Of a stretch of DNA of 64,000 bases, positions 1-64,000 are shown piece after piece. This stretch comes from Chloroflexota bacterium (GTDB lineage: Bacteria; Chloroflexota; Anaerolineae; Anaerolineales; Villigracilaceae), in assembly GCA_016235425.1 (NCBI GenBank), contig JACRLC010000031.1:1-64000 (forward strand), in the 5' to 3' direction. The translations under genes and the position numbers were made by a program. A model generated the notes under the pieces. The model did not search any database, was not told the DNA's origin, and worked only from the letters and a program-made list of their open reading frames with translations. Positions within the stretch are counted from its first letter, which is position 1; each line of letters starts with the position of its first letter.

Positions 1-67
1 GGTTGACTTTTGAAAATTCTTCCACCGTCCATGAAATATCGCCGCTTTTCTTCTTGCTTGTCAATGT

Positions 68-955
68 TCAGATTGCTCCTGTCTTTGTGCTTTCTCCATA
101 GTCTACCTCACCTTTACCCAACTTGTGGGTAATAGACAGCCCGATTATTCTCTCAGACAATTGCCATAATCGCCGCTTAACTGATGCATTGAGCATTCCT
201 TCTATTTCTGATTTGACATATTCTGCATCTTCAACCAAATAAGAGAAAACCACATAGGTCTCAGTCTGAGTGGGGAAAACATTTAGAGCGATCCATGGTA
301 CTTGAGTGCTATTTGGCTTTGCAATTTCCAACCAGTATAGTGCACTAATTGCAACAGTTGGCTTTTTATGTTTGAAAGAGAATTTTCCATGGCTAACAAT
401 ATCATATTGACATGCCAAATAGGCTTCATCATATATCTCTTTATATCGATAAGCTGCCCATGCCAACATATATTGGTTCATCATCAAATTTAAGGATGGA
501 TCTCCCAAGTCGCGTGTAGCTCTTCCAACCTTAACTTGATCTTCATATATTTTTTCAGTCCCCCTTGCTGTCAAAGCTAAAGAGTGAAATTTTTTAAGTA
601 CCGACCTATATGCAATTAGAAAAAGCTGTTGATTATTACTAACATCAATCTCAAAATCATCAATCGGAGAAAATAGTTCTTTATCATGTTTTCCGCACAA
701 GCCAGTGAATGTTGATGCTTCATTTCGCCCAATTTCTACAAAGTCAACAATAAGGTCTTCACCTTTGTGTATGATTTTTTCTTTGGGCATAATTACGTGA
801 CCATTCAAACTAAGGATTTCAAAAACTCTGCTATTTTGAATCGAATGAGCCTTGATAGGTTTGGAATGGCAGATTCCATTGGGAGCCCAACAGCGTTTTA
901 GTGTAGTCTTTATATTCTTAAAAAACGAGACTTTGAGAAAATCATCAGTATTCAT
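68..955 (-). CDS. Unknown protein with Cys/His pairs
   Basis: I do not recognise a named family. The chosen ATG (955) gives 295 residues and begins just after the stop of the preceding EamA-like gene. A longer in-frame start at 1036 would overlap that gene by 67 bp and only translates its tail in another frame. The N-terminal third carries a CWAPNGIC stretch and a later GLCGKHDKELF stretch, spaced like a zinc-binding or HNH-like knuckle, with KAHSIQ between them. The rest looks alpha-helical and globular, with no signal peptide or membrane span. By eye it is AT-rich compared with the glycan genes, which fits an accessory, possibly acquired gene. Nuclease or defence roles are conceivable but unsupported. 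Confidence 0.6.
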   Translation of the reverse strand: MNTDDFLKVSFFKNIKTTLKRCWAPNGICHSKPIKAHSIQNSRVFEILSLNGHVIMPKEKIIHKGEDLIVDFVEIGRNEASTFTGLCGKHDKELFSPIDDFEIDVSNNQQLFLIAYRSVLKKFHSLALTARGTEKIYEDQVKVGRATRDLGDPSLNLMMNQYMLAWAAYRYKEIYDEAYLACQYDIVSHGKFSFKHKKPTVAISALYWLEIAKPNSTQVPWIALNVFPTQTETYVVFSYLVEDAEYVKSEIEGMLNASVKRRLWQLSERIIGLSITHKLGKGEVDYGESTKTGAI

Positions 956-969
956 TGGTTTTAATTTAA

Positions 970-1416
970 CTATCTCTTCCAATTCAACATGACCAGCCCG
1001 GCCAGACAGACAAAAATCCCAACAATATTCACCCACGAAATTTTATCTTTGAACAGAAAAATCGCCACGGGAAGCAAAATGAGCGAAGCGACTACATTGG
1101 TCAGCACTGCAGCGATGCCCAGGTTCCAGCCTGAGCGATAGACAAGCAGGAATCCGAATTCGATGCCGACGATGGCGATGGCAAGCAGGAAACTGGCCCA
1201 GTTGAGTTGCTTTAGCTCGAAAGCAAGTCCGTTTTTGGCAGGGAAGAAGAAAATGGTCAGTGCAGTAATGACGAGTGCGGCGGCGTAGGTCACGATGAGG
1301 GAGATCGTGAAATTGACATTGGACGGCGTGCTTTTGGCGCTAAAGTGATAGAGCGCGCTGGAACAGATGGCGAGGGTGATGGAGAAGTAGAAGAGGAACA
1401 TTTTCTTTAGTTGCAT
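970..1416 (-). CDS. EamA-like small transporter (single domain)
   Basis: A hydrophobic protein of about 148 residues with four to five predicted membrane spans. It ends in a pattern typical of one EamA/DMT unit: LFKDKISWVNIVGI followed by a glycine-rich last helix and a basic tail. Full DMT permeases have two such units, so this is a one-unit form that would act as a dimer or hetero-pair. Some one-unit members (ArnE/ArnF-like) move lipid-linked sugars, but nothing here fixes the substrate. The start is uncertain: ATG at 1416 or 1401. The upstream DNA is repeat-rich and shows no clear ribosome site. Confidence 0.65.
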   Translation of the reverse strand: MQLKKMFLFYFSITLAICSSALYHFSAKSTPSNVNFTISLIVTYAAALVITALTIFFFPAKNGLAFELKQLNWASFLLAIAIVGIEFGFLLVYRSGWNLGIAAVLTNVVASLILLPVAIFLFKDKISWVNIVGIFVCLAGLVMLNWKR

Positions 1417-1467
1417 AGTTACGTAGTTTGGTGGTTGCGTAGTTGGTGTCACCACTCGATTTTACCC

Positions 1468-1624
1468 GTCATTGCGAGCGTTCTTCCCTGCACCGTACGC
1501 AGGACGGTGTGCGAAGCAATCCCCGCGCCAACGAGGAGATTGCTTCACCGCTCGCCCTTCGACTGCGGGTCTCGATACGCTTCGCTACTCGACCCTCCGC
1601 TCAGGGCGGCGGTTCGCAATGACA
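1468..1624. repeat. Dispersed palindromic repeat, family R1, copy 1
   Basis: The ends GTCATTGCGAG and GTTCGCAATGAC are inverted, with GAAGCAATC and GATTGCTTC arms inside. The same architecture recurs at 25940-26047, 29052-29142 and 30005-30085. This copy also holds a nested CTCGATACG...CTACTCGACC segment resembling family R2. It fills the gap between the EamA-like gene and the GT-B gene. No coding capacity is credible. Confidence 0.75.
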
Positions 1625-1668
1625 CTATAGTATTGCTCTTTAGAAACTATGCCAATCGCGAAGATTCT

Positions 1669-1719
1669 GTAGCGCGACATTCATGTCGCCTTTGGGTTGC
1701 GACTTGAAAGTCGCATTAC
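1669..1719. repeat. Double hairpin, family R4; possible terminator
   Basis: Two consecutive short palindromes, GCGACATTCATGTCGC and GCGACTTGAAAGTCGC, lie directly after the stop of the minus-strand GT-B gene. They could terminate it, but there is no T-run. A longer relative lies at 12931-12986. Confidence 0.55.
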
Positions 1720-3161
1720 GAATTAAGCACCTTCAAAATGAACTCGGCCGTGCGCTTGCCTGAAGTGCCGTCGGTGAAGGTGATTTCGTCTTCGATGAAC
1801 TTGTGGCGTTCGGAGGCGTCGAGTTGCGGATTGCGGAGGTAGGCGTTAAGAATATCGCGCAGTTGGTCTATGTTCTCGGCCACTCGGCCCGCCCTGGCTT
1901 CGCGGAAGCGTTTGTGCGTGGGCCAGTTTCCGATCTTCTTCAGCGAGAGTGAATATTTCTTCGGCTTGTTCCACCCGCCAGGGACGTCAATCACCGCGGC
2001 GACAATCGGCGTGTTGTGGACGGCGGTCTCGACGACCATGGTTGAATATACAGTCACCAGCACATCTGAGTGCGCCATCATGGACGATTTCTCGTCCATG
2101 TCTTCGCCGCCGTAATAGCCGAGCGAGCCGCCCAGAGCAACTGGTTTAACAACATGCACGTTTGGATATTGCTTTTCAAACGCAAAGATCCGTTCGCGTT
2201 CATCGGCGAAGATTTTTGGTTTATCCTGAAAATGACTCGGGTGCAGGCGGATCAACAGTTGTGAAGGTTCAGCCAACGAATCGGATGAAACCAATTTTGC
2301 CAGCGCTTCCACGTTGGGATAGTTCGGCGCGAAATGGACAAACGAGCACGCGTACGAAATCAACTTGCGGCTGGGGTCGAGACCATGCAGTTTGAAATAA
2401 TCTTCCTTCGATAACATCCATTCTTTTCTGAAATAACCGTCATACGATGGAATGCCGCCGATATGTACGCGTTCTGGATTCCAGTCGGAGCCATAGACCA
2501 ACTCGTCCTTTTGTAGTTGTGACCAGCAGGTGGCATAGTCCATCGGCGCGCCGCGGATGGCGTAACTGGATGGGTTGTCCCAGCCAACAATCGCAGCCAT
2601 AGTCGGCACGTTGTGCAGAGTCGCTTCTCGGAGCAGGTAACGGTCAAGCCGCCAGCCTGCCGTCGAAGCGATCACAAGATCGGGCTTGTGAGCTGCAAAT
2701 AAATCGGCGTACAGGTTCGGGCGGGGAACGAAGCGGTTCTGCATCTGCACGAGAAAATTGCGGGCCAAGGAAAATGTCCGTAAAACAAGAATCGCGAGAG
2801 CGGCAGGAATCCAGATCCCCAAACGGAATTTCCAACCGTTCTCGACCCAGACTTCCCAGATGTGACTGTCCATGGCTTCGGTGTTGATGCGCCACGAGCC
2901 GCCGACGCGCCGCAGGTAGGCAAGCAGCCATTGCAGGCGCGGCTTGACTTTGCTTGCGTAAGCGTTGGCTTGTTTGATGCGCAGACCTTCGAAGGTGAGA
3001 CCAGGACGACCAAAGCGGCTGGAGATTTGAGACTTGGTTTCGTCGTCGGTGAGGACGACGATTTCAATACCCGCGACGAGCAGGGTCGGGACAACGTCAC
3101 TTTGCAGGAAGTAGATGATTGCCATGCCGTGGTCGGCGGAGATGAAGATTTTTTTTGACAC
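1716..3161 (-). CDS. GT-B fold glycosyltransferase, CDP-glycerol transferase-like
   Basis: A 481-residue cytosolic enzyme with a GT-B layout. The N-terminal Rossmann half begins KKIFISADHGMAI and holds a hydrophobic membrane-association segment near residues 115-140. The C-terminal half contains LLIRLHPSHF, a DEKSSMMAHSDVLVTVYSTMVVETAV nucleotide-binding-like region and a conserved SLxKIGNWPTH stretch. These resemble CDP-glycerol:polyol transferases and other surface-polymer transferases of the GT-B class; the donor and acceptor are not visible. The start codon is GTG. The DNA around this start is duplicated further upstream (3339-3430), where the copy is frame-shifted and dead. Confidence 0.7.
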   Translation of the reverse strand: MSKKIFISADHGMAIIYFLQSDVVPTLLVAGIEIVVLTDDETKSQISSRFGRPGLTFEGLRIKQANAYASKVKPRLQWLLAYLRRVGGSWRINTEAMDSHIWEVWVENGWKFRLGIWIPAALAILVLRTFSLARNFLVQMQNRFVPRPNLYADLFAAHKPDLVIASTAGWRLDRYLLREATLHNVPTMAAIVGWDNPSSYAIRGAPMDYATCWSQLQKDELVYGSDWNPERVHIGGIPSYDGYFRKEWMLSKEDYFKLHGLDPSRKLISYACSFVHFAPNYPNVEALAKLVSSDSLAEPSQLLIRLHPSHFQDKPKIFADERERIFAFEKQYPNVHVVKPVALGGSLGYYGGEDMDEKSSMMAHSDVLVTVYSTMVVETAVHNTPIVAAVIDVPGGWNKPKKYSLSLKKIGNWPTHKRFREARAGRVAENIDQLRDILNAYLRNPQLDASERHKFIEDEITFTDGTSGKRTAEFILKVLNS

Positions 3162-3210
3162 TGAAATGCTGTTCGCTTCTTTCTGGACTGTGAGTTGATT
3201 CTGTTTCGAG
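3117..3210. repeat. Direct repeat copy A (covers start of GT-B gene)
   Basis: About 94 bp beginning GATTGCCATGCC and running to CTGTTTCGAG. It contains the GTG start and the first ~15 codons of the gene ending at 1716. Copy B (3339-3430) is nearly identical. The pair flanks a palindromic element. Confidence 0.85.
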
Positions 3211-3238
3211 AGGTTTTATCTTCGCTTCGGGTTTCGGC

Positions 3239-3334
3239 GGGATAAATCCCTGCCTCAGTTCATGGAAGTCCGCTGAAGCGGACTCGCGCAATCAGCCCGA
3301 AGGGCTTCCATGTACTGAGTGAGGGATTTATCCC
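3239..3334. repeat. Palindromic element between direct repeats
   Basis: The outer arms GGGATAAATCCC and GGGATTTATCCC bracket further inverted segments (CAGTTCATGGAAG against CTTCCATGTACTG) and a small central hairpin (AGTCCGCTGAAGCGGACT). The whole 96 bp can fold as one long hairpin. It lies between direct repeats A and B and has no coding content. Confidence 0.8.
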
Positions 3335-3338
3335 GAGC

Positions 3339-3430
3339 GATTGCCATGCCATGGTCGGCGGAGATGAAGATTTTTTGGACACTGAAATGCTGTTCGCTTC
3401 TTTCTGGACTGTGAGTTGACTCCGTTTCAA
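3339..3430. repeat. Direct repeat copy B (decayed gene-start copy)
   Basis: About 92 bp matching copy A with scattered changes. A poly-A run is two bases shorter and a base beside it differs, so the GTG-led reading frame is shifted and does not encode the enzyme N-terminus. Confidence 0.8.
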
Positions 3431-3454
3431 GGGGCGGATTCTACCCCGATAATG

Positions 3455-6400
3455 TTACTGGCGTTTCTGCCTCAACGAATTCAACTCATCATCCGCCTTG
3501 GGATGCCCGAGTTGCTTGGCGCGGGAATAGCAACGCTCCGCATCCCTGTAATTTTCCATATGGACAAACACACTTCCAAGGTTGAACCATGCACTTGCAT
3601 TGTTCGGCTCAGATTTCACTACCTCGCGCAAAATGTCAAAAGCTTCCTGTAAACGATTTGATTTGGCAAGTTGAATTGCATGCTTGATTTTTTCTGCGCT
3701 GGAGGAAACTAGAGTTTGCAGTGGTTGAGACTTAGTTGTTTGTGAAGAAGCAAGTTTGGGTTTTCGTGAGCGAGTGAAGACAAAGACACCGCCAATCATG
3801 AGCGCGCCGAGGCAGAGGAGACCAAGTCCGCCAGCAAGGAATAGTGTGGTTGGTGAAAAACTAGTGGGGAAAGTGATATTTTTAGGGCCAAAATCTGTAT
3901 AAGAGTATTTAGCTGTTGTATAAGCTTGTTTTTCTTCAATTAAAAGCGGAAGTTCGGTTTCATCCAGCAACAAAATATTACGAACGGTATAAGGGCCGTC
4001 TTTTTGAGATTCGTAAATCAACTTACCTTCAAAACGCCAGATCGCGGTTTGATTTCCAGGTTGTAAACCCTGATGAGACGCAACAGGAGCTACAAATGTA
4101 TCACCTGCATATAAATCGGCAGAAATCACATAGTTTCCTGGTTGTTGTACTACTAGTGGTGCTTGGACCTCCAAAAACTCGTAAGTATTATCATTATTTT
4201 CATCTACGCCACTATCTGAGAATTGGTCACTGAGGCTTGCTGTTACAGGGGCAATGACAAAGTAAGAAATGGCATTTCTGACAAACGACTGATTATTGTA
4301 TGCACCTGAGGCGTTAAAAAAGACTCGATAGACGCCACCAATATCTGTTTGAGAGAACACATTTCCATAAAAGCCATCATTTACACCACCATCTTGATGC
4401 GTCCCATCATCAAACAAGTCAAGAGTTTGCTGACTACCATCTGGGCGAATAACAAGCGCAGAAAGACTGCTACCTGACACTTGAGAATTCCCGTCAACAA
4501 CTTTCATCAAAATTTCAACCGAACTTTGATTTGGTCGCCACTCAGGAAGAATAGGCTGCAAAGCAATCTGCATTGATGGGGTGGCAAAAGCGATAAAGGA
4601 TGATTCTTCAGAAATTGTTGTTCCATCAACAACAACTACCCACTTTCCTGACGGAATACTGGCGAATTGGTAACCTTTTAGTGTTCTTCCTTCCAACATG
4701 AGTTCTTGATATTGAATCCCTGCTGTATCCTTTGTAACGATTTGCCCATCAGGTTGGATTAGCTGCACTTGAATATCTTTATTGCCTGTTAACAAAGTTA
4801 ACCCCATGCCTTCTGATTGGAAAACATTTAACTCAAATTGTTGACTTTGGCCTGAGGCGAGAATCCCGTCGCCGAGATGAATATTAACTTGGGGAGCGTA
4901 TTCATGTAATTCCTGTTGGGTAACGGAGATTGGCGGCACATTTGCCATAATTTTATTTTGTAAATCAACAGGCAATACCATCCATGGCCTCCCACCTCCA
5001 CCACCTGATGGCATATCTGTTTTTCCAATATAAGGTAAAACTTCGTTTTTTAAGGTTTCGCTCTCGGAGTAATAAGTTGGAGGCGAAACTACAGGCCTTG
5101 CGCTTGGATCCCATCCGTGCCAATCATGTGTTATTGCAGTTCTCAAGTTTGGATAATGAGACTTCAATAAAACAGAATCCAGAATAAGCGAACTGCTTTG
5201 ATGAACTGCAAGGTCGTTATCATAATATTTAGAGGGTAACAGATGAGATAAAATCTTCCATGAAGGAAGAGAGATGTCGACACTTAAAATCTGACTTAGC
5301 TTTGCCCAAAGATCTTTCTCAGCATTCCCTACTATCAAATGATAATTAACCTCTGCTGGCTGCCTTGAAATTAAATTTACCCAGGCCCTAACCGGCGGGA
5401 GCATCTCTTTTGCCGCAGGTGAAAACCAAGGAGCAGGTGTTGTTATACCTGCCCAAAAATCTCCGCCAATAATAATCGTTGCAAGAGGTAGCATTTCAGC
5501 ATCATAGGGTTCCCCTCCATGCGGACTTCCAAGTGTAAATAAATTATCCACCGCTAAAACTTTATCATAAGCCTCATTGCGATCAAAATCACAAGTTCCG
5601 TACAAGTTCGAATCTTCCAAATAAGCACGACTTCTAGGTCCCCCGTAGCTAAATCCAATCATGTCAAAATGTCCATTCCAGTCTGGACGGTAGGACTTAA
5701 TAGTTAGAAACGAATCACAAATATTATCACGCAAGATTTGAGCATTTTCTTTTTGAGTTTTTGTGGCAGACATCCCAACAGCATAGAAAATATTACAATC
5801 AGCCACATATCCATATTCTGAAAAAAAGTCGCGTGTATACGCAGGGAATTCTTTCGTTTCATTTTCAAGATCAAGATAGAGAGAATCCACATTCCCACCC
5901 CAGCCTTCCACCAAAATTATCGGCTGAACATCCGCCGCACCTTCACATTTGGCGACAGGGGGCAATAAAATTGTGTTATCCAGCTTTCCCCAAGCCACAT
6001 CATAAGAATAATTATACGGCTCCCTTTTTATCACGACATCAGCAATCTGGCTCATTGTGCCTGAGGAAATGGAGTAAATATTACTGGATGTGCTATTTGC
6101 GTACAGTAACTGTTCACCCGAAGGTGACCACAGGATAAAATTAAAATCCTGGTCAGCAATTTGCCTTGCATTGTTTCCATCTGCCTGGATCAGCCAGTAG
6201 CCAGGTACGTCATAGGCAAGCCCAGAATAGCCTGCTATAGATTGTCCCGACGCAAAGAGCAGGGTTTTTCCATCGGGCGACAGGGCCTCGGGAATTGAAG
6301 TCTTGTCAGCCGAATAATAAATCCGCTCAAAACTATTACTCCCCGGCTGCATTTTGTAAATTTCAGAATCATAGACATCTGTTGAAACCTGATTGATTTC

Positions 6401-8371
6401 TCTTGCGCTAAAAAACTTATCTTCCTTTGACCATAACTTCAAATCAAATCCATCCTTTATCTCATTACCATTCAAATCAATTGCCTGGGCGTCGCCAAAC
6501 ACGCCAACAGCCAAACATGGATTGATTACATGGAACAAGTATCCCCCGCCCGCAGACCATTCTGTATGATCAATGGTTTCCAGAGCGGAAGTTTCATAAA
6601 TAATTCGCTCATTTTTATTACCAATATCATGCAAAACTATCTGGCTATTTGAACCACTTGCAGTATCAGGGTTTTCAGGACATCCTCTGGATCTTGCAAC
6701 CGCCAAATTCTTATCATCAGGCGACCAACTGACGCCAACAGCCGTAGCGCCTGATTCATCTTTAACCGAAGTGGAAAAATCAAGAATGGACACTTTGGAA
6801 TCGCTTACATATGCAATCTTCTCTGAAAGATTCGCCCAATCATAGTCGCTTACCTTTACACCGATATGAGAAAAGTCGAAGCTTTGACTTTTAGTATCAA
6901 TGACATAGAGATTATCTTCCCGATTAATAAATGACAACCACTGCCCGCTTTGGGAGAAAGCCACATTCCGCATCGGTTCGCCCAAATTATGTGTGACTTG
7001 AATTGGAGACTGTCCACTACGCATTAAATAAACATTCCCGTCCCCTCCCACATATCCAATTTGTCCTTCAATTTGGTTTATCAATGGCTGCACAGTTGGC
7101 GGTATTGTTCCTGGAGCCGATGGCAAATCAACTCCCCCATCTGTCCAATCCACGATTTGTTCAGTTGGAACCTCCCATGTTTTTTCAATATCTGAGATAC
7201 CGGGCAAATCGCCTATTTTCACACTGCTTTGACTGTTATAGTCATACAACATAAGTTCGCGGGATATTTGTTGTCCGCTTATGTTGTTTTTTGCATACAA
7301 GAACCTCTCTGCACTGTTTGAGAGCCACAAGTAAGGTTCGGCATTATTTGAAATCAACAAAGGGTTAGAACCATCAGTTACATAAAGGTCGGTAAAATTG
7401 TTGTTAATATCCACCGTTGGATCATTTTCATAGGCAACGATTAATCTATTGCTCGGAGACCAGATACCATAAACATCATTATAAAAGTCGTCAGATGGGT
7501 AGAGCGTGTTATATAGAATTTTTGCTTCCCGCGTTTCTAAATTTAGATCATAAAGGTGTAAATGATTGCCCAGCAATATGCTTGTAGAATTTGGGGACAC
7601 ATCTCTAATAGGTGCCCACTCCAATTCCTGGCTTTTTGTGATTTCCTTATATTTCCCCGTCTCCAGATCAATGGCATAGTAATTCCCAGAGTCGCCTTCA
7701 AGTATGAAGGATTTCCCATCAGGCATCCATTCCCCAGGTACGCCACCTTGATGTAAATTTAACAACATGACAGTGTTTTTTGCCCAGTTATATATGTTTA
7801 TATTATTACTATATGGTGGATCTATATAAATAACAGTATCGGCATCATAACCAATGTTATACACATTGGCATGAGTGGCAAATTTCGCAAGGAGAGTCTT
7901 CTCACCCGAAACAGTTTGCAAATAAAGCTCTCGTTCAGAATTATCATCTTCATCTGTTTTACTGTCTTCTACTATAAACGAGTCGGTATCTTTATCCCAT
8001 TTGTACCAGGAAAGGTTGTTTTCATAAGGAATTTGAGTTGCAATTGAATTGTTTTTAATATCATAAATAACCATTTGAAAACTTGCGCCGTCCTCATTGC
8101 GTAAAAAAGCCAGATATGATCCACTAGGTGAAAAACTTATTTCTTCGTATGCAACCCTTGCATTGGATGCGTAATCTAAATTTGCGTCTGTCGTAATTTG
8201 CTTATGGTTTCCATCCCCTGTTGTAATAATCACATTGCCAGTGGCATCAACATACGCAATCATGCCTTCAAACAAAAGCTGCGTTTGGGCGTTTGCAGGT
8301 ACCGCAGGTAAGGCACTGTTGATAAAAAGCGCGACCAACAATATGATGGAGGAAATGCGATAAGATTTCAT
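3455..8371 (-). CDS. Exported beta-propeller / alpha-beta hydrolase / TPR protein
   Basis: 1638 residues from ATG 8371. This start is preferred because AAGGAAA precedes it and a signal peptide (MKSYRISSIILLVALF..., cleavage near ANAQ) begins there; a longer frame adds 17 residues without such features. Residues ~30-820 hold many TolB/PD40-type blades (SPSGSYLAF, SPDDKNLAV, SPDGKTLLFA, SPSGEQLLYA). Residues ~830-1100 resemble a PGAP1/lipase-type alpha-beta hydrolase with a GFSYGG nucleophile elbow (Ser ~908) and conserved Cys residues. Ig-like beta domains follow, then one membrane span (~1507-1531), a basic stop-transfer and a cytoplasmic TPR-like tail with NAASAWFNLGSVF. The topology implies a cell-surface protein anchored at its C-terminal end. 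Substrate unknown. It diverges from another TPR membrane protein. Confidence 0.8.
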   Translation of the reverse strand: MKSYRISSIILLVALFINSALPAVPANAQTQLLFEGMIAYVDATGNVIITTGDGNHKQITTDANLDYASNARVAYEEISFSPSGSYLAFLRNEDGASFQMVIYDIKNNSIATQIPYENNLSWYKWDKDTDSFIVEDSKTDEDDNSERELYLQTVSGEKTLLAKFATHANVYNIGYDADTVIYIDPPYSNNINIYNWAKNTVMLLNLHQGGVPGEWMPDGKSFILEGDSGNYYAIDLETGKYKEITKSQELEWAPIRDVSPNSTSILLGNHLHLYDLNLETREAKILYNTLYPSDDFYNDVYGIWSPSNRLIVAYENDPTVDINNNFTDLYVTDGSNPLLISNNAEPYLWLSNSAERFLYAKNNISGQQISRELMLYDYNSQSSVKIGDLPGISDIEKTWEVPTEQIVDWTDGGVDLPSAPGTIPPTVQPLINQIEGQIGYVGGDGNVYLMRSGQSPIQVTHNLGEPMRNVAFSQSGQWLSFINREDNLYVIDTKSQSFDFSHIGVKVSDYDWANLSEKIAYVSDSKVSILDFSTSVKDESGATAVGVSWSPDDKNLAVARSRGCPENPDTASGSNSQIVLHDIGNKNERIIYETSALETIDHTEWSAGGGYLFHVINPCLAVGVFGDAQAIDLNGNEIKDGFDLKLWSKEDKFFSAREINQVSTDVYDSEIYKMQPGSNSFERIYYSADKTSIPEALSPDGKTLLFASGQSIAGYSGLAYDVPGYWLIQADGNNARQIADQDFNFILWSPSGEQLLYANSTSSNIYSISSGTMSQIADVVIKREPYNYSYDVAWGKLDNTILLPPVAKCEGAADVQPIILVEGWGGNVDSLYLDLENETKEFPAYTRDFFSEYGYVADCNIFYAVGMSATKTQKENAQILRDNICDSFLTIKSYRPDWNGHFDMIGFSYGGPRSRAYLEDSNLYGTCDFDRNEAYDKVLAVDNLFTLGSPHGGEPYDAEMLPLATIIIGGDFWAGITTPAPWFSPAAKEMLPPVRAWVNLISRQPAEVNYHLIVGNAEKDLWAKLSQILSVDISLPSWKILSHLLPSKYYDNDLAVHQSSSLILDSVLLKSHYPNLRTAITHDWHGWDPSARPVVSPPTYYSESETLKNEVLPYIGKTDMPSGGGGGRPWMVLPVDLQNKIMANVPPISVTQQELHEYAPQVNIHLGDGILASGQSQQFELNVFQSEGMGLTLLTGNKDIQVQLIQPDGQIVTKDTAGIQYQELMLEGRTLKGYQFASIPSGKWVVVVDGTTISEESSFIAFATPSMQIALQPILPEWRPNQSSVEILMKVVDGNSQVSGSSLSALVIRPDGSQQTLDLFDDGTHQDGGVNDGFYGNVFSQTDIGGVYRVFFNASGAYNNQSFVRNAISYFVIAPVTASLSDQFSDSGVDENNDNTYEFLEVQAPLVVQQPGNYVISADLYAGDTFVAPVASHQGLQPGNQTAIWRFEGKLIYESQKDGPYTVRNILLLDETELPLLIEEKQAYTTAKYSYTDFGPKNITFPTSFSPTTLFLAGGLGLLCLGALMIGGVFVFTRSRKPKLASSQTTKSQPLQTLVSSSAEKIKHAIQLAKSNRLQEAFDILREVVKSEPNNASAWFNLGSVFVHMENYRDAERCYSRAKQLGHPKADDELNSLRQKRQ

Positions 8372-8436
8372 AATGTTTTCCTTGATGTGCAATTTTCCAG
8401 GGTATATTGTCCGACTCGTCAAAGAGTTTACCAGAC

Positions 8437-8466
8437 ATCATACTTCCCAAGACTCGGCATTGTCAA
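8437..8466 (-). promoter_or_regulatory. Sigma-70-like promoter for the propeller protein
   Basis: On the minus strand, TTGACA (8461-8466) is followed after 18 bp by TATGAT (8437-8442), about 65 bp upstream of the ATG at 8371. Sequence-only prediction. Confidence 0.5.
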
Positions 8467-8473
8467 CAATTTA

Positions 8474-8523
8474 TTATCAGTCTTATTTGATTCTGATAAA
8501 TCAAGACACAATCAGTCCTGATT
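8474..8523. promoter_or_regulatory. Inverted ATCAG/CTGAT repeats in divergent promoter region
   Basis: TTATCAG (8474-8480) and CTGATAA (8493-8499) form an inverted pair 12 bp apart, followed by the compact palindrome AATCAGTCCTGATT (8510-8523). They lie between the divergent propeller and TPR genes, upstream of the predicted minus-strand -35. A dimeric regulator could bind here; none is identified. Confidence 0.4.
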
Positions 8524-8595
8524 TTTTTCAAAAGGACATTTTAGCCTCATTGTGAATGTCTTGTATAATCAAAGTAACTACGCACAGGAGAAAAA

Positions 8596-10038
8596 ATGGC
8601 TTCACAAAAACTTGACCAGGCAGTGGCATTAATAAAAGCAGGGAATAAACAGGCGGCTTTTCCCATATTAAAGGATTTGATTCAAGAAGAGCCGAACAAT
8701 GAGCAAGTATGGCTTTGGATGTTTACCTGCGTAGACAAACCTGAGCAGAAGAAGTATTGCTTACAAAAGGCTTTGGAAATAAATCCAAATAATGCTGATG
8801 CGCGCAAAGCGTTTGACAGATTGTCAGGAAAAGAGTCACTGCCTTCTTCAGTGCAGTCCGCACGATCACAATCTCAACGACAATCTGTACATAAAAAGCT
8901 GCCTGCCGCGCCTCTACGCGGACAACCTGTGTCACAAACCGCAGGAAAGAAACAGCCTGTTGCCAGTCGTAATATGCTTTTCATCGTCGGATTAATCGCT
9001 ACGATACTTCTATGCTCCTCCGTTGGAATTGGAGGATATTGGGTTTACGGAAACTACTTTGCAAATGAACCACAGGCATTTTCTCCTGATGAGAGCCCAT
9101 TGAATACAGGCGATGATCCAGCCGACTCCAATCAGAACACTGATATCGAAGAAAATTCTTTTCCTACTCCTATTATCGTAGAGCCTGAAAATGAAGATAC
9201 CCCAACTGCAACCGTTGACGGTGTTTACGATATCCGTATAACGCCAATTTCATATACAAAAACAGTTGAGGAAAATGATCCGCAATGGAGTAATCTTGAA
9301 GTCACTTTGGCTGTCGAGAATTACTCCCATGAAACTCTAGTAGCAAGTTTTATGGGAATATTATTCAAGATTAAGACTGAGCAGGGCTTTGAATATGAAT
9401 GTCAAGATCGTAATATAAAGATTGGGTTAGTGCCATCAAATTTCCGAAAAACAATTGTCATACATTTCTGCCGCGTTCCAACTGACAGCAGTATATATAA
9501 TATTTATGGCACTATTGATATTAGGAAATCCGATGCAAATGCTTACTCTGGTTATTCTTCTTCTTTTGATGTCAATATAGAAAACTTTAACACAGGATTG
9601 TCATTTCCATTAATAGACAGAAATTATTATTTACAGCAGAATTTGCCCCTCTATGGCCCAAACCAAGCCATAGATTTAACAGATATGACTATATCTTTTG
9701 GTCCCCCTATTTATTCAGAAGAACATGATGATGGGGTAATAATTAATTATACTGTTCAAAACAAAATAGCCGGCGATAAAATAACGGTGTCAATTGGCGG
9801 GAATTTGTTTTTCAACGATGGAAATTCAACACTGTTTTGCTTGGGCGAGGGTGATGATGGGGGGTATCTATCTGTGGATATAAATTCCACTAGCTCAGGT
9901 CGTCTTCTCTGTGGGAGTATGGATACAATATCAAGTCCACTAGATAGCTCTTGTTTAGCCATAACACAATTGGGAATTGGATACAGTAATTCAACCAAAG
10001 AAGAAACAATCATACGAAATCTTGTTGTATGTTTTTAG
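8596..10038 (+). CDS. TPR-containing single-pass membrane protein
   Basis: 480 residues. AGGAG lies 5 bases before the ATG. Residues 1-75 form about two TPR-like helix pairs (AVALIKAGNKQAAFPILKDL, CLQKALEINPNNADARKAF). A basic low-complexity linker follows, then one membrane span near 127-150 (LFIVGLIATILLCSSVGIGGY). The C-terminal ~330 residues are outside the cell: a Ser/Pro/Asp/Glu-rich stalk and then beta-rich domains with several Cys. The design mirrors the TPR tail and membrane span of the divergently encoded propeller protein, so the two may share a cytoplasmic partner. Exact function unknown. Confidence 0.8.
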   Translation: MASQKLDQAVALIKAGNKQAAFPILKDLIQEEPNNEQVWLWMFTCVDKPEQKKYCLQKALEINPNNADARKAFDRLSGKESLPSSVQSARSQSQRQSVHKKLPAAPLRGQPVSQTAGKKQPVASRNMLFIVGLIATILLCSSVGIGGYWVYGNYFANEPQAFSPDESPLNTGDDPADSNQNTDIEENSFPTPIIVEPENEDTPTATVDGVYDIRITPISYTKTVEENDPQWSNLEVTLAVENYSHETLVASFMGILFKIKTEQGFEYECQDRNIKIGLVPSNFRKTIVIHFCRVPTDSSIYNIYGTIDIRKSDANAYSGYSSSFDVNIENFNTGLSFPLIDRNYYLQQNLPLYGPNQAIDLTDMTISFGPPIYSEEHDDGVIINYTVQNKIAGDKITVSIGGNLFFNDGNSTLFCLGEGDDGGYLSVDINSTSSGRLLCGSMDTISSPLDSSCLAITQLGIGYSNSTKEETIIRNLVVCF

Positions 10039-10085
10039 AAATCTTTGAAGTAGCTGCTAAGAATAATACCAACTAAAAATCTTGT

Positions 10086-10138
10086 TGGTTAGTGGTGGTT
10101 TCGATACGGCGGACGAACACCGCCTACTCAACCACCGA
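10086..10138. repeat. Palindromic repeat family R2, copy 1
   Basis: GGTGGTTTCGATACG and CTACTCAACCACC form inverted ends. Related copies lie at 10478-10523, 10553-10604 and 11579-11625, closely surrounding the GIY-YIG gene. Confidence 0.7.
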
Positions 10139-10150
10139 GTTCACCACCTA

Positions 10151-10456
10151 TCAAATTACCTTTTTAATTTTACTTCTATCGAAAACCTTTTTTGCCAGCG
10201 CGGGCAATAATTCTGGAGTGCCGTTGATCAAGGCTTCGCGCTTGCGCCGAGTCCAGCCTTGGACTTGTTTCTCCCGATAAAAGGCATCATCAACACGGTC
10301 GTATTCTTCGCAATATACCAGTTTTACAGGCAATCGCTTGGATGTGTAATTTGAACCGATCCCTTCCTGATGCTGGGACATGCGTCGTTTCAGGTCTTTG
10401 GTTGAGCCAACATAATACGAGCTATCGCAACATTCAAGAATATACATCCATGCCAT
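10151..10456 (-). CDS. GIY-YIG domain endonuclease-like protein
   Basis: 101 residues from ATG 10456, a typical length for stand-alone UPF0213-type GIY-YIG proteins. The motif appears as WMYILECCDSSYYVGST, followed by the conserved Arg in LKRRMSQHQ, with YREKQVQGWTRRKREALI in the second half. Longer in-frame starts (for example 10537) run into the flanking R2 repeat and are unlikely. Such proteins are common single-domain nuclease-like proteins of unclear role, sometimes linked to repeats. R2 repeats sit on both sides here. Confidence 0.85.
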   Translation of the reverse strand: MAWMYILECCDSSYYVGSTKDLKRRMSQHQEGIGSNYTSKRLPVKLVYCEEYDRVDDAFYREKQVQGWTRRKREALINGTPELLPALAKKVFDRSKIKKVI

Positions 10457-10477
10457 AGAGAACTCTCGTTCCATACG

Positions 10478-10523
10478 GTGGTTGAGTAGCCCCGAATGGT
10501 TTTGCGGGGCGTATCGAAACCAC
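10478..10523. repeat. Palindromic repeat family R2, copy 2
   Basis: GGTGGTTGAGTAG...GTATCGAAACCAC, the inverse orientation of copy 1, immediately upstream of the GIY-YIG gene. Confidence 0.7.
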
Positions 10524-10552
10524 ATCTTAAATTTCAAGTTTATTTGTCATTG

Positions 10553-10604
10553 CTGGTTTCGATACGCCCTTCGCAAAGAACGCTCAAGGCTACTCAACCA
10601 GCGA
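10553..10604. repeat. Palindromic repeat family R2, copy 3
   Basis: CTGGTTTCGATACG...CTACTCAACCAGCG, just downstream of the stop of the minus-strand GT2 gene that ends at 10615. Confidence 0.7.
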
Positions 10605-10614
10605 AGTTGGCTTA

Positions 10615-11562
10615 TTACGAATAATACCAATTAAATATCTTGTTATAAACCGCCAACAACATCTTCTTAATCGGTCCCAGTTCCAATACACGCTTACCAA
10701 AACCTGCCTTGCGTTTTGCGTTTTGCGCTTTGAGTTCCCCTCTCAAATACCCCAGCGTATTGGACATATTCATCGCCAGCGGGTCAGAGACCATCAACCG
10801 CAGCAAACCGGCGTCGTTCATGCGCTTGTCCAGTTGGCGGACTTGGCCCATGGGCTTGTCCATGTCAAAGGGCAGGAATTGCTGGAGCGTGGACTTGTAC
10901 GCGGTGAACTGCCAGTGTGACGCGCCAGCCATCGCGGTCACGCCCTTGTAAACTATTCTCCAATCTCTAGTCTCTGCGTAAACTTTCTTATTCTCTTCTT
11001 CGGTCTGTCCGAGCGAGAGATTGAATTCAAGGAAGGTTTCCCACGGAATGAATTGACCTTCGTCAAGAGTTGCACTTTCGCGTGCCCATTTCAAAGTCCC
11101 TTCATAAAATTCAGGCGGCGTGCGGAAGGGACGCGCCGTCACCATGCCAACGTTGGGGAAGGTTTCGAGAATTTCCACAGAACGCTTGAGCCAGTTCGGG
11201 GAGAATAAAACATCGGCGTCGGTGTAGGCGATGATTTCGCCAGGTGCGCCCATCAGCATGACATTCCATGCGCCGCCCTTGCCCATGTTCTTCTCGGAGA
11301 GGATCAAATATTGAATTCGTCCCTCTTCTTTCTCTTTTACAAGGAACTCGCGCACTTCGACGCAAGAGCCGTTATCGAAGACCATCAGGTCGAACGGCAG
11401 GCCCGCGTCCTTGCGCATGGACTCGAGCGAGACTTTTAGCACGTCGAGAGTCTCTGCGTAGAATCCACTCAAGAAGGGGATGTAGTTGAGCAACGCGGCC
11501 GTAATCCGCTCGGGGCGGGCAACGTCTTTGACGAACTTGGCGGGGTTTTGGCCTTTACGCAT
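10615..11562 (-). CDS. Family 2 glycosyltransferase
   Basis: 315 residues. GGTGA lies 3 bases before the ATG. A GT-A fold is indicated by the DLMVFDNGSCVEVREFL nucleotide-binding region near 60, NMGKGGAWN, and the metal-binding YTDADVLF near 112-119. The enzyme probably transfers a sugar from a nucleotide donor to a surface-glycan intermediate on the inner face of the membrane. There is no membrane span. It is the last glycan gene of the minus-strand unit that begins at 32.6 kb. Donor and linkage cannot be read from the sequence. Confidence 0.8.
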   Translation of the reverse strand: MRKGQNPAKFVKDVARPERITAALLNYIPFLSGFYAETLDVLKVSLESMRKDAGLPFDLMVFDNGSCVEVREFLVKEKEEGRIQYLILSEKNMGKGGAWNVMLMGAPGEIIAYTDADVLFSPNWLKRSVEILETFPNVGMVTARPFRTPPEFYEGTLKWARESATLDEGQFIPWETFLEFNLSLGQTEEENKKVYAETRDWRIVYKGVTAMAGASHWQFTAYKSTLQQFLPFDMDKPMGQVRQLDKRMNDAGLLRLMVSDPLAMNMSNTLGYLRGELKAQNAKRKAGFGKRVLELGPIKKMLLAVYNKIFNWYYS

Positions 11563-11578
11563 ATTTCACCACAATTCG

Positions 11579-11625
11579 TTGGTTGAGGAGGGTCGAGCGA
11601 TAGCGAGACCCGTATCGAAACCAAC
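11579..11625. repeat. Palindromic repeat family R2, copy 4
   Basis: TTGGTTGAGG...CGTATCGAAACCAA, in the intergenic stretch 11563-11757. That stretch otherwise shows only a further partial copy (CGGACGAACACTGCC...CTCAACCAGCG, around 11685-11735). Confidence 0.65.
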
Positions 11626-11757
11626 AGTAACTTGAAAATAAAATGTTTGCATGATTCTTGCTGGATTCGGCACGACGACGGACGAACACTGCCGCCCACC
11701 CTTCAATAAACTCAGGGCAACGCTCAACCAGCGAAACATATTTTTATTTGAACACTT

Positions 11758-11985
11758 TCAGGATTTATCAATTTTCTCAATCACGTCGGTCAATACTTCC
11801 TGGGTAAGACTTTTCAACAAAATCTCTTTTTCTTTTCCAGAAAGCACAATGCCCTGTGCATCAAAAGCCCTTTCGTAAGAACTTTTTATCAGCCCCAAAA
11901 TATAATCATCTATTTTCTCATCCTGCATATAACGTCTGATACGCGACTTGATTTCGGAAAAGCTATCACCGAATGATTGCATCAT
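11758..11985 (-). CDS. Small hypothetical protein
   Basis: 75 residues, mostly charged helices (SEIKSRIRRYMQDEKIDDYIL, KEKEILLKSLTQEVLTDVI). AAGGAG lies 9 bases before the ATG, the main reason to accept it as real. It lies 18 bp after the stop of the preceding GT gene, so it is probably co-transcribed. No family recognised. A small cytosolic helical adaptor or regulator is possible. Confidence 0.6.
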   Translation of the reverse strand: MMQSFGDSFSEIKSRIRRYMQDEKIDDYILGLIKSSYERAFDAQGIVLSGKEKEILLKSLTQEVLTDVIEKIDKS

Positions 11986-12003
11986 TTTCGAGCTCCTTTT
12001 GAC

Positions 12004-12909
12004 TCATCGAAACAGCTTCTTGAATCGCTTCTTCCATCTCTTCGGGCGCGCTACATTTTCAATCATGTCTTCGGGCAGGAAGAAGAAGATAGCTCGCAGG
12101 AACAATTCCACGCCGCGCATGAAGCGCAGATACGACATCTTCGGGCGCGCAAGTTTACCACCGACGAGGCGATGGGTTGAGTCCAAAATGGTGTAACGGA
12201 TGGCGGCCTGTCCGCCCGCGAGACGGATGTTCTCGTCCGTGTCGGGATGTTCATAATGCGGCTTCGCGCCAGGCAGATGACTGTAATCGTGGTTCTGGTG
12301 GACAATCATGACCGACGGCGTGCAGTCAATCACAGGCCATTTTTCCTTGCGGGCCTTGTATATCATCCAGTTGTCCCAGCCTGCGCGGCCGATGGCAAAA
12401 TCAGGAATCTCTTGATAACAGGATTTTGGAAAGAGGAAAAAATCGCTTCCCGCGGGACGGTGGAGTTGGCCCTGCGTTCTGACAGTTGATTCCAGCCGAC
12501 TCTGCCATCCTTCGGCGAAATCCAGCGGAGACGTGACATCCAAATCCCAACGCTGGCTGAGGAGAACGAATGTGTCACGTCGCAAACGTGACCTACGCGC
12601 CGTTTCGACGAAATCGGACATGAGAATCATGTCCGCGTTGATGATGCAGAGCAGGTCACTGTTGCTGTTTTCCCGCGCCAGTTGAAACATGGACGAAATC
12701 AGCGGCGTGCCGCTTTCGTTGCGCGCCACATCGGGCAGGTGCTTCACGCCGAGTTCCTTGGCGGCTTGTGCGAGTCCTTCCTCTTCGCCGAGGAGAATGA
12801 CTTCGACATCGGGGAGGAGAGTCCATGATTTAATCGCGTTGCGCTGAATCGTCGCAATGTGCGGATTGGTGAAGGGTTTGGGGGCGGAGAAGAGAGTAAT
12901 CAGTGGCAT
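12004..12909 (-). CDS. GT-A type glycosyltransferase-like protein
   Basis: 301 residues from the first ATG (12909); two residues upstream a TTG is also possible. Features are the N-terminal ITLFSAPKPFTNPHIATIQRNAI, a metal-site-like INADMIL near 90, and a GRAGWDNWMIYKARKE acceptor-side segment. The C-terminus is basic and hydrophobic, which may hold it at the membrane. The pattern is that of GT-A enzymes in polysaccharide loci, but I cannot assign a CAZy family. The preceding gene in the unit (SpsF-like) is separated from it by a palindrome. Confidence 0.65.
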   Translation of the reverse strand: MPLITLFSAPKPFTNPHIATIQRNAIKSWTLLPDVEVILLGEEEGLAQAAKELGVKHLPDVARNESGTPLISSMFQLARENSNSDLLCIINADMILMSDFVETARRSRLRRDTFVLLSQRWDLDVTSPLDFAEGWQSRLESTVRTQGQLHRPAGSDFFLFPKSCYQEIPDFAIGRAGWDNWMIYKARKEKWPVIDCTPSVMIVHQNHDYSHLPGAKPHYEHPDTDENIRLAGGQAAIRYTILDSTHRLVGGKLARPKMSYLRFMRGVELFLRAIFFFLPEDMIENVARPKRWKKRFKKLFR

Positions 12910-12930
12910 GAACAATCAGTAACCAGTGGC

Positions 12931-12986
12931 GTACCGCGACATTTATGTCGCCTTGCCATAATAAAGCGACATGAATGTCGCGGTAC
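12931..12986. repeat. Long palindrome, family R4; possible terminator
   Basis: GTACCGCGACATTTATGTCGC and its near-perfect inverse at the other end fold into a 56-bp hairpin directly after the stop of the SpsF-like gene. It could attenuate transcription between that gene and the next. Confidence 0.7.
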
Positions 12987-12988
12987 AA

Positions 12989-13834
12989 CTATTTGAGTGC
13001 CCTTTTATCAATATCTTTCAAGGTTTTATGCCTCACACCCGAATTGATTTCCATCAACCTGGGTTCGTCATGGACTAAATCCAAAACCTCTTTCCACGAA
13101 AAATCATCGCGCCCATCGAAGCGACTGTAAACCTGGCAGATGAATTCCAAATCTTCGGGAGTGTCCACTGTCCAGCGGTAGTCGCCGAAATCAGTGGAGT
13201 GATGCAATAATGCGATGTTAAATCCGCGCGGAGATGTCCCTTGATCAATGTCAAAAGTCAAAGGTCGAAGGTTGGACTTTTGACCTTTGACATTCGACCC
13301 CAATACCACGCCCTCATAGAAATACGGCATGGCATGTTCGCGATGCTGCGGTTCTTTGGCTTCCTTCCAGGCTTTTTCCAAGACCCTGAACGTACACGCT
13401 TCCACATCCAGGCCAATCGGATATGTCCGATGCCACGGAGGTGGGAGACGATTGCAAACGAAATCGTATTCGCCTTCAAGCAGGGTGTTGACAACATCGT
13501 CAATCAACGCGGGGTCAATCACGGGACAATCAGCGGTGATGCGGACAACTACATCCGCTTTCGCTCCTTTCGCGGCCTGATAGTAACGGTCGAGCACGTC
13601 GTAGAGGTTGCCGCGCGTAAACGAGATTCCGCTGAAATCGCAGTATTCGGCCACGGGGTCGTCAGTCGAATCTGTCGTCGTGGCGAAAATGGTTTCGGTA
13701 ACGGTGACAGACCGCGAGGTCCGAACGAAGACGCGTTGCAACATGGGCTGGCCCGCGATGTCTGCGAGTATCTTCCCAGGCAAACGGGACGAACTCATAC
13801 GTCCCTGAATAATGGCGACAATTTTTGGTTTCAT
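12989..13834 (-). CDS. SpsF-like cytidylyltransferase family protein
   Basis: 281 residues, COG1861/SpsF type. The N-terminal nucleotide-binding loop is IIQGRMSSSRLPGKIL (8-23), followed by VVRITADCPVIDP and the closing RWTVDTPEDLEF, all typical of this family. NeuA/KdsB relatives activate sugars as CMP or related nucleotides. Being in the same transcription direction as neuB, this enzyme may activate the nonulosonic acid (inference). Odd feature: residues ~180-196 (VKGQKSNLRPLTFDID) are encoded by an in-frame palindrome (13249-13292) that looks like inserted repeat DNA in a variable loop. Confidence 0.8.
   Translation of the reverse strand: MKPKIVAIIQGRMSSSRLPGKILADIAGQPMLQRVFVRTSRSVTVTETIFATTTDSTDDPVAEYCDFSGISFTRGNLYDVLDRYYQAAKGAKADVVVRITADCPVIDPALIDDVVNTLLEGEYDFVCNRLPPPWHRTYPIGLDVEACTFRVLEKAWKEAKEPQHREHAMPYFYEGVVLGSNVKGQKSNLRPLTFDIDQGTSPRGFNIALLHHSTDFGDYRWTVDTPEDLEFICQVYSRFDGRDDFSWKEVLDLVHDEPRLMEINSGVRHKTLKDIDKRALK
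13249..13292. repeat. In-frame palindrome inside the SpsF-like gene
   Basis: GTCAAAAGTCAAAGGTC and the inverse GACTTTTGACCTTTGAC with an 8-10 bp loop. It keeps the frame and adds a short basic peptide. Similar GTCGAAGGTCAAAGGTC wording occurs near 18655 inside the GT4 gene. Confidence 0.75.
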
Positions 13835-13862
13835 AATCTGTGGGACAAATTGCCAATTTGTC

Positions 13863-15215
13863 CTACGCGGCCTGCGCCTCGGATGGTATCGGCATAAGAG
13901 TCACAAATCCTTTTGCTCTGAATTTTTCGACGTAGTCGCGCACCATCCAATAATCGAGGTTGACCTGTTCGGCGATATCGAAAATGGTGTGCTGACCTTC
14001 GAACGACATCATGATTTTTTCGATGGCGCGGTTGAGCGCCCAATTATCGCGCCAATCCACCCACAGGCCATTGCCGCTTAGAAAAACGGGGCCGCGGAAG
14101 GTGCGCTTCGGGATGTAGTTGCTGGCATAAATGCGGATGATTTCCTCGGCCACATCCACGGCTTCGACGAGCAGGCCTTCGTGAATGATGTCGAGGTTGT
14201 CATCGGTGGTGTGATATTCGGGATAGGGAAAACGGCTGAGCGAGATGCACGGCACATTGACGCCAGGCCCGTTGATGACGCGCTCGTCGTTGGGCGCGAC
14301 CTGCGCGAACTCACCCTGACGAAATTCGCCGAATTGTTTTTGCATGACGTAACTTGCGACGCGGTCGAGCAGGTGATTGTTTTGCCGCGTGCGCTGCAGG
14401 GCAAGCGTGTTTTGATTGCCAACCGAATCGAGGAACATGCCGCCGCGCAAATTCGGAATCTGGTCTTCGTGATTGGCGAGGTACGCAACCGTGCCGATGG
14501 TCTCAGGCCCAAACCAAAAGCGGACGCTCATCGAACTGGCGGGAAGCGGCCTCCCGGCGAGTCGGCGCGCAAGGTCAATTTCGGTGACGACGCCCGATGT
14601 GTTGTCATTGGCCTGCATGGGATGGCAGGTGTGCGACATCACGATGAACTCACCCGCGTCGGGGTTCGCTCCTCCTTCGGGATGGACGACCGCGCTCGCA
14701 ACTTTGAATCCCTGCTGTGGGTCGGAAATAAATTCAGAGCGAATCACCGCGTGATATTTTTCATCCTGCGGCAACTGGTCGAACTGATTCTTCGGCAGGC
14801 AAAAGCCCCAATCACGTTCGTAAAACTTGAACTCCCACGGAATCGCGGACGGGCATCTCTCGCTATAACGCAGGTGCGGCTTCAATTCATCCCAACTCAG
14901 GATCAAGTCAACGGGCAGGGAATACGAGATGATGTGAAGCGGATTGTTTTTGAAGTCAACGACGCGCTCGCTTCGCCCCGCCCCGCGAGCTGATTCCGTT
15001 TCGAGGTACGCTTCATGCACCACATATTTTTCCGGCACGCGCCACGTCCAGACCTGCGAGCCTGGGGCGTACGTCTCGATGGTGTAGTCCGCTGAATCGG
15101 GCATGTACGAGCCGATGATCTGGAGAGTCTTGTCCATGTCATCGGAGGCGAGGGTGCGATGAAGCGGCAGAATCTCGGAGAGGATGGATTTGAGGGATGA
15201 GTATGACTTGGACAT
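13863..15215 (-). CDS. DUF4910 aminopeptidase-like protein with winged-helix tail (paralogue 1)
   Basis: 450 residues, matching the DUF4910/DUF2172 aminopeptidase-like family of glycan loci, with a C-terminal winged-helix domain. The M28-like metal ligands appear intact: SHTCHP (His195, His198), AND (Asp204), GPET (Glu238), FLDS (Asp263) and EYHTTDD (His335). The tail from ~385 (IEKIMMSFEGQHTIFDIAEQVNLDYWMVRDYVEKF) is helix-turn-helix-like. Family members sit in nonulosonic-acid and O-antigen clusters, where a peptidase or deacylase step is suspected but unproven. It is paired with a paralogue at 15314-16639, suggesting a hetero-oligomer or two related substrates. Confidence 0.85.
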   Translation of the reverse strand: MSKSYSSLKSILSEILPLHRTLASDDMDKTLQIIGSYMPDSADYTIETYAPGSQVWTWRVPEKYVVHEAYLETESARGAGRSERVVDFKNNPLHIISYSLPVDLILSWDELKPHLRYSERCPSAIPWEFKFYERDWGFCLPKNQFDQLPQDEKYHAVIRSEFISDPQQGFKVASAVVHPEGGANPDAGEFIVMSHTCHPMQANDNTSGVVTEIDLARRLAGRPLPASSMSVRFWFGPETIGTVAYLANHEDQIPNLRGGMFLDSVGNQNTLALQRTRQNNHLLDRVASYVMQKQFGEFRQGEFAQVAPNDERVINGPGVNVPCISLSRFPYPEYHTTDDNLDIIHEGLLVEAVDVAEEIIRIYASNYIPKRTFRGPVFLSGNGLWVDWRDNWALNRAIEKIMMSFEGQHTIFDIAEQVNLDYWMVRDYVEKFRAKGFVTLMPIPSEAQAA

Positions 15216-15224
15216 GCAATATGT

Positions 15225-15307
15225 TTACCACGGATGAACACTGATTATTTTGAAGATGTTGTTCCAGGGTTTTCCAATCCTTTTTATCCATGTTCATCTG
15301 TGGTGAA
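15225..15307. repeat. Imperfect inverted repeat between the DUF4910 genes
   Basis: TTACCACGGATGAACA and TGTTCATCTGTGGTGAA form the arms of a loose palindrome that fills the 98-bp gap between the two paralogues. Confidence 0.6.
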
Positions 15308-15313
15308 TTTGGT

Positions 15314-16639
15314 CTAGGAATCCTGCGCTTCGGAGGGAATCGGCATGGGAGTCACAAATCCTTTTGCTCTGAATTTTTCGACGTATTCGCGCACCATCCA
15401 GTAATCGAGTCCGACTTGTTCGGCAATGTCAAAGACCGAGTGCTCACCTTCAAATCTCATCATGATTTTTTCGATGGCGCGGTTGAGCGCCCAGTTCTCG
15501 CGCCAGTCCACCCACAGGCCATTGCCGCTGAGAAAGACCGGGCCGCGGAAGGTGCGTTTCGGGATGTAGTTGCTGGCGTAAATGCGGATGATTTCCTCCG
15601 CCGTTTCCGCCGCGCCGACCAGCATGTCATCGTGCATGATGTCAAGGTTGTCGTCAGTGGTGTGATACTCGTCGTAGGGCCAGCGGTTGATCGAGATGCA
15701 CGGCACGTTGACGCCAGGCCCGTTGATGACGCGCTCGTCGTTGGCGGGAGCCGCGGCAAAATCGCGCTCGTCGTGAGCGGTGTTGCGTAATTGGTAATTG
15801 GTAATTCGGTCGAGCAGGTGCGTGTGCTGGCGCGTGTGATGCCAGGCAATCTTGTTTTTGTTGCCTGTCATTTCCATGAAGATTCCGCCGCGCAGATTTT
15901 GAATCAGATGTTCGTTGTGCGAGAGATAGACAATCGTGCCAATGGTCTCAGGCCCAAACCAAAAGCGGACGCTCATCGAGCCGGCGGGAAGCGGCTTCTC
16001 GGCGAGGCGGCGCGCAAGGTCAATCGTGCTGACCACGCCTGCGCCGTCATCATTGGCCTGCATGGGATGACAGGTATGCGCCTGAACAATGATTTCGCCT
16101 GCTTCGGGATTTGGCCCGCCTTCGGGATGGATGACCGCGGTGGCGATTTTGAATCCCTGCTTCGGGTCGGTGATAAATTCAGACTTGATGACCGCGCGGT
16201 ATTTTTTGTCGCGCGGGAGTTTGTCGAAGACATTTTTCGGGAGGCAGAATCCCCAATCGCGGTCGTAATACTTGAACACCCACGGAATCGTGTGAGGACG
16301 TTTCTCGTTGAAATACAAATGCGGCTGGAGTTCTTCAAATGAGAGAGTCTTGTCAACAGGCAGGGAATACGAAACGATGTGAAGCGGGTTGTTCTTGAAA
16401 TCCACCACGCGCTCGCCGCCTTCGATTTCCAAATACGCTTCGTAGACAACGTACCGCTCGGGCACTTTCCAGGTCCACGCGGGATCGAGGGGTTTGTAGG
16501 TTTCAATCGTGTAGTTGGACGAATCCGGCATGTACGAGCCGACGATTTCCAGCGTCTTGTCCTGGTCGTCGGAGGCCAGCGTTCGATGCAACGGGAAAAA
16601 TTCTGCGAGGATGGATTTGAGGGAGGTGTAGGGTTTCAT
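15314..16639 (-). CDS. DUF4910 aminopeptidase-like protein with winged-helix tail (paralogue 2)
   Basis: 441 residues, colinear with and clearly similar to the gene at 13863-15215; the last ~80 residues are almost identical. Metal ligands: HTCHP (His188, His191), AND (Asp197), GPET (Glu231), EYHTTDD (His326). The position equivalent to Asp263 is Glu256 (FMEMTGN), a real difference at a likely metal-site residue. Region 279-295 (ITNYQLRNTAHDERDF) is divergent and is partly encoded by a GGTAATTGGTAATT tandem run. The tandem duplication looks old enough for functional divergence. It follows the AAC(3)-like gene in transcription order. Confidence 0.85.
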   Translation of the reverse strand: MKPYTSLKSILAEFFPLHRTLASDDQDKTLEIVGSYMPDSSNYTIETYKPLDPAWTWKVPERYVVYEAYLEIEGGERVVDFKNNPLHIVSYSLPVDKTLSFEELQPHLYFNEKRPHTIPWVFKYYDRDWGFCLPKNVFDKLPRDKKYRAVIKSEFITDPKQGFKIATAVIHPEGGPNPEAGEIIVQAHTCHPMQANDDGAGVVSTIDLARRLAEKPLPAGSMSVRFWFGPETIGTIVYLSHNEHLIQNLRGGIFMEMTGNKNKIAWHHTRQHTHLLDRITNYQLRNTAHDERDFAAAPANDERVINGPGVNVPCISINRWPYDEYHTTDDNLDIMHDDMLVGAAETAEEIIRIYASNYIPKRTFRGPVFLSGNGLWVDWRENWALNRAIEKIMMRFEGEHSVFDIAEQVGLDYWMVREYVEKFRAKGFVTPMPIPSEAQDS

Positions 16640-16650
16640 AATTCACCTTC

Positions 16651-16727
16651 GCCCTCACCCTAGCCCTCTCCCGAAGGGAGAGGGGACTCCCTTCCCCCGC
16701 AGGGGGAAGGGTTGGGGATGAGGGCTA
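16651..16727. repeat. Palindromic repeat family R3, copy 1
   Basis: CCCTCACCCTAGCCCTCTCCC...GGGAGAGGGG followed by CCCCTTC...GAAGGGTTGGGGATGAGGGCT. A near copy lies at 27672-27750. It fills the gap between the AAC(3)-like and DUF4910 genes. Confidence 0.75.
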
Positions 16728-17486
16728 GTATTTCGGCTCTTCAATATAGTGCAGCTTCTCAGGATGTTCGCGCACAATCACAGACATACCGTCAAAGAAA
16801 TCATTGGCGGTCGCGAAATGGATTTTCGCCGCACCAACCTGAACTTCCTTGATGACGCCATCGGCCAGCAACTCATTCATGCCAGGCACGATGTACGTCT
16901 TCACACGCTCGTTCCTGCGCACGAACATCGAATACATCTTGATACGCGGCACACGGTCATAGCCGACGTAAATGCCCGAAAATTCCTTCATGCGGCGATA
17001 GTCACAACCGACGTTGTACTCGATGTAATGATGCATCGAGAATGTGCTGTTGAAATCCAGGCCAATGCTCAGGATTGTCCCGTTGATTTTATGGAACAAC
17101 GCAAACGCCGAGTTCGGGCCGTAGGCTTCCACATCCTCGGCCTGCGCGAATTCGTCCGCGCGGGCGCCCCAAACGGAGAAACTGTAAATCGGATGCGGAG
17201 TCCGCTTTGCGTCCGGCCTGAGGCGGGCGAGTTCAGTGATCATGCCCATCTTCGAGGGCGTTTCCATCACGTCGAAGTAATGCGTCTCCGTCCACGATTG
17301 AAAATTGAACGCGGGGAATAGCACCGTTCCAGCCGGCCCCACTAGTTCGCGCATCACATCAATTACGGTCTCCGCGCCGCCTTCCACGCCCCCAAGCGAT
17401 TTATACGACGTGTGAACAATAATCGTCTCGCCAGCCTTCACGCTTGTCTGGCGAAATCCATCGAGCAGTTCCTTGAATGTCAGCAT
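16725..17486 (-). CDS. AAC(3)-family acetyltransferase
   Basis: 253 residues from ATG 17486. The preceding LapA-like gene stops one base before this ATG, implying translational coupling; a longer frame from 17537 would overlap it. The fold is that of the aminoglycoside 3-N-acetyltransferase family: N-terminal IIVHTSYKSLGGV, PAFNFQSW, GPNSAFALFH, and the probable catalytic His in STFSMHHYIE. Acetyl-CoA is the expected donor. Embedded among neuB, spsF-like and aminopeptidase-like genes, it more plausibly acetylates an amino sugar of the glycan than an antibiotic (inference). Confidence 0.8.
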   Translation of the reverse strand: MLTFKELLDGFRQTSVKAGETIIVHTSYKSLGGVEGGAETVIDVMRELVGPAGTVLFPAFNFQSWTETHYFDVMETPSKMGMITELARLRPDAKRTPHPIYSFSVWGARADEFAQAEDVEAYGPNSAFALFHKINGTILSIGLDFNSTFSMHHYIEYNVGCDYRRMKEFSGIYVGYDRVPRIKMYSMFVRRNERVKTYIVPGMNELLADGVIKEVQVGAAKIHFATANDFFDGMSVIVREHPEKLHYIEEPKY

Positions 17487-17487
17487 A

Positions 17488-17763
17488 TTATTTTTTCTTT
17501 GCAGGTTTCCTTGCAGGCTTTTGCGAAAGTTCATCAATGGCGCGCTTCTGCCGCGTCAGCGCCCAACTGCGCTTCCACACCGAGGGCAACATCAACAGAA
17601 CGCCGATCAACACGCCGATAATCACGGCGATGATGATGAACAGCCCCACCTCCCCATCCACACCATAACCGAACAAATCAACGTGCGTCATGGTGTGATT
17701 AAAAGACGCAAACAACACGGCCCCGATGGTTACGACGATGGTCAGGATCAGTGAAAAAAACAT
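17488..17763 (-). CDS. LapA-domain (DUF1049) small membrane protein
   Basis: 91 residues with AGGAGGTCCAC immediately before the ATG, a very strong ribosome site. There are two membrane spans (FFSLILTIVVTIGAVLFASF and GLFIIIAVIIGVLIGVLLML) with a short loop, then a cytoplasmic basic tail ending in a KPARKPAKKK run. This is the layout of lipopolysaccharide assembly protein A-domain proteins. Its role within the glycan unit may be to scaffold membrane-bound steps (inference). It starts 9 bp after the GT4 gene and is coupled to the following AAC(3)-like gene. Confidence 0.8.
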   Translation of the reverse strand: MFFSLILTIVVTIGAVLFASFNHTMTHVDLFGYGVDGEVGLFIIIAVIIGVLIGVLLMLPSVWKRSWALTRQKRAIDELSQKPARKPAKKK

Positions 17764-17772
17764 GTGGACCTC

Positions 17773-18879
17773 CTATCTCAATTGGATTGCGGACTTATAA
17801 GCATTCATCAACACTTCGGCATTCTTCTGCCAATCGGCACGCCTCTCCGCGGACCTTCGTCCTGCGCGGCCAATCTCGGGCAGATTCTCCCTTTGAGAGA
17901 TTGCCGAAAGAATCTTCGCGGCCAGGTCGTTTGCATCGCCATCTTTGAACAACCAGCCATTCTCGCCTTCGGTCACCCATTCCTTGTTCGCAGGAATATC
18001 CGAAACGAGACACGGCAAACCGCAGGCCAGCGCCTCCATCAGCGAAACGGACGAGCCGTCCACGTGCGAAGGCGAGATATAAATATCGGCGTCATGATAC
18101 CAATCCGGCAAATCGCGTTGCGAAATCTGTCCGCCGAAAGTGACTCTGTCCATCACGCCGCCGGTTTGGAGAATACCACGAATGACGTGTCCCTGTGAAC
18201 CGCCATTTAGCAGCATCAGGTTTACATTTTCATTTTGCCGAGCCACCTTCACGAACGCGCGGGCGAGAACGTCCACGCCGTAGCGCGGTTCCCAGGAGCG
18301 ATTGCAGAAAAGAGTGAACGATTTCCGATTTACGATTTCCGATTTACGATTTTCGGACGCGGGCGCAAAGTGTTGGAGGTCAACTCCCCAGGGGAAGACG
18401 ACGGTTCGTTCAGGATTCATTCCATACGCGACGGCTTTGTCACGCGTCACATTGGCGTCGCTGGTGAAAAACGTTGAACGTTTCAACGTGTAACGCGTAA
18501 CCCATTCCATCCATTTGCTCTTGTGGACATCCTCCATCAAGTCAAATCCCCACGACATGGCGATCAGCGGACGAAATCCCGTCAGCGCGGCGAGGAACGC
18601 GCAGGTCTGGATCGGGCCTGCATGGATCAGGTCGGGTTTGATCTCACGAGTCAAACGTCGAAGGTCAAAGGTCAGGCGCGGCACGTCGCGCCAGCGGAAT
18701 TCGCGCTGGCCGTCTGCCCACAACACCTGCTCCACTTGTGAAGGGATGGGACGATCCTCCACCTGGCGCGGATTTCGTTCCAGTTGCAGAAAATACGTCT
18801 CGTGTCCGCCGTTTGCGATTGCAGTCAGGAAGCGATGGTCGTGGGTGGAGTAGTTTTTGGAGAAATAAAGGATTCTCAT
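17773..18879 (-). CDS. Family 4 glycosyltransferase
   Basis: 368 residues with a GT-B fold. The N-terminal acceptor domain has YFSKNYSTHDHRF; the C-terminal donor domain has HVDGSSVSLMEALACGLPCLVSD, which contains the family 4 E-x7-E-type signature (~285-300). It is a retaining transferase using a nucleotide sugar. Odd feature: around residues 176-190 the DNA is a tandem run of an ATCGTAAATCGGAA unit (about 18313-18355), giving an SENRKSEIVNRKSF linker. This looks like in-frame repeat DNA at the interdomain junction. Confidence 0.85.
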   Translation of the reverse strand: MRILYFSKNYSTHDHRFLTAIANGGHETYFLQLERNPRQVEDRPIPSQVEQVLWADGQREFRWRDVPRLTFDLRRLTREIKPDLIHAGPIQTCAFLAALTGFRPLIAMSWGFDLMEDVHKSKWMEWVTRYTLKRSTFFTSDANVTRDKAVAYGMNPERTVVFPWGVDLQHFAPASENRKSEIVNRKSFTLFCNRSWEPRYGVDVLARAFVKVARQNENVNLMLLNGGSQGHVIRGILQTGGVMDRVTFGGQISQRDLPDWYHDADIYISPSHVDGSSVSLMEALACGLPCLVSDIPANKEWVTEGENGWLFKDGDANDLAAKILSAISQRENLPEIGRAGRRSAERRADWQKNAEVLMNAYKSAIQLR

Positions 18880-18888
18880 GTTCGGTCT

Positions 18889-18950
18889 TGGACTCCAAAG
18901 CCTCCAGACTTTGGAGTGTTTATCGAAAGTCTGGAGACTTTCGAATCCAG
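18889..18950. repeat. Palindromic repeat family R5, copy 1
   Basis: GGACTCCAAAGCCTCCAGACTTTGGAG plus a second AAGTCTGGAGACTTTC arm. The same build occurs at 31072-31134. Both lie just upstream of a minus-strand gene start. Confidence 0.7.
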
Positions 18951-18954
18951 TATG

Positions 18955-20025
18955 TTACGCGCCCAAATCCGTCCAGCGCAATTCCCTGCCCAGCGGCATA
19001 TCGGTCAGCGCCTTCGTGCCGAGAACGTTTTCGATCTGGTCGGGCTTGATCGCGCCGGGCGTGGCCGGACGAAGCACGTCGATCATGTCACGCGTAAAGA
19101 TTTCACCGGCCTTGATATCGCGCGCGGCGCGCAGGCAGCGGCGCTGCACGATGGCGGTCTGCACTTCGTTATCGGCAATGAACTTATCGGGGCTGCCGAG
19201 CGAGCGTTCGAGCAGGCGCGTCTCTTCGACCATCTTCGCCCAGTTCTCGGGATTCATGGCGAACTTGTGGTCGGGTCCCTCGCGGTCATTGCTGTCGGTG
19301 AAGTGGCGCTCGATGACGCGCGCGCCCAGCGTCACCGCGCCGAGGACGGGCGCGACCGAGTGCGTGTGATCCGAGAGGCCGAGGATCACGTCGGGAAACA
19401 TGGCCGCGTAGGTTTTCAACACGTTGATGTGCAAGTGGTCGTAGTTATCGGGGCTGGCGGTGTAGTTCGTGTTGCACTGCATCAGCACCAGTTGTTTGTT
19501 GATCTTGAGAATGGCGCGGACGGCCTTCTGCACTTCGCCGATGGTGGATGCCCCCGTGGCGACGAAGAACGGCTTGCCCTTGCCCGCCATCCTTTCCAGC
19601 GCTTCGATCCAGTCAATTTCGCCCGAACCCGCCTTGTAGACCTCCACGTACTGGTCGAGGAAATCAATCGCTTCGAAATCGTAGGGCGAGGAGAAGTAGT
19701 CAATGCCGGCCTCATTGCACTCCTCCACCAGCGTCATGGACCAATCGAAGGGAATGGACGCGCCCTTGTAAACTTCAAAGACGGATTTCTTCCACGTCGC
19801 CTGGTGGCTGACCTGCCCGCCGCTCATGGCCTTGAAGCCATAATCCGAAACGATCTTTGGCGCGTCGAAATTCTGGAACTTGGCCGCGTCCGCGCCCGCT
19901 TCCCTGGCGAGGCGGATGAGCATTTTTGCCCGTTCCAGGTCTCCGTCATGGTTGGCGGCGATGTCGGCGATGAAATAGGTGGGGTGGTTCAGTCCAATGG
20001 TGCGTTTGCCGAATTTGATTTCCAT
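18955..20025 (-). CDS. neuB: NeuB-family nonulosonic acid synthase
   Basis: 356 residues from ATG 20025, preceded by AAGGAG 7 bases upstream; a longer frame to 20103 has no such signal. Family motifs are IADIAANHDGDLERAKMLI, AAKFQN, YKAGSGEID, GLSDHTHS and IERHFTDSNDREGPDH. A C-terminal SAF (antifreeze-like) domain starts about residue 290 (RRCLRAARDIKAGE). It condenses phosphoenolpyruvate with an N-acetylated hexosamine to a nine-carbon acid (sialic, legionaminic or pseudaminic type). The exact sugar cannot be told from the sequence, though pseB two genes upstream fits a pseudaminic-type route. DnaA-box-like 9-mers lie just upstream. Confidence 0.85.
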   Translation of the reverse strand: MEIKFGKRTIGLNHPTYFIADIAANHDGDLERAKMLIRLAREAGADAAKFQNFDAPKIVSDYGFKAMSGGQVSHQATWKKSVFEVYKGASIPFDWSMTLVEECNEAGIDYFSSPYDFEAIDFLDQYVEVYKAGSGEIDWIEALERMAGKGKPFFVATGASTIGEVQKAVRAILKINKQLVLMQCNTNYTASPDNYDHLHINVLKTYAAMFPDVILGLSDHTHSVAPVLGAVTLGARVIERHFTDSNDREGPDHKFAMNPENWAKMVEETRLLERSLGSPDKFIADNEVQTAIVQRRCLRAARDIKAGEIFTRDMIDVLRPATPGAIKPDQIENVLGTKALTDMPLGRELRWTDLGA

Positions 20026-20106
20026 GAGAACTCCTTGAATTAGCAGGCAGGCACACAGGGAAACAGCCAGACAAGTTACATCCGTGGTTACCTTTGTACT
20101 CACCGC

Positions 20107-20301
20107 TGTGGATAACTTCCTGTTTTCTGTGGATAACTCGGGTGATTACCTGTTGATAACTCGATCATTGCGGGTTCAAAAACGGGTTTATGGCTGTTGA
20201 TAACCCCTGATTTTCTGTGGATAACCCTGCTGGTATTGTGTATAAAATTCATCCAAACCTGTGGAGAAATCGGGGAGAGTCTCGTTCAAATCTGTGGATA
20301 A
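20107..20301 (-). promoter_or_regulatory. Phased array of DnaA-box-like 9-mers
   Basis: Eight same-orientation 9-mers, read on the minus strand as TTATCCACA or near variants, start at 20107, 20128, 20151, 20195, 20216, 20237, 20260 and 20293. Four are TTATCCACA, one is TTATACACA (also fitting TTATNCACA), two are TTATCAACA and one is TTCTCCACA. Spacings are 21, 23, 44, 21, 21, 23 and 33 bp, close to two helical turns. The array spans the 3' end of the RmlD-like gene and the upstream region of neuB. No AT-rich unwinding stretch or dnaA gene is visible. Confidence 0.6.
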
Positions 20302-21105
20302 CTTGTTGGTGGAAAGCCATAAGTTGTGGGAGCGGCGGGCGGTCAAACTGGACGAAAGGATGGATTTCGGTGAAATCTCGCCTTCCTTCAGTGCAAACTT
20401 ACGCGCGATCTCGACCCCAAACTGGTACTTGCTCATGGCCTGCGGCCCAACCAGGTGGTACAGACCGCTGAGGCCGCGCTCCAGCATCTTGACCAGGATC
20501 CGGGCAGTGTGATTAACCAGCATCGGACAAAAGATCACGTCGGTGAAGCCGCTCATGCTCTTGTTGTGGGTCAGGTTGGTGAAGAAGAATTCCGCAAGAC
20601 TGCGCCTGCCGCTCAGGCTCCACCCGTAGAAATTGACGCGCACCACAAGCGCCCCCCGGTTGGCCGAGAACGCGGCGCGCTCGCCGTCCAGTTTCGTTTG
20701 GGCGTACGTTCCGAGCGCGTAGGGCACATCCTTCTCGGTATAAAAACCGTCCTTCTGTCCGTCGAAGACCGCGTCCGTGGAAATGTGAACGAACGAGACC
20801 CCGCGCGCGTAGCAGGCTTTTGCCAGTTCGCCGGGCAGGTCCGTGTTGAGGCGGCGCGCCAGCTCCGGGTTGGCGTCGCAGGCCTCGAGGTCCGCGAGAG
20901 CGGCGCAGTTGATCAGCCAGTCGGGCCGCGCCGAGTCGAGGATGGCGTCCACCGCGCCGGGGTTGAGCAAATCCGTCCTGAGAATATCGAAGGGCGCGCG
21001 GACAAGTTTGCCGCGATCCACGCCGGTCATATCATGCGCAGACATTGTTTCCTGCGCGAGGTTGATGCCGAGCAAGCCGCTGACGCCGGTGATCAGGAGT
21101 TTCAT
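20188..21105 (-). CDS. RmlD-like SDR sugar-nucleotide reductase
   Basis: 305 residues from ATG 21105, where the Rossmann GVSGLLG begins; an in-frame extension to 21321 overlaps pseB and has no fold. Motifs are LLITGVSGLLGINLA, INCAALADLEACDANPE, HISTDAVFDG and YAQTKLDGE (catalytic Tyr/Lys), as in dTDP-4-dehydrorhamnose reductases. It probably reduces or epimerises a 4-keto sugar, perhaps the PseB product, given its place directly after pseB. The C-terminal ~40 codons coincide with DnaA-box-like repeats; the last ~14 residues (QQGYPQKIRGYQQP) look like an extension read from them. Confidence 0.8.
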   Translation of the reverse strand: MKLLITGVSGLLGINLAQETMSAHDMTGVDRGKLVRAPFDILRTDLLNPGAVDAILDSARPDWLINCAALADLEACDANPELARRLNTDLPGELAKACYARGVSFVHISTDAVFDGQKDGFYTEKDVPYALGTYAQTKLDGERAAFSANRGALVVRVNFYGWSLSGRRSLAEFFFTNLTHNKSMSGFTDVIFCPMLVNHTARILVKMLERGLSGLYHLVGPQAMSKYQFGVEIARKFALKEGEISPKSILSSSLTARRSHNLWLSTNKLSTDLNETLPDFSTGLDEFYTQYQQGYPQKIRGYQQP

Positions 21106-21127
21106 AAGCGTGTTCCTGGGGTCTTCT

Positions 21128-22138
21128 TCAGCCTTCCAACTTTCCCTGTGCGTACATCTCTTCAAACGGCGCGACGAATTTCTTGATGCCTTCGAGATCG
21201 AGCCACTCGGTATTATTGTCGCTCGAATAGCGGAAGCCGCCGTCGAGCAGTTTGCCCTTCGTCTGCCACGAGTAACCGAACCAGATGGCTTCGGCGGGCT
21301 GGACAACGAACATTTTATCAAGCTCCACGGTATGGCGCGCCTCGTCTTCGGAGATCAGCACCTCGTGCAATTTTTCGCCGGGACGGATGCCGATGATCTC
21401 CACTTCGGCATCGGGCGCAATGGCGCGCGCGATGTCGGTCACTTTGGTGCTGGGGATCTTGGGGACGAAGACTTCCCCGCCTTCCATCTGCTCGATGCAA
21501 CTGATCACAAAGCGGACGCCCTGTTCAAGCGACAGCCAGAAGCGCGTCATGCGGTCATCTGTGATGGTGACCTTGCCGTTGGCGCGCTGTTTGAGGAAGA
21601 GCGGCACCACCGAGCCGCGCGAGCCGACGACGTTCCCGTATCGGACGCACGAAAACCTGGTCGCTGAACCACCGGCATACGCGTTGCTTTGAACGGTTAA
21701 TTTCTCCGCCGCGAGTTTTGTCGCGCCGTAGAGATTCACCGGGTTGACGGCTTTATCGGTGCTGAGCGCCAGCACCTTCTTCACGCCGGCATCCAGCGCG
21801 GCTTCCACCACATTCGAGGAACCCATGATGTTGGTCTTGATGGCTTCCATCGGGTTGTACTCACAGGCAGGGACCTGCTTGAGCGCGGCCGCATGGACGA
21901 CCACGTCCACGCCGTGCATGGCGCGCGTAAGACGTTCGCGGTCGCGGACATCGCCGATGAAGTAGCGCAGGTTGGGCTGATTGAAGCCCTTCACCTGCAT
22001 CTCGTACTGCTTGAGTTCGTCGCGGCTGAAGACGATCACCTTTTTGGGGTTGTGATCGCGCAGGAGGATCTCGATGAATTTCTTCCCGAACGATCCCGTC
22101 CCGCCGGTGACGAGCACGACTTGATTTTTCCAATCCAT
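21128..22138 (-). CDS. pseB: UDP-N-acetylglucosamine 4,6-dehydratase (inverting)
   Basis: 336 residues, full length for PseB/FlaA1-type enzymes. NAD(P) loop TGGTGSFG (11-18); DELKQYEM; catalytic-type STDK (Asp128, Lys129) and YGATK (Tyr137, Lys141); SRGSVVPLF; GEVFVPKIPS. It makes a 4-keto-6-deoxy-hexosamine, the entry step to pseudaminic acid and some other deoxy-amino sugars. Its ATG overlaps the stop of the interrupted methyltransferase gene as TAATG, so translation was coupled to it. No PseC-type aminotransferase follows; an RmlD-like reductase and neuB do. Confidence 0.9.
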   Translation of the reverse strand: MDWKNQVVLVTGGTGSFGKKFIEILLRDHNPKKVIVFSRDELKQYEMQVKGFNQPNLRYFIGDVRDRERLTRAMHGVDVVVHAAALKQVPACEYNPMEAIKTNIMGSSNVVEAALDAGVKKVLALSTDKAVNPVNLYGATKLAAEKLTVQSNAYAGGSATRFSCVRYGNVVGSRGSVVPLFLKQRANGKVTITDDRMTRFWLSLEQGVRFVISCIEQMEGGEVFVPKIPSTKVTDIARAIAPDAEVEIIGIRPGEKLHEVLISEDEARHTVELDKMFVVQPAEAIWFGYSWQTKGKLLDGGFRYSSDNNTEWLDLEGIKKFVAPFEEMYAQGKLEG

Positions 22139-23084
22139 TATTGCTCCGTTTCCTTAATGGCCTCAAAGAGGCCGGAATCCTTTCGAATAAAAATATGACC
22201 CTTTTCCCGGAGTTCCTTCTCCAGGTCCCGTTCGATGCCTGCCAGTTCACTCTGCGATACTTCTGCTGCGCGAAAGCCCGACTGAATGTAATTCATGACA
22301 GGCCCGACTTCCGTAACTTGTAAATTCAGTAAATCACAGATTCAATCTTTGAATACCTGGTAGCAGCGGCTTTAGCCGTTTTTTCTCCTGAAATCTGCTG
22401 GAATCACTCCAAAATCCAATGGTTAGAACCGTGCCTATGGCAAATCTGTGATTTACTGAAATTGTCAGGATAACGGGCACTGGTGACAACCGGGAAGAAC
22501 GCTTTCAATTGCTCCAGGCCATTTTCCAAAGTAAACGGATTGACAAGCGGCTCGGATGATTTCGTGCTGGCACGTTTCAGCCATTCCTTCATTTCCTGCA
22601 CATGGTGATCGCCGACTGTCGTCGCAATCAAACGACCGCCTGGCTTGAGCACCCGTTTGATCTCTGCCAGCGCCTTCGGCCTGTCCGGCACATGATAGAG
22701 CATGTGGTTGGCAATGACGGCATCGAACCTTCCATTGTCGTAAAGAATGGACTGCGCGTCCACCTGCTCGAATTTGAAGGCGCGTCCCGTCACCACCAGA
22801 TTCCGCCAGGCGGCATCCAGCATTCCCTGGGAGAGATCGCTGAGCGTGATATTCCATCCGGCAGGGACACGGTCCGCGCATTCCTTCCACATTGCGGCGG
22901 AACCGCAGCCCAACTCCAGAATGCGCGCATCCGCCGGAAGTTTTACAAGTGTATCAAATATCCAGTTGAACCAGCCGTACGGATTCGTACTAAAGAGGCG
23001 ATGGATCGCGATACGCGCATCCAGGTTGGTCGAATCTCGATACTGGTCGGTGGTGAGGTAGTGTTGGTCGGTAAACCTGGACAT
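22138..23084 (-). pseudogene. SAM-dependent methyltransferase split by a MITE-like element
   Basis: The 5' part (23084 down to the element) has the class I methyltransferase core: ILELGCGSAAMW, TLSDLSQGML, VDAQSILY, VIANHMLYHVPD, KRVLKPGGRLIATT. It then reads into inserted DNA and stops at 22404 (226 residues). The missing C-terminus lies on the other side (22322 to 22138): LQVTEVGPVMNYIQSG through KGHIFIRKDSGLFEAIKE, the usual end of this subfamily. Removing the 132-bp element plus one 5-bp duplicate joins the parts in frame (PDN-LQV) into 269 residues, a normal family length. The 226-residue truncated product may still be made but lacks the final strand. A separate 52-residue peptide from ATG 22296 is possible and would keep the TAATG coupling to pseB. 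Confidence 0.85.
22327..22458. mobile_element. 132-bp MITE-like element with perfect TIRs and TSD
   Basis: The left end CAGTAAATCACAGATT (22327-22342) and right end AATCTGTGATTTACTG (22443-22458) are perfect 16-bp inverted repeats. Identical 5-bp flanks AAATT lie at 22322-22326 and 22459-22463, a target-site duplication. The interior has a GCGGCTTTAGCCG hairpin and no gene. The element is non-autonomous, and no matching transposase is in the window. It interrupts the methyltransferase gene. Confidence 0.9.
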
Positions 23085-23085
23085 G

Positions 23086-25104
23086 TTAATTTTCCCTTCG
23101 ACAATAGAGCGTGGAGACCAATTCCTGAATTTCAGGCTTCAGAGGCACTTCAAGATGGGTCAGCCTGTCACACGCCTGTACCCGCAGAGAAACATCCGTG
23201 TTGATCTTGGATGCGGTCTGCTTCATCCCCTTCTCATCACCTGTTATTGCATACGCCTGGAGAAAAGGCATCCACTCGGATTGGTCTTCAGGGTGAAGGC
23301 CAAGGCGAATGGCCTCATTTCCCAGCGAAACGACTTCGTCCCAATCCCCGAATTGCAAAGCCAGCTCCGCCTTTTCGTAGTAGTAACACCATTTCCTCCC
23401 AGGCTCGGGGCCAAAGGCGAAATCCGGAGGAATGAACGGAGCGGAATCGGTAATGACATTTTCAATGTTGGAAGACGGGGCCGCCAGCAAGACATTCCCA
23501 GGGTCCAATGGCGAGATCAGCGGCTGCCGACCATCCATTACGTGTACGCATGAAGTGGAAGCGGGCTGGCTCAGGACCAGCACGTTTCCATAATCGAAGT
23601 CAATGGTATGACTGCGATATTCGGTCTGCCGGTGGAGATTCCCCGTCAGAACATCCTGCAGGTTTGCATTGCTCAGGGTGATCGCAGAGACATTGTAATG
23701 AACGGGAATTTGAGCCGAAGGCTGTGGAAAATAGATCATATTCGCCGCTTCCATGACGCCAAAACCGTCATCCCCCATGTTCGCGGATGGATAATTGATG
23801 ACAAGAGTAGTGCCGGGACGAAGCGCAGGAATACGCCAACTCACCTGCCACCAGAATTCCTCGACGGCATCCTCCTCGTTCATCGCGCTGACAGAGATCG
23901 AGTAATGGGCCAGTGCCGCAAATGCAACGATCCCGGACAGACAAACCCATCTCACGCGGCGGGATGACATGGTATGGAGAAAGCCCGCCAGGGAAACCGC
24001 GGCGGCCAGGGAGGCGGGCAGGGCATAATGGGAAAATCCTTCAAGGTTGATGGTGCGATTTGCCATGATGACAGGTAAAATCCCCAGCATCATACCCGGC
24101 AGGCCAATGAGGAAAGCTTCCCGGTAGATTAATGCCGGTGACCCAGGTCCGTTCCCCGCTCCAAGCAACTTTTCAGCCCACAGCACCAGGAGCAGGACGA
24201 TCACCGCGACCGTGAGTCCAAGGATCGTGTCGCGCAGGCGCAATCCGAAGAAAAAACGCGGAAATTGGGCCACCCATGCCAGCACGCCGAGATTCAACAA
24301 ACTGTTAAACCACTGGATCAACCAGCGGGTTAGCGTGGAAACCGGGTCGCCCATCAGCGCGCTTAGCTGGAGGCCAATATCTGTCGCTTTGCGCTCATTG
24401 TTGAAAATAAATATCCGCCAAAAAACAAACCCCAGGGGAATGATGAGATTCCACATCCAGGCACGGGCTGAAACCAGTAATTTCGGGAAAAAATTACCGG
24501 CTGGACGGTCGCGCTCAACGATGACGTAAACACAAAGAAAGCGCATTACTTCCATGCCAATGGCATAGTCAACGAGGGCAATGTAAAGCCAGCCGGTCAG
24601 AACGGCGGCGGCCAGGTAAGCCACCCGATGAGCGCGGCCCGATGCCTGGACAGCCTTCAAGGTAAAAGCGATGGAAAATACCTGCAGGGCAAGGCTGGCA
24701 ATCATTGGCTGATATTCGATGGCGCTGATCCACCAGAAATATCCGGGATAAATCGTAAAGAACAGGGCTGTAAAAAAAGCGAACTTTCTCTCTCTGGGCC
24801 AAAGAATATTGAACAACCAGAGAGCCCCCACAGAAGACAGCGCGCGCCACAGGTACGCGGCGATGTGATAGGGAAGCGGGTGGGGGCCGAAGAGGGAATA
24901 ATAAATTTCGAAAAACACGCCGCGGGCTGGACGGTCAATGCTGAACATAAGATGGAAAATATCCGCCCCGGCAATGGTTCCATCATAGATGTAGTACCAG
25001 TCGTCTTTAAAATAAGTCAGGTTGCCAATGTTCGGGAGATAAACAATGGCGGAAATAATCAGAAGAAGGATAATTTCAAGAAAAGGTTTTTTCTTTAGAA
25101 GCAT
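23086..25104 (-). CDS. Multi-span membrane protein, GT39-like glycosyltransferase
   Basis: 672 residues from ATG 25104, two bases after the stop of the preceding methyltransferase gene; a longer frame to 25260 lies inside that gene. The first ~450 residues hold about ten membrane spans starting KKKPFLEIILLLIIS. An early loop contains FKDDWYY, an acidic pair where GT39/GT83-type lipid-linked sugar transferases have their catalytic Asp. A ~200-residue outer domain follows, with Cys residues and a TPR-like end (YYEKAELALQFGDWDEVV). It probably transfers a sugar from a polyprenyl-phosphate donor outside the membrane; this is inference from topology. Confidence 0.7.
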   Translation of the reverse strand: MLLKKKPFLEIILLLIISAIVYLPNIGNLTYFKDDWYYIYDGTIAGADIFHLMFSIDRPARGVFFEIYYSLFGPHPLPYHIAAYLWRALSSVGALWLFNILWPRERKFAFFTALFFTIYPGYFWWISAIEYQPMIASLALQVFSIAFTLKAVQASGRAHRVAYLAAAVLTGWLYIALVDYAIGMEVMRFLCVYVIVERDRPAGNFFPKLLVSARAWMWNLIIPLGFVFWRIFIFNNERKATDIGLQLSALMGDPVSTLTRWLIQWFNSLLNLGVLAWVAQFPRFFFGLRLRDTILGLTVAVIVLLLVLWAEKLLGAGNGPGSPALIYREAFLIGLPGMMLGILPVIMANRTINLEGFSHYALPASLAAAVSLAGFLHTMSSRRVRWVCLSGIVAFAALAHYSISVSAMNEEDAVEEFWWQVSWRIPALRPGTTLVINYPSANMGDDGFGVMEAANMIYFPQPSAQIPVHYNVSAITLSNANLQDVLTGNLHRQTEYRSHTIDFDYGNVLVLSQPASTSCVHVMDGRQPLISPLDPGNVLLAAPSSNIENVITDSAPFIPPDFAFGPEPGRKWCYYYEKAELALQFGDWDEVVSLGNEAIRLGLHPEDQSEWMPFLQAYAITGDEKGMKQTASKINTDVSLRVQACDRLTHLEVPLKPEIQELVSTLYCRREN

Positions 25105-25106
25105 TT

Positions 25107-25925
25107 TTATTTCTTGATCACGATCAATGGATACTGCCCATTCTCGCCGAAAAACTCCGGGTACTTTTCCTCCATGCGATACAGCCAGCGCAAAATCGCC
25201 CTGCCGCCGAGCTTCTCGTTGATAAATGTCCGCAGGATGCGCGTGGAAGCGGAACGCCATGCGACGATTTCAACAGGCACCTCCGCGCCGAGTTCACTCC
25301 TGAGCCAGCGCGCACTCGTCTTCTGGACGAACGTGGCTTTCTCATCGTGCTGTTGGGCGCGCATCGGTTTGCCGCGCAAAATACGGCGCAGGCGGTTCGT
25401 GAAGATGATCAGGTTATCCAGCCAGCCGGTCAACGCGGGATTGGTCCAGCCGTTGACAATGGCCGCGCTTTTCCCCGCACCAAGCACGCGGAACAATTCC
25501 TTGTAGGCGCGCTTGTGTTCGCTTGCAGGCAGGTGATGGATCGTATGCATCGAAACGATTCCATCGAAGGCATCCTGTTTAAACGGCAGGTTGGCGATAT
25601 CACCGACGACAAACAGGCCATGTTCGCCAATCCGCTTGCGGGCCTCGCGCAGGGCTTGAATGGAAATGTCAAAGCAGACGCGTTTTTGGTAGCCCCGTGA
25701 ATACGTCAGGTATTCGTCATATTGAACGGGACCAGACCCCGCATCCAGCAGGAAGCGGCCGTTCGGCGCGATGCCGCGGTTGACGCGCAAGCGTGTGCCG
25801 CGGATGTAGTCCATCACAACGGGGCGCAGGTCATCGTAGCGCGCGTTTTGATACAGGCCGTCTTCCTCCTGCTGCCAGCCGATCTCGTCGTAAAATTCGC
25901 GGACTTTTTGTTTTGTGTCGGTCAT
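25107..25925 (-). CDS. Class I SAM-dependent methyltransferase
   Basis: 272 residues. SAM-binding LLDAGSGPVQYDEYL (motif I), VCFDISIQAL, VVGDIANLPF, DGIVSMHTIHHLP and FRVLGAGKSAAIVNGW are in the expected order. The C-terminal ~90 residues are basic, with EEKYPEFFGENGQYPLIVIKK at the end. It is likely to methylate a sugar or lipid-linked intermediate of the glycan. Its stop is 2 bp from the start of the GT39-like gene, so the two are translationally coupled. The upstream gap holds repeat R1. Confidence 0.8.
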   Translation of the reverse strand: MTDTKQKVREFYDEIGWQQEEDGLYQNARYDDLRPVVMDYIRGTRLRVNRGIAPNGRFLLDAGSGPVQYDEYLTYSRGYQKRVCFDISIQALREARKRIGEHGLFVVGDIANLPFKQDAFDGIVSMHTIHHLPASEHKRAYKELFRVLGAGKSAAIVNGWTNPALTGWLDNLIIFTNRLRRILRGKPMRAQQHDEKATFVQKTSARWLRSELGAEVPVEIVAWRSASTRILRTFINEKLGGRAILRWLYRMEEKYPEFFGENGQYPLIVIKK

Positions 25926-25939
25926 GTTATCTCTGTCAT

Positions 25940-26047
25940 GTCGTTGCGAGCGGAGCGAAGCAATCTCCTGCTAAACGGGACAATCCCATTGAGAAGTGTT
26001 CTCCGCTTATCCGGAGATTGCTTCGTCGCTTCGCTCCTCGCAATGAC
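25940..26047. repeat. Dispersed palindromic repeat, family R1, copy 2
   Basis: GTCGTTGCGAG...GAAGCAATCTCC...GGAGATTGCTTCG...CTCGCAATGAC; fills the gap between the GT gene (stop 26049) and the methyltransferase gene (start 25925). Confidence 0.85.
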
Positions 26048-26048
26048 A

Positions 26049-27665
26049 TCACTTCCAAGTAAACGGTTCCCCAACCAAAAATCCAAACGTATCACCAAAC
26101 TGCGCCAGGCCTTCTTCGCTCAACACTTTCTCCAAAGGCCAGGCTTCCAGGTCATCCCAAAAATTCATCAGGCGCCAGGGAAACGGATGCGGATACTCGA
26201 AGAAGAAGCGGTAGGCGTAATTCCAGGCGTACTCGGTTTGCTTTTCAGTCAACTGGTGCGCGGGCAAATCGTTCAACACTTTTTCGAGCGCGGCGTAATA
26301 TTCATCCCACGAATTCGGGTCAAGGGTGAAGCCGCGGCCGCGGTAATGTGTCTCGCCGCAGGAAATCACGGGGCGGCCGTTCATCGCGGTTTCGAGGCCA
26401 ACCGTCGTCGTGTATGCCAACCCCAAATCGGCGATCTCGATCAAATCATACGTGTTGACTTTATCCGCCGCGCCGATGACGTGGATATGGCCGGGCAGAC
26501 TCGGCAGCGCGCCGCGGACAACCTGCCCCATGGACCTGGCCTTCGGGACGAGAGTTTCTCCGGGATGCACACGAATCACCATCTGGACCTCGGGCCTGCC
26601 AGCAAAAAACCGGACAGTTTTCGTGATCCATTCAGTCATCGAGTCCGCGAAGATGTTGCGCCCGAGGGTCAGGCTGTCGCCCAGCACGTTCGCGGCGAGC
26701 ATGACGACGGGACGGTCGTCCAGCTTGAGCAGTTTGCGCGTCTCTTGCGCGCCCTGCGAAGAGACGTATTGCCAGAGCCGCTTGGACTTGCCCCAGACGC
26801 GCGCACCGCGGCGGGCATTCTCCAGGTCGGCGACGCGTTCATACATGGAATCGGTAATTGGTAATTTGCAGCGCGCTTCGACGAGATAATCGGTGTCCTG
26901 CCGCATGATGGATGAATTCTGCGCCAGCCAGATTTGTTCGCGCTGGTCGTTGAATTCGTAGGTCACCGCGGGGATGTTCAAATAACGGGCCACGCGGAAG
27001 ACAATTCCCATTTCCAGGATCAATCCGTTTGGAATAAGCACGACATCGGGCTTTTTGGACTGCATCCATTCGAGCGCGGCCCGGGCGGCGAATGTGTTTC
27101 GTTGAATCCGCAAATCGTAGAGCGCGCGGTCGTCGGGGTCGTTCATGTCCACTTCTTCGCGCATCAAAGTGTACTGCGCATCCCAGAGCGAGACCTCCTT
27201 TACGTCAGCCTGGATTCTCTCCGGTAAAACGGAGGCAGGCTTGAGGTCCAGCATGGAGGCGTGCTCAATCAACGGGGAAAGGCTGGAGAGTGCATCCCGC
27301 GTGTGAAGCGCGCGCTGTCGCTGGGTGAAATTGTCCTTTTGCTTGTGCCACTCGGAATAGGGCAATGTCAACAAAGTGACCTTGTGCCCGAGGCCCGCGA
27401 GAGTCAAACCGAGGTAGGCGGATTGCTCGATCCAATAATGAAGCGTGGCGAAGAATAAAACATTTTTGCCGCCGCTTCGACTACGCTCAGCGCGAGCGCG
27501 TGCAATTGGTTCAACTATCGCGCGAGCAGAGGGCAAAGATTTTTGCAAACGGTCGAGGTTGAAGTGATCTTTGCGCGGACGATTCTTTTGCCGAAGCATC
27601 CAGTCAATTTCGGCAGTGAGCGGCAGGTCGCCAAGGAAATTTTTGAGGGTTGATTTGGTTGCCAT
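26049..27665 (-). CDS. GT-B type capsule-synthesis-like glycosyltransferase
   Basis: 538 residues. An N-terminal half has VLFFATLHYWIEQSAYLGLTLAGLGHKVTLL. A C-terminal donor domain has VMLAANVLGDSLTLG, MVIRVHPGE, ADKVNTYDLIEIADLGLAYTTTVGLETAMNGRPVI and a late-His region. These resemble capsule polysaccharide synthesis (Kps/Lip-like) and CDP-glycerol transferase-like GT-B enzymes. Donor unknown. Residues ~55-69 (ARARAERSRSGGK) are encoded by a CTTCGACTACGCTCAGCGCGAG stretch that resembles repeat DNA inserted in frame before the first strand. Confidence 0.7.
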   Translation of the reverse strand: MATKSTLKNFLGDLPLTAEIDWMLRQKNRPRKDHFNLDRLQKSLPSARAIVEPIARARAERSRSGGKNVLFFATLHYWIEQSAYLGLTLAGLGHKVTLLTLPYSEWHKQKDNFTQRQRALHTRDALSSLSPLIEHASMLDLKPASVLPERIQADVKEVSLWDAQYTLMREEVDMNDPDDRALYDLRIQRNTFAARAALEWMQSKKPDVVLIPNGLILEMGIVFRVARYLNIPAVTYEFNDQREQIWLAQNSSIMRQDTDYLVEARCKLPITDSMYERVADLENARRGARVWGKSKRLWQYVSSQGAQETRKLLKLDDRPVVMLAANVLGDSLTLGRNIFADSMTEWITKTVRFFAGRPEVQMVIRVHPGETLVPKARSMGQVVRGALPSLPGHIHVIGAADKVNTYDLIEIADLGLAYTTTVGLETAMNGRPVISCGETHYRGRGFTLDPNSWDEYYAALEKVLNDLPAHQLTEKQTEYAWNYAYRFFFEYPHPFPWRLMNFWDDLEAWPLEKVLSEEGLAQFGDTFGFLVGEPFTWK

Positions 27666-27671
27666 GAGTTT

Positions 27672-27748
27672 CGCTCCCTCACCCTATCCCTCTCCCAAAG
27701 GGAGAGGGGACTCCCTTCCCCCTTCGGGGGAAGGGTTGGGGATGAGGG

Positions 27749-27750
<2 letters not shown>
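27672..27750. repeat. Palindromic repeat family R3, copy 2
   Basis: CCCTCACCCTATCCCTCTCCC...GGGAGAGGGG and CCCCCTTCGGGGG...GGGGATGAGGGCT, nearly identical to 16651-16727. It ends at the stop codon of the ABC ATPase gene. Confidence 0.8.
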
Positions 27751-29038
<1,288 letters not shown>

Positions 29039-29051
29039 TATTTTCTCAAAC

Positions 29052-29142
29052 GTCATTGCGAGGGCGTGTTTTTTCCGCCCGAAGCAATCTCCTCATCATA
29101 GTGGGGATTGCTTCGTCGGGCTATCACCCTCCTCGCAATGAC
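29052..29142. repeat. Dispersed palindromic repeat, family R1, copy 3
   Basis: GTCATTGCGAGG...GAAGCAATCTCC...GGGATTGCTTCG...CCTCGCAATGAC, filling the gap between the exporter permease and ATPase genes. Confidence 0.85.
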
Positions 29143-29145
29143 GGG

Positions 29146-29991
29146 TTAAATTGTGTCCGCGAACGTCTTTTCCATGCTGCGGAAATAGAAAAGGCCTGAA
29201 ATCAATATCAGGACAGAAATGGTAGCGGAGACCCACAGGGTGATGTCAGGTCCGTTGCCTGCGCCGAGCATTGCCCAGCGGAAGCCATTGACCACGCCCG
29301 CCATCGGGTTCAGGGAATAGGCAATCTGCCATTTTTCCGAGATGACCGAGGATGAATATGCCACGGGGGTCGCAAACAGCCAGAACTGGGTCAGGAACGG
29401 CAGGGCCTGGTTCACATCGCGATATTTCACGTTGACCGCCGAGAGCCATAACGCCACGCCAAGAGCAGCGATGATGGCCAGCAAAAGGAAAAGCGGAAGC
29501 GTCCACAACAAGTCCCATGCTGGCGTCACATTGTAGTAGAACATCAAGCCAATCAAAAGAACGAAGGCAATGGCAAAATCTACAAGCCCCGCGAAGACCG
29601 AAGACATTGGAAGAATCAGCCGCGGGAAGTAAATCTTCGTGACCATGTTGTTGTGCGCCACGAGTGAGCGGCTTCCCTGATTCAGCGCGGTGACGAAGAG
29701 GCCCCAGGGCAACAAGGCTGTGAATGAAAATACCGGGTACGGAATACCGTCCGTTGGGAGTTTTGCCACTTTGCCAAACAGGAACGTGAACACGAGCATG
29801 GTCATCACAGGTTGGATGACCGCCCAGGCCATGCCCAGCAAAGTCTGTTTGTAGCGGACTTTCACATCGCGCCACACCATGAAAAAGACCAGTTCGCGGT
29901 AAATCCAAAGGTCACGCAGATTGAGCGCGGCGAGGCCTTTGGAGGGTTTTATGTAAATGGTGGTGGGTTCGTGTTTTATGATTTCGGTCAT
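29146..29991 (-). CDS. wzm: Polysaccharide ABC exporter permease (Wzm/TagG type)
   Basis: 281 residues with six membrane spans. It contains the family's N-terminal LRDLWIYRELVFFMVWRDVKVRYKQTLLGMAWAVIQP and the C-terminal AYSLNPMAGVVNGFRWAMLG signatures. It forms the membrane channel that, with the Wzt-type ATPase, moves a lipid-linked polysaccharide to the outer leaflet. It precedes wzt and is separated from it by an R1 repeat. A flippase gene at 54427 elsewhere in the locus suggests a second export route. Confidence 0.9.
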   Translation of the reverse strand: MTEIIKHEPTTIYIKPSKGLAALNLRDLWIYRELVFFMVWRDVKVRYKQTLLGMAWAVIQPVMTMLVFTFLFGKVAKLPTDGIPYPVFSFTALLPWGLFVTALNQGSRSLVAHNNMVTKIYFPRLILPMSSVFAGLVDFAIAFVLLIGLMFYYNVTPAWDLLWTLPLFLLLAIIAALGVALWLSAVNVKYRDVNQALPFLTQFWLFATPVAYSSSVISEKWQIAYSLNPMAGVVNGFRWAMLGAGNGPDITLWVSATISVLILISGLFYFRSMEKTFADTI

Positions 29992-30004
29992 AAATTACTA
30001 CTCC

Positions 30005-30085
30005 GTCATTGCGAGGGAGCGGAGCGACCGAAGCGATCTCCTCGCGATGTTGGAGATTGCTTCGCCCTATCGGGCTCGCAATGAC
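30005..30085. repeat. Dispersed palindromic repeat, family R1, copy 4
   Basis: GTCATTGCGAGG...GAAGCGATCTCC...GGAGATTGCTTCG...GGCTCGCAATGAC; it lies between the fcl-like and permease genes. Confidence 0.85.
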
Positions 30086-30086
30086 A

Positions 30087-32150
<2,064 letters not shown>

Positions 32151-32154
<4 letters not shown>

Positions 32155-32621
32155 TCCAATCCTTCCAGCTTCACTTTATATCCATCCAAAACAAGCGCGG
32201 GCGCATCCTTATCCTTCACCACCGCAACGCCCTGCTCGAGACAGGTCAATTTGCAAATATCGGCCACATCACCTTCGCCAATAATGCGGACACGATCATA
32301 GCCAGCGCGGCGGACCTCAGCCACGCGTTCCTTCACGCGTTGGCGCGTCCTGCGGTACAGCGTGAGCGAACGCTCGACATAATCCACCGCGAGGCGGGCG
32401 CGCAGGGCAAGGCCTTCAGGAGTGATGATATAGCGGAGTTTCTTGCGTTCAGCGCGCGAGACTTTGACCGCGCCCTTCGCAATGAGCCGTTTTAAATGCC
32501 AATTGACCGTGCCCACAGCCACACCAAGTTGGGTGGCAAGTGCGGACTGGTTTACGTTGGGGTCGCTCTCGATTTGTTCGAGCAGGGAAAGTTCGCGCAG
32601 TTCGTCGTTTGTTGATTCCAT
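32151..32621 (-). CDS. EPS-associated MarR-type regulator with Rossmann-like tail
   Basis: 156 residues from ATG 32621. The N-terminal winged helix (LLEQIESDPNVNQSALATQLGVAVGTVNWHLKRLIAKG, then LRYIITPEGLALRARL) matches the MarR-family EPS-associated regulators. After a charged helix, residues ~110-156 (RVRIIGEGDVADICKLTC, VLDGYKV) resemble a small CoA-binding/Rossmann-like domain that could sense a nucleotide or nucleotide sugar (inference). It heads the unit running down to ~10.6 kb and is preceded by its own promoter and a palindromic operator shared with two other promoters. The paralogue is at 56053. Confidence 0.85.
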
Positions 32622-32643
32622 ACAGGGTGCTTCGCAATCCAAA

Positions 32644-32684
32644 ATTCAGTCACTGAATTATAACCGCATTCGAGGGATGGTCAA
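32644..32684 (-). promoter_or_regulatory. Promoter with ATTCA-N5-TGAAT operator (regulator 1)
   Basis: Minus strand: TTGACC (32679-32684), 16-bp spacer, TATAAT (32657-32662). The 15-bp palindrome ATTCAGTGACTGAAT (32644-32658, given on the minus strand) overlaps the end of the -10, so a bound dimer would block RNA polymerase. The extended context CCAAAATTCA-N5-TGAATTATAA is identical in front of gmd. About 25 bp separate the operator from the start codon. Confidence 0.75.
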
Positions 32685-32753
32685 GAGAGAAGAAATTGGT
32701 GATTACCCACAAGTCCGTATCCGACATTCAAAGCCTCAAAGCCAGAGCATTCT

Positions 32754-32820
32754 GCCGCGAATTTCGCTAATTCACACGGATTTTTAAAACCAATTCGCGA
32801 AAATTCGTGAAATCCGCGGC
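32754..32820. repeat. Imperfect hairpin in the divergent intergenic region
   Basis: GCCGCGAATTTCGC and AATTCGTGAAATCCGCGGC form imperfect arms. The rest of 32685-32983 shows no credible gene. A weak plus-strand promoter (TTGCAA near 32947, ATACAAT near 32970) may serve the next gene. Confidence 0.5.
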
Positions 32821-32983
32821 TGAGGTTTTGCTTTTGAGAACATAAAAAGGAAAACTCCATGACTCCCTGGACTTGTCCGTCCAGGACAGGCAGCCTCACT
32901 GTGACAAATTTTTCAGCGTTTATTCGCGTCCCATGATTCTCGGCCTTTGCAAACTTCACCTCTGCGAATACAATCAGGCCGCT

Positions 32984-34417
32984 ATGAGCGTAATTCCACC
33001 ATTTGATGAGGCCGGAAAATCATACCAGCAAACCCGAACCGCACACTGGGACGCAATCGCGCGCAAGCGCGATGCCTGGAATGGCATGGGCAATTGGTAT
33101 CACCGCAGGCTTGAAGAAGTCTATCGTTTCCACGTCAGCCCGAACCAGCGCGTGCTCGAAATCGGATGCGGCGCAGGCGGCCTGCTCGCCGCGCTCAAAC
33201 CATCACACGGCGTGGGCATTGACTTCTCCGCGGAAATGATTCGCCGCGCGAAAGAGCTTCACCCCGAACTCGAATTCCACCAGCTCGACGCGCACGACCT
33301 CTCCGCGCTGGCAGGCCCGTTCGACATCATCATCTTCTCCGACACCGTCAACGACCTGTGGGACGTGCAACGCGCCTTCGAGCAGGTTCGCCCGCTGTGC
33401 ACGGCGCGCACGCGCGTCATTATCAACTTTTACAGCCACCTCTGGCAGACGCCGCTCACCATCGCGCAGTCCCTCAACCTCGCCGCGCCCCTGCTCAGTC
33501 AAAACTGGCTCACGCAGGAAGACATCGATAACATGCTGCGCCTGGCAGGTTTTGAAACCATTCGCTCTTCCAGGGAAGTTTTGTGGCCGCTTCCGCTGGG
33601 CGGTTTTGCAAATCGTTATCTCGTGCGCCTGTGGCCGTTTCGGGGGCTTTCACTTTCCACTTTCGTCATCGCACGCCCCGCTCCGCAGCCCGCCGAAAAC
33701 CCCAGCGTCTCCGTAATTGTCGCCGCGCGCAATGAAGCGGGCAACATCAAGTCCATTTTTGAACGGCTTCCTCAAATGGGACGCGGCACCGAACTCATCT
33801 TCGTTGAAGGACATTCGCGCGACAACACGTACGAAACCATTGAAAAGGAAATCCCGCTTCACCCCCGGACCTCGAGCCTGCTTCTGCGGCAAACGGGCAT
33901 CGGCAAAGCGGACGCAGTCCGACTCGGCTTCGAGAAAGCCTCCGGCGACATCCTCATGATCCTCGACGCGGATTTAACCGTCCCGCCTGAGGATTTGCCG
34001 CGCTTCTATGAAGCCCTGGCATCCGGGAAAGGCGAGTTCATCAATGGCGTACGCCTGGTCTACCCAATGGAAAAAGAAGCCATGCGGACATTGAACTTCA
34101 TCGGCAACAAGTTTTTCAGCATGGCCTTCTCGTGGCTGCTCGGCCAGCCTGTCAAAGACACATTGTGCGGCACGAAAGTTTTACGCCGCGAAGATTATGA
34201 AAAAATTGCCGCGAACCGTTCCTACTTTGGCGATTTCGACCCCTTCGGCGACTTCGACCTCATCTTCGGCGCGGCAAAGCAGAACCTCAAGATCGTGGAT
34301 TTACCCATCCGCTACCGTGAACGCACCTACGGCACAACCAACATCTCGCGCTGGAAGCACGGCATGTTGCTGATGCGCATGGTCGCTTTTGCGGCGCGCA
34401 GGATCAAATTTGTATAG
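32984..34417 (+). CDS. Methyltransferase-GT2 fusion protein
   Basis: 477 residues from ATG 32984, where the methyltransferase fold starts. Residues ~1-230 are a class I SAM methyltransferase (VLEIGCGAGGLL, GIDFSAEMI, FHQLDAHDL, IIFSDTVNDLWDV). Residues ~242-477 are a family 2 glycosyltransferase (VSVIVAARNEAGNI, ELIFVEGHSRDNT, MILDADLTVPPED, CGTKVLRR). The GT part resembles polyprenyl-phosphate sugar synthases of the DPM/GtrB type but lacks their C-terminal membrane spans. The fusion suggests sequential transfer and methylation, or membrane-lipid charging coupled to methylation (inference). It is transcribed away from the regulator unit. Confidence 0.8.
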   Translation: MSVIPPFDEAGKSYQQTRTAHWDAIARKRDAWNGMGNWYHRRLEEVYRFHVSPNQRVLEIGCGAGGLLAALKPSHGVGIDFSAEMIRRAKELHPELEFHQLDAHDLSALAGPFDIIIFSDTVNDLWDVQRAFEQVRPLCTARTRVIINFYSHLWQTPLTIAQSLNLAAPLLSQNWLTQEDIDNMLRLAGFETIRSSREVLWPLPLGGFANRYLVRLWPFRGLSLSTFVIARPAPQPAENPSVSVIVAARNEAGNIKSIFERLPQMGRGTELIFVEGHSRDNTYETIEKEIPLHPRTSSLLLRQTGIGKADAVRLGFEKASGDILMILDADLTVPPEDLPRFYEALASGKGEFINGVRLVYPMEKEAMRTLNFIGNKFFSMAFSWLLGQPVKDTLCGTKVLRREDYEKIAANRSYFGDFDPFGDFDLIFGAAKQNLKIVDLPIRYRERTYGTTNISRWKHGMLLMRMVAFAARRIKFV

Positions 34418-34422
34418 GAATA

Positions 34423-35103
34423 ATGATGACCCCTGCCTTGAAGCTTCTTCCCGCCAACCAATATAAAGGTGTGAACCAATACGACCCAATTAAATACTAT
34501 TACTGGCCTGTGTTCGGCAAAATGTATCGCCGCCGCGTAGAATTAGCGTTAGGTGAATGCACGGGCGGCGAACGCATTTTGGAGGTCGGGTTTGGAACGG
34601 GATTGGCCTTCCCGAATCTGCACGATATGTACAAGGAAATCCACGGTCTTGACCTGACGGCAGATATTCACGCCGTCAAATCCGTATTTGAGCCGATGGG
34701 CATTCCGCTGTTTCTCGAAAAAGGCGACGTATTGAAAATGCCCTACCCGGATCATTTCTTCGACACGGTGTTGCTGGTCAGCATATTGGAGCACTTAAAG
34801 CCGGTCGAGCTGGAGCAGGCCTTCGTCGAGATTCGACGCGTACTCAAGCCTGGGGGACAGATGGTGTACGGGACGCCGGTCGAAAAGCCTTTTATGGTGT
34901 TCATGTTCCGTATGCTTGGTCATGATATCCGTGATGAGCATTTTTCAACAGAAAAAGAAATCGCAGAAGCCGCACACAAAGCGTTCCCAAAAGGGCATGT
35001 GCTCCAAATGAAAAGCACACCGCCCATTGCAGGTGCGGTGTACGAAGTGGGCAATTTTGTGAAAAGCCAGGCGCAGGTTACGGAGAATACTCGTAAATCC
35101 TGA
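34423..35103 (+). CDS. Class I SAM-dependent methyltransferase
   Basis: 226 residues, beginning 5 bp after the fusion gene, so co-transcribed. Motif I ILEVGFGTGLAFPNL, GLDLTADIHAV, KGDVLKMPYPD, VLLVSILEHLKP and RRVLKPGGQMVYGTP match the methyltransferase_11 pattern. The N-terminal YDPIKYYYWPVFGKMYRRR is seen in enzymes of phospholipid or glycan methylation. Its 3' end overlaps the convergent GT39-like gene by 26 bp. Confidence 0.8.
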   Translation: MMTPALKLLPANQYKGVNQYDPIKYYYWPVFGKMYRRRVELALGECTGGERILEVGFGTGLAFPNLHDMYKEIHGLDLTADIHAVKSVFEPMGIPLFLEKGDVLKMPYPDHFFDTVLLVSILEHLKPVELEQAFVEIRRVLKPGGQMVYGTPVEKPFMVFMFRMLGHDIRDEHFSTEKEIAEAAHKAFPKGHVLQMKSTPPIAGAVYEVGNFVKSQAQVTENTRKS

Positions 35104-36718
35104 TCTGCGGGTTAACAGCCGTGAGGGATACGCGCGGCAGGCAGGGAGGCAGGGAATAAGTAAATTCCCTGACCAATTTGAAACTCGTTTCGCCCGCCAG
35201 CAGCCTGCCGAAGAATTCACACTCAACAGGGTTCGTTTCACAGATGTATTCATCCGAAAAACGCTCATAAGTTAAAGTATCGATTACCAGAATATCCACT
35301 TCGCGTTCGATCAACCCCTGCTCGCCCTGGTTGTATTCGAAGGCTTTGCCGGTCGGCACGGTTTGGCCGGGATACTTGATAAAAAAGATGGGGTAATTAC
35401 GCGCCTTGTAGAATTGCTGCTTGTCGATGCGCGGCGGATAAAGCGTATATTCAATGACTTTATCCTGCCCGGGCAGGGATGCGATGTAATCGCTGGCGGG
35501 CATACGCGCATCGTTCATGAACAACAAAGCCGTGCTCACCAATCGCAAAAAGGAATACGTGATCCCAATTGCAAGCAGGAGACCGATCCCCGCGTTTGCA
35601 TGGCGGATTTGCCTTTGCGAGATCAAGTCCATCACATCCTTCACGAACAATGCGGCAAGCACGGCAAAGAACGGAACAAAGGGAATAAAGTAGCGCGGAA
35701 TGTAATTCACCGAAACCATAAAAGGCAGGTCAAACAGTATCAGCGTGGAGAGCAGGATCAGGACAGCCTGCGCCTGCTTCTCATCCAAAGAGACTTTCTT
35801 GTAATGCGCCAGGATCAATTTTCCTGCCGCCCAAACGAAGGTGGCCAGGAACAAATAATAAGCGAATGGGCCAACGGCTTCCCGAAAAACACCCCATTGT
35901 CCGATAATTCCACGAACACTATTCGGCTGGAGGCTGTAAACCGGGTAACGTTGCAAGGCCGGGATGACCCGCTTGAAGTAGAACGACATCCAGAACAGCG
36001 CCTTGGGTGTGCCCAGCACGTATCCCAGGAAACTGAGCGCGCCGCCGATAAATAACATTTCAACCGTCTGGAGCAAATTCTTTCGGACCTCGGTCCAATT
36101 TATCACGATGACAGTAAACAATGGGATCAGGATCAAACTGCCGCCCGTATACTTGCTGGAGGCCGCCAATCCCACCGCAAAGAACGAACCGTACAACCAC
36201 AGCCGATCCTTCGTAAATTGATACCGGATCAACAGGTAAACGGCAAGCGTCGTGAAGAAGAGCAGGTACATATCATTGTGGGCAAAACGCGCGTTTTCAG
36301 AGACCGCGCCGCTTGCAATCCCCAACAATCCTGCCAGCGTGGAGACGGCCGCATTCCTACTAATGGATTTTGCCAGCAAATAGATCAGCCAGATCGATAA
36401 CCCGCCCAGCAAAGCAGACAATACACGCACGGAAATAAAGAAAACGGCGCGGGAATATCCCATCCCATAAACGAATTTTCCCACACCGTACATCACATAC
36501 TTTGGAAGCGAGGGATAATTGAAATCGGGTTCGGTTTCATCGAATTGGATCTCGCCGCGCAGGGCACTGTCCACACGCCAGACCAGTTCGTCCGGGTTCC
36601 AGAGCGCGGGCACCCCCCAGTTCACGCCGGGAATGGAGAAGACGAGGAAAAGCAAAAAAAGAAATACGGGAATAAATCTTTCATTGCGGTTAATTGTATT
36701 TAAAAAGCCTGATTGCAT
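35078..36718 (-). CDS. Multi-span GT39-like glycosyltransferase
   Basis: 546 residues with about eleven membrane spans. An N-terminal span is followed by the acidic loop ALWNPDELVWR, and a second loop has SENARFAHNDMYLLFF, as in lipid-linked sugar transferases of the PMT/ArnT superfamily. The last ~100 residues are a soluble outer domain. It would transfer a sugar from a polyprenyl-phosphate donor on the outer face. It is the final gene of the unit starting at 56.5 kb and overlaps the convergent methyltransferase gene. Confidence 0.75.
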   Translation of the reverse strand: MQSGFLNTINRNERFIPVFLFLLFLVFSIPGVNWGVPALWNPDELVWRVDSALRGEIQFDETEPDFNYPSLPKYVMYGVGKFVYGMGYSRAVFFISVRVLSALLGGLSIWLIYLLAKSISRNAAVSTLAGLLGIASGAVSENARFAHNDMYLLFFTTLAVYLLIRYQFTKDRLWLYGSFFAVGLAASSKYTGGSLILIPLFTVIVINWTEVRKNLLQTVEMLFIGGALSFLGYVLGTPKALFWMSFYFKRVIPALQRYPVYSLQPNSVRGIIGQWGVFREAVGPFAYYLFLATFVWAAGKLILAHYKKVSLDEKQAQAVLILLSTLILFDLPFMVSVNYIPRYFIPFVPFFAVLAALFVKDVMDLISQRQIRHANAGIGLLLAIGITYSFLRLVSTALLFMNDARMPASDYIASLPGQDKVIEYTLYPPRIDKQQFYKARNYPIFFIKYPGQTVPTGKAFEYNQGEQGLIEREVDILVIDTLTYERFSDEYICETNPVECEFFGRLLAGETSFKLVREFTYSLPPCLPRVSLTAVNPQIRIYEYSP

Positions 36719-36762
36719 TTGTATCAGTCCATGTTTCTATGTTTGGATAATAATCGGAAAAG

Positions 36763-37755
36763 CTATTTTGATTTCAGCCTTCGTTCGATGAATACCGCGT
36801 AAACCGGCATATAGATCAACACGACGAGGTTTGTCAGGTAATAAAGGACGCGCCATCCAACGAGGACAACGGACAAGTCACCATGATCCACACCAAACAG
36901 GGAGTACAGGTACAGGGATGTCACTTCTGTGACGCCCAGCCCGCCAAAGACAGTAATGGGAACCAGGGAATACAACTGCAAAATTCCTGAGACAAACACG
37001 ATCACCAGGGTCTCCACTTGAAGGCTAAAAACCCGCATGCTTACAACCATCCATGCCAGGGTAAGCAGGTAATACAAAAAGGACAGGCCGAATGCAATAA
37101 AAACCGTACTAAAGACGGCGTTCTGCTCCATTTCTGCGAACGCATCCAGGGCTTGTATGATCTGCTCGACGAAGGAAAACCTTGTCAAACGAAGCCGCGT
37201 CAATAACCGGCTCAAAATATTGATGAACCATCTCCTCCAGAACATCGCCACAAAAAAAACGACGAAACCTATCCCAACGACCAGCCCCAACAACAGGACA
37301 ATTTTCTGCAAAGCAACGATGCGGTCCCACAACAGAAGACTGCAAAAGATCATCACGATCCAGACGGCAAACAAGTCGCCGATCTTGGTAATCATGAACA
37401 CCAGGCCGGACCGCCCCATCTTGACCTTTTCCTCGATCTTGAGCAAAGCCAGATACGATGCCGCGCCCGCACTATTGGAAAAAAAATTGGAAAGGGCATT
37501 TTGCATGACCACAATATTCAGCACACGCAGGTATTCCGTTCGCTGCTGGATAAGCAAATGATATTTGAATGCTTTTAGCAGTGTCAGGCAAATATACAAA
37601 ATTAGCGTGGCAACCAGGTATGGGAGCAATATCCGGCCCCGCAGGGCCAGGAATTGGTCCAAATCTGTTTTGGATAAAAGGACCCATACCAATGCCGCGG
37701 CGACAAGTATTTTCAGGATATTCCAGACAACATTGAACCGGCGATTAGACTGCAT
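36763..37755 (-). CDS. UPF0104 / LPG-synthase-TM family membrane protein (1)
   Basis: 330 residues with eight or so membrane spans. Features typical of the lysylphosphatidylglycerol synthase transmembrane family are ALVWVLLSKTDLDQF near the start, VVMQNALSNFFSNSAGAASYLALLKIE in the middle, and VFGGLGVTEVTSLYLY followed by WRVLYYLTNLVVLI near the end. Members without the catalytic domain are proposed lipid or glycolipid flippases. A second copy lies at 57805, each next to glycosyltransferase genes. Confidence 0.8.
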   Translation of the reverse strand: MQSNRRFNVVWNILKILVAAALVWVLLSKTDLDQFLALRGRILLPYLVATLILYICLTLLKAFKYHLLIQQRTEYLRVLNIVVMQNALSNFFSNSAGAASYLALLKIEEKVKMGRSGLVFMITKIGDLFAVWIVMIFCSLLLWDRIVALQKIVLLLGLVVGIGFVVFFVAMFWRRWFINILSRLLTRLRLTRFSFVEQIIQALDAFAEMEQNAVFSTVFIAFGLSFLYYLLTLAWMVVSMRVFSLQVETLVIVFVSGILQLYSLVPITVFGGLGVTEVTSLYLYSLFGVDHGDLSVVLVGWRVLYYLTNLVVLIYMPVYAVFIERRLKSK

Positions 37756-37762
37756 AAATTTT

Positions 37763-38590
37763 CTACTTTTTGAATGGTTTCCCTGCGAAAACCCGGATCA
37801 AGGTCACGGAATCCACAGAGATGTCACCGGAAAGGAACTCGGCGCGAATGTGCGATTGCGCCTTTGCGAAGGATGCCTCGTCACGTTCCAGAACTTCAAT
37901 CCGGGTTTCCCGGAAGTTATTCTCGAATATTTTCCCGTAATTATTGACCCGGCAGCGATTCAAATTACTGGTGGGATTAAGAAACGTCTTCCAAATCTTT
38001 TCGGAAAACTTCAACATTTCAAACGGATATTTAAAGTAATGGTCGCGCAGATCCACAAAGTGCAGGTGAAAGCCCTCCGGACCGGTGAGTTGGGCAAGCG
38101 CACACGTGATCCCCTCGACATCACCGAGATGCTCATAAACGGAGGTGCTGAGTACACAATCCACCGACTTGATGTCCTTTTGAATGGAAGCCTCCCGTAT
38201 ATCTCCATGAATTAATGTAACGAACTCCGGCCGCGGCACTGCCTGTCCATCAACCACAGAGAGGTAATCTTCATACTCTGGAATGAGTTGCATATTTCGC
38301 TCATCATCCAATGATTCAATGTGGTCGCAAAGAACAACGTGCGCGGCTCCCCGCCTGAGCAGTCCAACTCCCACCGCGAATCTGCCGCCATAGCCGAACA
38401 CGAGGACGCGTTTGCCGTGGATTGTCCTGCCATTTTGAGATAACGCTTCGACATAACGGTCCACTGCCGCAGAAGGATCGCTCGATTCCAGCCCCGGACG
38501 AATGATGAAACGCCGCTTCAACAGAAAACGCGTCAGCTTTTCAGGCATAAAATGGCGGATTACACGTAAAAACAAGTACCGAATATTCAC
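37763..38590 (-). CDS. SAM-methyltransferase-like protein
   Basis: 275 residues starting with GTG. VLVFGYGGRFAVGVGLLRRG resembles motif I, followed by VVLCDHIESL, LIHGDIRE, VDCVLSTSVYEHLGDVEG and a C-terminal LERDEASFAK region. The basic N-terminus (RHFMPEKLTRFLLKRRF) may bind membrane. It probably methylates a glycan or lipid intermediate. It begins 14 bp after the upstream membrane protein stop. Confidence 0.65.
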   Translation of the reverse strand: MNIRYLFLRVIRHFMPEKLTRFLLKRRFIIRPGLESSDPSAAVDRYVEALSQNGRTIHGKRVLVFGYGGRFAVGVGLLRRGAAHVVLCDHIESLDDERNMQLIPEYEDYLSVVDGQAVPRPEFVTLIHGDIREASIQKDIKSVDCVLSTSVYEHLGDVEGITCALAQLTGPEGFHLHFVDLRDHYFKYPFEMLKFSEKIWKTFLNPTSNLNRCRVNNYGKIFENNFRETRIEVLERDEASFAKAQSHIRAEFLSGDISVDSVTLIRVFAGKPFKK

Positions 38591-38604
38591 TCTTCATCCT
38601 TCGT

Positions 38605-40701
38605 TTAGGGCAATTTTTTGGAACAATCTACCGCGTCCTGCCTGGGAACCAGTAATTGAACGTTTACTTCGGCAAGGGTCTGCTTGATCTCGTAATAACA
38701 CAACAGGGGCCTGGAAATCCATTTCACCCAGGCGTCGTTTTCCTCGCCAAACTCATATTCACTTCCCTTCTTTGAAGTGCTTAAAGATTGGGTAACGATC
38801 AAGGAAAACCGATCTTCCTGCAGGTCCTTGTAAAACCCGTTGAAATAACTGCGCTCCGAAGCAAGCGCACGCTCGATCAATACTTTCTTATCGTAATCGG
38901 GCACAAGCGGAACATCCGTGATAAAGCCAAATGTCAGCAATTGTCTTTGATCCAAAAAAAGTATTTCATCCTGCCCACGCGCCAAATCCACTTCGGTTTG
39001 GATCGAATCCAAAGCATTATCGATCACCTCCTGTGAAGGATACATTTCCAATGATTTTTCGTTCGGGGCATCCGTGAGAACAACGAGCCAGGATGCCTTT
39101 TCGCCAAGATCATACGAGCGCATTTCCCGCAAGGGGCCAAGCGCGGGGATAACCAGCGAAATCACGATCAGCAGTTTTATCCAACCCGGCCCGGCATTAA
39201 TTGTTTCCAGCCAATCCCCGCCGCCCTTGACCCAGGCGATCACCATCGAAAAATACAGCCCGATCAGGAGCATGTCCATGTTGTGCAGGTCGCCGCCGCC
39301 GCCGATCTTCGTGCTTACCACCAGGCCGACTCCCAGAAATGCAAGCAGGGGCAAGAGGATCGCCAACACCTGCAAAACATTCATCTTCCAGCGTTTATCT
39401 CTCACCAGGTAAAAAAGAAAATAGGCCAGCGGTCCGGCGGCCAGCAATAATCCAAAAATTATTCCAATTCCATACGTGGGATTTGGAAACAGGCGATACC
39501 ACAAGAGGGCCTGCCGGGTCACTTGCTCCTGCACACCTCCCGGCGACAAAGAAAGGCCTTCGGCAATGTTTCCAGTTAATTGACCGGTCTGGAACCACTG
39601 AATCAACATCGGGAGCAGAATACTGCCAAACAAGCCGAAGCAGAACAAAGTCACTGCTCGAAGCCGCGTGTTCATCCCCAACTTACCATTTTTATCGAGT
39701 GACGCGCCGGAAAACTCAAGCAGGAATATCCATATCGCGGGAGCAAATATCCACGTGTACCTGCTGATATTGGCAAAATAACCGGCAAGAACCAAAAGGG
39801 GAATTGAGAACCAGAGCGAACTTCCCCAGGCAAGCGCGGTCAATGTGGCGCTAAAAACAAGCGGAGGATGGATGGGTCCCTGTTTCAAAAAGAGATATGT
39901 CCACAGGGCCAAAACCACCCACAATTTCCTTTCCTTGGACGCCGGGCGAAACGACACAAGTCCGAGCAACAGATAAGGCCATACGGTGAGCAGACTGACC
40001 CACGCTCTTACCCCTTTTATGTTGATTCCATTAAATAAAAAAGGAATCCCGCCGACAAATTGCCGCCCCTGTTCCAGCAGCACGAATATTTCCTTGTCAG
40101 CCGGGTAATCGTAGCGATCCCGCCCAAACATGATCGAATAATCCCATAGCCGATTCCCCTCGGACCATCCCAGCGAAAACGGATAACCCGTCACGAATTT
40201 GAGGGAAGCGGCAATCGAAAAGGCGCTTGCGGTCAAAATCAATGTGACGAGGAAATTTGTCCAGGTTGCCAGTTTCGCTCCATCGGTAATTAGCACGGCA
40301 ACGAGGAGCAACACAATCAACCAAAGTAAACTGCGAATAAAGAGTCCTTCAAAGACAATTCCCCATACCATAAACTGAAACAGCCAGATCGGAAAGATAA
40401 ATATCAATATTGCCGACAGCCAGCGTAATGCCCCCATTTGGTTCCGCAGGGAGATGACCTTATTCACGGCCGCGAGATATGCCTTGTCCCGCCAGATGAC
40501 AAAAGCAATCACAGCAAGGAATGCCAGGCAAAAAACGCAATAAGCGGCAAAGATCACGGCCCATCCGGGGGAAAGCTCGCCAAGCCAAACTCCCGTTCCC
40601 CAGGCAATGTCGAAGAAATCGGCACACGAACCGACCACCAGCGCGGCGAGACAGATCGTATAAAAAATTTTCTCGGCGGATCTCAAAGGTGAAATATTCA
40701 T
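38605..40701 (-). CDS. Large multi-span membrane protein (tandem paralogue A)
   Basis: 698 residues with more than ten membrane spans. Conserved loops include LGWSEGNRLWDYSIMFGRDRYDYPADKE, RQFVGGIPFLFNG, FLKQGPIHPPLV and STKIGGGGDLHNMDM. The outer C-terminal domain of ~170 residues ends in YYEIKQTLAEVNVQLLVPR and a DC pair. It matches the next gene (40713-42797) along its whole length. The topology suggests a lipid-linked-sugar transferase or polymerase, but I do not recognise the family. The tandem pair lies between a GT4 and a methyltransferase gene. Confidence 0.65.
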   Translation of the reverse strand: MNISPLRSAEKIFYTICLAALVVGSCADFFDIAWGTGVWLGELSPGWAVIFAAYCVFCLAFLAVIAFVIWRDKAYLAAVNKVISLRNQMGALRWLSAILIFIFPIWLFQFMVWGIVFEGLFIRSLLWLIVLLLVAVLITDGAKLATWTNFLVTLILTASAFSIAASLKFVTGYPFSLGWSEGNRLWDYSIMFGRDRYDYPADKEIFVLLEQGRQFVGGIPFLFNGINIKGVRAWVSLLTVWPYLLLGLVSFRPASKERKLWVVLALWTYLFLKQGPIHPPLVFSATLTALAWGSSLWFSIPLLVLAGYFANISRYTWIFAPAIWIFLLEFSGASLDKNGKLGMNTRLRAVTLFCFGLFGSILLPMLIQWFQTGQLTGNIAEGLSLSPGGVQEQVTRQALLWYRLFPNPTYGIGIIFGLLLAAGPLAYFLFYLVRDKRWKMNVLQVLAILLPLLAFLGVGLVVSTKIGGGGDLHNMDMLLIGLYFSMVIAWVKGGGDWLETINAGPGWIKLLIVISLVIPALGPLREMRSYDLGEKASWLVVLTDAPNEKSLEMYPSQEVIDNALDSIQTEVDLARGQDEILFLDQRQLLTFGFITDVPLVPDYDKKVLIERALASERSYFNGFYKDLQEDRFSLIVTQSLSTSKKGSEYEFGEENDAWVKWISRPLLCYYEIKQTLAEVNVQLLVPRQDAVDCSKKLP

Positions 40702-40712
40702 ATCGGCAAGGA

Positions 40713-42797
40713 TTAGTCTTGAATTTTAGGAAGCACGGAAGAGCAGTCCACAGGCTCGGTCCTGGGAACCAGCAACTGCACTCTTAATTCCTGAATTGTC
40801 TTTTCGGGTTCGTAATAGCACAGGATGGGCGCGGACACCCACTTTACCCAGGCGTTGTTTTCCTCGCCAAATTCATACGAAACGTCCTTGATCGGCGTAA
40901 ACAACGGCTCGGACACGATCAATGAAAAACGATGCGCGGCCAGTTCATCATAGAACGTTGCAAAATATCCCGCGTTTGAATTCAACGCCTGATTCATCAC
41001 TTCCTTCTTCTCATACTCCGGGACAAACGGCACATCAGTAATATAACCAAACGTAAGCAATTGCCGCTGATCCATGAACAGCACTTCACCTTTATCCTGG
41101 GCTTGAGACACTTTATTACGCATGAGTTCAAGCGCCTGATTGGAAACTTCCTCGGAAGGAAGCAAACCCAGGTCCTTCACGTTCGATCTATCGGTCAGGA
41201 TGAGAAGCCAGGATGCGTCGCCAGCGAAGCTGAAGGAACGCATCTCCATCAGGGGATAATAACCCGGCCAGGCCAGCATAAATGCAAGCGCCGCCTTGAT
41301 CCATATGGGCGATGTGTCAATCCGCTTTATCCACTCACCGCCGCCTTTTTGCCAGGCCAGCACGCCTGTAAATATGAGGCTGATCAAAAACATATCCATG
41401 TTATGAAGGTCGCCGCCGCCGCCAATCTTCGTGCTCACGATCAATCCCACGATCAGGAACGCCAATAAGGAGGAACCGACCGCCAGGGATTGCCAAACAT
41501 TCATGGTCCATTTTCTGGTTGCAAGCAGGTAAGCCAAAACAAGGATCAAAGGAAGGACGGCAATCAAAAGAGCAATTAGAATGCCAAATCCATAAGTTGC
41601 ATTCGGAAGCAGGCGATACCACAATAGCGGCTCGGAGGAAAGCGAGGAGGAAACATCCTGAGGCGTCATGGCTACCCCAACCGAGGTATCTCCAGCCAAA
41701 AGCCCCACGACTTTCTGACCAAAGTAACCGCCGAGAATGCCGGCAAGGCCCAATGAAACCGCCCTGATCCAGGCATTGCGGCTCAATTTACCATCCTGCA
41801 ACGCGGCGCCCGCCAATTCCAAGGCGGCGATCCAAACCCCGGGGGCAAATATCCATGTGAACCGGCTTTCCTCGGCAATATAGCCTGTAGCTGCAATCAA
41901 TGGAATGCCAAGCCACAACGGACTTCGCCAAAGCAATACGGCCCCAAATGCGCAAAGAACGAGAGGTGTGTGAATAGGTCCCTGCTTTAAAAATGTCATG
42001 ACCCATAGACTGGTAAACAACCAGACTTTCCAGTCTTTTCGGGTAAAGCGAAAAGCGGCGATTCCCAAAATAATATATGGAAAAACCGTCGTAAAGCCGA
42101 TCCAAAAACGCTCCATCTCGATGGTGATGCCTGGGAACAGAAAAGGCAGTCCGCCGATAAATTGCCGCCCCATATCCAATAAGACCCAAATCTCCTTGTC
42201 GGCAGGGTAGTCATATAGATCCCGGCCAAACATGATCGAATAATCCCACATTCGATTCCCCTCGGACCAGCCCAGGGAGAAGGGATAATCGGTTACATCG
42301 ATAAAAGCCGCGGCCAGGATAAACTCGCTTGAAGTAAGGAGTATGGAAACCAGGAATTCAGTCCACCCAAAAGGAATGTTGCCTTTTCCAAGAAAAAATG
42401 CCAGCCCAAGCGTGACGTATATCCAGATCATCAATCGAAAGTACGCGTTGCCAAAAACGATCCCCCACGGTGAAAATTGAAGGAACCAAACCGGGGCCGC
42501 TAAAATGATAAGTGCAATGACCCAGCGAAAATTTCCCAGCTTTTCACGAAAAGCAGCCAGCGGCTGAAACATCGCCAGGAATTTCTCGCGTTGAAAGAAA
42601 GCCAGGGCGATACCGTAGACGAAGGAAGCGCTTAACAAAACCAGGAGACAAAAGCCAATTGCCCAACTCGGTGCAAACTCACCCAGCCATTTCCCGGTTC
42701 CCCACGCGACCTTCTGAAATGCAACGCAGGATTGAAACAGGACAAAGGCAATGAGAAGAAGAATGAAATTCCTGCCAGGATACTTACTTATCTGCAT
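40713..42797 (-). CDS. Large multi-span membrane protein (tandem paralogue B)
   Basis: 694 residues, colinear with 38605-40701: LGWSEGNRMWDYSIMFGRDLYDYPADKE, RQFIGGLPFLFPG, FLKQGPIHTPLV, STKIGGGGDLHNMDM, and the C-terminal CYYEPEKTIQELRVQLLVPRTEPVDCS. The loops are the best conserved part and the spans have drifted, as expected for an old duplication under functional constraint. Its start overlaps the end of the GT4 gene by 14 bp. Function unassigned; membrane glycosyltransferase or polymerase is the best guess. Confidence 0.65.
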   Translation of the reverse strand: MQISKYPGRNFILLLIAFVLFQSCVAFQKVAWGTGKWLGEFAPSWAIGFCLLVLLSASFVYGIALAFFQREKFLAMFQPLAAFREKLGNFRWVIALIILAAPVWFLQFSPWGIVFGNAYFRLMIWIYVTLGLAFFLGKGNIPFGWTEFLVSILLTSSEFILAAAFIDVTDYPFSLGWSEGNRMWDYSIMFGRDLYDYPADKEIWVLLDMGRQFIGGLPFLFPGITIEMERFWIGFTTVFPYIILGIAAFRFTRKDWKVWLFTSLWVMTFLKQGPIHTPLVLCAFGAVLLWRSPLWLGIPLIAATGYIAEESRFTWIFAPGVWIAALELAGAALQDGKLSRNAWIRAVSLGLAGILGGYFGQKVVGLLAGDTSVGVAMTPQDVSSSLSSEPLLWYRLLPNATYGFGILIALLIAVLPLILVLAYLLATRKWTMNVWQSLAVGSSLLAFLIVGLIVSTKIGGGGDLHNMDMFLISLIFTGVLAWQKGGGEWIKRIDTSPIWIKAALAFMLAWPGYYPLMEMRSFSFAGDASWLLILTDRSNVKDLGLLPSEEVSNQALELMRNKVSQAQDKGEVLFMDQRQLLTFGYITDVPFVPEYEKKEVMNQALNSNAGYFATFYDELAAHRFSLIVSEPLFTPIKDVSYEFGEENNAWVKWVSAPILCYYEPEKTIQELRVQLLVPRTEPVDCSSVLPKIQD

Positions 42798-43899
42798 TCT
42801 TTTTATCTCCAGGCCGCGCCCGAATGATCTCCTCGAAAAAATCGAGCCGTTCAGTCTCTTTGATCGTTTGATCTACCTTCACGATAAGATCGCGTCCCGC
42901 GCGCCTGCCTCGCATTCGATAGGCAAAATCATAAATGGCCTGTGCGTGGGTCTGGATGTTATCTTCCGTATTTGGAATTTTCAACAGGAAATCGAGATTC
43001 TGGTCATCCAGATCCGTGTCTGCATAAGCCAGGATCAATGGCAGGCCAAAGGCGAGACATTCGCGGCTTTTGAGGGGTGAGGCCTCATGCAATTGGACGC
43101 GGTGCAGGGCCAGCGAACTGACCGCAACATCCGCACCACACAGGACCTTTTGGTAGGCTCCGATATCCAGATAGCCGTGCAGGGACAGATTACCCGGCAA
43201 AGGCTCGAAGTCCGGGAGTTGATCGTAGCCAATTATATCCATATACAGGTCGGGGAATCTCCGCGCCAGCGCGACGAGCTTATCCACGCCATGCCAGAGA
43301 CAGCCGGGATTTCCGATGAAAACAAGGGACGGGCGGTCATTTGCAGGCGCGGGGAGAGTGACAAAATCATTTAGATTCACGCCATTGGCGATCACGCGGG
43401 TGGGTTTCCGGTAGGATGCAAAGGCGGGGGAAACTGCCAATTCACGCGAGACAGTTACAAGTCCGCGATTGAGGCGGAGGAATATCCCGCGTGTGAGTCG
43501 GTTGTAGAGGCTGTAAATGCTTCCGAGTCCGTCATGCTGTGTGAGGTCGTTCGTATTGATCTCTTCCACAACCGGCGCGATGTCCATCAAGCGGTGGGCG
43601 GGATAAACGTAAATCCCGTAGCGGAGATAGATGATGTCGGGCCGGTAAGCGCGGATCGCTTTTATCATCCCGGACATGGCGAACATGCGATTGAATTCCG
43701 TTCTTATTTTTCCGGCAGACTTATAAAAAAAATAATCCGCCTCGATGAGGTCCGTGACCGGCTCATATTGTTGGGTGTGCATGAACAGGCGGGCTGTATG
43801 TCCCATCGCATTCCAGGCCGCAACCTGCGACTGGATCTTTTTGCCCACGCCGCTGTTACGCGTGCGCGGCCAATGCAAACTTACATACGCGATACGCAT
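42784..43899 (-). CDS. Family 4-like glycosyltransferase
   Basis: 371 residues with a GT-B fold: N-terminal RIAYVSLHWPRTRNSGVGKKI acceptor loop, PVVEEINTNDLTQHDG, VIANGVNLNDF linker, LVFIGNPGCLWHGVDKL donor domain, and SPLKSRECLAFGLPLILAYAD where the E-x7-E motif normally sits. It lies six bases after the wbpG-like gene, suggesting that it transfers the amidinated sugar made by that module (inference). Confidence 0.8.
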   Translation of the reverse strand: MRIAYVSLHWPRTRNSGVGKKIQSQVAAWNAMGHTARLFMHTQQYEPVTDLIEADYFFYKSAGKIRTEFNRMFAMSGMIKAIRAYRPDIIYLRYGIYVYPAHRLMDIAPVVEEINTNDLTQHDGLGSIYSLYNRLTRGIFLRLNRGLVTVSRELAVSPAFASYRKPTRVIANGVNLNDFVTLPAPANDRPSLVFIGNPGCLWHGVDKLVALARRFPDLYMDIIGYDQLPDFEPLPGNLSLHGYLDIGAYQKVLCGADVAVSSLALHRVQLHEASPLKSRECLAFGLPLILAYADTDLDDQNLDFLLKIPNTEDNIQTHAQAIYDFAYRMRGRRAGRDLIVKVDQTIKETERLDFFEEIIRARPGDKKNADK

Positions 43900-43905
43900 G
43901 AAAAA

Positions 43906-45063
43906 TCAAGACTCCTGTGCGCGGTTCTGGCGTTTTTGAATCGTGCGATATAGATCGCGCAGGCCGTTATAGGAACTCCGCAAGAGCGGCCCTTCGAGCG
44001 TGCGGCCATAGGACGGGTAATCCCAATAGCTCTTGCGCGGAAGCTCCATGATTGCCATGAACTCATTGGCGTTCAAGCCCAATTTTTTGGCAGCATATTC
44101 GCGGTCTTCCTCTTGAAGCGTGGGCGCGTAGGTTGGCTTTTGAAGTTCTGCGAGGGCGGTTTCGCGGCTGAATTCACCCGAACAGACCTGGCTGGAGAGA
44201 TGCGAACGGCGCTTGTCGTACCCAAATTTTGCGGGCAGGATATAGCCTTGATAGAAGCGCGTGTAAATGGATTCGTGATGCTTGCCGCCGTAATATTTCC
44301 AGCCCAACTCACGCTCCAAGAGTCCCATGGCTTCCTGTTTGTTGTAGTCGAGATAATTCAAGATATCTACGCGGCGCAGGGTGAGCAAACGGCGGTAATA
44401 GGTGAAAAAGTTTTGGTGAGGAAAAGTTTTCAGCGCGGCTTTGCCAAATTGCTTGTGCACACTTTGGATATATTTCCAGTCGAAATGGCCCTGCGACCAG
44501 GCGCGCGGCAAATGGGTTTCAGTGCGGACGTTAAATCCCGAAAGGACATAACGCACCTTCAATTTCTCAGCCATGTCGCCGATCACAGCCCAGATGGCAT
44601 GGTCGCTGGGAATTTCCGAATCAGGCGTGGACGCTTTGAGGAAGGCCAATTGCAAGTCTTTGAATTCCTCCCAGTTCAGCACATTGGTATACAGGTCAAT
44701 TCCCAAACGCTTGAGGGTCTCTTCGATATTTTTGACCGCCAGCTCCGAGTCCCAGCCATTGTCCATGTGAACAGCCAGCGGGCGCAGGCCGAATATGGTT
44801 TTGGCCGCGTAAGCAGCGTAGGTGCTGTCCACGCCGCCGCTTACGCCCATCACACAGTCGTAAGGTTTGCCGCGCCCTTCCCGCTTGATCTGCCCGACCA
44901 GGCGTTCAAGATAACGGCGGCCCGCTTCGCCTTTCATTACGCGCTGTCCGATGAGACGGTCATATTCATGGCAATGATTGCAAACGCCGTGTTCGTCGAA
45001 TTGAATGTCGGGATCGCTGGTATCCATCACGCAACGCGTGCAAATGCGATATTCTCTTTCCAT
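43906..45063 (-). CDS. wbpG: N-acetyl sugar amidotransferase (WbpG/PseA family)
   Basis: 385 residues. The N-terminus has paired Cys motifs (ICTRCVMD and CNHCHEYD), then the PP-loop SGGVDSTYAAY (~95) for ATP activation, DNGWDSELA, GFNVRTETHLP and YDKRRSHLSSQVCSGE. This is the WbpG/WbuX/PseA family, which turns an N-acetyl group of a sugar into an acetamidino group with ammonia delivered by HisH/HisF-like partners. Both partners are encoded immediately upstream. In other bacteria the targets are diacetamido-uronic or pseudaminic/legionaminic-type sugars. Confidence 0.9.
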   Translation of the reverse strand: MEREYRICTRCVMDTSDPDIQFDEHGVCNHCHEYDRLIGQRVMKGEAGRRYLERLVGQIKREGRGKPYDCVMGVSGGVDSTYAAYAAKTIFGLRPLAVHMDNGWDSELAVKNIEETLKRLGIDLYTNVLNWEEFKDLQLAFLKASTPDSEIPSDHAIWAVIGDMAEKLKVRYVLSGFNVRTETHLPRAWSQGHFDWKYIQSVHKQFGKAALKTFPHQNFFTYYRRLLTLRRVDILNYLDYNKQEAMGLLERELGWKYYGGKHHESIYTRFYQGYILPAKFGYDKRRSHLSSQVCSGEFSRETALAELQKPTYAPTLQEEDREYAAKKLGLNANEFMAIMELPRKSYWDYPSYGRTLEGPLLRSSYNGLRDLYRTIQKRQNRAQES

Positions 45064-45079
45064 AATGAAATGATTCCTT

Positions 45080-45841
45080 TTACGGCAGGATGCGTTTCAG
45101 GTCGGCCTGCGAGGGATAACTGATCAACACGCCGCGCAACGGTCCTTGAAATACGAACAGACTGCCCGCGGCCGCGGCGGAAGCGCCGCCCATCTTAATC
45201 GCATCCGCCAAATCCTGCAACTTGCCGGCGCCGCCACAGGCCACCACTGGGATCGAAACCGCGTCTGATACCCGCCGGATCAGATCAATGTCATAGCCCT
45301 GCATGGTTCCGTCGCGGTCAATCGAGTTGACCAATATTTCGCCTGCCCCCTGCTTTTCCATTTCGACGGCATGTTTCACCGGATCAAGTCCCATGCCTTT
45401 CCTCCCGCTTCGGATGCAGACTTCATACTTCCCCAGGAAATTTTTTCTCACATCCATCGAAATGACCACAGCCTGGCTCCCCGCATAATCCGCCGCGGAG
45501 CGCACAAGCGCAGGGTTCTCCACTGCGGAAGTATTCAGGATCACTTTTTCGATTCCCAGGCTCAACAATTTCTTGATATCGTCCATACTGCGGATGCCGC
45601 CGCCATAGCCCAGCGGCATGAAACACTCACTGGTGATGTTTGCCAGCGTGTCAAACGCGGGCGGGCGGTTTTCATTCGTGGCGGTGATATCCAGAAAGAC
45701 CAACTCGTCAACTTCCTTATCGTTGAAGATGCGGACGATGTTGATGGGATCGCCCAAATAAACGGGATCCTTGAACTTCACGGTCTTGACCAGACCCTTA
45801 TCCTGCAACAGCAAAACAGGCATGACGCGCGGCCTGATCAT
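45080..45841 (-). CDS. hisF2: HisF-like ammonia-channel partner of WbpG
   Basis: 253 residues with a (beta-alpha)8 barrel similar to HisF: GYGGGIRSMDDIKKLLSLGIEKVILNTSA, VISMDVRK, GAGEILVNSIDRDGTMQGYD and VVACGGAG. The first catalytic Asp of true HisF (in CLDV) is replaced (VLLLQDKG), while the second (ISMD) is kept. This fits an amidotransferase partner rather than histidine synthesis. It overlaps hisH-like by 4 bp and precedes the wbpG-like gene, so ammonia can pass from HisH through HisF to WbpG. Confidence 0.85.
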   Translation of the reverse strand: MIRPRVMPVLLLQDKGLVKTVKFKDPVYLGDPINIVRIFNDKEVDELVFLDITATNENRPPAFDTLANITSECFMPLGYGGGIRSMDDIKKLLSLGIEKVILNTSAVENPALVRSAADYAGSQAVVISMDVRKNFLGKYEVCIRSGRKGMGLDPVKHAVEMEKQGAGEILVNSIDRDGTMQGYDIDLIRRVSDAVSIPVVACGGAGKLQDLADAIKMGGASAAAAGSLFVFQGPLRGVLISYPSQADLKRILP

Positions 45842-46458
45842 TTGACAGCCTCCGCGAAATTCTTCAACAGGCGCAGTCCGTATTTGTGGCTCTTCTCCGG
45901 GTGAAATTGCGCGCCCATGATATTGTCCTTTGCGAAGATGGAATGGAAACGCCCGCCATAATCCGTTTCCGCGAGGACGGCTTCGGGGTCGCGGCTGTGA
46001 ATGTAAAAGGAGTGGACAAAATAAAATCGGGAATCAGGCTCGAGGTCCGATAGGAGCGGGTGCGGGCGGAGGATCTCAATCGTATTCCAGCCCATGTGCG
46101 GGACTTTCAACTGAGTCTGTCCGGCGTCGAATCTGAACCGCACCGTTTCCGCATCCAGCCAGCCGAGTCCCTGCGCCTGGCCTTCCTCGCTTCTCTTCGT
46201 CATGAGTTGGAGGCCGAGGCACAACCCCAAAAACGGGATTTTCTTTTCGAGCGCAAGGTGATTCAGCAGCGGCACGAGTCCGCGTTCGTTGAGCTTGTTC
46301 ATGCCCGCGTCGAACGCGCCGACACCGGGCAGGATCAATTTTTCCGCCTGTCCCAAAATATCGGGATCGGATGATGCAATCGCTTTGGCTCCGGCCTTCT
46401 TGAGCATGTTGATGATCGAGCCAAGATTGCCCACACCATAATCAACAATAACGATCAT
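45838..46458 (-). CDS. hisH2: HisH-like glutaminase partner of WbpG
   Basis: 206 residues of class I glutamine amidotransferase. It has DYGVGNLGSI at the N-terminus, the nucleophile elbow FLGLCLGLQLM (Cys), and AQFHPEKS with the catalytic His and Glu. It releases ammonia from glutamine for the WbpG-type reaction. GGAGAG lies just before the ATG, and the start overlaps the asnB stop by 4 bp, so the four genes asnB-hisH-hisF-wbpG are tightly coupled. Confidence 0.9.
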   Translation of the reverse strand: MIVIVDYGVGNLGSIINMLKKAGAKAIASSDPDILGQAEKLILPGVGAFDAGMNKLNERGLVPLLNHLALEKKIPFLGLCLGLQLMTKRSEEGQAQGLGWLDAETVRFRFDAGQTQLKVPHMGWNTIEILRPHPLLSDLEPDSRFYFVHSFYIHSRDPEAVLAETDYGGRFHSIFAKDNIMGAQFHPEKSHKYGLRLLKNFAEAVK

Positions 46459-48362
46459 ATTCTCTCCGCTTGGTTTTCCTGGTGCTTCGAATGAAACGAA
46501 CGCATCAAATACATTGCCTGAGCATATTTCCAGGCGCGATGGATGCGGACGGTATCGGATTCCCTAAATGCCTTTTCCATTTCAGCGGAGATCAGCCTGC
46601 CGTTCCAAATGCTGGATTCCGCGAAGTCTTTGCTGGCAATTGAATCCAAAATAAACTCGCGCGCCTTGGCAGACATCCAGCCTTCATCAAGATTTGGAAA
46701 TCCCAATTTTTTGGTGCGCGTGCGGATCGCTTCCGGCAGGATGCCCCGCATGGCATCGCGCAGTATCCTTTTTGTATACCCGCCGCCAATCTTTCGGCTG
46801 GAAGGCAATGAAAAGGTGAAGCAGACCAGCCTCCAGTCCATGAACGGCGAGCGGACTTCCACCCCATGCGCCATGGAAAGGCGGTCGAAATCACGCAGGT
46901 TGGTTGGGAGGTGTGTAAAGTGGAAATCCATATAAAGTTGCTTGAAGAGCGAATCGCGGTTTTTCAACAAAGGCATGTCTGCGTTCAGCGCGTCGGAATG
47001 AAAAGGTTCAGGCTGAACCATGAGCCAGGTCTTTTCCGATTTTCCATCCCACTTGTCGAACAAGCGGCTTCCCAATTTCTTCAAGGCGCGCGGGATGGAT
47101 TGCGCGTTTACCGTCACGCCCATGCCATTCATGATGGAAAGCAGTTCTGCCATCCTGAATGGATTCGCAACGGCATCCTTCAGCGCGGCAAGCACGTGCC
47201 AGGTATAACCGCCAAGCGCTTCATCGCCGCCGTGCCCGTCAATGGTCACAACGACGCCATTCTCTCTCTGTCTTTTATGCACATACCACGGGCCTAGATG
47301 AATATCGGATAGCTCTTCGTATTGATACAAAATCTCATGAAAATTTTCGAGATACATGCCGGCATTCATTTCGCAGTAGATTGGCTTCGCGCCGGTCTGG
47401 CTTATCACTTGATCGGCATACACGCGTTCATCAATGATTTTCCCGGGATAACTGCCCACGAAAGCGCGTTGCCAATCGAAGGCCATCCTGTCGGTTTTAT
47501 CGCCTGAGCTTCGGATGTGACTCATGCTGCACAACACGGAACTTGAATCCAGGCCGCCGCTCAAAGCCGTACCGATCGGCACGTCGCTTCGCATCCGAAT
47601 GCGGCACGCGTCAAGGAATAATTCGCGGTAGCGCGCCGCCTGGTCTTCGTAGCGTTCCGGCACGGATTCCAGATGGTCGAGAGTACGCCACCAGCGTCGA
47701 ACACTGAGGCCGCCTGCCTGAGTCAACGTGATTGAATGCCCTCCAGGAAGTCTTTTTACCCCGTGCAAAAGACTTGCTTCCATGCCTTCCACCAGAGACG
47801 GATCGCTCAAAGCCGCCGCCACAATGGAGGCGTTGAAATCCACGCGGAAGTCATTCAACGCCAAGAACGCCTTCATTTCCGAAGCAAATGCGAAGCGCCT
47901 GCCATCGTAATGATACAAAAGGGGCTTTACGCCGAAGCGATCCCGCGAGAGAAATAATTTCCTTTCCCGCGTATCCCAGATCGCGAAGGCCCACATCCCA
48001 TTGAACCGAAGCTGGCATTCATCCCCCCACTTATCGTAGCTGGCAAGGATCACCTCGGTATCCGAATCTGTTTTGAATTGATACCCGTATCCTTCCAACT
48101 CACTCTTAAGTTCGACAAAGTTATAGATCTCGCCGTTGAAGACGATCCAATAACGCCCAAGAAAGGACATGGGCTGGCGGCCGGTTTCCGATGTGTCAAT
48201 GATCGCCAGGCGGCGGTGTCCCAGCCCGAGGCTGGCCTTTTCATCGATAAAAATATCGCCGCCATCCGGTCCGCGATGCGATAACATATCCGTAAACCGG
48301 CGCAACATGGCCGGTGAAACAGGTTGGTTATCCAAGCTCCAATATCCAACGATGCCGCACAT
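46455..48362 (-). CDS. asnB: Glutamine-dependent asparagine synthetase family protein
   Basis: 635 residues. MCGIVGYW gives the N-terminal Cys nucleophile, HRGPDGGD and FNGEIYNF form the glutaminase domain, and ALSGGLDSSSVLC is the ATP PP-loop. Length and order are typical of AsnB. In polysaccharide loci such enzymes amidate the carboxyl of uronic-type sugars (WbpS-like). Tight coupling to hisH/hisF/wbpG supports a sugar-amidating role here (inference); housekeeping asparagine synthesis is the alternative. Confidence 0.85.
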   Translation of the reverse strand: MCGIVGYWSLDNQPVSPAMLRRFTDMLSHRGPDGGDIFIDEKASLGLGHRRLAIIDTSETGRQPMSFLGRYWIVFNGEIYNFVELKSELEGYGYQFKTDSDTEVILASYDKWGDECQLRFNGMWAFAIWDTRERKLFLSRDRFGVKPLLYHYDGRRFAFASEMKAFLALNDFRVDFNASIVAAALSDPSLVEGMEASLLHGVKRLPGGHSITLTQAGGLSVRRWWRTLDHLESVPERYEDQAARYRELFLDACRIRMRSDVPIGTALSGGLDSSSVLCSMSHIRSSGDKTDRMAFDWQRAFVGSYPGKIIDERVYADQVISQTGAKPIYCEMNAGMYLENFHEILYQYEELSDIHLGPWYVHKRQRENGVVVTIDGHGGDEALGGYTWHVLAALKDAVANPFRMAELLSIMNGMGVTVNAQSIPRALKKLGSRLFDKWDGKSEKTWLMVQPEPFHSDALNADMPLLKNRDSLFKQLYMDFHFTHLPTNLRDFDRLSMAHGVEVRSPFMDWRLVCFTFSLPSSRKIGGGYTKRILRDAMRGILPEAIRTRTKKLGFPNLDEGWMSAKAREFILDSIASKDFAESSIWNGRLISAEMEKAFRESDTVRIHRAWKYAQAMYLMRSFHSKHQENQAERI

Positions 48363-48367
48363 TTTTG

Positions 48368-49609
48368 CTATGCTCTCCGAATCTCGCTTAAGCGCTCCGC
48401 AAATCTTTGAAAATTTCCGGAAGCATCATATCGGCTGCGCCAGACGTCCCGGCTTCCTCTTCTTTTTTTGGACATCATCTCATAATTGTCCAGCGCCCAT
48501 AAAATGGATTGGGCAACCTCCTCCGGCTGAGGAGTATCGTGAAGCAAAAGACCGTTTTTCTCCGATACGATCTCCACATTGCCGCCCACCGCGGTGGCGA
48601 TCACCGGAATTCCGCAGCTGATGGCCTCCATAATGGATACAGGTGTTCCCTCCGTTTTACTCACATTCATGAACACATCCACAGGGGTGGACAGGTATTC
48701 CCGAATCAAATCACCCTGGGTTGTATAGCCGGGAAAAATCCCGATTGCGTTGGATGGGAACACGTCCGCGGCTTTCTTTTGATATTCCTCAAGGGCATCC
48801 CCATTCCCGAAATGCCGCCATTCAAATCTTTGATCGGGCCTCATGCGCGCCGCGGCTGCAATCCCCTCCATCAACAGGTCCAATCGCTTCACGGGATGGA
48901 TGATGGCACACGAAACAATACGAAAGATCTTATCTTCGGAAGCTCTGGAAATGCCCCCGGGATCGGGAACACCCAACAGTGCCGTTTGATAAATCCCGGA
49001 AAACTCTGGATATTTCTTTTTCAAGTATTCTTCCCCGGCATCCGAATCAGGAAAAAGACCATCGAGAAGCCTTATGGATTCATACCGGCAGGGCCAAATC
49101 CCATAAATCTCTTCATACAGGTCATAACCATGCGTGCGCGAGACCAGGCGAATGTCAGGATGATTTTCCTTTGCCATTCCGGTCCCCATGTTAACTTCAT
49201 CGAACCAAAAGGTATAGAATACGCTCTCGTGCGGGGAAATATTTTCCGCCTTAAGACGGCGTTCCATCCATTTCCTCGTAATCCTGGCCCCGGATAAAAA
49301 GGCGGCTAATCTCAATAGATAGAACCAATGAAAAGAGTCTGGCCATTGTCTCTTTATGTCGCGGTAAAAATAAGCTGAAAATATCGAAAGAAACGCGCAA
49401 ACGACCCGGTTAATAAAATTAAAGGACTTTGCGAAGCTTTCGTCCACCTCCGCTCCATCCGGGACCGGCAGCCTGTTTCCCCCGCAAGACTTTGGAACAA
49501 GAATAACGCGGTCAAACTGTTTGCACAGATATTTAACCTCCTCGCCGAGGAAGGTCTGTTCCACTGCCGCATCAAACGGGTAGGATGATGTAAACAAAAA
49601 AAGAATCAA
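48368..49609 (-). CDS. Family 4 glycosyltransferase
   Basis: 413 residues from a TTG start at 49609. AGGAG lies 8-9 bases upstream and the previous gene's stop is 13 bp away; a longer ATG frame would overlap that gene by 80 bp. GT-B fold: N-terminal LILFLFTSSYPFDAAVEQTFL, RTHGYDLYEE in the acceptor domain, FRIVSCAIIHPVKRLD, and KTEGTPVSIMEAISCGIPVIAT with the E-x7-E motif. It likely adds a sugar whose nucleotide is built by the neighbouring nucleotidyltransferase and dehydratase genes. Confidence 0.8.
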   Translation of the reverse strand: MILFLFTSSYPFDAAVEQTFLGEEVKYLCKQFDRVILVPKSCGGNRLPVPDGAEVDESFAKSFNFINRVVCAFLSIFSAYFYRDIKRQWPDSFHWFYLLRLAAFLSGARITRKWMERRLKAENISPHESVFYTFWFDEVNMGTGMAKENHPDIRLVSRTHGYDLYEEIYGIWPCRYESIRLLDGLFPDSDAGEEYLKKKYPEFSGIYQTALLGVPDPGGISRASEDKIFRIVSCAIIHPVKRLDLLMEGIAAAARMRPDQRFEWRHFGNGDALEEYQKKAADVFPSNAIGIFPGYTTQGDLIREYLSTPVDVFMNVSKTEGTPVSIMEAISCGIPVIATAVGGNVEIVSEKNGLLLHDTPQPEEVAQSILWALDNYEMMSKKRRGSRDVWRSRYDASGNFQRFAERLSEIRRA

Positions 49610-49622
49610 AACGATTTCTCCT

Positions 49623-50336
49623 CTAAGAATCCCCGGCCAGAAAATCGCCGCGATGCGATGCAAATTCATCGATGGCGCGCTCATAATCGTCGTGGCGGCC
49701 AATATCCAGCCAGTAACCGTTGAATTTGTAGACGTTGACTCGCTGCCCCTCGTTCATCAACTTGATGACAAGCTCGGGAAGATCGAGCCGCTGATTCGGG
49801 CGGATATATTGCAAAACAGCCGGTTCAAAAATATAAATTCCCATGCTCACAGCATAATGATACGTGGGCTTTTCAATATAGTTTGTGACCCAGTTATCCG
49901 CATCCAGCTCGATCACGCCAAGATCGATTTTCACATCCCGTTGATAACAGGCAATCGTGGCAGGCGCGTTGCGCTCACGATGATATTTGAGCATGTCGCT
50001 GTAATCAACAGTGGTCAGCAAGTCTCCGTTCATCACAAGAAAAGTCTCGTTCAGGCCCGGAATAAGGGAAATCGGCCCGGCTGTTCCCAGCGGCTGCTCC
50101 TCGCGCGAATAATCGAGCTTCACCCCAAATTTCCCGCCATCGCCACAATAAGCCATGAGCAATTCGGCGAGATAACCCACTGCGAGAGTCACATCCCGTA
50201 TTCCATAATGAGCCAACCGGCGCAGGACAATTTCAAGAATCGGCATTTCACCGATCGGCATGAGAGGCTTGGGCAAAACGGTTGTGTATGGGGCAAGGCG
50301 GGTTCCCTTGCCGCCGGCGAGAATAACGGCGCGCAT
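49623..50336 (-). CDS. Sugar-1-phosphate nucleotidyltransferase
   Basis: 237 residues from ATG 50336, eight bases after the legB-like stop with GGAAAAAT between. Signature AVILAGGKGTRLAPYTTVLPKPLMPIGEMPILE, product-site MNGDLLTTVDYSDM, YIEKPTY and NGYWLDIGRHDDYERA place it in the RmlA/PtmE-like family. Downstream of a legB-like dehydratase, it resembles PtmE-type enzymes that make GDP-glucosamine in the legionaminic route, though it lacks CBS domains. GDP-mannose or dTDP-sugar synthesis is possible. Confidence 0.8.
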   Translation of the reverse strand: MRAVILAGGKGTRLAPYTTVLPKPLMPIGEMPILEIVLRRLAHYGIRDVTLAVGYLAELLMAYCGDGGKFGVKLDYSREEQPLGTAGPISLIPGLNETFLVMNGDLLTTVDYSDMLKYHRERNAPATIACYQRDVKIDLGVIELDADNWVTNYIEKPTYHYAVSMGIYIFEPAVLQYIRPNQRLDLPELVIKLMNEGQRVNVYKFNGYWLDIGRHDDYERAIDEFASHRGDFLAGDS

Positions 50337-50344
50337 ATTTTTCC

Positions 50345-51334
50345 TTAAACCGTGTATTGATCCGGGCGGTACAAATCCAAATGGGCTGAGATCCACTCAA
50401 TGGTGAGACGCAGGCCCTCGTCCAGAGAGACGCGGGGTTCCCATCCGATCATCTCTTTTGCCTTTTGATTCGAAGCCCAAAGTTTCATCACTTCACTTTT
50501 GCCGGGACGTATCCGCTGCTCATCGGTGATCACTTTTGGAGACCTGCCGATGATGCCAAAAATCTTCCCAACGAGATCGCCAATGCGGATGGTGTTGTCG
50601 TTTCCAAGGTTGATCTCCTGACCCAAAACGTTATCGGCCTCGGCCGCACGCATGAAACCGTCGGCGGTATCAGACACAAAAGTAAAATCGCGTGAAGGAT
50701 CGAGGCTTCCAAGTTTTACTTCATCGCGCGTAAGAACCTGCGTAATAATGGTTGGGATCACCGCGCGCGTCGATTGCCGCGGGCCGTATGTATTGAAGGG
50801 ACGCAGGGTCACCACCGGCACCTCAAACGAACGATAAAAACTTTCCGCGATCTTATCCGCGCCGATCTTGCTGGCCGAATAGGGCGATTGTCCCTGCAGC
50901 GGATGCGCTTCATCGATCGGTGTATATTGCGCGGTTCCATACACTTCGCTCGTGGAAGTATGCACCACGCGCCGCACGCCGAAATCACGCGCGGCCATCA
51001 AAACATTTACCGTGCCCATCACATTCGTCTCGATCACTTCACGCGGATGCACGTAAGAATAGGGGATCGCGATCAATGCGCCAAGATGAAAAACGGTATC
51101 CACACCGCGTACCGCGCCGCGCACGGCCTCCACATCCCGCAGATCCCCGCTCACGATCTCAAGCTGTGAAAACACATCGGGCGCGACCAGGCGCAGCATG
51201 CCCACATCGTTGCGCGAGTTATAACGCGTAAACGCGCGTACCTGCGCGCCTTCGCTCACCAATCGCTCCACCAGATGGCTGGCAATAAAACCGCCAGCGC
51301 CGGTCACAAGCACTCGTTTGCCGTTCCAGTTCAT
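50345..51334 (-). CDS. legB: LegB-like NAD-dependent 4,6-dehydratase
   Basis: 329 residues from ATG 51334, two bases after the previous stop. GAGGFIASHLVERLV NAD loop, VFHLGALIAIPYSYVHPREVIETNVMGT, TSTSEVYGTAQYTPIDEAHPLQGQSPYSASKIGADK and RPFNTYGPRQSTRAVIPTIITQVL match the LegB subgroup of 4,6-dehydratases closely. LegB starts GDP-GlcNAc-based legionaminic acid synthesis by forming a 4-keto-6-deoxy sugar. Other members act on UDP-sugars. It is clustered with a nucleotidyltransferase and an RMD-like reductase. Confidence 0.8.
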   Translation of the reverse strand: MNWNGKRVLVTGAGGFIASHLVERLVSEGAQVRAFTRYNSRNDVGMLRLVAPDVFSQLEIVSGDLRDVEAVRGAVRGVDTVFHLGALIAIPYSYVHPREVIETNVMGTVNVLMAARDFGVRRVVHTSTSEVYGTAQYTPIDEAHPLQGQSPYSASKIGADKIAESFYRSFEVPVVTLRPFNTYGPRQSTRAVIPTIITQVLTRDEVKLGSLDPSRDFTFVSDTADGFMRAAEADNVLGQEINLGNDNTIRIGDLVGKIFGIIGRSPKVITDEQRIRPGKSEVMKLWASNQKAKEMIGWEPRVSLDEGLRLTIEWISAHLDLYRPDQYTV

Positions 51335-51336
51335 AT

Positions 51337-52263
51337 TCACTCCAATCCCGATTTTATTCTTTGCCGCCAGTATTCCAATAAATCGGATAATGACTGCTTC
51401 AAGGAAATTTGAGGACGCCATCCCGTAACCTGATTCAACTTCCGCGCATTGCCGACCTGAATGGGAACGTCACTCTTCTGAAGCCGCCCCGCATCCACCC
51501 GGACCTTGAATTGCCGCGGCGACATGGACAGCATCTCATCCAGGCATTTTCTCATCAAAACCGCCTGCCCCGAACAGACGTTATAAACCTGGCCGGCTTC
51601 ACCTTTTTCCGCCGCCAATGCAAACGCACGGACGGCATCGCGCACATCCACAAAATCGCGGCGTGCGCCCAGATCACCGGTAACGATTTCGCCATCGCTT
51701 CCCGCCTCCGCCAAAGCGATCTGACGCGCAAAGGCTGAACAAGCCAGATCGGGCGATTGGCGCGGGCCGAGCAAATTGAACATGCGCACGATCATCACCG
51801 GCAGCCGGAAAGCATCGAAGTAACGAAGCGCGGCGGTTTCCTGTGCCAGCTTGCTCACCGCGTAATGTGTCAGCGGGCGCGGTTTGAACTTCTCGCTGAT
51901 CGGCCTGCCTCCCAACCCGGCGCCATATACCGCGCTGGAACCTGCCACGACCACCACCGGACGAAGGCCAACTTCCATAAGGCTGTCAAACAAAGCCACG
52001 GTACCCAGTAAATTGGCCCGGTAAAACGTCTCCGGTTGAGCCGATTTGATCACACCGGCAAGATGAAAAACAAAATCGGGGCGGGACTCTTTCAACGCAT
52101 GGCAAAGGGCAGTACGGTCAAGAATATCGGCGGTAAAAAGATTCGAGGCAGCGGAATCATGAACAATATCCTGCCCAAAGACATCCCAGCCTTTTTCCCG
52201 AAGGTGGCTGTTTAGATGCCTCCCGACAAATCCCGAAACACCCGTTATGAGCACGCGTGTCAT
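51337..52263 (-). CDS. rmd: RMD-like GDP-4-keto-6-deoxy-mannose reductase
   Basis: 308 residues. LITGVSGFVGRHL, VFHLAGVIKSA, FYRANLLGTVALF, GSSAVYG, HYAVSKLAQE, RMFNLLGPRQS, FARQIALAEAG, GARRDFVDVRDAVRAF and VYNVCSG are the pattern of GDP-6-deoxy-D-mannose (D-rhamnose) reductases. With Gmd encoded at 61565 it would make GDP-D-rhamnose. Reduction of the LegB-like product is the alternative. The next gene begins two bases after its stop. Confidence 0.75.
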   Translation of the reverse strand: MTRVLITGVSGFVGRHLNSHLREKGWDVFGQDIVHDSAASNLFTADILDRTALCHALKESRPDFVFHLAGVIKSAQPETFYRANLLGTVALFDSLMEVGLRPVVVVAGSSAVYGAGLGGRPISEKFKPRPLTHYAVSKLAQETAALRYFDAFRLPVMIVRMFNLLGPRQSPDLACSAFARQIALAEAGSDGEIVTGDLGARRDFVDVRDAVRAFALAAEKGEAGQVYNVCSGQAVLMRKCLDEMLSMSPRQFKVRVDAGRLQKSDVPIQVGNARKLNQVTGWRPQISLKQSLSDLLEYWRQRIKSGLE

Positions 52264-52372
52264 ATTTCAGGTTCCAAGAGACGATCTGCAAACCTAGGAC
52301 CACAACAAGCTTTCACAGGACAAACCTTTTCTCGTCAGGAATTCTATTCACAAAAGACTCCTTGCTCGGAAC

Positions 52373-53416
52373 CTACCAGCCAATCCGCCTGCGCGCCTGA
52401 TAATAGGGAATGTTCTTCAATAAGTAAAAAGGCCATTTCCAATTTCTTCCCGTCAAAGACAAAAGAGCCTGGGACGAATGCGGCTGAGACAAAGGGTACA
52501 GGATCATGCGCGCGGCCCAGGCAATAACGTCTCGTTCAAGTCCGGCAAGACCTGGTTCGCCGTCATGGAGACGGCGAAATTCGTCCCAGATCTTGAAATA
52601 GACCGGCATCAATTCTGCCCTTTGGCGTTTTGCGGGTGACGAAACACCTTTAAGGGCATCCTGCAAAGACCTGATTTCCTGCACCGAAACAGGCGTATCA
52701 GGCAAATGGGCGGCTGCTGCCTTAGTTGAAATATCCGTCACGGTTTCATTTTGTTCAACAGCATAACGATGAGTGAGACTACGCGACTGGAGCCGATAAT
52801 GAAGAAAAATTTCCGATAAATTCTCTCCCCTGGCAAAAAGCAGGAAGCGACTCCAAAGCTCGTAATCCTCCTCACCATAAATCGCCGAGAGATCGTATTT
52901 CAATCCAAATTGATCCATGACCGATTTCCGCATCATCACAGTCGGGTTGAAGAATGGACTCTCGAAGAGCATATGCCAGCGAATGGACAAATCGCCATGA
53001 AATTGCGGGGGAACACCCAGCAGTTTCCCGGATTCGCTCATGTATCTCATGCCGCACCCTAATACGCCCACATCGGGATGAGCTTCCATGAAATCAACCT
53101 GCCTTGAAAACCTTTCGGGCAGGCTGACATCGTCAGAATCCATGCGCGCGATATATTTTCCCCGGGCAATTTTCAGGCCGCCGTTGCATGCCGACGAAAC
53201 TCCTTGATTCTTTTCCAGCCGCAACAGACGTATCCGCGAATCAAGCTGGCCAAATCTCGATGCGATATTCCAGGACTGATCCTTCGAGCCGTCATCCACC
53301 ATGATAAATTCAAGGTTCCTGTAAGTCTGGTCGAGAATGCTGGATATTGCCTGCTCAAGAAACCTCTCCGCATTGAAGAAGGACATGATGACACTGACCA
53401 ACGGCCCAACAGGCAT
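52373..53416 (-). CDS. Family 2 glycosyltransferase
   Basis: 347 residues, GGAG 9 bases before the ATG. GT-A signatures: VSVIMSFFNAERFLEQAISSIL, LEFIMVDDGSKDQSW, IARMDSDDVSLPERF (metal-binding DSDD) and GEEDYELWSRF at the acceptor base. The C-terminal ~100 residues are helical and amphipathic, with no clear span. It is a typical O-antigen or capsule GT2. A ~110-bp gap downstream of it (52264-52372) holds nothing recognisable. Confidence 0.85.
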   Translation of the reverse strand: MPVGPLVSVIMSFFNAERFLEQAISSILDQTYRNLEFIMVDDGSKDQSWNIASRFGQLDSRIRLLRLEKNQGVSSACNGGLKIARGKYIARMDSDDVSLPERFSRQVDFMEAHPDVGVLGCGMRYMSESGKLLGVPPQFHGDLSIRWHMLFESPFFNPTVMMRKSVMDQFGLKYDLSAIYGEEDYELWSRFLLFARGENLSEIFLHYRLQSRSLTHRYAVEQNETVTDISTKAAAAHLPDTPVSVQEIRSLQDALKGVSSPAKRQRAELMPVYFKIWDEFRRLHDGEPGLAGLERDVIAWAARMILYPLSQPHSSQALLSLTGRNWKWPFYLLKNIPYYQARRRIGW

Positions 53417-53418
53417 AT

Positions 53419-54417
53419 TTATTGCTCCTCAACTTTTCCGAAGACCAGTTCGATTTCCTGATGACAGGCAGAGGGGATAAAACCTTTGTAGGCCTCCACG
53501 CGAATCCGTTCGCCCTGTTCAAAGCGTTTCTTTAATGCATCAACACCATACCGCAAATCATCCCCAACTCGATTGCGAATTACCGATTGCACCATATTCA
53601 CAGGGTTACAAAATGTCACCGAGTTCTGATAGCAGCCAAGAAAAGGACGGCTGGAGCGGAAAACACCCGCATGAAAAGCCATTCGATCTTCAAGCACATT
53701 TGGGTTTTCAAAAGGAAGTCCAATAACAAAAGGCAAGATATCCTTCAGCCGGTACAGAGAGCTTGAGACTTCCATGGGATACCCAAAATCCTGCTCGGAA
53801 CTCGTCCAATCAAATTTGAACACCTTCTCATTAACGGGAACAAACGCCGGCGCTGTTTGGGGTTGATCGTTGACATAACAGTGAGTGATATTTTTACCCA
53901 GGCGCAGGGAAAAGCCGATCAAATCCTCCTGCTCTCCAAGCGCTTTAATCGCATCGGTCAGGGAAAAGGCTCGTGTAAAAATATTATCATCCACAAGAAA
54001 AAGGACATATTTGTTTTCGTCCAGGCGAGGCATAAAGGATTTGGTCAACGATCTTTGGATATATCCAAACGTGCGCCGCCAGACGCGGTCGAGCAACGAC
54101 CCTGGGGGAAACCCTATCCCGCCAATTGCACAAAGGCGAAAGTAGACCTTTTCTGCGCCATCATCTCCCGCAAAGGGGTTGAGGATGGATAACGTATCCT
54201 TTCTAAAATTCTCCTGAGAGATAAAGTTGACTTTTGGATGGGCTTTCATCAAATCCCGATATTGACGGGCATAAGCATCGTCTGTTGCCAGGTACAGAAC
54301 GTTCATTTGCACGCCGTCTGCATCGCCGCAGTGCATAAAAAAAGAACGCAATACCGCATCAAGTTGTAAAGCGCGATTCATACTAAACAGGATGGAGTTA
54401 ATTATTGGCATTTTCAA
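53419..54417 (-). CDS. Putative GT-A type glycosyltransferase
   Basis: 332 residues counted from a TTG at 54417 with AGGA 8 bases upstream; the ATG two codons later is the alternative. MPIINSILFSMNRALQLDAVLRSF is a GT2-like first strand, NVLYLATDD follows, and VLFLVDDNIFTRAF is placed like a metal site. The pattern is seen in unclassified GT-A genes of polysaccharide loci. The C-terminal third is unlike known domains. It lies between a flippase and a GT2 gene. Confidence 0.55.
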   Translation of the reverse strand: MKMPIINSILFSMNRALQLDAVLRSFFMHCGDADGVQMNVLYLATDDAYARQYRDLMKAHPKVNFISQENFRKDTLSILNPFAGDDGAEKVYFRLCAIGGIGFPPGSLLDRVWRRTFGYIQRSLTKSFMPRLDENKYVLFLVDDNIFTRAFSLTDAIKALGEQEDLIGFSLRLGKNITHCYVNDQPQTAPAFVPVNEKVFKFDWTSSEQDFGYPMEVSSSLYRLKDILPFVIGLPFENPNVLEDRMAFHAGVFRSSRPFLGCYQNSVTFCNPVNMVQSVIRNRVGDDLRYGVDALKKRFEQGERIRVEAYKGFIPSACHQEIELVFGKVEEQ

Positions 54418-54426
54418 ATCTTAATC

Positions 54427-55962
54427 CTACGGATACGCCCGCTTATGAAGAATATCCAGTTGTTCAAAGGCCCAGCTTCGCATTTCCTTTGCCGACAGGA
54501 CTGCCGCCACAAAAGCCGCCAGGGTTATCACCGCAACGGCAGAAAGAAATTGAAAGGTCTGCAAATTGCCCGGGGTCAGCCAATAACCGATTCCTGCAAC
54601 AATAAAAACCATAAATAGAGGAAAGCCTACGTCACTGCCATACCAACTCCGTAATTCGCCGCGGAGCACGGAAAATTTACGATGAATAAGGGGAGGTATA
54701 AAAACCAGATACCCTATCGAGAGAACGACCCTTGTGAACGCGGCTCCAACCCCGCCAAAGTAAAACGTCAATACCAACATGAGCGGAATAAACACGAACA
54801 CTGAAATGAGCTGTTGAAAGAAGCCAAGACTGGTCCAGCCATAGGCAACGGCCACAAAGTATGGAACATCAATTAGATTAATGAGAGCCGTACTGATAAA
54901 AAGGAGGGCGACGATTGGGGCTGTCATTGTTGCCGTGGTTAGATCCTGTGTCCAGATTTGAATTAGCCGGGGGGAAAAGAGAACGATAATCGTCGCAAGA
55001 GGAAGGATGGCAACAGAAATAAGCTGGCAGCTTTTATGATAAAGGGTTCGCAATTCTCCGCTCGCGTTGCCTGCGACCAAAGCCGAGAAACGCGGAAAGA
55101 GGGGACGTATGATTTGAGCGGCAATCAATTGGAATTGGCTGTTTAACGTGGTTGCGAGCGAATAATAGCCAAATAATTCCAGGCTCAGGATCTTGCTAAG
55201 AATGATCTTATCCGCCTGTTCAAGGAAAAAAGTGACGAACGAGGTGGCGCTCATTCCAGCCAGGAAACGCCATAAATCTTTTAACAAGGAAATTCGAAAA
55301 ACAGGCAGGTGATCGCTTGGGGGCAAACTTTGCCATAACAGGAAGGCGGTCACTCCCACCTGAAAAATACTGATGACCGCCTGCCAGAGAAAGAAAATAA
55401 CCACAGCGGGAGAAAACAGCCGCAATAAGATAATTGCGCCAATCGCACGGAGGGTTGCAAAGACCACATTAATTCCATTGAGCAACACCATTTTTTGAAG
55501 CCCAAGCAGGCCACCCTGATAGAAAGTCAACGGCCATTGGGCAAAGGTGACAACCCCCATAATGACGACAACGTTTTTAATGGTCGAAGCCGGAATGTTT
55601 TCAGCCTGAATCCAATGATCGGCAATCAATGGAGCGCTTAAGGACAGCCCAATGCCGATCACCAGGCCAATGACCCAATAGCCAACTTCCATCGTACGCA
55701 CCAGATCACGGGTTTGGCCGATTTTATCCGGCAGGGCAGTATACCGGGCTAATTCACGATTAATGGTTACGCTCAAGCCAAAATCCAGGAATGAATTAAA
55801 CGTGGCCTGAAGCGTCATATAAAAACCAACGAGGCCATAGCCTTCGATCCCCAAATATTTAACATAAAGAGGGATGGCCACCATTCCGACAATAAAAGAC
55901 CAACCCTGTCCTGCAAAATTAGCCGCAATATTATATTTCAAGCTTGGTTTTTGTACGGACAT
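54427..55962 (-). CDS. Polysaccharide flippase (Wzx-like)
   Basis: 511 residues from the ATG at 55962 (12 bp downstream of another possible ATG). About fourteen membrane spans, with N-terminal KYNIAANFAGQGWSFIVGMVAIPLYVKYLGIEGYGLVGFYMTLQ, the hallmark of the MOP-type polysaccharide exporters. It flips lipid-linked repeat units to the outer face. It is the first structural gene after the second regulator. Together with the separate Wzm/Wzt pair it implies two export routes in the locus. Confidence 0.85.
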   Translation of the reverse strand: MSVQKPSLKYNIAANFAGQGWSFIVGMVAIPLYVKYLGIEGYGLVGFYMTLQATFNSFLDFGLSVTINRELARYTALPDKIGQTRDLVRTMEVGYWVIGLVIGIGLSLSAPLIADHWIQAENIPASTIKNVVVIMGVVTFAQWPLTFYQGGLLGLQKMVLLNGINVVFATLRAIGAIILLRLFSPAVVIFFLWQAVISIFQVGVTAFLLWQSLPPSDHLPVFRISLLKDLWRFLAGMSATSFVTFFLEQADKIILSKILSLELFGYYSLATTLNSQFQLIAAQIIRPLFPRFSALVAGNASGELRTLYHKSCQLISVAILPLATIIVLFSPRLIQIWTQDLTTATMTAPIVALLFISTALINLIDVPYFVAVAYGWTSLGFFQQLISVFVFIPLMLVLTFYFGGVGAAFTRVVLSIGYLVFIPPLIHRKFSVLRGELRSWYGSDVGFPLFMVFIVAGIGYWLTPGNLQTFQFLSAVAVITLAAFVAAVLSAKEMRSWAFEQLDILHKRAYP

Positions 55963-56052
55963 CCAGACCTGCATCCATTGAAAATAACTTTTTGAAAAAT
56001 TCCACTGAGCAGCGCCATTAGCCGGTTCATCCGGTTTCCTTGAAGTGACCCT

Positions 56053-56538
56053 TCATGGTTGCCGGGCCGCTCCAGTTGCCGTAAAGTTTGACTGGTATCC
56101 CTGCCCGTCAACCTTCAGGCTGATTCCATTGGGCGTCTCGCTCACGCGTATTCCTGCCTCAATACACGTCAGCCGCAAAATATCAATCGCCTCATCATTG
56201 CCTTCAAGATGCACCTCCTGGATTCCTTTTTGTTTCAATTCACCCACAAGCGTTTTGGCTTTGTTGCGAAAATCGCTGTAGACCTTCAACGAGTCGCGCG
56301 CGTAGGATAACGCCCGCTGTGTGAAAACCGCCATGCCTTCGGGCGTCAGGTCGTATTTCAAGCGCGTGCGATTGAGGTGCGAAACCTTCACCCAGCCGCG
56401 GCCGACCAGGCGCTTGATGTACCAGTTCACACTGCCAACCGCAATCCCCAAGCGATCCGATAAATTCGCCTGGGTGACCATTGAGTCTTGGGCTATTTCG
56501 TTCAAAAGGGAATATTCGTGTTGTTTGATGTCCGTCAT
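56053..56538 (-). CDS. EPS-associated MarR-type regulator with Rossmann-like tail (paralogue)
   Basis: 161 residues from ATG 56538; the in-frame ATG at 56550 would place the operator inside the start. Winged helix: SLLNEIAQDSMVTQANLSDRLGIAVGSVNWYIKRLVGRG and LKYDLTPEGMAVFTQRAL. The tail has VHLEGNDEAIDILRLTCIEAGI, ISLKVDGQGY. It is colinear with the regulator at 32151. It heads the unit that begins with the flippase gene and is preceded by the same operator palindrome, so it is likely autoregulated or cross-regulated by its paralogue. Confidence 0.85.
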   Translation of the reverse strand: MTDIKQHEYSLLNEIAQDSMVTQANLSDRLGIAVGSVNWYIKRLVGRGWVKVSHLNRTRLKYDLTPEGMAVFTQRALSYARDSLKVYSDFRNKAKTLVGELKQKGIQEVHLEGNDEAIDILRLTCIEAGIRVSETPNGISLKVDGQGYQSNFTATGAARQP

Positions 56539-56548
56539 GGATTTGAGC

Positions 56549-56590
56549 ATTCAGTTTCTGAATTCTCACATGAAAAACACCCTCTGTCAA
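56549..56590 (-). promoter_or_regulatory. Promoter with ATTCA-N5-TGAAT operator (regulator 2)
   Basis: Minus strand: TTGACA (56585-56590), 17-bp spacer, GAGAAT (56562-56567), a weak -10. The palindrome ATTCAGAAACTGAAT (56549-56563, minus strand) overlaps the -10 end and lies ~11 bp before the start codon, the same geometry as at 32644 and 62546. Confidence 0.7.
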
Positions 56591-56666
56591 GAGAAATCTG
56601 TGGATGAAGATATCGCCTCGCGCGTGGACCTCAAGCTGATTCCGTTAACGCGGCATTTTCGCCCCT

Positions 56667-57800
56667 TCAGCTTGGGCGCGCCACCTGCTCAAAGAGGGTC
56701 TCGTATTCTGCCCCCACACGCAGGAGGTCGAATTGCGCGGCTTTCTCCAGGCTCATCTGCCGAAACCGGGACAGAGTCTGCGGATCGGAAAGCAGGCCGC
56801 GCAACGACCGCGCAAACCCGGCGCGATCCTCCACTTCGATCAGGAAACCGTTCCGGCCATGATCCACCAAGTCCATGAAACCGCCGATGTTGCTGGCTAC
56901 GATTGCCAGCCCTTTCGCCAGCGCCTGCACGCCGACCACGGGCAGTCCCTCCGAGAGCGACGGCATGAAGAGAATGTCGCTGCGCGAGAACCAATCGAGG
57001 ACATCTTCAGGTGTGACCCAGCCGGGCAGGTCGAAGCGATCTCCCAGGCCGCAGGCTCCGATCTCGCGCTTCACGTCGTCCGCCAAGAGGCCATCGCCCA
57101 ACATGGCACAGCGCCAATCCAGGTCTTTCAGTTCGGCCAGCACGCGGACAATGGCAAGCGGATTCTTCTGCGGCACGATACGCCCGGCAAACACAAGCTG
57201 CGGCGGCTGGTTGATCTTGATCTCAGCGGGATGAAGCTGCCTGAGATCCGCGCCGTTTGGGATGACCCGCACCTCGACAGGATAATGGGCGAGAGCAAGC
57301 TGGCGCGTATGTTCGCTCACGGCCACAACCCGCTTCGCCCGCTTCCAGATGCCATGCGTAAACGGCATGATCCAGCGGAACCACCTGTCGGTTTTTTCAG
57401 GGACGCCGCCGGGAACATCGCCGAGATGGGCGGTCAGCACGTAGGGAATCCCCGTCAGCACGGAAAGCGCGAAGGCCAGCGCGCCTGCCGGGACGGCGAA
57501 GTGGGCGTGGATCACGTCGGGGCGGGAAACGCGGATTAAACGGAGGCCGGCCCAAAGTCCCGCGAGAACGAAGGCAATCATCGTCCCGAAACTGGCTGCA
57601 AAAGGTTGAGTCCGACAGGAGGGCACGCGCATGACACGGAGTCCGTCTTTGTCCTCACGAAGAGGCAGGCCGTCCATGTGCGCGGTCAGAACGGTGACCT
57701 CGTGCCCGCGCCGGGCGAGGTGCGCGCAAATATCCTGCGCGGCCCGCCCTCCGCCGCCGCCGATGGGAGGAAATTCGTGGATCAAGACGAGGATGCGCAT
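56667..57800 (-). CDS. Family 4 glycosyltransferase
   Basis: 377 residues. N-terminal LVLIHEFPPIGGGGGRAAQDICAHLARRGHEVTVLTAH (acceptor glycine loop), VIHAHFAVPAGALAF, VIPNGADLRQL, LVFAGRIVPQKNPLAIV and PSLSEGLPVVGVQALAKGLAIVAS with the donor-site E. It is a clear GT4 with a nucleotide-sugar donor. It starts five bases after the UPF0104 gene stop and is the last gene of the gmd-led unit. Confidence 0.9.
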   Translation of the reverse strand: MRILVLIHEFPPIGGGGGRAAQDICAHLARRGHEVTVLTAHMDGLPLREDKDGLRVMRVPSCRTQPFAASFGTMIAFVLAGLWAGLRLIRVSRPDVIHAHFAVPAGALAFALSVLTGIPYVLTAHLGDVPGGVPEKTDRWFRWIMPFTHGIWKRAKRVVAVSEHTRQLALAHYPVEVRVIPNGADLRQLHPAEIKINQPPQLVFAGRIVPQKNPLAIVRVLAELKDLDWRCAMLGDGLLADDVKREIGACGLGDRFDLPGWVTPEDVLDWFSRSDILFMPSLSEGLPVVGVQALAKGLAIVASNIGGFMDLVDHGRNGFLIEVEDRAGFARSLRGLLSDPQTLSRFRQMSLEKAAQFDLLRVGAEYETLFEQVARPS

Positions 57801-57804
57801 GCGC

Positions 57805-58716
57805 TTATTTTATTTGAGGATCGGGATTGCGATTCATGGCAGACATGATGGAGGGTAAATAGACCGCGCCGGGCGTGGAAGCCAGGATGAAAAGCAGGCG
57901 GATCAAGACCGCGATGGTGACGCTTTGCGCGTGATCCAGCCCGCCGAGTTTGGCAAGCAGGTAGGTGAGCGAAAATTCCTGAACGCCGAAGCCATTGATC
58001 GAAATCGGCACGAGGGTGACGAAGTAAGTCATGCTCCACAGACCGGCGATGAGCCAGTACGAAACGTCCCGCCCGAGGCCGGAGGTGAGAACGTAAATGG
58101 CCGCGAAGATGAAGGCCATGTTACCCAGCGTAAAACCAAGCGAGAGCAAAAGCGCGAGAGGTTTTTTGAACCAGATGGAGAACGTGGAAAGTGTGCGGCG
58201 GATGAAATCAAGTATCTTTTGGAAAAAGGGCGTGACGGCGATGGCCTGGTAGGGAACAAGCGCCAGGCTTTTCATGAAAGGCAGGAGGCCAAAGGGTAGG
58301 GCAAATACCATGCCCAACATCCCGATCAACCGATCCGCGACAAGCGAGGCGAGACAGATGGCGCGGTCGAAGCCCAATTGCATGGCCCCCGCCAGGCGCG
58401 CCAGGTCGCCGCCGACAGTTGTCGGCAGGAAATTGGAGGCGAACAAGCCTGTGAATGTAAGCGCGGCGCTGTCCTTGACCGAGATATTCGCGCCCCCGGA
58501 ACGCATGAGCACGTGCCAGCGTCCGACCACAAACAGCCGCGAGACGACCATCAAGGCCAACGCCAGCAGGAACTGTTTCAGCGAAACCTGCCGGACGGCA
58601 AGAAGGATATCATCCCATTTTTCTTCGCGGATCAGCACCAGAAGCAAAAGGACTGCGAGAAGTGTCCCCGCCCAGCGGATGATCACGACGCGGTTTTGGG
58701 AGAACCACTTAGTCAC
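57805..58716 (-). CDS. UPF0104 / LPG-synthase-TM family membrane protein (2)
   Basis: 303 residues from a GTG start that overlaps the GT2 stop by 8 bp. About eight spans; VKDSAALTFTGLFASNFLPTTVGGDLARLAGAMQLG, then SINGFGVQEFSLTYLLAKLGG and a late Arg-containing span (VLIRLLFILASTPGAVYLP) define the family. A role as a glycolipid flippase or transporter is proposed for catalytic-domain-free members. Only loosely similar to the gene at 36763. Confidence 0.8.
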   Translation of the reverse strand: MTKWFSQNRVVIIRWAGTLLAVLLLLVLIREEKWDDILLAVRQVSLKQFLLALALMVVSRLFVVGRWHVLMRSGGANISVKDSAALTFTGLFASNFLPTTVGGDLARLAGAMQLGFDRAICLASLVADRLIGMLGMVFALPFGLLPFMKSLALVPYQAIAVTPFFQKILDFIRRTLSTFSIWFKKPLALLLSLGFTLGNMAFIFAAIYVLTSGLGRDVSYWLIAGLWSMTYFVTLVPISINGFGVQEFSLTYLLAKLGGLDHAQSVTIAVLIRLLFILASTPGAVYLPSIMSAMNRNPDPQIK

Positions 58717-59671
58717 TTTCGTTTTGATCCCCGCGAATGACCGTCCGCACCGTGTAGGTGGGCTTGTGCTGGGATTCGTGATACGTCCGCACGAGAAGCT
58801 CGGCGATCAATCCCATGAGAATGGACTGGAATCCCAGGATAAAGAACATGGCACTCATCTGGAACAACGGCGACGCCGTAACGCTGATCAGAAAGAAAAT
58901 CCGGCGTATGAGCAGTGTAATCAGTACGATTGCGCTGACAACCATCAGAAACAAGCCCGTGCCTCCGAAGAGATAGATCGGCTTGGATGCAAAGCTGGCC
59001 AGGAATTTGACCGTGATCAGGTCGAGGATCACCTTTGTGGTCCGCTCCAGTCCGTATTTGGCCTTTCCAAACTTGCGGGCGTGGTGTCTTACGGGAACCT
59101 CCGTGATGCGCGCCCCCACCGAATTGGCATAGACCGGAATGAATCGGTGCATTTCACCGTAGAGGCGAAAGCCCTCCAGCGCGTCGCGGCGATAGGCTTT
59201 CAGCGTGCAACCATAGTCGTGCAAATGCACGCCGGTGACAGTTGAGATCATCCGGTTCGCAATCGCCGACGGCAGGTTGCGCGTAATGGCGTTGTCCTTG
59301 CGCTCCTTGCGCCAGCCGCTGACCAGGTCATAGCCTTCGTCGAGTTTGGCAAGCATCATGGGAATATCGGCGGGATCATTCTGCATATCGGCATCCAGCA
59401 GGATGATGGTATCGCCGTCCGAATGGTCAATGCCTGCGGCGATGGCGGCGGTCTGTCCGTAATTGCGGCGGAAAACCACCACGCTCACGTGCCCGGGGTC
59501 CTTTTTCACCAGTTCCTGAAGAATGGACAGGCTTTTATCCTCACTGCCGTCGTCCACGAAGACCACTTCCCAGGGCTTCTGCAAGCCGTTCATCGCGGCT
59601 TCGACGGCATCGAACAAGGCGAAAAGATTCCCCTCTTCGTTGTAAACGGGGATGATAAGTGAGAGTTTCAT
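58709..59671 (-). CDS. Polyprenyl-phosphate glycosyltransferase, GT2 (GtrB/ArnC-like)
   Basis: 320 residues. LSLIIPVYNEEGNLFALFDAVE, EVVFVDDGSEDKSLSIL, GQTAAIAAGIDHSDGDTIILLDADMQNDPADIP and RKFGKAKYGLERT (conserved basic segment) are typical, and two C-terminal membrane spans follow (~230-300). It loads a sugar from a nucleotide onto polyprenyl phosphate on the inner face. The downstream-coupled partner GT39-like gene (59668) would use that lipid donor outside. Confidence 0.9.
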   Translation of the reverse strand: MKLSLIIPVYNEEGNLFALFDAVEAAMNGLQKPWEVVFVDDGSEDKSLSILQELVKKDPGHVSVVVFRRNYGQTAAIAAGIDHSDGDTIILLDADMQNDPADIPMMLAKLDEGYDLVSGWRKERKDNAITRNLPSAIANRMISTVTGVHLHDYGCTLKAYRRDALEGFRLYGEMHRFIPVYANSVGARITEVPVRHHARKFGKAKYGLERTTKVILDLITVKFLASFASKPIYLFGGTGLFLMVVSAIVLITLLIRRIFFLISVTASPLFQMSAMFFILGFQSILMGLIAELLVRTYHESQHKPTYTVRTVIRGDQNESD

Positions 59672-61542
59672 GGCAATCGATGGAAAATCCTTAAACCCGA
59701 TCCCTCTTCACAGGAAGGGGAAACGGGAGGGCGTTGATATTCTTCAAATTCCTGCGCATCCAGAAATTTTTTCCAGCCGGAGAATCGTTTTTCCTCGATG
59801 ATAAACACATCGGCCTGGGATTTCCACCCTTCATCCAACTCACTGTTCCAATGGCTGAAACGGTAGAGCAAGTCCGGGTCGCCGCCGATCCTGAATGTGT
59901 AACCATCGTTGATCTGTGGGGGGAAAATTCGAATATTTGGAACATACACGAGCGGCGCAAACGAGAGACCGCCGTCCCAATATACCAGACTCCCCGGTGG
60001 AATGACACCCGCCAGGTGCGTTCCAACTTCTTCGTTCGCGCGGATCAAATCCTGCGCGCAATCCACGCGGCCGCCGCCTGCGCTCAAAAAGGGAGAGAAC
60101 AGCAGGCCGAGCGCAAGAAATGAATTGACCAAAATAAACGCAAAGCCGGTCCCGGTTCCCAGCCGCTCTGAACGCCGCCACAGCCAAAACGCCAAAAGCA
60201 GGATGGCAATCCCCGCCAGCGAACCAGCCGAAAGGGCAATATATTTTTTGATGAGAACCAGCGAAAGCGCGAATTTGTTGGATAAGACTTCCGACAGGGT
60301 GGTGAGGCCCTCTAAAATTTTCCCATCCCGCATCCGCGGGACCGGGAGGTTGAGCAGCGGACTGCCGACATTTTCAAACGCCGAGAAACCGATCCCGGCG
60401 GAAAAGACCAGAACCAGCAGTATCGCCGCAACTTTCAAAACGAGCGACGGGGCGCGGTTCCACGCGGCAGAAATCGCGATCACGAACAATAAAATTCCAA
60501 GCGGGTCGAAGAAGGTCAGGTACGGGGTAAAGCAAAAAACACAGCTATAGCTTTCGTATTGGCTCGCCACTGCCGCCCAGGCGTGCATGGCAAACAGGAT
60601 GAAGTAAAGCACAGCCAAAAAGACCCCGGCGCGCATCGCCGCGGACGATTTCCAGTCGCGCGGACGTGACCATAGGATCAACGCCGAGATACTGCCGGCC
60701 ACGGGAATGAAATGGTAGCGAATCCCCTGAAAGAACGCGATGATGCGATTGCCCAGGTCAATGGATGGGTTCCAAACCGGCACAACTTCCTTCGGCAGGC
60801 GGAAGGGATCGAGAAAGGGAGTCAGGTTATCGGGAAGCCAGGGCGCCCAAATCGTCAGGATGTTCGGCCAGTAGATCGCGTGCCCAATCAGGAGGACAAG
60901 TCCGCCCGCGAGCATGGCCCACAGTCCCATCTTCCAGCCGTTCTGCCAGAGAATGTACAGCACCAGCAACGGCAGGACAACGACCATATTTTGCCGCGTC
61001 ATGATCGCGAGCGTCGCCAAAACCGATCCGGCAGCGATCTGCCAGGCGGGACGATTTTCACCGAGCGCGAATACACACATCCACGCCAGCATGGCAGACA
61101 CGATGACTTCCGAGGCCGTGATGGCGTGGATCTTGATGATCATGAGGCTGAGAGCAAAGACCCAGACCGCGCCCGCCGCCAGCCACTTCCCGCCAAAACG
61201 ACGCGCCGTGATCCACGTTCCCAGGATTGCCAGCAAACCGAGAAAGACCGCGAAGTAACGGCCGGTGCGCAGGCCGGGGCCGAAGATAAATTCAGCCGCG
61301 CCGGGAATCAAAAAAGCCAGCGGAGCCTTGTTGGTCAGCGGCCCGTATGGCTCAAATGGCCTGTAAACGCCGGTTAAAAAAAGATAGCCTTTATAAAGAT
61401 AGGAGCCTTCATCGAGACCGGGAATGGTCGTGTGGGCGTAAGTCACCGCCCGGATCAAATAAACCACAACCCCAAGCAACGCAACTGCATAAGCGGTCCA
61501 ATCCGGCCACTTTCGATTTTGAAAAAACTGGTACAGGCTCAT
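59668..61542 (-). CDS. Multi-span GT39/GT83-like lipid-dependent glycosyltransferase
   Basis: 624 residues with about a dozen spans. The first outer loop has HTTIPGLDEGSYLYKGYLFL, containing the acidic pair typical of ArnT/PMT-like enzymes, and SLMIIKIHAITASEVIVSAML resembles their second loop. The C-terminal ~120 residues are an outer soluble domain with Cys and acidic residues. Its ATG and the GT2 stop overlap in the ATGA arrangement. It likely transfers the sugar that GtrB-like enzymes load onto polyprenyl phosphate. Confidence 0.75.
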   Translation of the reverse strand: MSLYQFFQNRKWPDWTAYAVALLGVVVYLIRAVTYAHTTIPGLDEGSYLYKGYLFLTGVYRPFEPYGPLTNKAPLAFLIPGAAEFIFGPGLRTGRYFAVFLGLLAILGTWITARRFGGKWLAAGAVWVFALSLMIIKIHAITASEVIVSAMLAWMCVFALGENRPAWQIAAGSVLATLAIMTRQNMVVVLPLLVLYILWQNGWKMGLWAMLAGGLVLLIGHAIYWPNILTIWAPWLPDNLTPFLDPFRLPKEVVPVWNPSIDLGNRIIAFFQGIRYHFIPVAGSISALILWSRPRDWKSSAAMRAGVFLAVLYFILFAMHAWAAVASQYESYSCVFCFTPYLTFFDPLGILLFVIAISAAWNRAPSLVLKVAAILLVLVFSAGIGFSAFENVGSPLLNLPVPRMRDGKILEGLTTLSEVLSNKFALSLVLIKKYIALSAGSLAGIAILLLAFWLWRRSERLGTGTGFAFILVNSFLALGLLFSPFLSAGGGRVDCAQDLIRANEEVGTHLAGVIPPGSLVYWDGGLSFAPLVYVPNIRIFPPQINDGYTFRIGGDPDLLYRFSHWNSELDEGWKSQADVFIIEEKRFSGWKKFLDAQEFEEYQRPPVSPSCEEGSGLRIFHRLP

Positions 61543-61564
61543 AAGAACTGACGCGGAAAGAGCG

Positions 61565-62536
<972 letters not shown>

Positions 62537-62545
62537 TCATCCAAA

Positions 62546-62586
62546 ATTCAACGGCTGAATTATAAACTCTAGCCCCTGCCTGTCAA
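62546..62586 (-). promoter_or_regulatory. Promoter with ATTCA-N5-TGAAT operator (gmd)
   Basis: Minus strand: TTGACA (62581-62586), 16-bp spacer, TATAAT (62559-62564), a near-ideal sigma-70 promoter. The palindrome ATTCAGCCGTTGAAT (62546-62560, minus strand) overlaps the -10 end. The flanks match the regulator-1 promoter exactly (CCAAAATTCA-N5-TGAATTATAA). It lies ~19 bp before the start codon. Confidence 0.8.
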
Positions 62587-64000
62587 GCGCAGGCGGCGGT
62601 CCCACGCCCAGCCGCCAAGCAGGATCAAAATCCATAACCCTGAAATGATCAGCACGATCTGAGCGAACTCCAACTGCGGGCCAAAGTGATAATAACGGTT
62701 CACATACCATTGCGTGAAAAACAGCAGGAAGACGGCTTCCATCCCAATCACCCGCACCGGCCACGGATTCCCTGTCCCGCGCCACCAGACGAACGCGTGA
62801 CCCGCCATGACGGCCTGCCACAAAAACAGGATGGCGCGATAACGCGGATTATCCCACTGGTCGCCGCCTCCTCGTAAAGCGGTCAGCAGGATCCAGGTCC
62901 AGGAAAAGAGCGTGATCCACATCCACAACTTTCGCTTCACATCGGACCTGTCAACTGCCGCGGCCACGAAGGGCAGGATCAGCATCGGGAGCAACGCGTA
63001 CCAACCGAGCGCGCGCAGGATGGCGATGATCCGCCACGTCAGTGTCGTCGGCTCGACGAACGCCGCAGGAAGGACCGGCTGGAAAATGCCATAGACCGTT
63101 ACAAATGGCAGGCGCAGCCATTCGGGCATTCTGTTGAACAGCTTTTGCACCCAGCCCGAACCGCGCTCCAATTGATACACATCCCAGCTAACGGCTTCGC
63201 TCCAAAATGCGCCGATGATGCCCACAGGAGTCCCGCCGCCGAGATTGCCCTGACGATTCAACCCGGCAGAAAGAATGAAAAGCCCGGCTGTGAAAACCAA
63301 AACGACAACTGCAACGACCCACCATGAAACGCGCCCGCGCCCGCTCGTGAAATACACCCACCCGGCAAAGAGCACGAGCGTTGCCAACGCCACCCCCGGC
63401 GAGACGAGCAACATGCCAGCCAGGCCAATCCCGGACCACAGCCACGCTTCACGATTGCGGTTCTCCTGCCAGTTCACAAATCCCCACAACACCATCGCGC
63501 TGAAAGTCATCAAATAAGGCTCGCGCATGGCCGAGCCGCCAAGCAAAACGCTTTCAGGGTACAACGCGAAGATCCAACTCGAAGCCAACGCGGCCTTCGC
63601 TCCCCAAAGCTGACCGGCCGCCTTCCACAAGAAAGGCAGCCCCAGCGCGGCGATAAATGCCGAGACCAAAACCATCATCAGCGGGCGATGCGCATCGGGC
63701 GAAAGGTAACGATAGATCAACGCGCTGAACCCGAGCAGACCGCCGTACTGGTCGTAGGTAAATTTATCGGTCAAGGCCGTGATGATCGGCTGGTCCGAAC
63801 CTGCCAATTCCCACGCCTGCGCGTCGCGGCGGCGCGCGTCCGTGAAAACGTAACCCGCCTTATCATCCTCATCGTCGAAACCATCCACGGGCAGGGCCAG
63901 GTACGCGGCGACGCCGCCCGCCAAACGCAACGCGAAAGCCAGCGCGACGATCCACGCGAGGGTCTTCTTCGCGCTCCCAAAAGAACATTGGGACGATGTG
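62569..64000 (-). CDS. Multi-span membrane protein, GT39-like (5' cut by window edge)
   Basis: The reading frame is open to the right edge, so the true start is outside; at least 477 codons are present. The first visible segment is a span (KKTLAWIVALAFALRLAGGVAAYLAL) followed by an Asp-rich outer loop (VDGFDDEDDKAGYVFTDARRRD) as in lipid-dependent glycosyltransferases. A dozen further spans follow, with SAMREPYLMTFSAMVLWG as the second loop. Its stop overlaps the gmd promoter -35 region. It is likely a membrane glycosyltransferase or polymerase. Confidence 0.7.
   Translation of the reverse strand, partial: TSSQCSFGSAKKTLAWIVALAFALRLAGGVAAYLALPVDGFDDEDDKAGYVFTDARRRDAQAWELAGSDQPIITALTDKFTYDQYGGLLGFSALIYRYLSPDAHRPLMMVLVSAFIAALGLPFLWKAAGQLWGAKAALASSWIFALYPESVLLGGSAMREPYLMTFSAMVLWGFVNWQENRNREAWLWSGIGLAGMLLVSPGVALATLVLFAGWVYFTSGRGRVSWWVVAVVVLVFTAGLFILSAGLNRQGNLGGGTPVGIIGAFWSEAVSWDVYQLERGSGWVQKLFNRMPEWLRLPFVTVYGIFQPVLPAAFVEPTTLTWRIIAILRALGWYALLPMLILPFVAAAVDRSDVKRKLWMWITLFSWTWILLTALRGGGDQWDNPRYRAILFLWQAVMAGHAFVWWRGTGNPWPVRVIGMEAVFLLFFTQWYVNRYYHFGPQLEFAQIVLIISGLWILILLGGWAWDRRLRLTGRG

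Follow-up and report, generated by a model that had tools for sequence, protein, structure and literature searches.

The ISH3 family of insertion sequences is marked by CRGT ends, target repeats of 4-5 bp, a length of 1225-1500 bp and a Y-2-R-3-E-3-R signature, and was described in 2008 as so far restricted to archaea (PMC2266710). In Halobacterium, ISH2 is a MITE derived from an insertion sequence and mobilised in trans by ISH8 (PMC10264941). REP dimers of the GTAG and CGTC types form another class of small palindromic repeats, and some of those in A. variabilis and H. neapolitanus are embedded in long palindromes, for whose frames no transposase is named in the description given there (PMC3733652). 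The same source presents CGTC REPs as apparently lacking a dedicated transposase and leaves their mobiliser open; Chloroflexi are not among the phyla for which one of its passages lists CGTC repeats (PMC3733652). Anaerolinea thermolimosa appears in a table of REP counts, in a paper whose main text does not use the words MITE or transposase (PMC12306157). In the open-licence literature that we searched, we came across neither ISH3-type MITEs reported from Chloroflexota nor REP dimers described within identified DDE transposon ends. That full insertion sequences drive MITEs in trans is already known, and MITE insertions in cell-surface genes are ordinary.

Here we describe a 132-bp element in the window, by which we mean the whole 64-kb stretch of DNA that was analysed. 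Sequence comparisons make it very probable that this element is a MITE of an Anaerolineales family with ISH3-like ends, mobilised in trans, which carries an inverted pair of REP-like units as cargo and splits a methyltransferase gene upstream of pseB. The likeness to ISH3 lies in the CAGT ends and 5-bp A...T duplications and, for the partner elements of relatives, in a length of 1239-1244 bp and a Y-2-R-3-E-3-R motif in the transposase; the differences are that the window element has no transposase and that the partners come from bacteria (Anaerolineales) and fall short of the NCBIfam cut-off (PMC2266710). As in ISH2, the element is short, has no transposase gene, has ends related to those of a full insertion sequence and is flanked by a target duplication, whereas its ends are ISH3-like, not ISH8-like, and its core consists of REP-like units (PMC10264941). 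With GTAG/CGTC REP dimers it shares a tag with a short-loop palindrome, an arrangement in inverted pairs and free-standing occurrence in the same genomes, but here the dimers stand inside transposon ends with target duplications (PMC3733652).

A short element without a transposase gene

An earlier note on this DNA had described a MITE with perfect ends, a true 5-bp duplication and no internal gene, and direct reading of the sequence bore this out: the element has perfect 16-bp inverted ends and AAATT on either flank (Table 1), and the interval 22322-22463 given in that note comprises the element and both duplications. No transposase ORF or other gene lies inside the 132 bp, and among ORFs of at least 80 aa the truncated methyltransferase alone enters the element. 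The element thus has the short length of a MITE, lack of a transposase gene, terminal inverted repeats and the AAATT/AAATT duplication, together with dispersed related copies in the source genome and in relatives.

Allowing up to three mismatches, the end motif occurs in the 64-kb window at these two places only, both exact; shuffled windows gave a mean of 0.47 matches, with two or more in 8 of 100 shuffles. Folding of the element on either strand beats all 200 shuffles (z -4.9 and -5.8), as expected from its inverted ends. Between positions 22000 and 23200 there are three promoter-like sites (shuffle mean 0.8), although such matches near the element prove nothing. The single Rfam match, at 17.5 bits, falls under the gathering score of 37.4.

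Table 1. Features of the element and its surroundings, in window positions.
Feature	Position	Strand	Remarks
pseB, UDP-GlcNAc 4,6-dehydratase (inverting)	21128..22138	-	TIGR03589 E 9.5e-153, 507.8 bits, cut-off 407.75
Promoter-like site	22166-22137		at pseB start
Separated methyltransferase 3' remnant, in frame	22138..22326	-	TAA overlaps pseB start; 22141-22326 matches residues 208-269
Target-site duplication AAATT, left copy	22322..22326	.	
Putative MITE, non-autonomous, ISH3-type ends	22327..22458	.	
Left terminal inverted repeat CAGTAAATCACAGATT	22327..22342	+	same as both ends of L213 and L214
REP-like unit 1	22360..22380	+	unpaired GTAG tag and palindrome AGCGGC-TTTA-GCCGTT, then T run; same position in aligned relatives
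Terminator-like site	22365-22380	+	antisense to genes; 1 versus shuffle mean 1.5
Truncated class I SAM methyltransferase ORF, 226 aa	22404..23084	-	208 native and 18 element-encoded residues
REP-like unit 2, inverted, degenerate	22418..22438	-	ATAG for GTAG, palindrome GGTTCTAACC; L060 retains GTAG
Right terminal inverted repeat	22443..22458	-	perfect complement of left repeat
Target-site duplication AAATT, right copy	22459..22463	.	
Promoter-like site	22489-22461	-	just ahead of element
Promoter-like site	23078-23105	+	

Interruption of a methyltransferase gene upstream of pseB

The element interrupts an otherwise intact methyltransferase gene, as the earlier note had proposed. Removal of 137 bp in silico (the element and one AAATT) rejoins the frame into a 269-aa ORF across the junction PDN-LQVTEV, in agreement with that note. 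With this product as query, matches were found in 45 of 150 genomes, source genome included, and in 44 of the 44 other genomes the match spans the insertion point in one piece. The loci of 29 of these 44 were read, and in 28 of the 29 the first stop comes 263-297 codons from the start of the match. Most of these 28 full-length copies end in one shared conserved motif and a few run up to about 30 residues beyond it, so the family-typical C-terminus claimed for the rejoined protein agrees with all of the copies read but one. The exception is the only other genome of the same genus in the set (G001), in which the methyltransferase stops after 231 aa. This stop (L164, G001:C236) lies in the same C-terminal region, with the conserved tail continuing downstream, and could be due to relaxed selection or to a sequencing error.

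Given the perfect ends and duplication, the frame open on both sides and a site free of any insert in all 44 other genomes with a match, the insertion appears fairly recent, as had been suggested from the sequence of the window alone. Relatives carry the uninterrupted gene, and the 132 bp are not conserved at this site.

The Methyltransf_11 domain (residues 56-153) lies entirely before the insertion. In a 266-aa relative modelled with AlphaFold2 (mean pLDDT 91.7), the insertion point, placed by alignment, maps right after the strand at 200-206, and the part lost comprises a strand (209-212), two helices (216-225 and 233-250) and two further strands (253-256 and 259-265). Since these modelled strands and helices fall in the lost part, the truncated methyltransferase, without its last 61 residues, is probably inactive, and we regard this as the likeliest effect of the insertion. 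Alternatively, the truncated protein may still be active or have a new role, the insertion being near-neutral or providing a new C-terminus. A Methyltransf_11 domain complete before the insertion would fit such an outcome, as would the G001 copy, which is without most of the same tail. We nonetheless consider it unlikely, as 28 of the 29 relatives examined retain the lost tail, this tail has nearly invariant positions and holds the last strands of the fold in the model, and the 18 foreign residues come from the element sequence.

The neighbouring genes include NeuB-like, RmlD-like, glycosyltransferase, second methyltransferase, capsule-type and ABC-transporter genes, and the neighbourhood looks like a glycan cluster. 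The original gene had been said to overlap pseB as TAATG, and indeed the TAA of the rejoined methyltransferase shares one A with the pseB ATG. Among the relatives' loci, pseB lies downstream of the methyltransferase in 26 of 29, at gaps of 4-838 nt and with overlap in none of the 26; the other three have no pseB within the fetched stretch. The tight overlap of the two genes is peculiar to the window among the loci compared. The loss of pseB coupling raised in the earlier note is unsupported, given the absence of overlap at those 26 loci and the GGAG that the window pseB retains five bases ahead of its ATG.

The earlier note also suggested that the insertion could switch glycan methylation. In such a reversible switch, precise excision in part of the population would toggle glycan methylation and perhaps pseB translation. 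The frame is restored exactly when the element and one duplication are removed, and long perfect inverted ends are generally known to favour slippage or transposase-mediated excision. However, on paper any insertion flanked by a clean duplication can be undone, the stop after 231 aa in the same gene of G001 points to a relaxed need for it and not to switching, and the pseB overlap is absent from the 26 relatives' loci with pseB. A switch is therefore highly improbable and finds no support at this locus, where precise excision is a matter of arithmetic only.

Related copies and a target-site rule

Other copies in the genome had been proposed as a check on the MITE reading of the window element, and they were found. 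The full 132-bp sequence is single-copy in its exact version, and a search for a source copy returned none. The end motif (up to three mismatches) has 47 matches in the source genome (20 + 27) versus 6 (4 + 2) for the reversed control. The fetched stretches of this genome contain at least eight end pairs, seven of them with exact 5-bp duplications; eight is a minimum, as pairs were sought in fetched loci only, at no more than three mismatches per end and five in all, and decayed copies and unfetched places escape the count. When the surroundings of the eight elements were scanned for ORFs of 100 aa or more, the window copy lay inside the methyltransferase gene and six elements overlapped no ORF; the ORF that the C24 element overlaps is itself in conflict with one on the other strand.

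Across other genomes, a blastn search with the element matched four of 61, source genome included, and the exact end motif is present in 22 of 150, with no match of the reversed control across all 150. A scan of genome_contigs, in which each of 84,980 species is represented by one genome, for ends paired 102-132 bp apart gave 13 loci, of which 10 are from Anaerolineales/Anaerolineae and three are gammaproteobacterial. We rejected these last three (L061, L063 and L068) as family members because their interiors differ and they show no matching duplication. The paired-end pattern gave no match in viral contigs, and blastn with the element gave none in plasmids. Of nine copies compared, L060 from UBA5797 comes nearest to the window element, at 80% identity; it has the same length of 132 bp and the same AAATT flanks. 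Two 101-bp copies, at C26 and C109, are identical to each other, as are two 121-bp copies (L059 and L062), and the flanking duplications differ within each pair. Identical copies at different sites with different duplications indicate that the loaded, REP-carrying units would have moved as wholes.

Exact 5-bp duplications flank 28 of the 49 end pairs found, and 27 of these 28 have the form A-N-N-N-T, the commonest being AATTT (12) and AAATT (9). TAA stop codons may supply AAATT targets. In G041, an RmlD-like gene (L101:1794-2741) has an ISH3-like element at its stop codon, and this TAA overlaps the AAATT target; the MITE on C84 begins 4 bp past an ORF.

Autonomous ISH3-like elements in relatives

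Among 400 genomes of the order queried with the L101 protein, 20 had a match at 1e-20. Four full-length elements were read, with transposase ORFs of 383-409 aa. L101 is 1244 bp long and has a 409-aa ORF, AAATT on both sides and a single mismatch in one end. L213 and L214 are both 1240 bp long and have, at both ends, the same 16 bp as the window element, with duplications AAATT and AATTT. L215, of 1239 bp, departs from the 16 bp at a single position in one of its ends, and one of its flanks is cut off by the end of a contig. A further element, L232, has a broken ORF and a more distant end pair with AATTT on both sides. In these four transposases (L101:2745-3988, L213:288-1527, L214:1445-2684 and L215:1499-2737) the ORF has no stop of its own; it runs through the right end of the element, whose final two bases form the stop TGA together with the A of the target.

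The lengths of these elements lie inside the published ISH3 range of 1225-1500 bp, all four have CAGT ends, which fit CRGT, and the A...T repeats of 4-5 bp are represented by AAATT or AATTT in L101, L213 and L214. The Y-(2)-R-(3)-E-(3)-R signature is present as YRRRFG(V/I)ECSYR in four of four aligned transposases, two of which are identical proteins. The L101 transposase matches the NCBIfam ISH3 model with an E value of 9.3e-48, yet its 162.9 bits are below the curated cut-off of 225 for the ISH3 equivalog NF033541, a cut-off that none of 150 genomes passed (best 217.8). Because the scores fall under this cut-off, we call the partners ISH3-like.

Traces of such elements occur closer to the window. 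In G080, which belongs to the window's family group, two contigs share an identical element start, with an exact end and the N-terminus of the transposase, and both break off after 139 bp of it; a third contig holds the C-terminal 36-39 residues with an exact right end; breaks of this kind are what a multi-copy element would leave. At a contig end of G049, the beginning of an ISH3-like gene comes after a perfect end. Searches of the source genome found no intact ISH3-like gene with window-type ends. Its split ISH3-like transposase gene (L193, G000:C48:64964-65867) was rejected as the partner because the ends differ; its end, CAGTAGTTCACGAAAA, is of a second type, similar to ends in G008, G033 and others. 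We also rejected a 432-aa minus-strand ORF of L119, which has a weak resemblance to IS256 (E 0.0015); beside it lie a C-terminal fragment of an ISH3-like transposase and an exact right end. The transposase that placed this copy would lie in a gap between the 109 contigs of the source genome or have been lost. The transposase with matching ends that the earlier note had proposed to look for thus exists in relatives, where L213 and L214 share the 16 bp exactly, while none was found intact in the source genome. An informal comparison saw no sequence common to the MITE and the autonomous elements beyond the ends.

Relatives thus have elements of 1239-1244 bp with the same ends, A-N-N-N-T duplications and an ISH3-like DDE transposase, and on these grounds we identify the window element as a MITE with a putative ISH3-like partner in relatives. 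We propose that an ISH3-like DDE transposase, presumably supplied in trans, would recognise the CAGTAAATCAC... ends, excise the element and join it at a 5-bp staggered cut in an A-N-N-N-T target. The target, here AAATT, would then be duplicated, and the inverted pair of REP-like palindromes would travel as cargo. Insertion in the methyltransferase gene would end the protein after residue 208 and add 18 foreign residues, probably inactivating it.

REP-like units in the core

In sequence, the core palindromes are built like REP units with a GTAG tag, arranged as an inverted pair. Unit 1 has the GTAG tag; the tag of unit 2 is ATAG in the window and GTAG in L060 and other copies. In an alignment of ten copies, the palindromes are conserved at similar spacing from the ends. 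A REP-like unit of the GTAG, GGAG or CGTC type occurs in 33 of 38 MITE-sized elements versus 38 of 1107 same-length control windows from the same loci. This set leaves out, from the 49 end pairs, the seven that exceed 600 bp (five of IS size, the 751-bp pair of L077 and the 1089-bp pair of L119), together with L061, L063, L068 and the 144-bp pair of L119, which corresponds to the ISH3-like fragment. The Fisher p of 1e-38 for this comparison overstates independence, because the motifs were written after the elements had been viewed, the copies are partly related and L002-L008 were fetched by similarity to the window element. Five elements have no counted unit (L025, L093, L072, L065 and L008), and by eye L072, L065 and L008 show paired palindromes. 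The L065 element (L065:1148-1279) has similar ends and a core formed by a pair of AGAAACCGGGTTTCT-type palindromes, another REP-like kind.

Independent support for the REP-like identity of the units is given by their free-standing copies. The GTAG unit motif was found in 22 of 61 genomes, with up to 92 matches in one and 21 in the source genome, versus at most two per genome for the reversed control; G049 and G024 have 92 and 68 GTAG units versus 2 and 6 exact ends. A GGAG-type unit is present in six of the eight source-genome elements, and its palindrome is also free-standing, with 33 + 36 matches in the source genome versus 0 + 1 for the control, and free dimers were read. The CGTC-type dimer forms the core in G083 and some others, and its motif was found in eight of ten genomes searched, with 355 matches in G083 and 58 in the source genome. 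CGTC-type REP motifs (CGTCATTGCGAG) also occur in the window at 1467-1478 and 29051-29062. At loci returned by the three motif searches, no end-like motif lay within 150 bp of 25 of 30 GTAG, 27 of 29 CGTC and 19 of 26 GGAG sampled sites, some of these sites being the two arms of one dimer.

The three core types suggest that ISH3-type ends may have captured REP dimers at least three times, either by entry of dimers into MITEs or by ends that came to flank dimers. The linkers between ends and cores vary, also within the CGTC type. In four MITEs (L039:2497-2624, L042:2562-2714, L045:2527-2654 and L041 from 3054) a small palindromic insert (ACACCTGCCC...GCCAGGGA) lies in the loop of a REP unit, and in L042 and L041 a further palindrome is nested within it.

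That a RAYT-type tyrosine transposase moved the dimer, the ISH3-like ends being incidental, would accord with core units resembling the GTAG REP type and with the Y1_Tnp genes present in ten of ten genomes searched, but we all but discount it, as 5-bp duplications and ends identical to those of an ISH3-like insertion sequence are marks of DDE transposition, the duplications border the element's outer ends instead of the REP units, and most sampled REP sites without ends are also without this frame.

Implications

The favoured reading, a MITE mobilised in trans by an ISH3-like DDE transposase, makes the element a possible travel route for REP-like palindromes. We give an even chance to the broader proposition that ISH3-like ends have repeatedly enclosed GTAG, GGAG and CGTC REP dimers in Anaerolineales and disseminate these composite REP-MITEs by DDE cut-and-paste. 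The family of REP-loaded ISH3-type MITEs outweighs in interest the methyltransferase insertion, which is ordinary and whose role as a switch is speculative. Less ordinary is the composite build, in which one set of DDE ends surrounds three or more kinds of REP-like dimer also found free-standing. As both the ends and the target rule are known and there is a candidate transposase, a vehicle for CGTC REPs becomes testable. Composite REP-MITEs, if confirmed, would provide a concrete vehicle for CGTC REPs, for which there is apparently no dedicated transposase in the account cited above (PMC3733652), and would explain REP units inside genes such as the methyltransferase of the window. The same explanation may extend to the REP dimers in long palindromes of other phyla.
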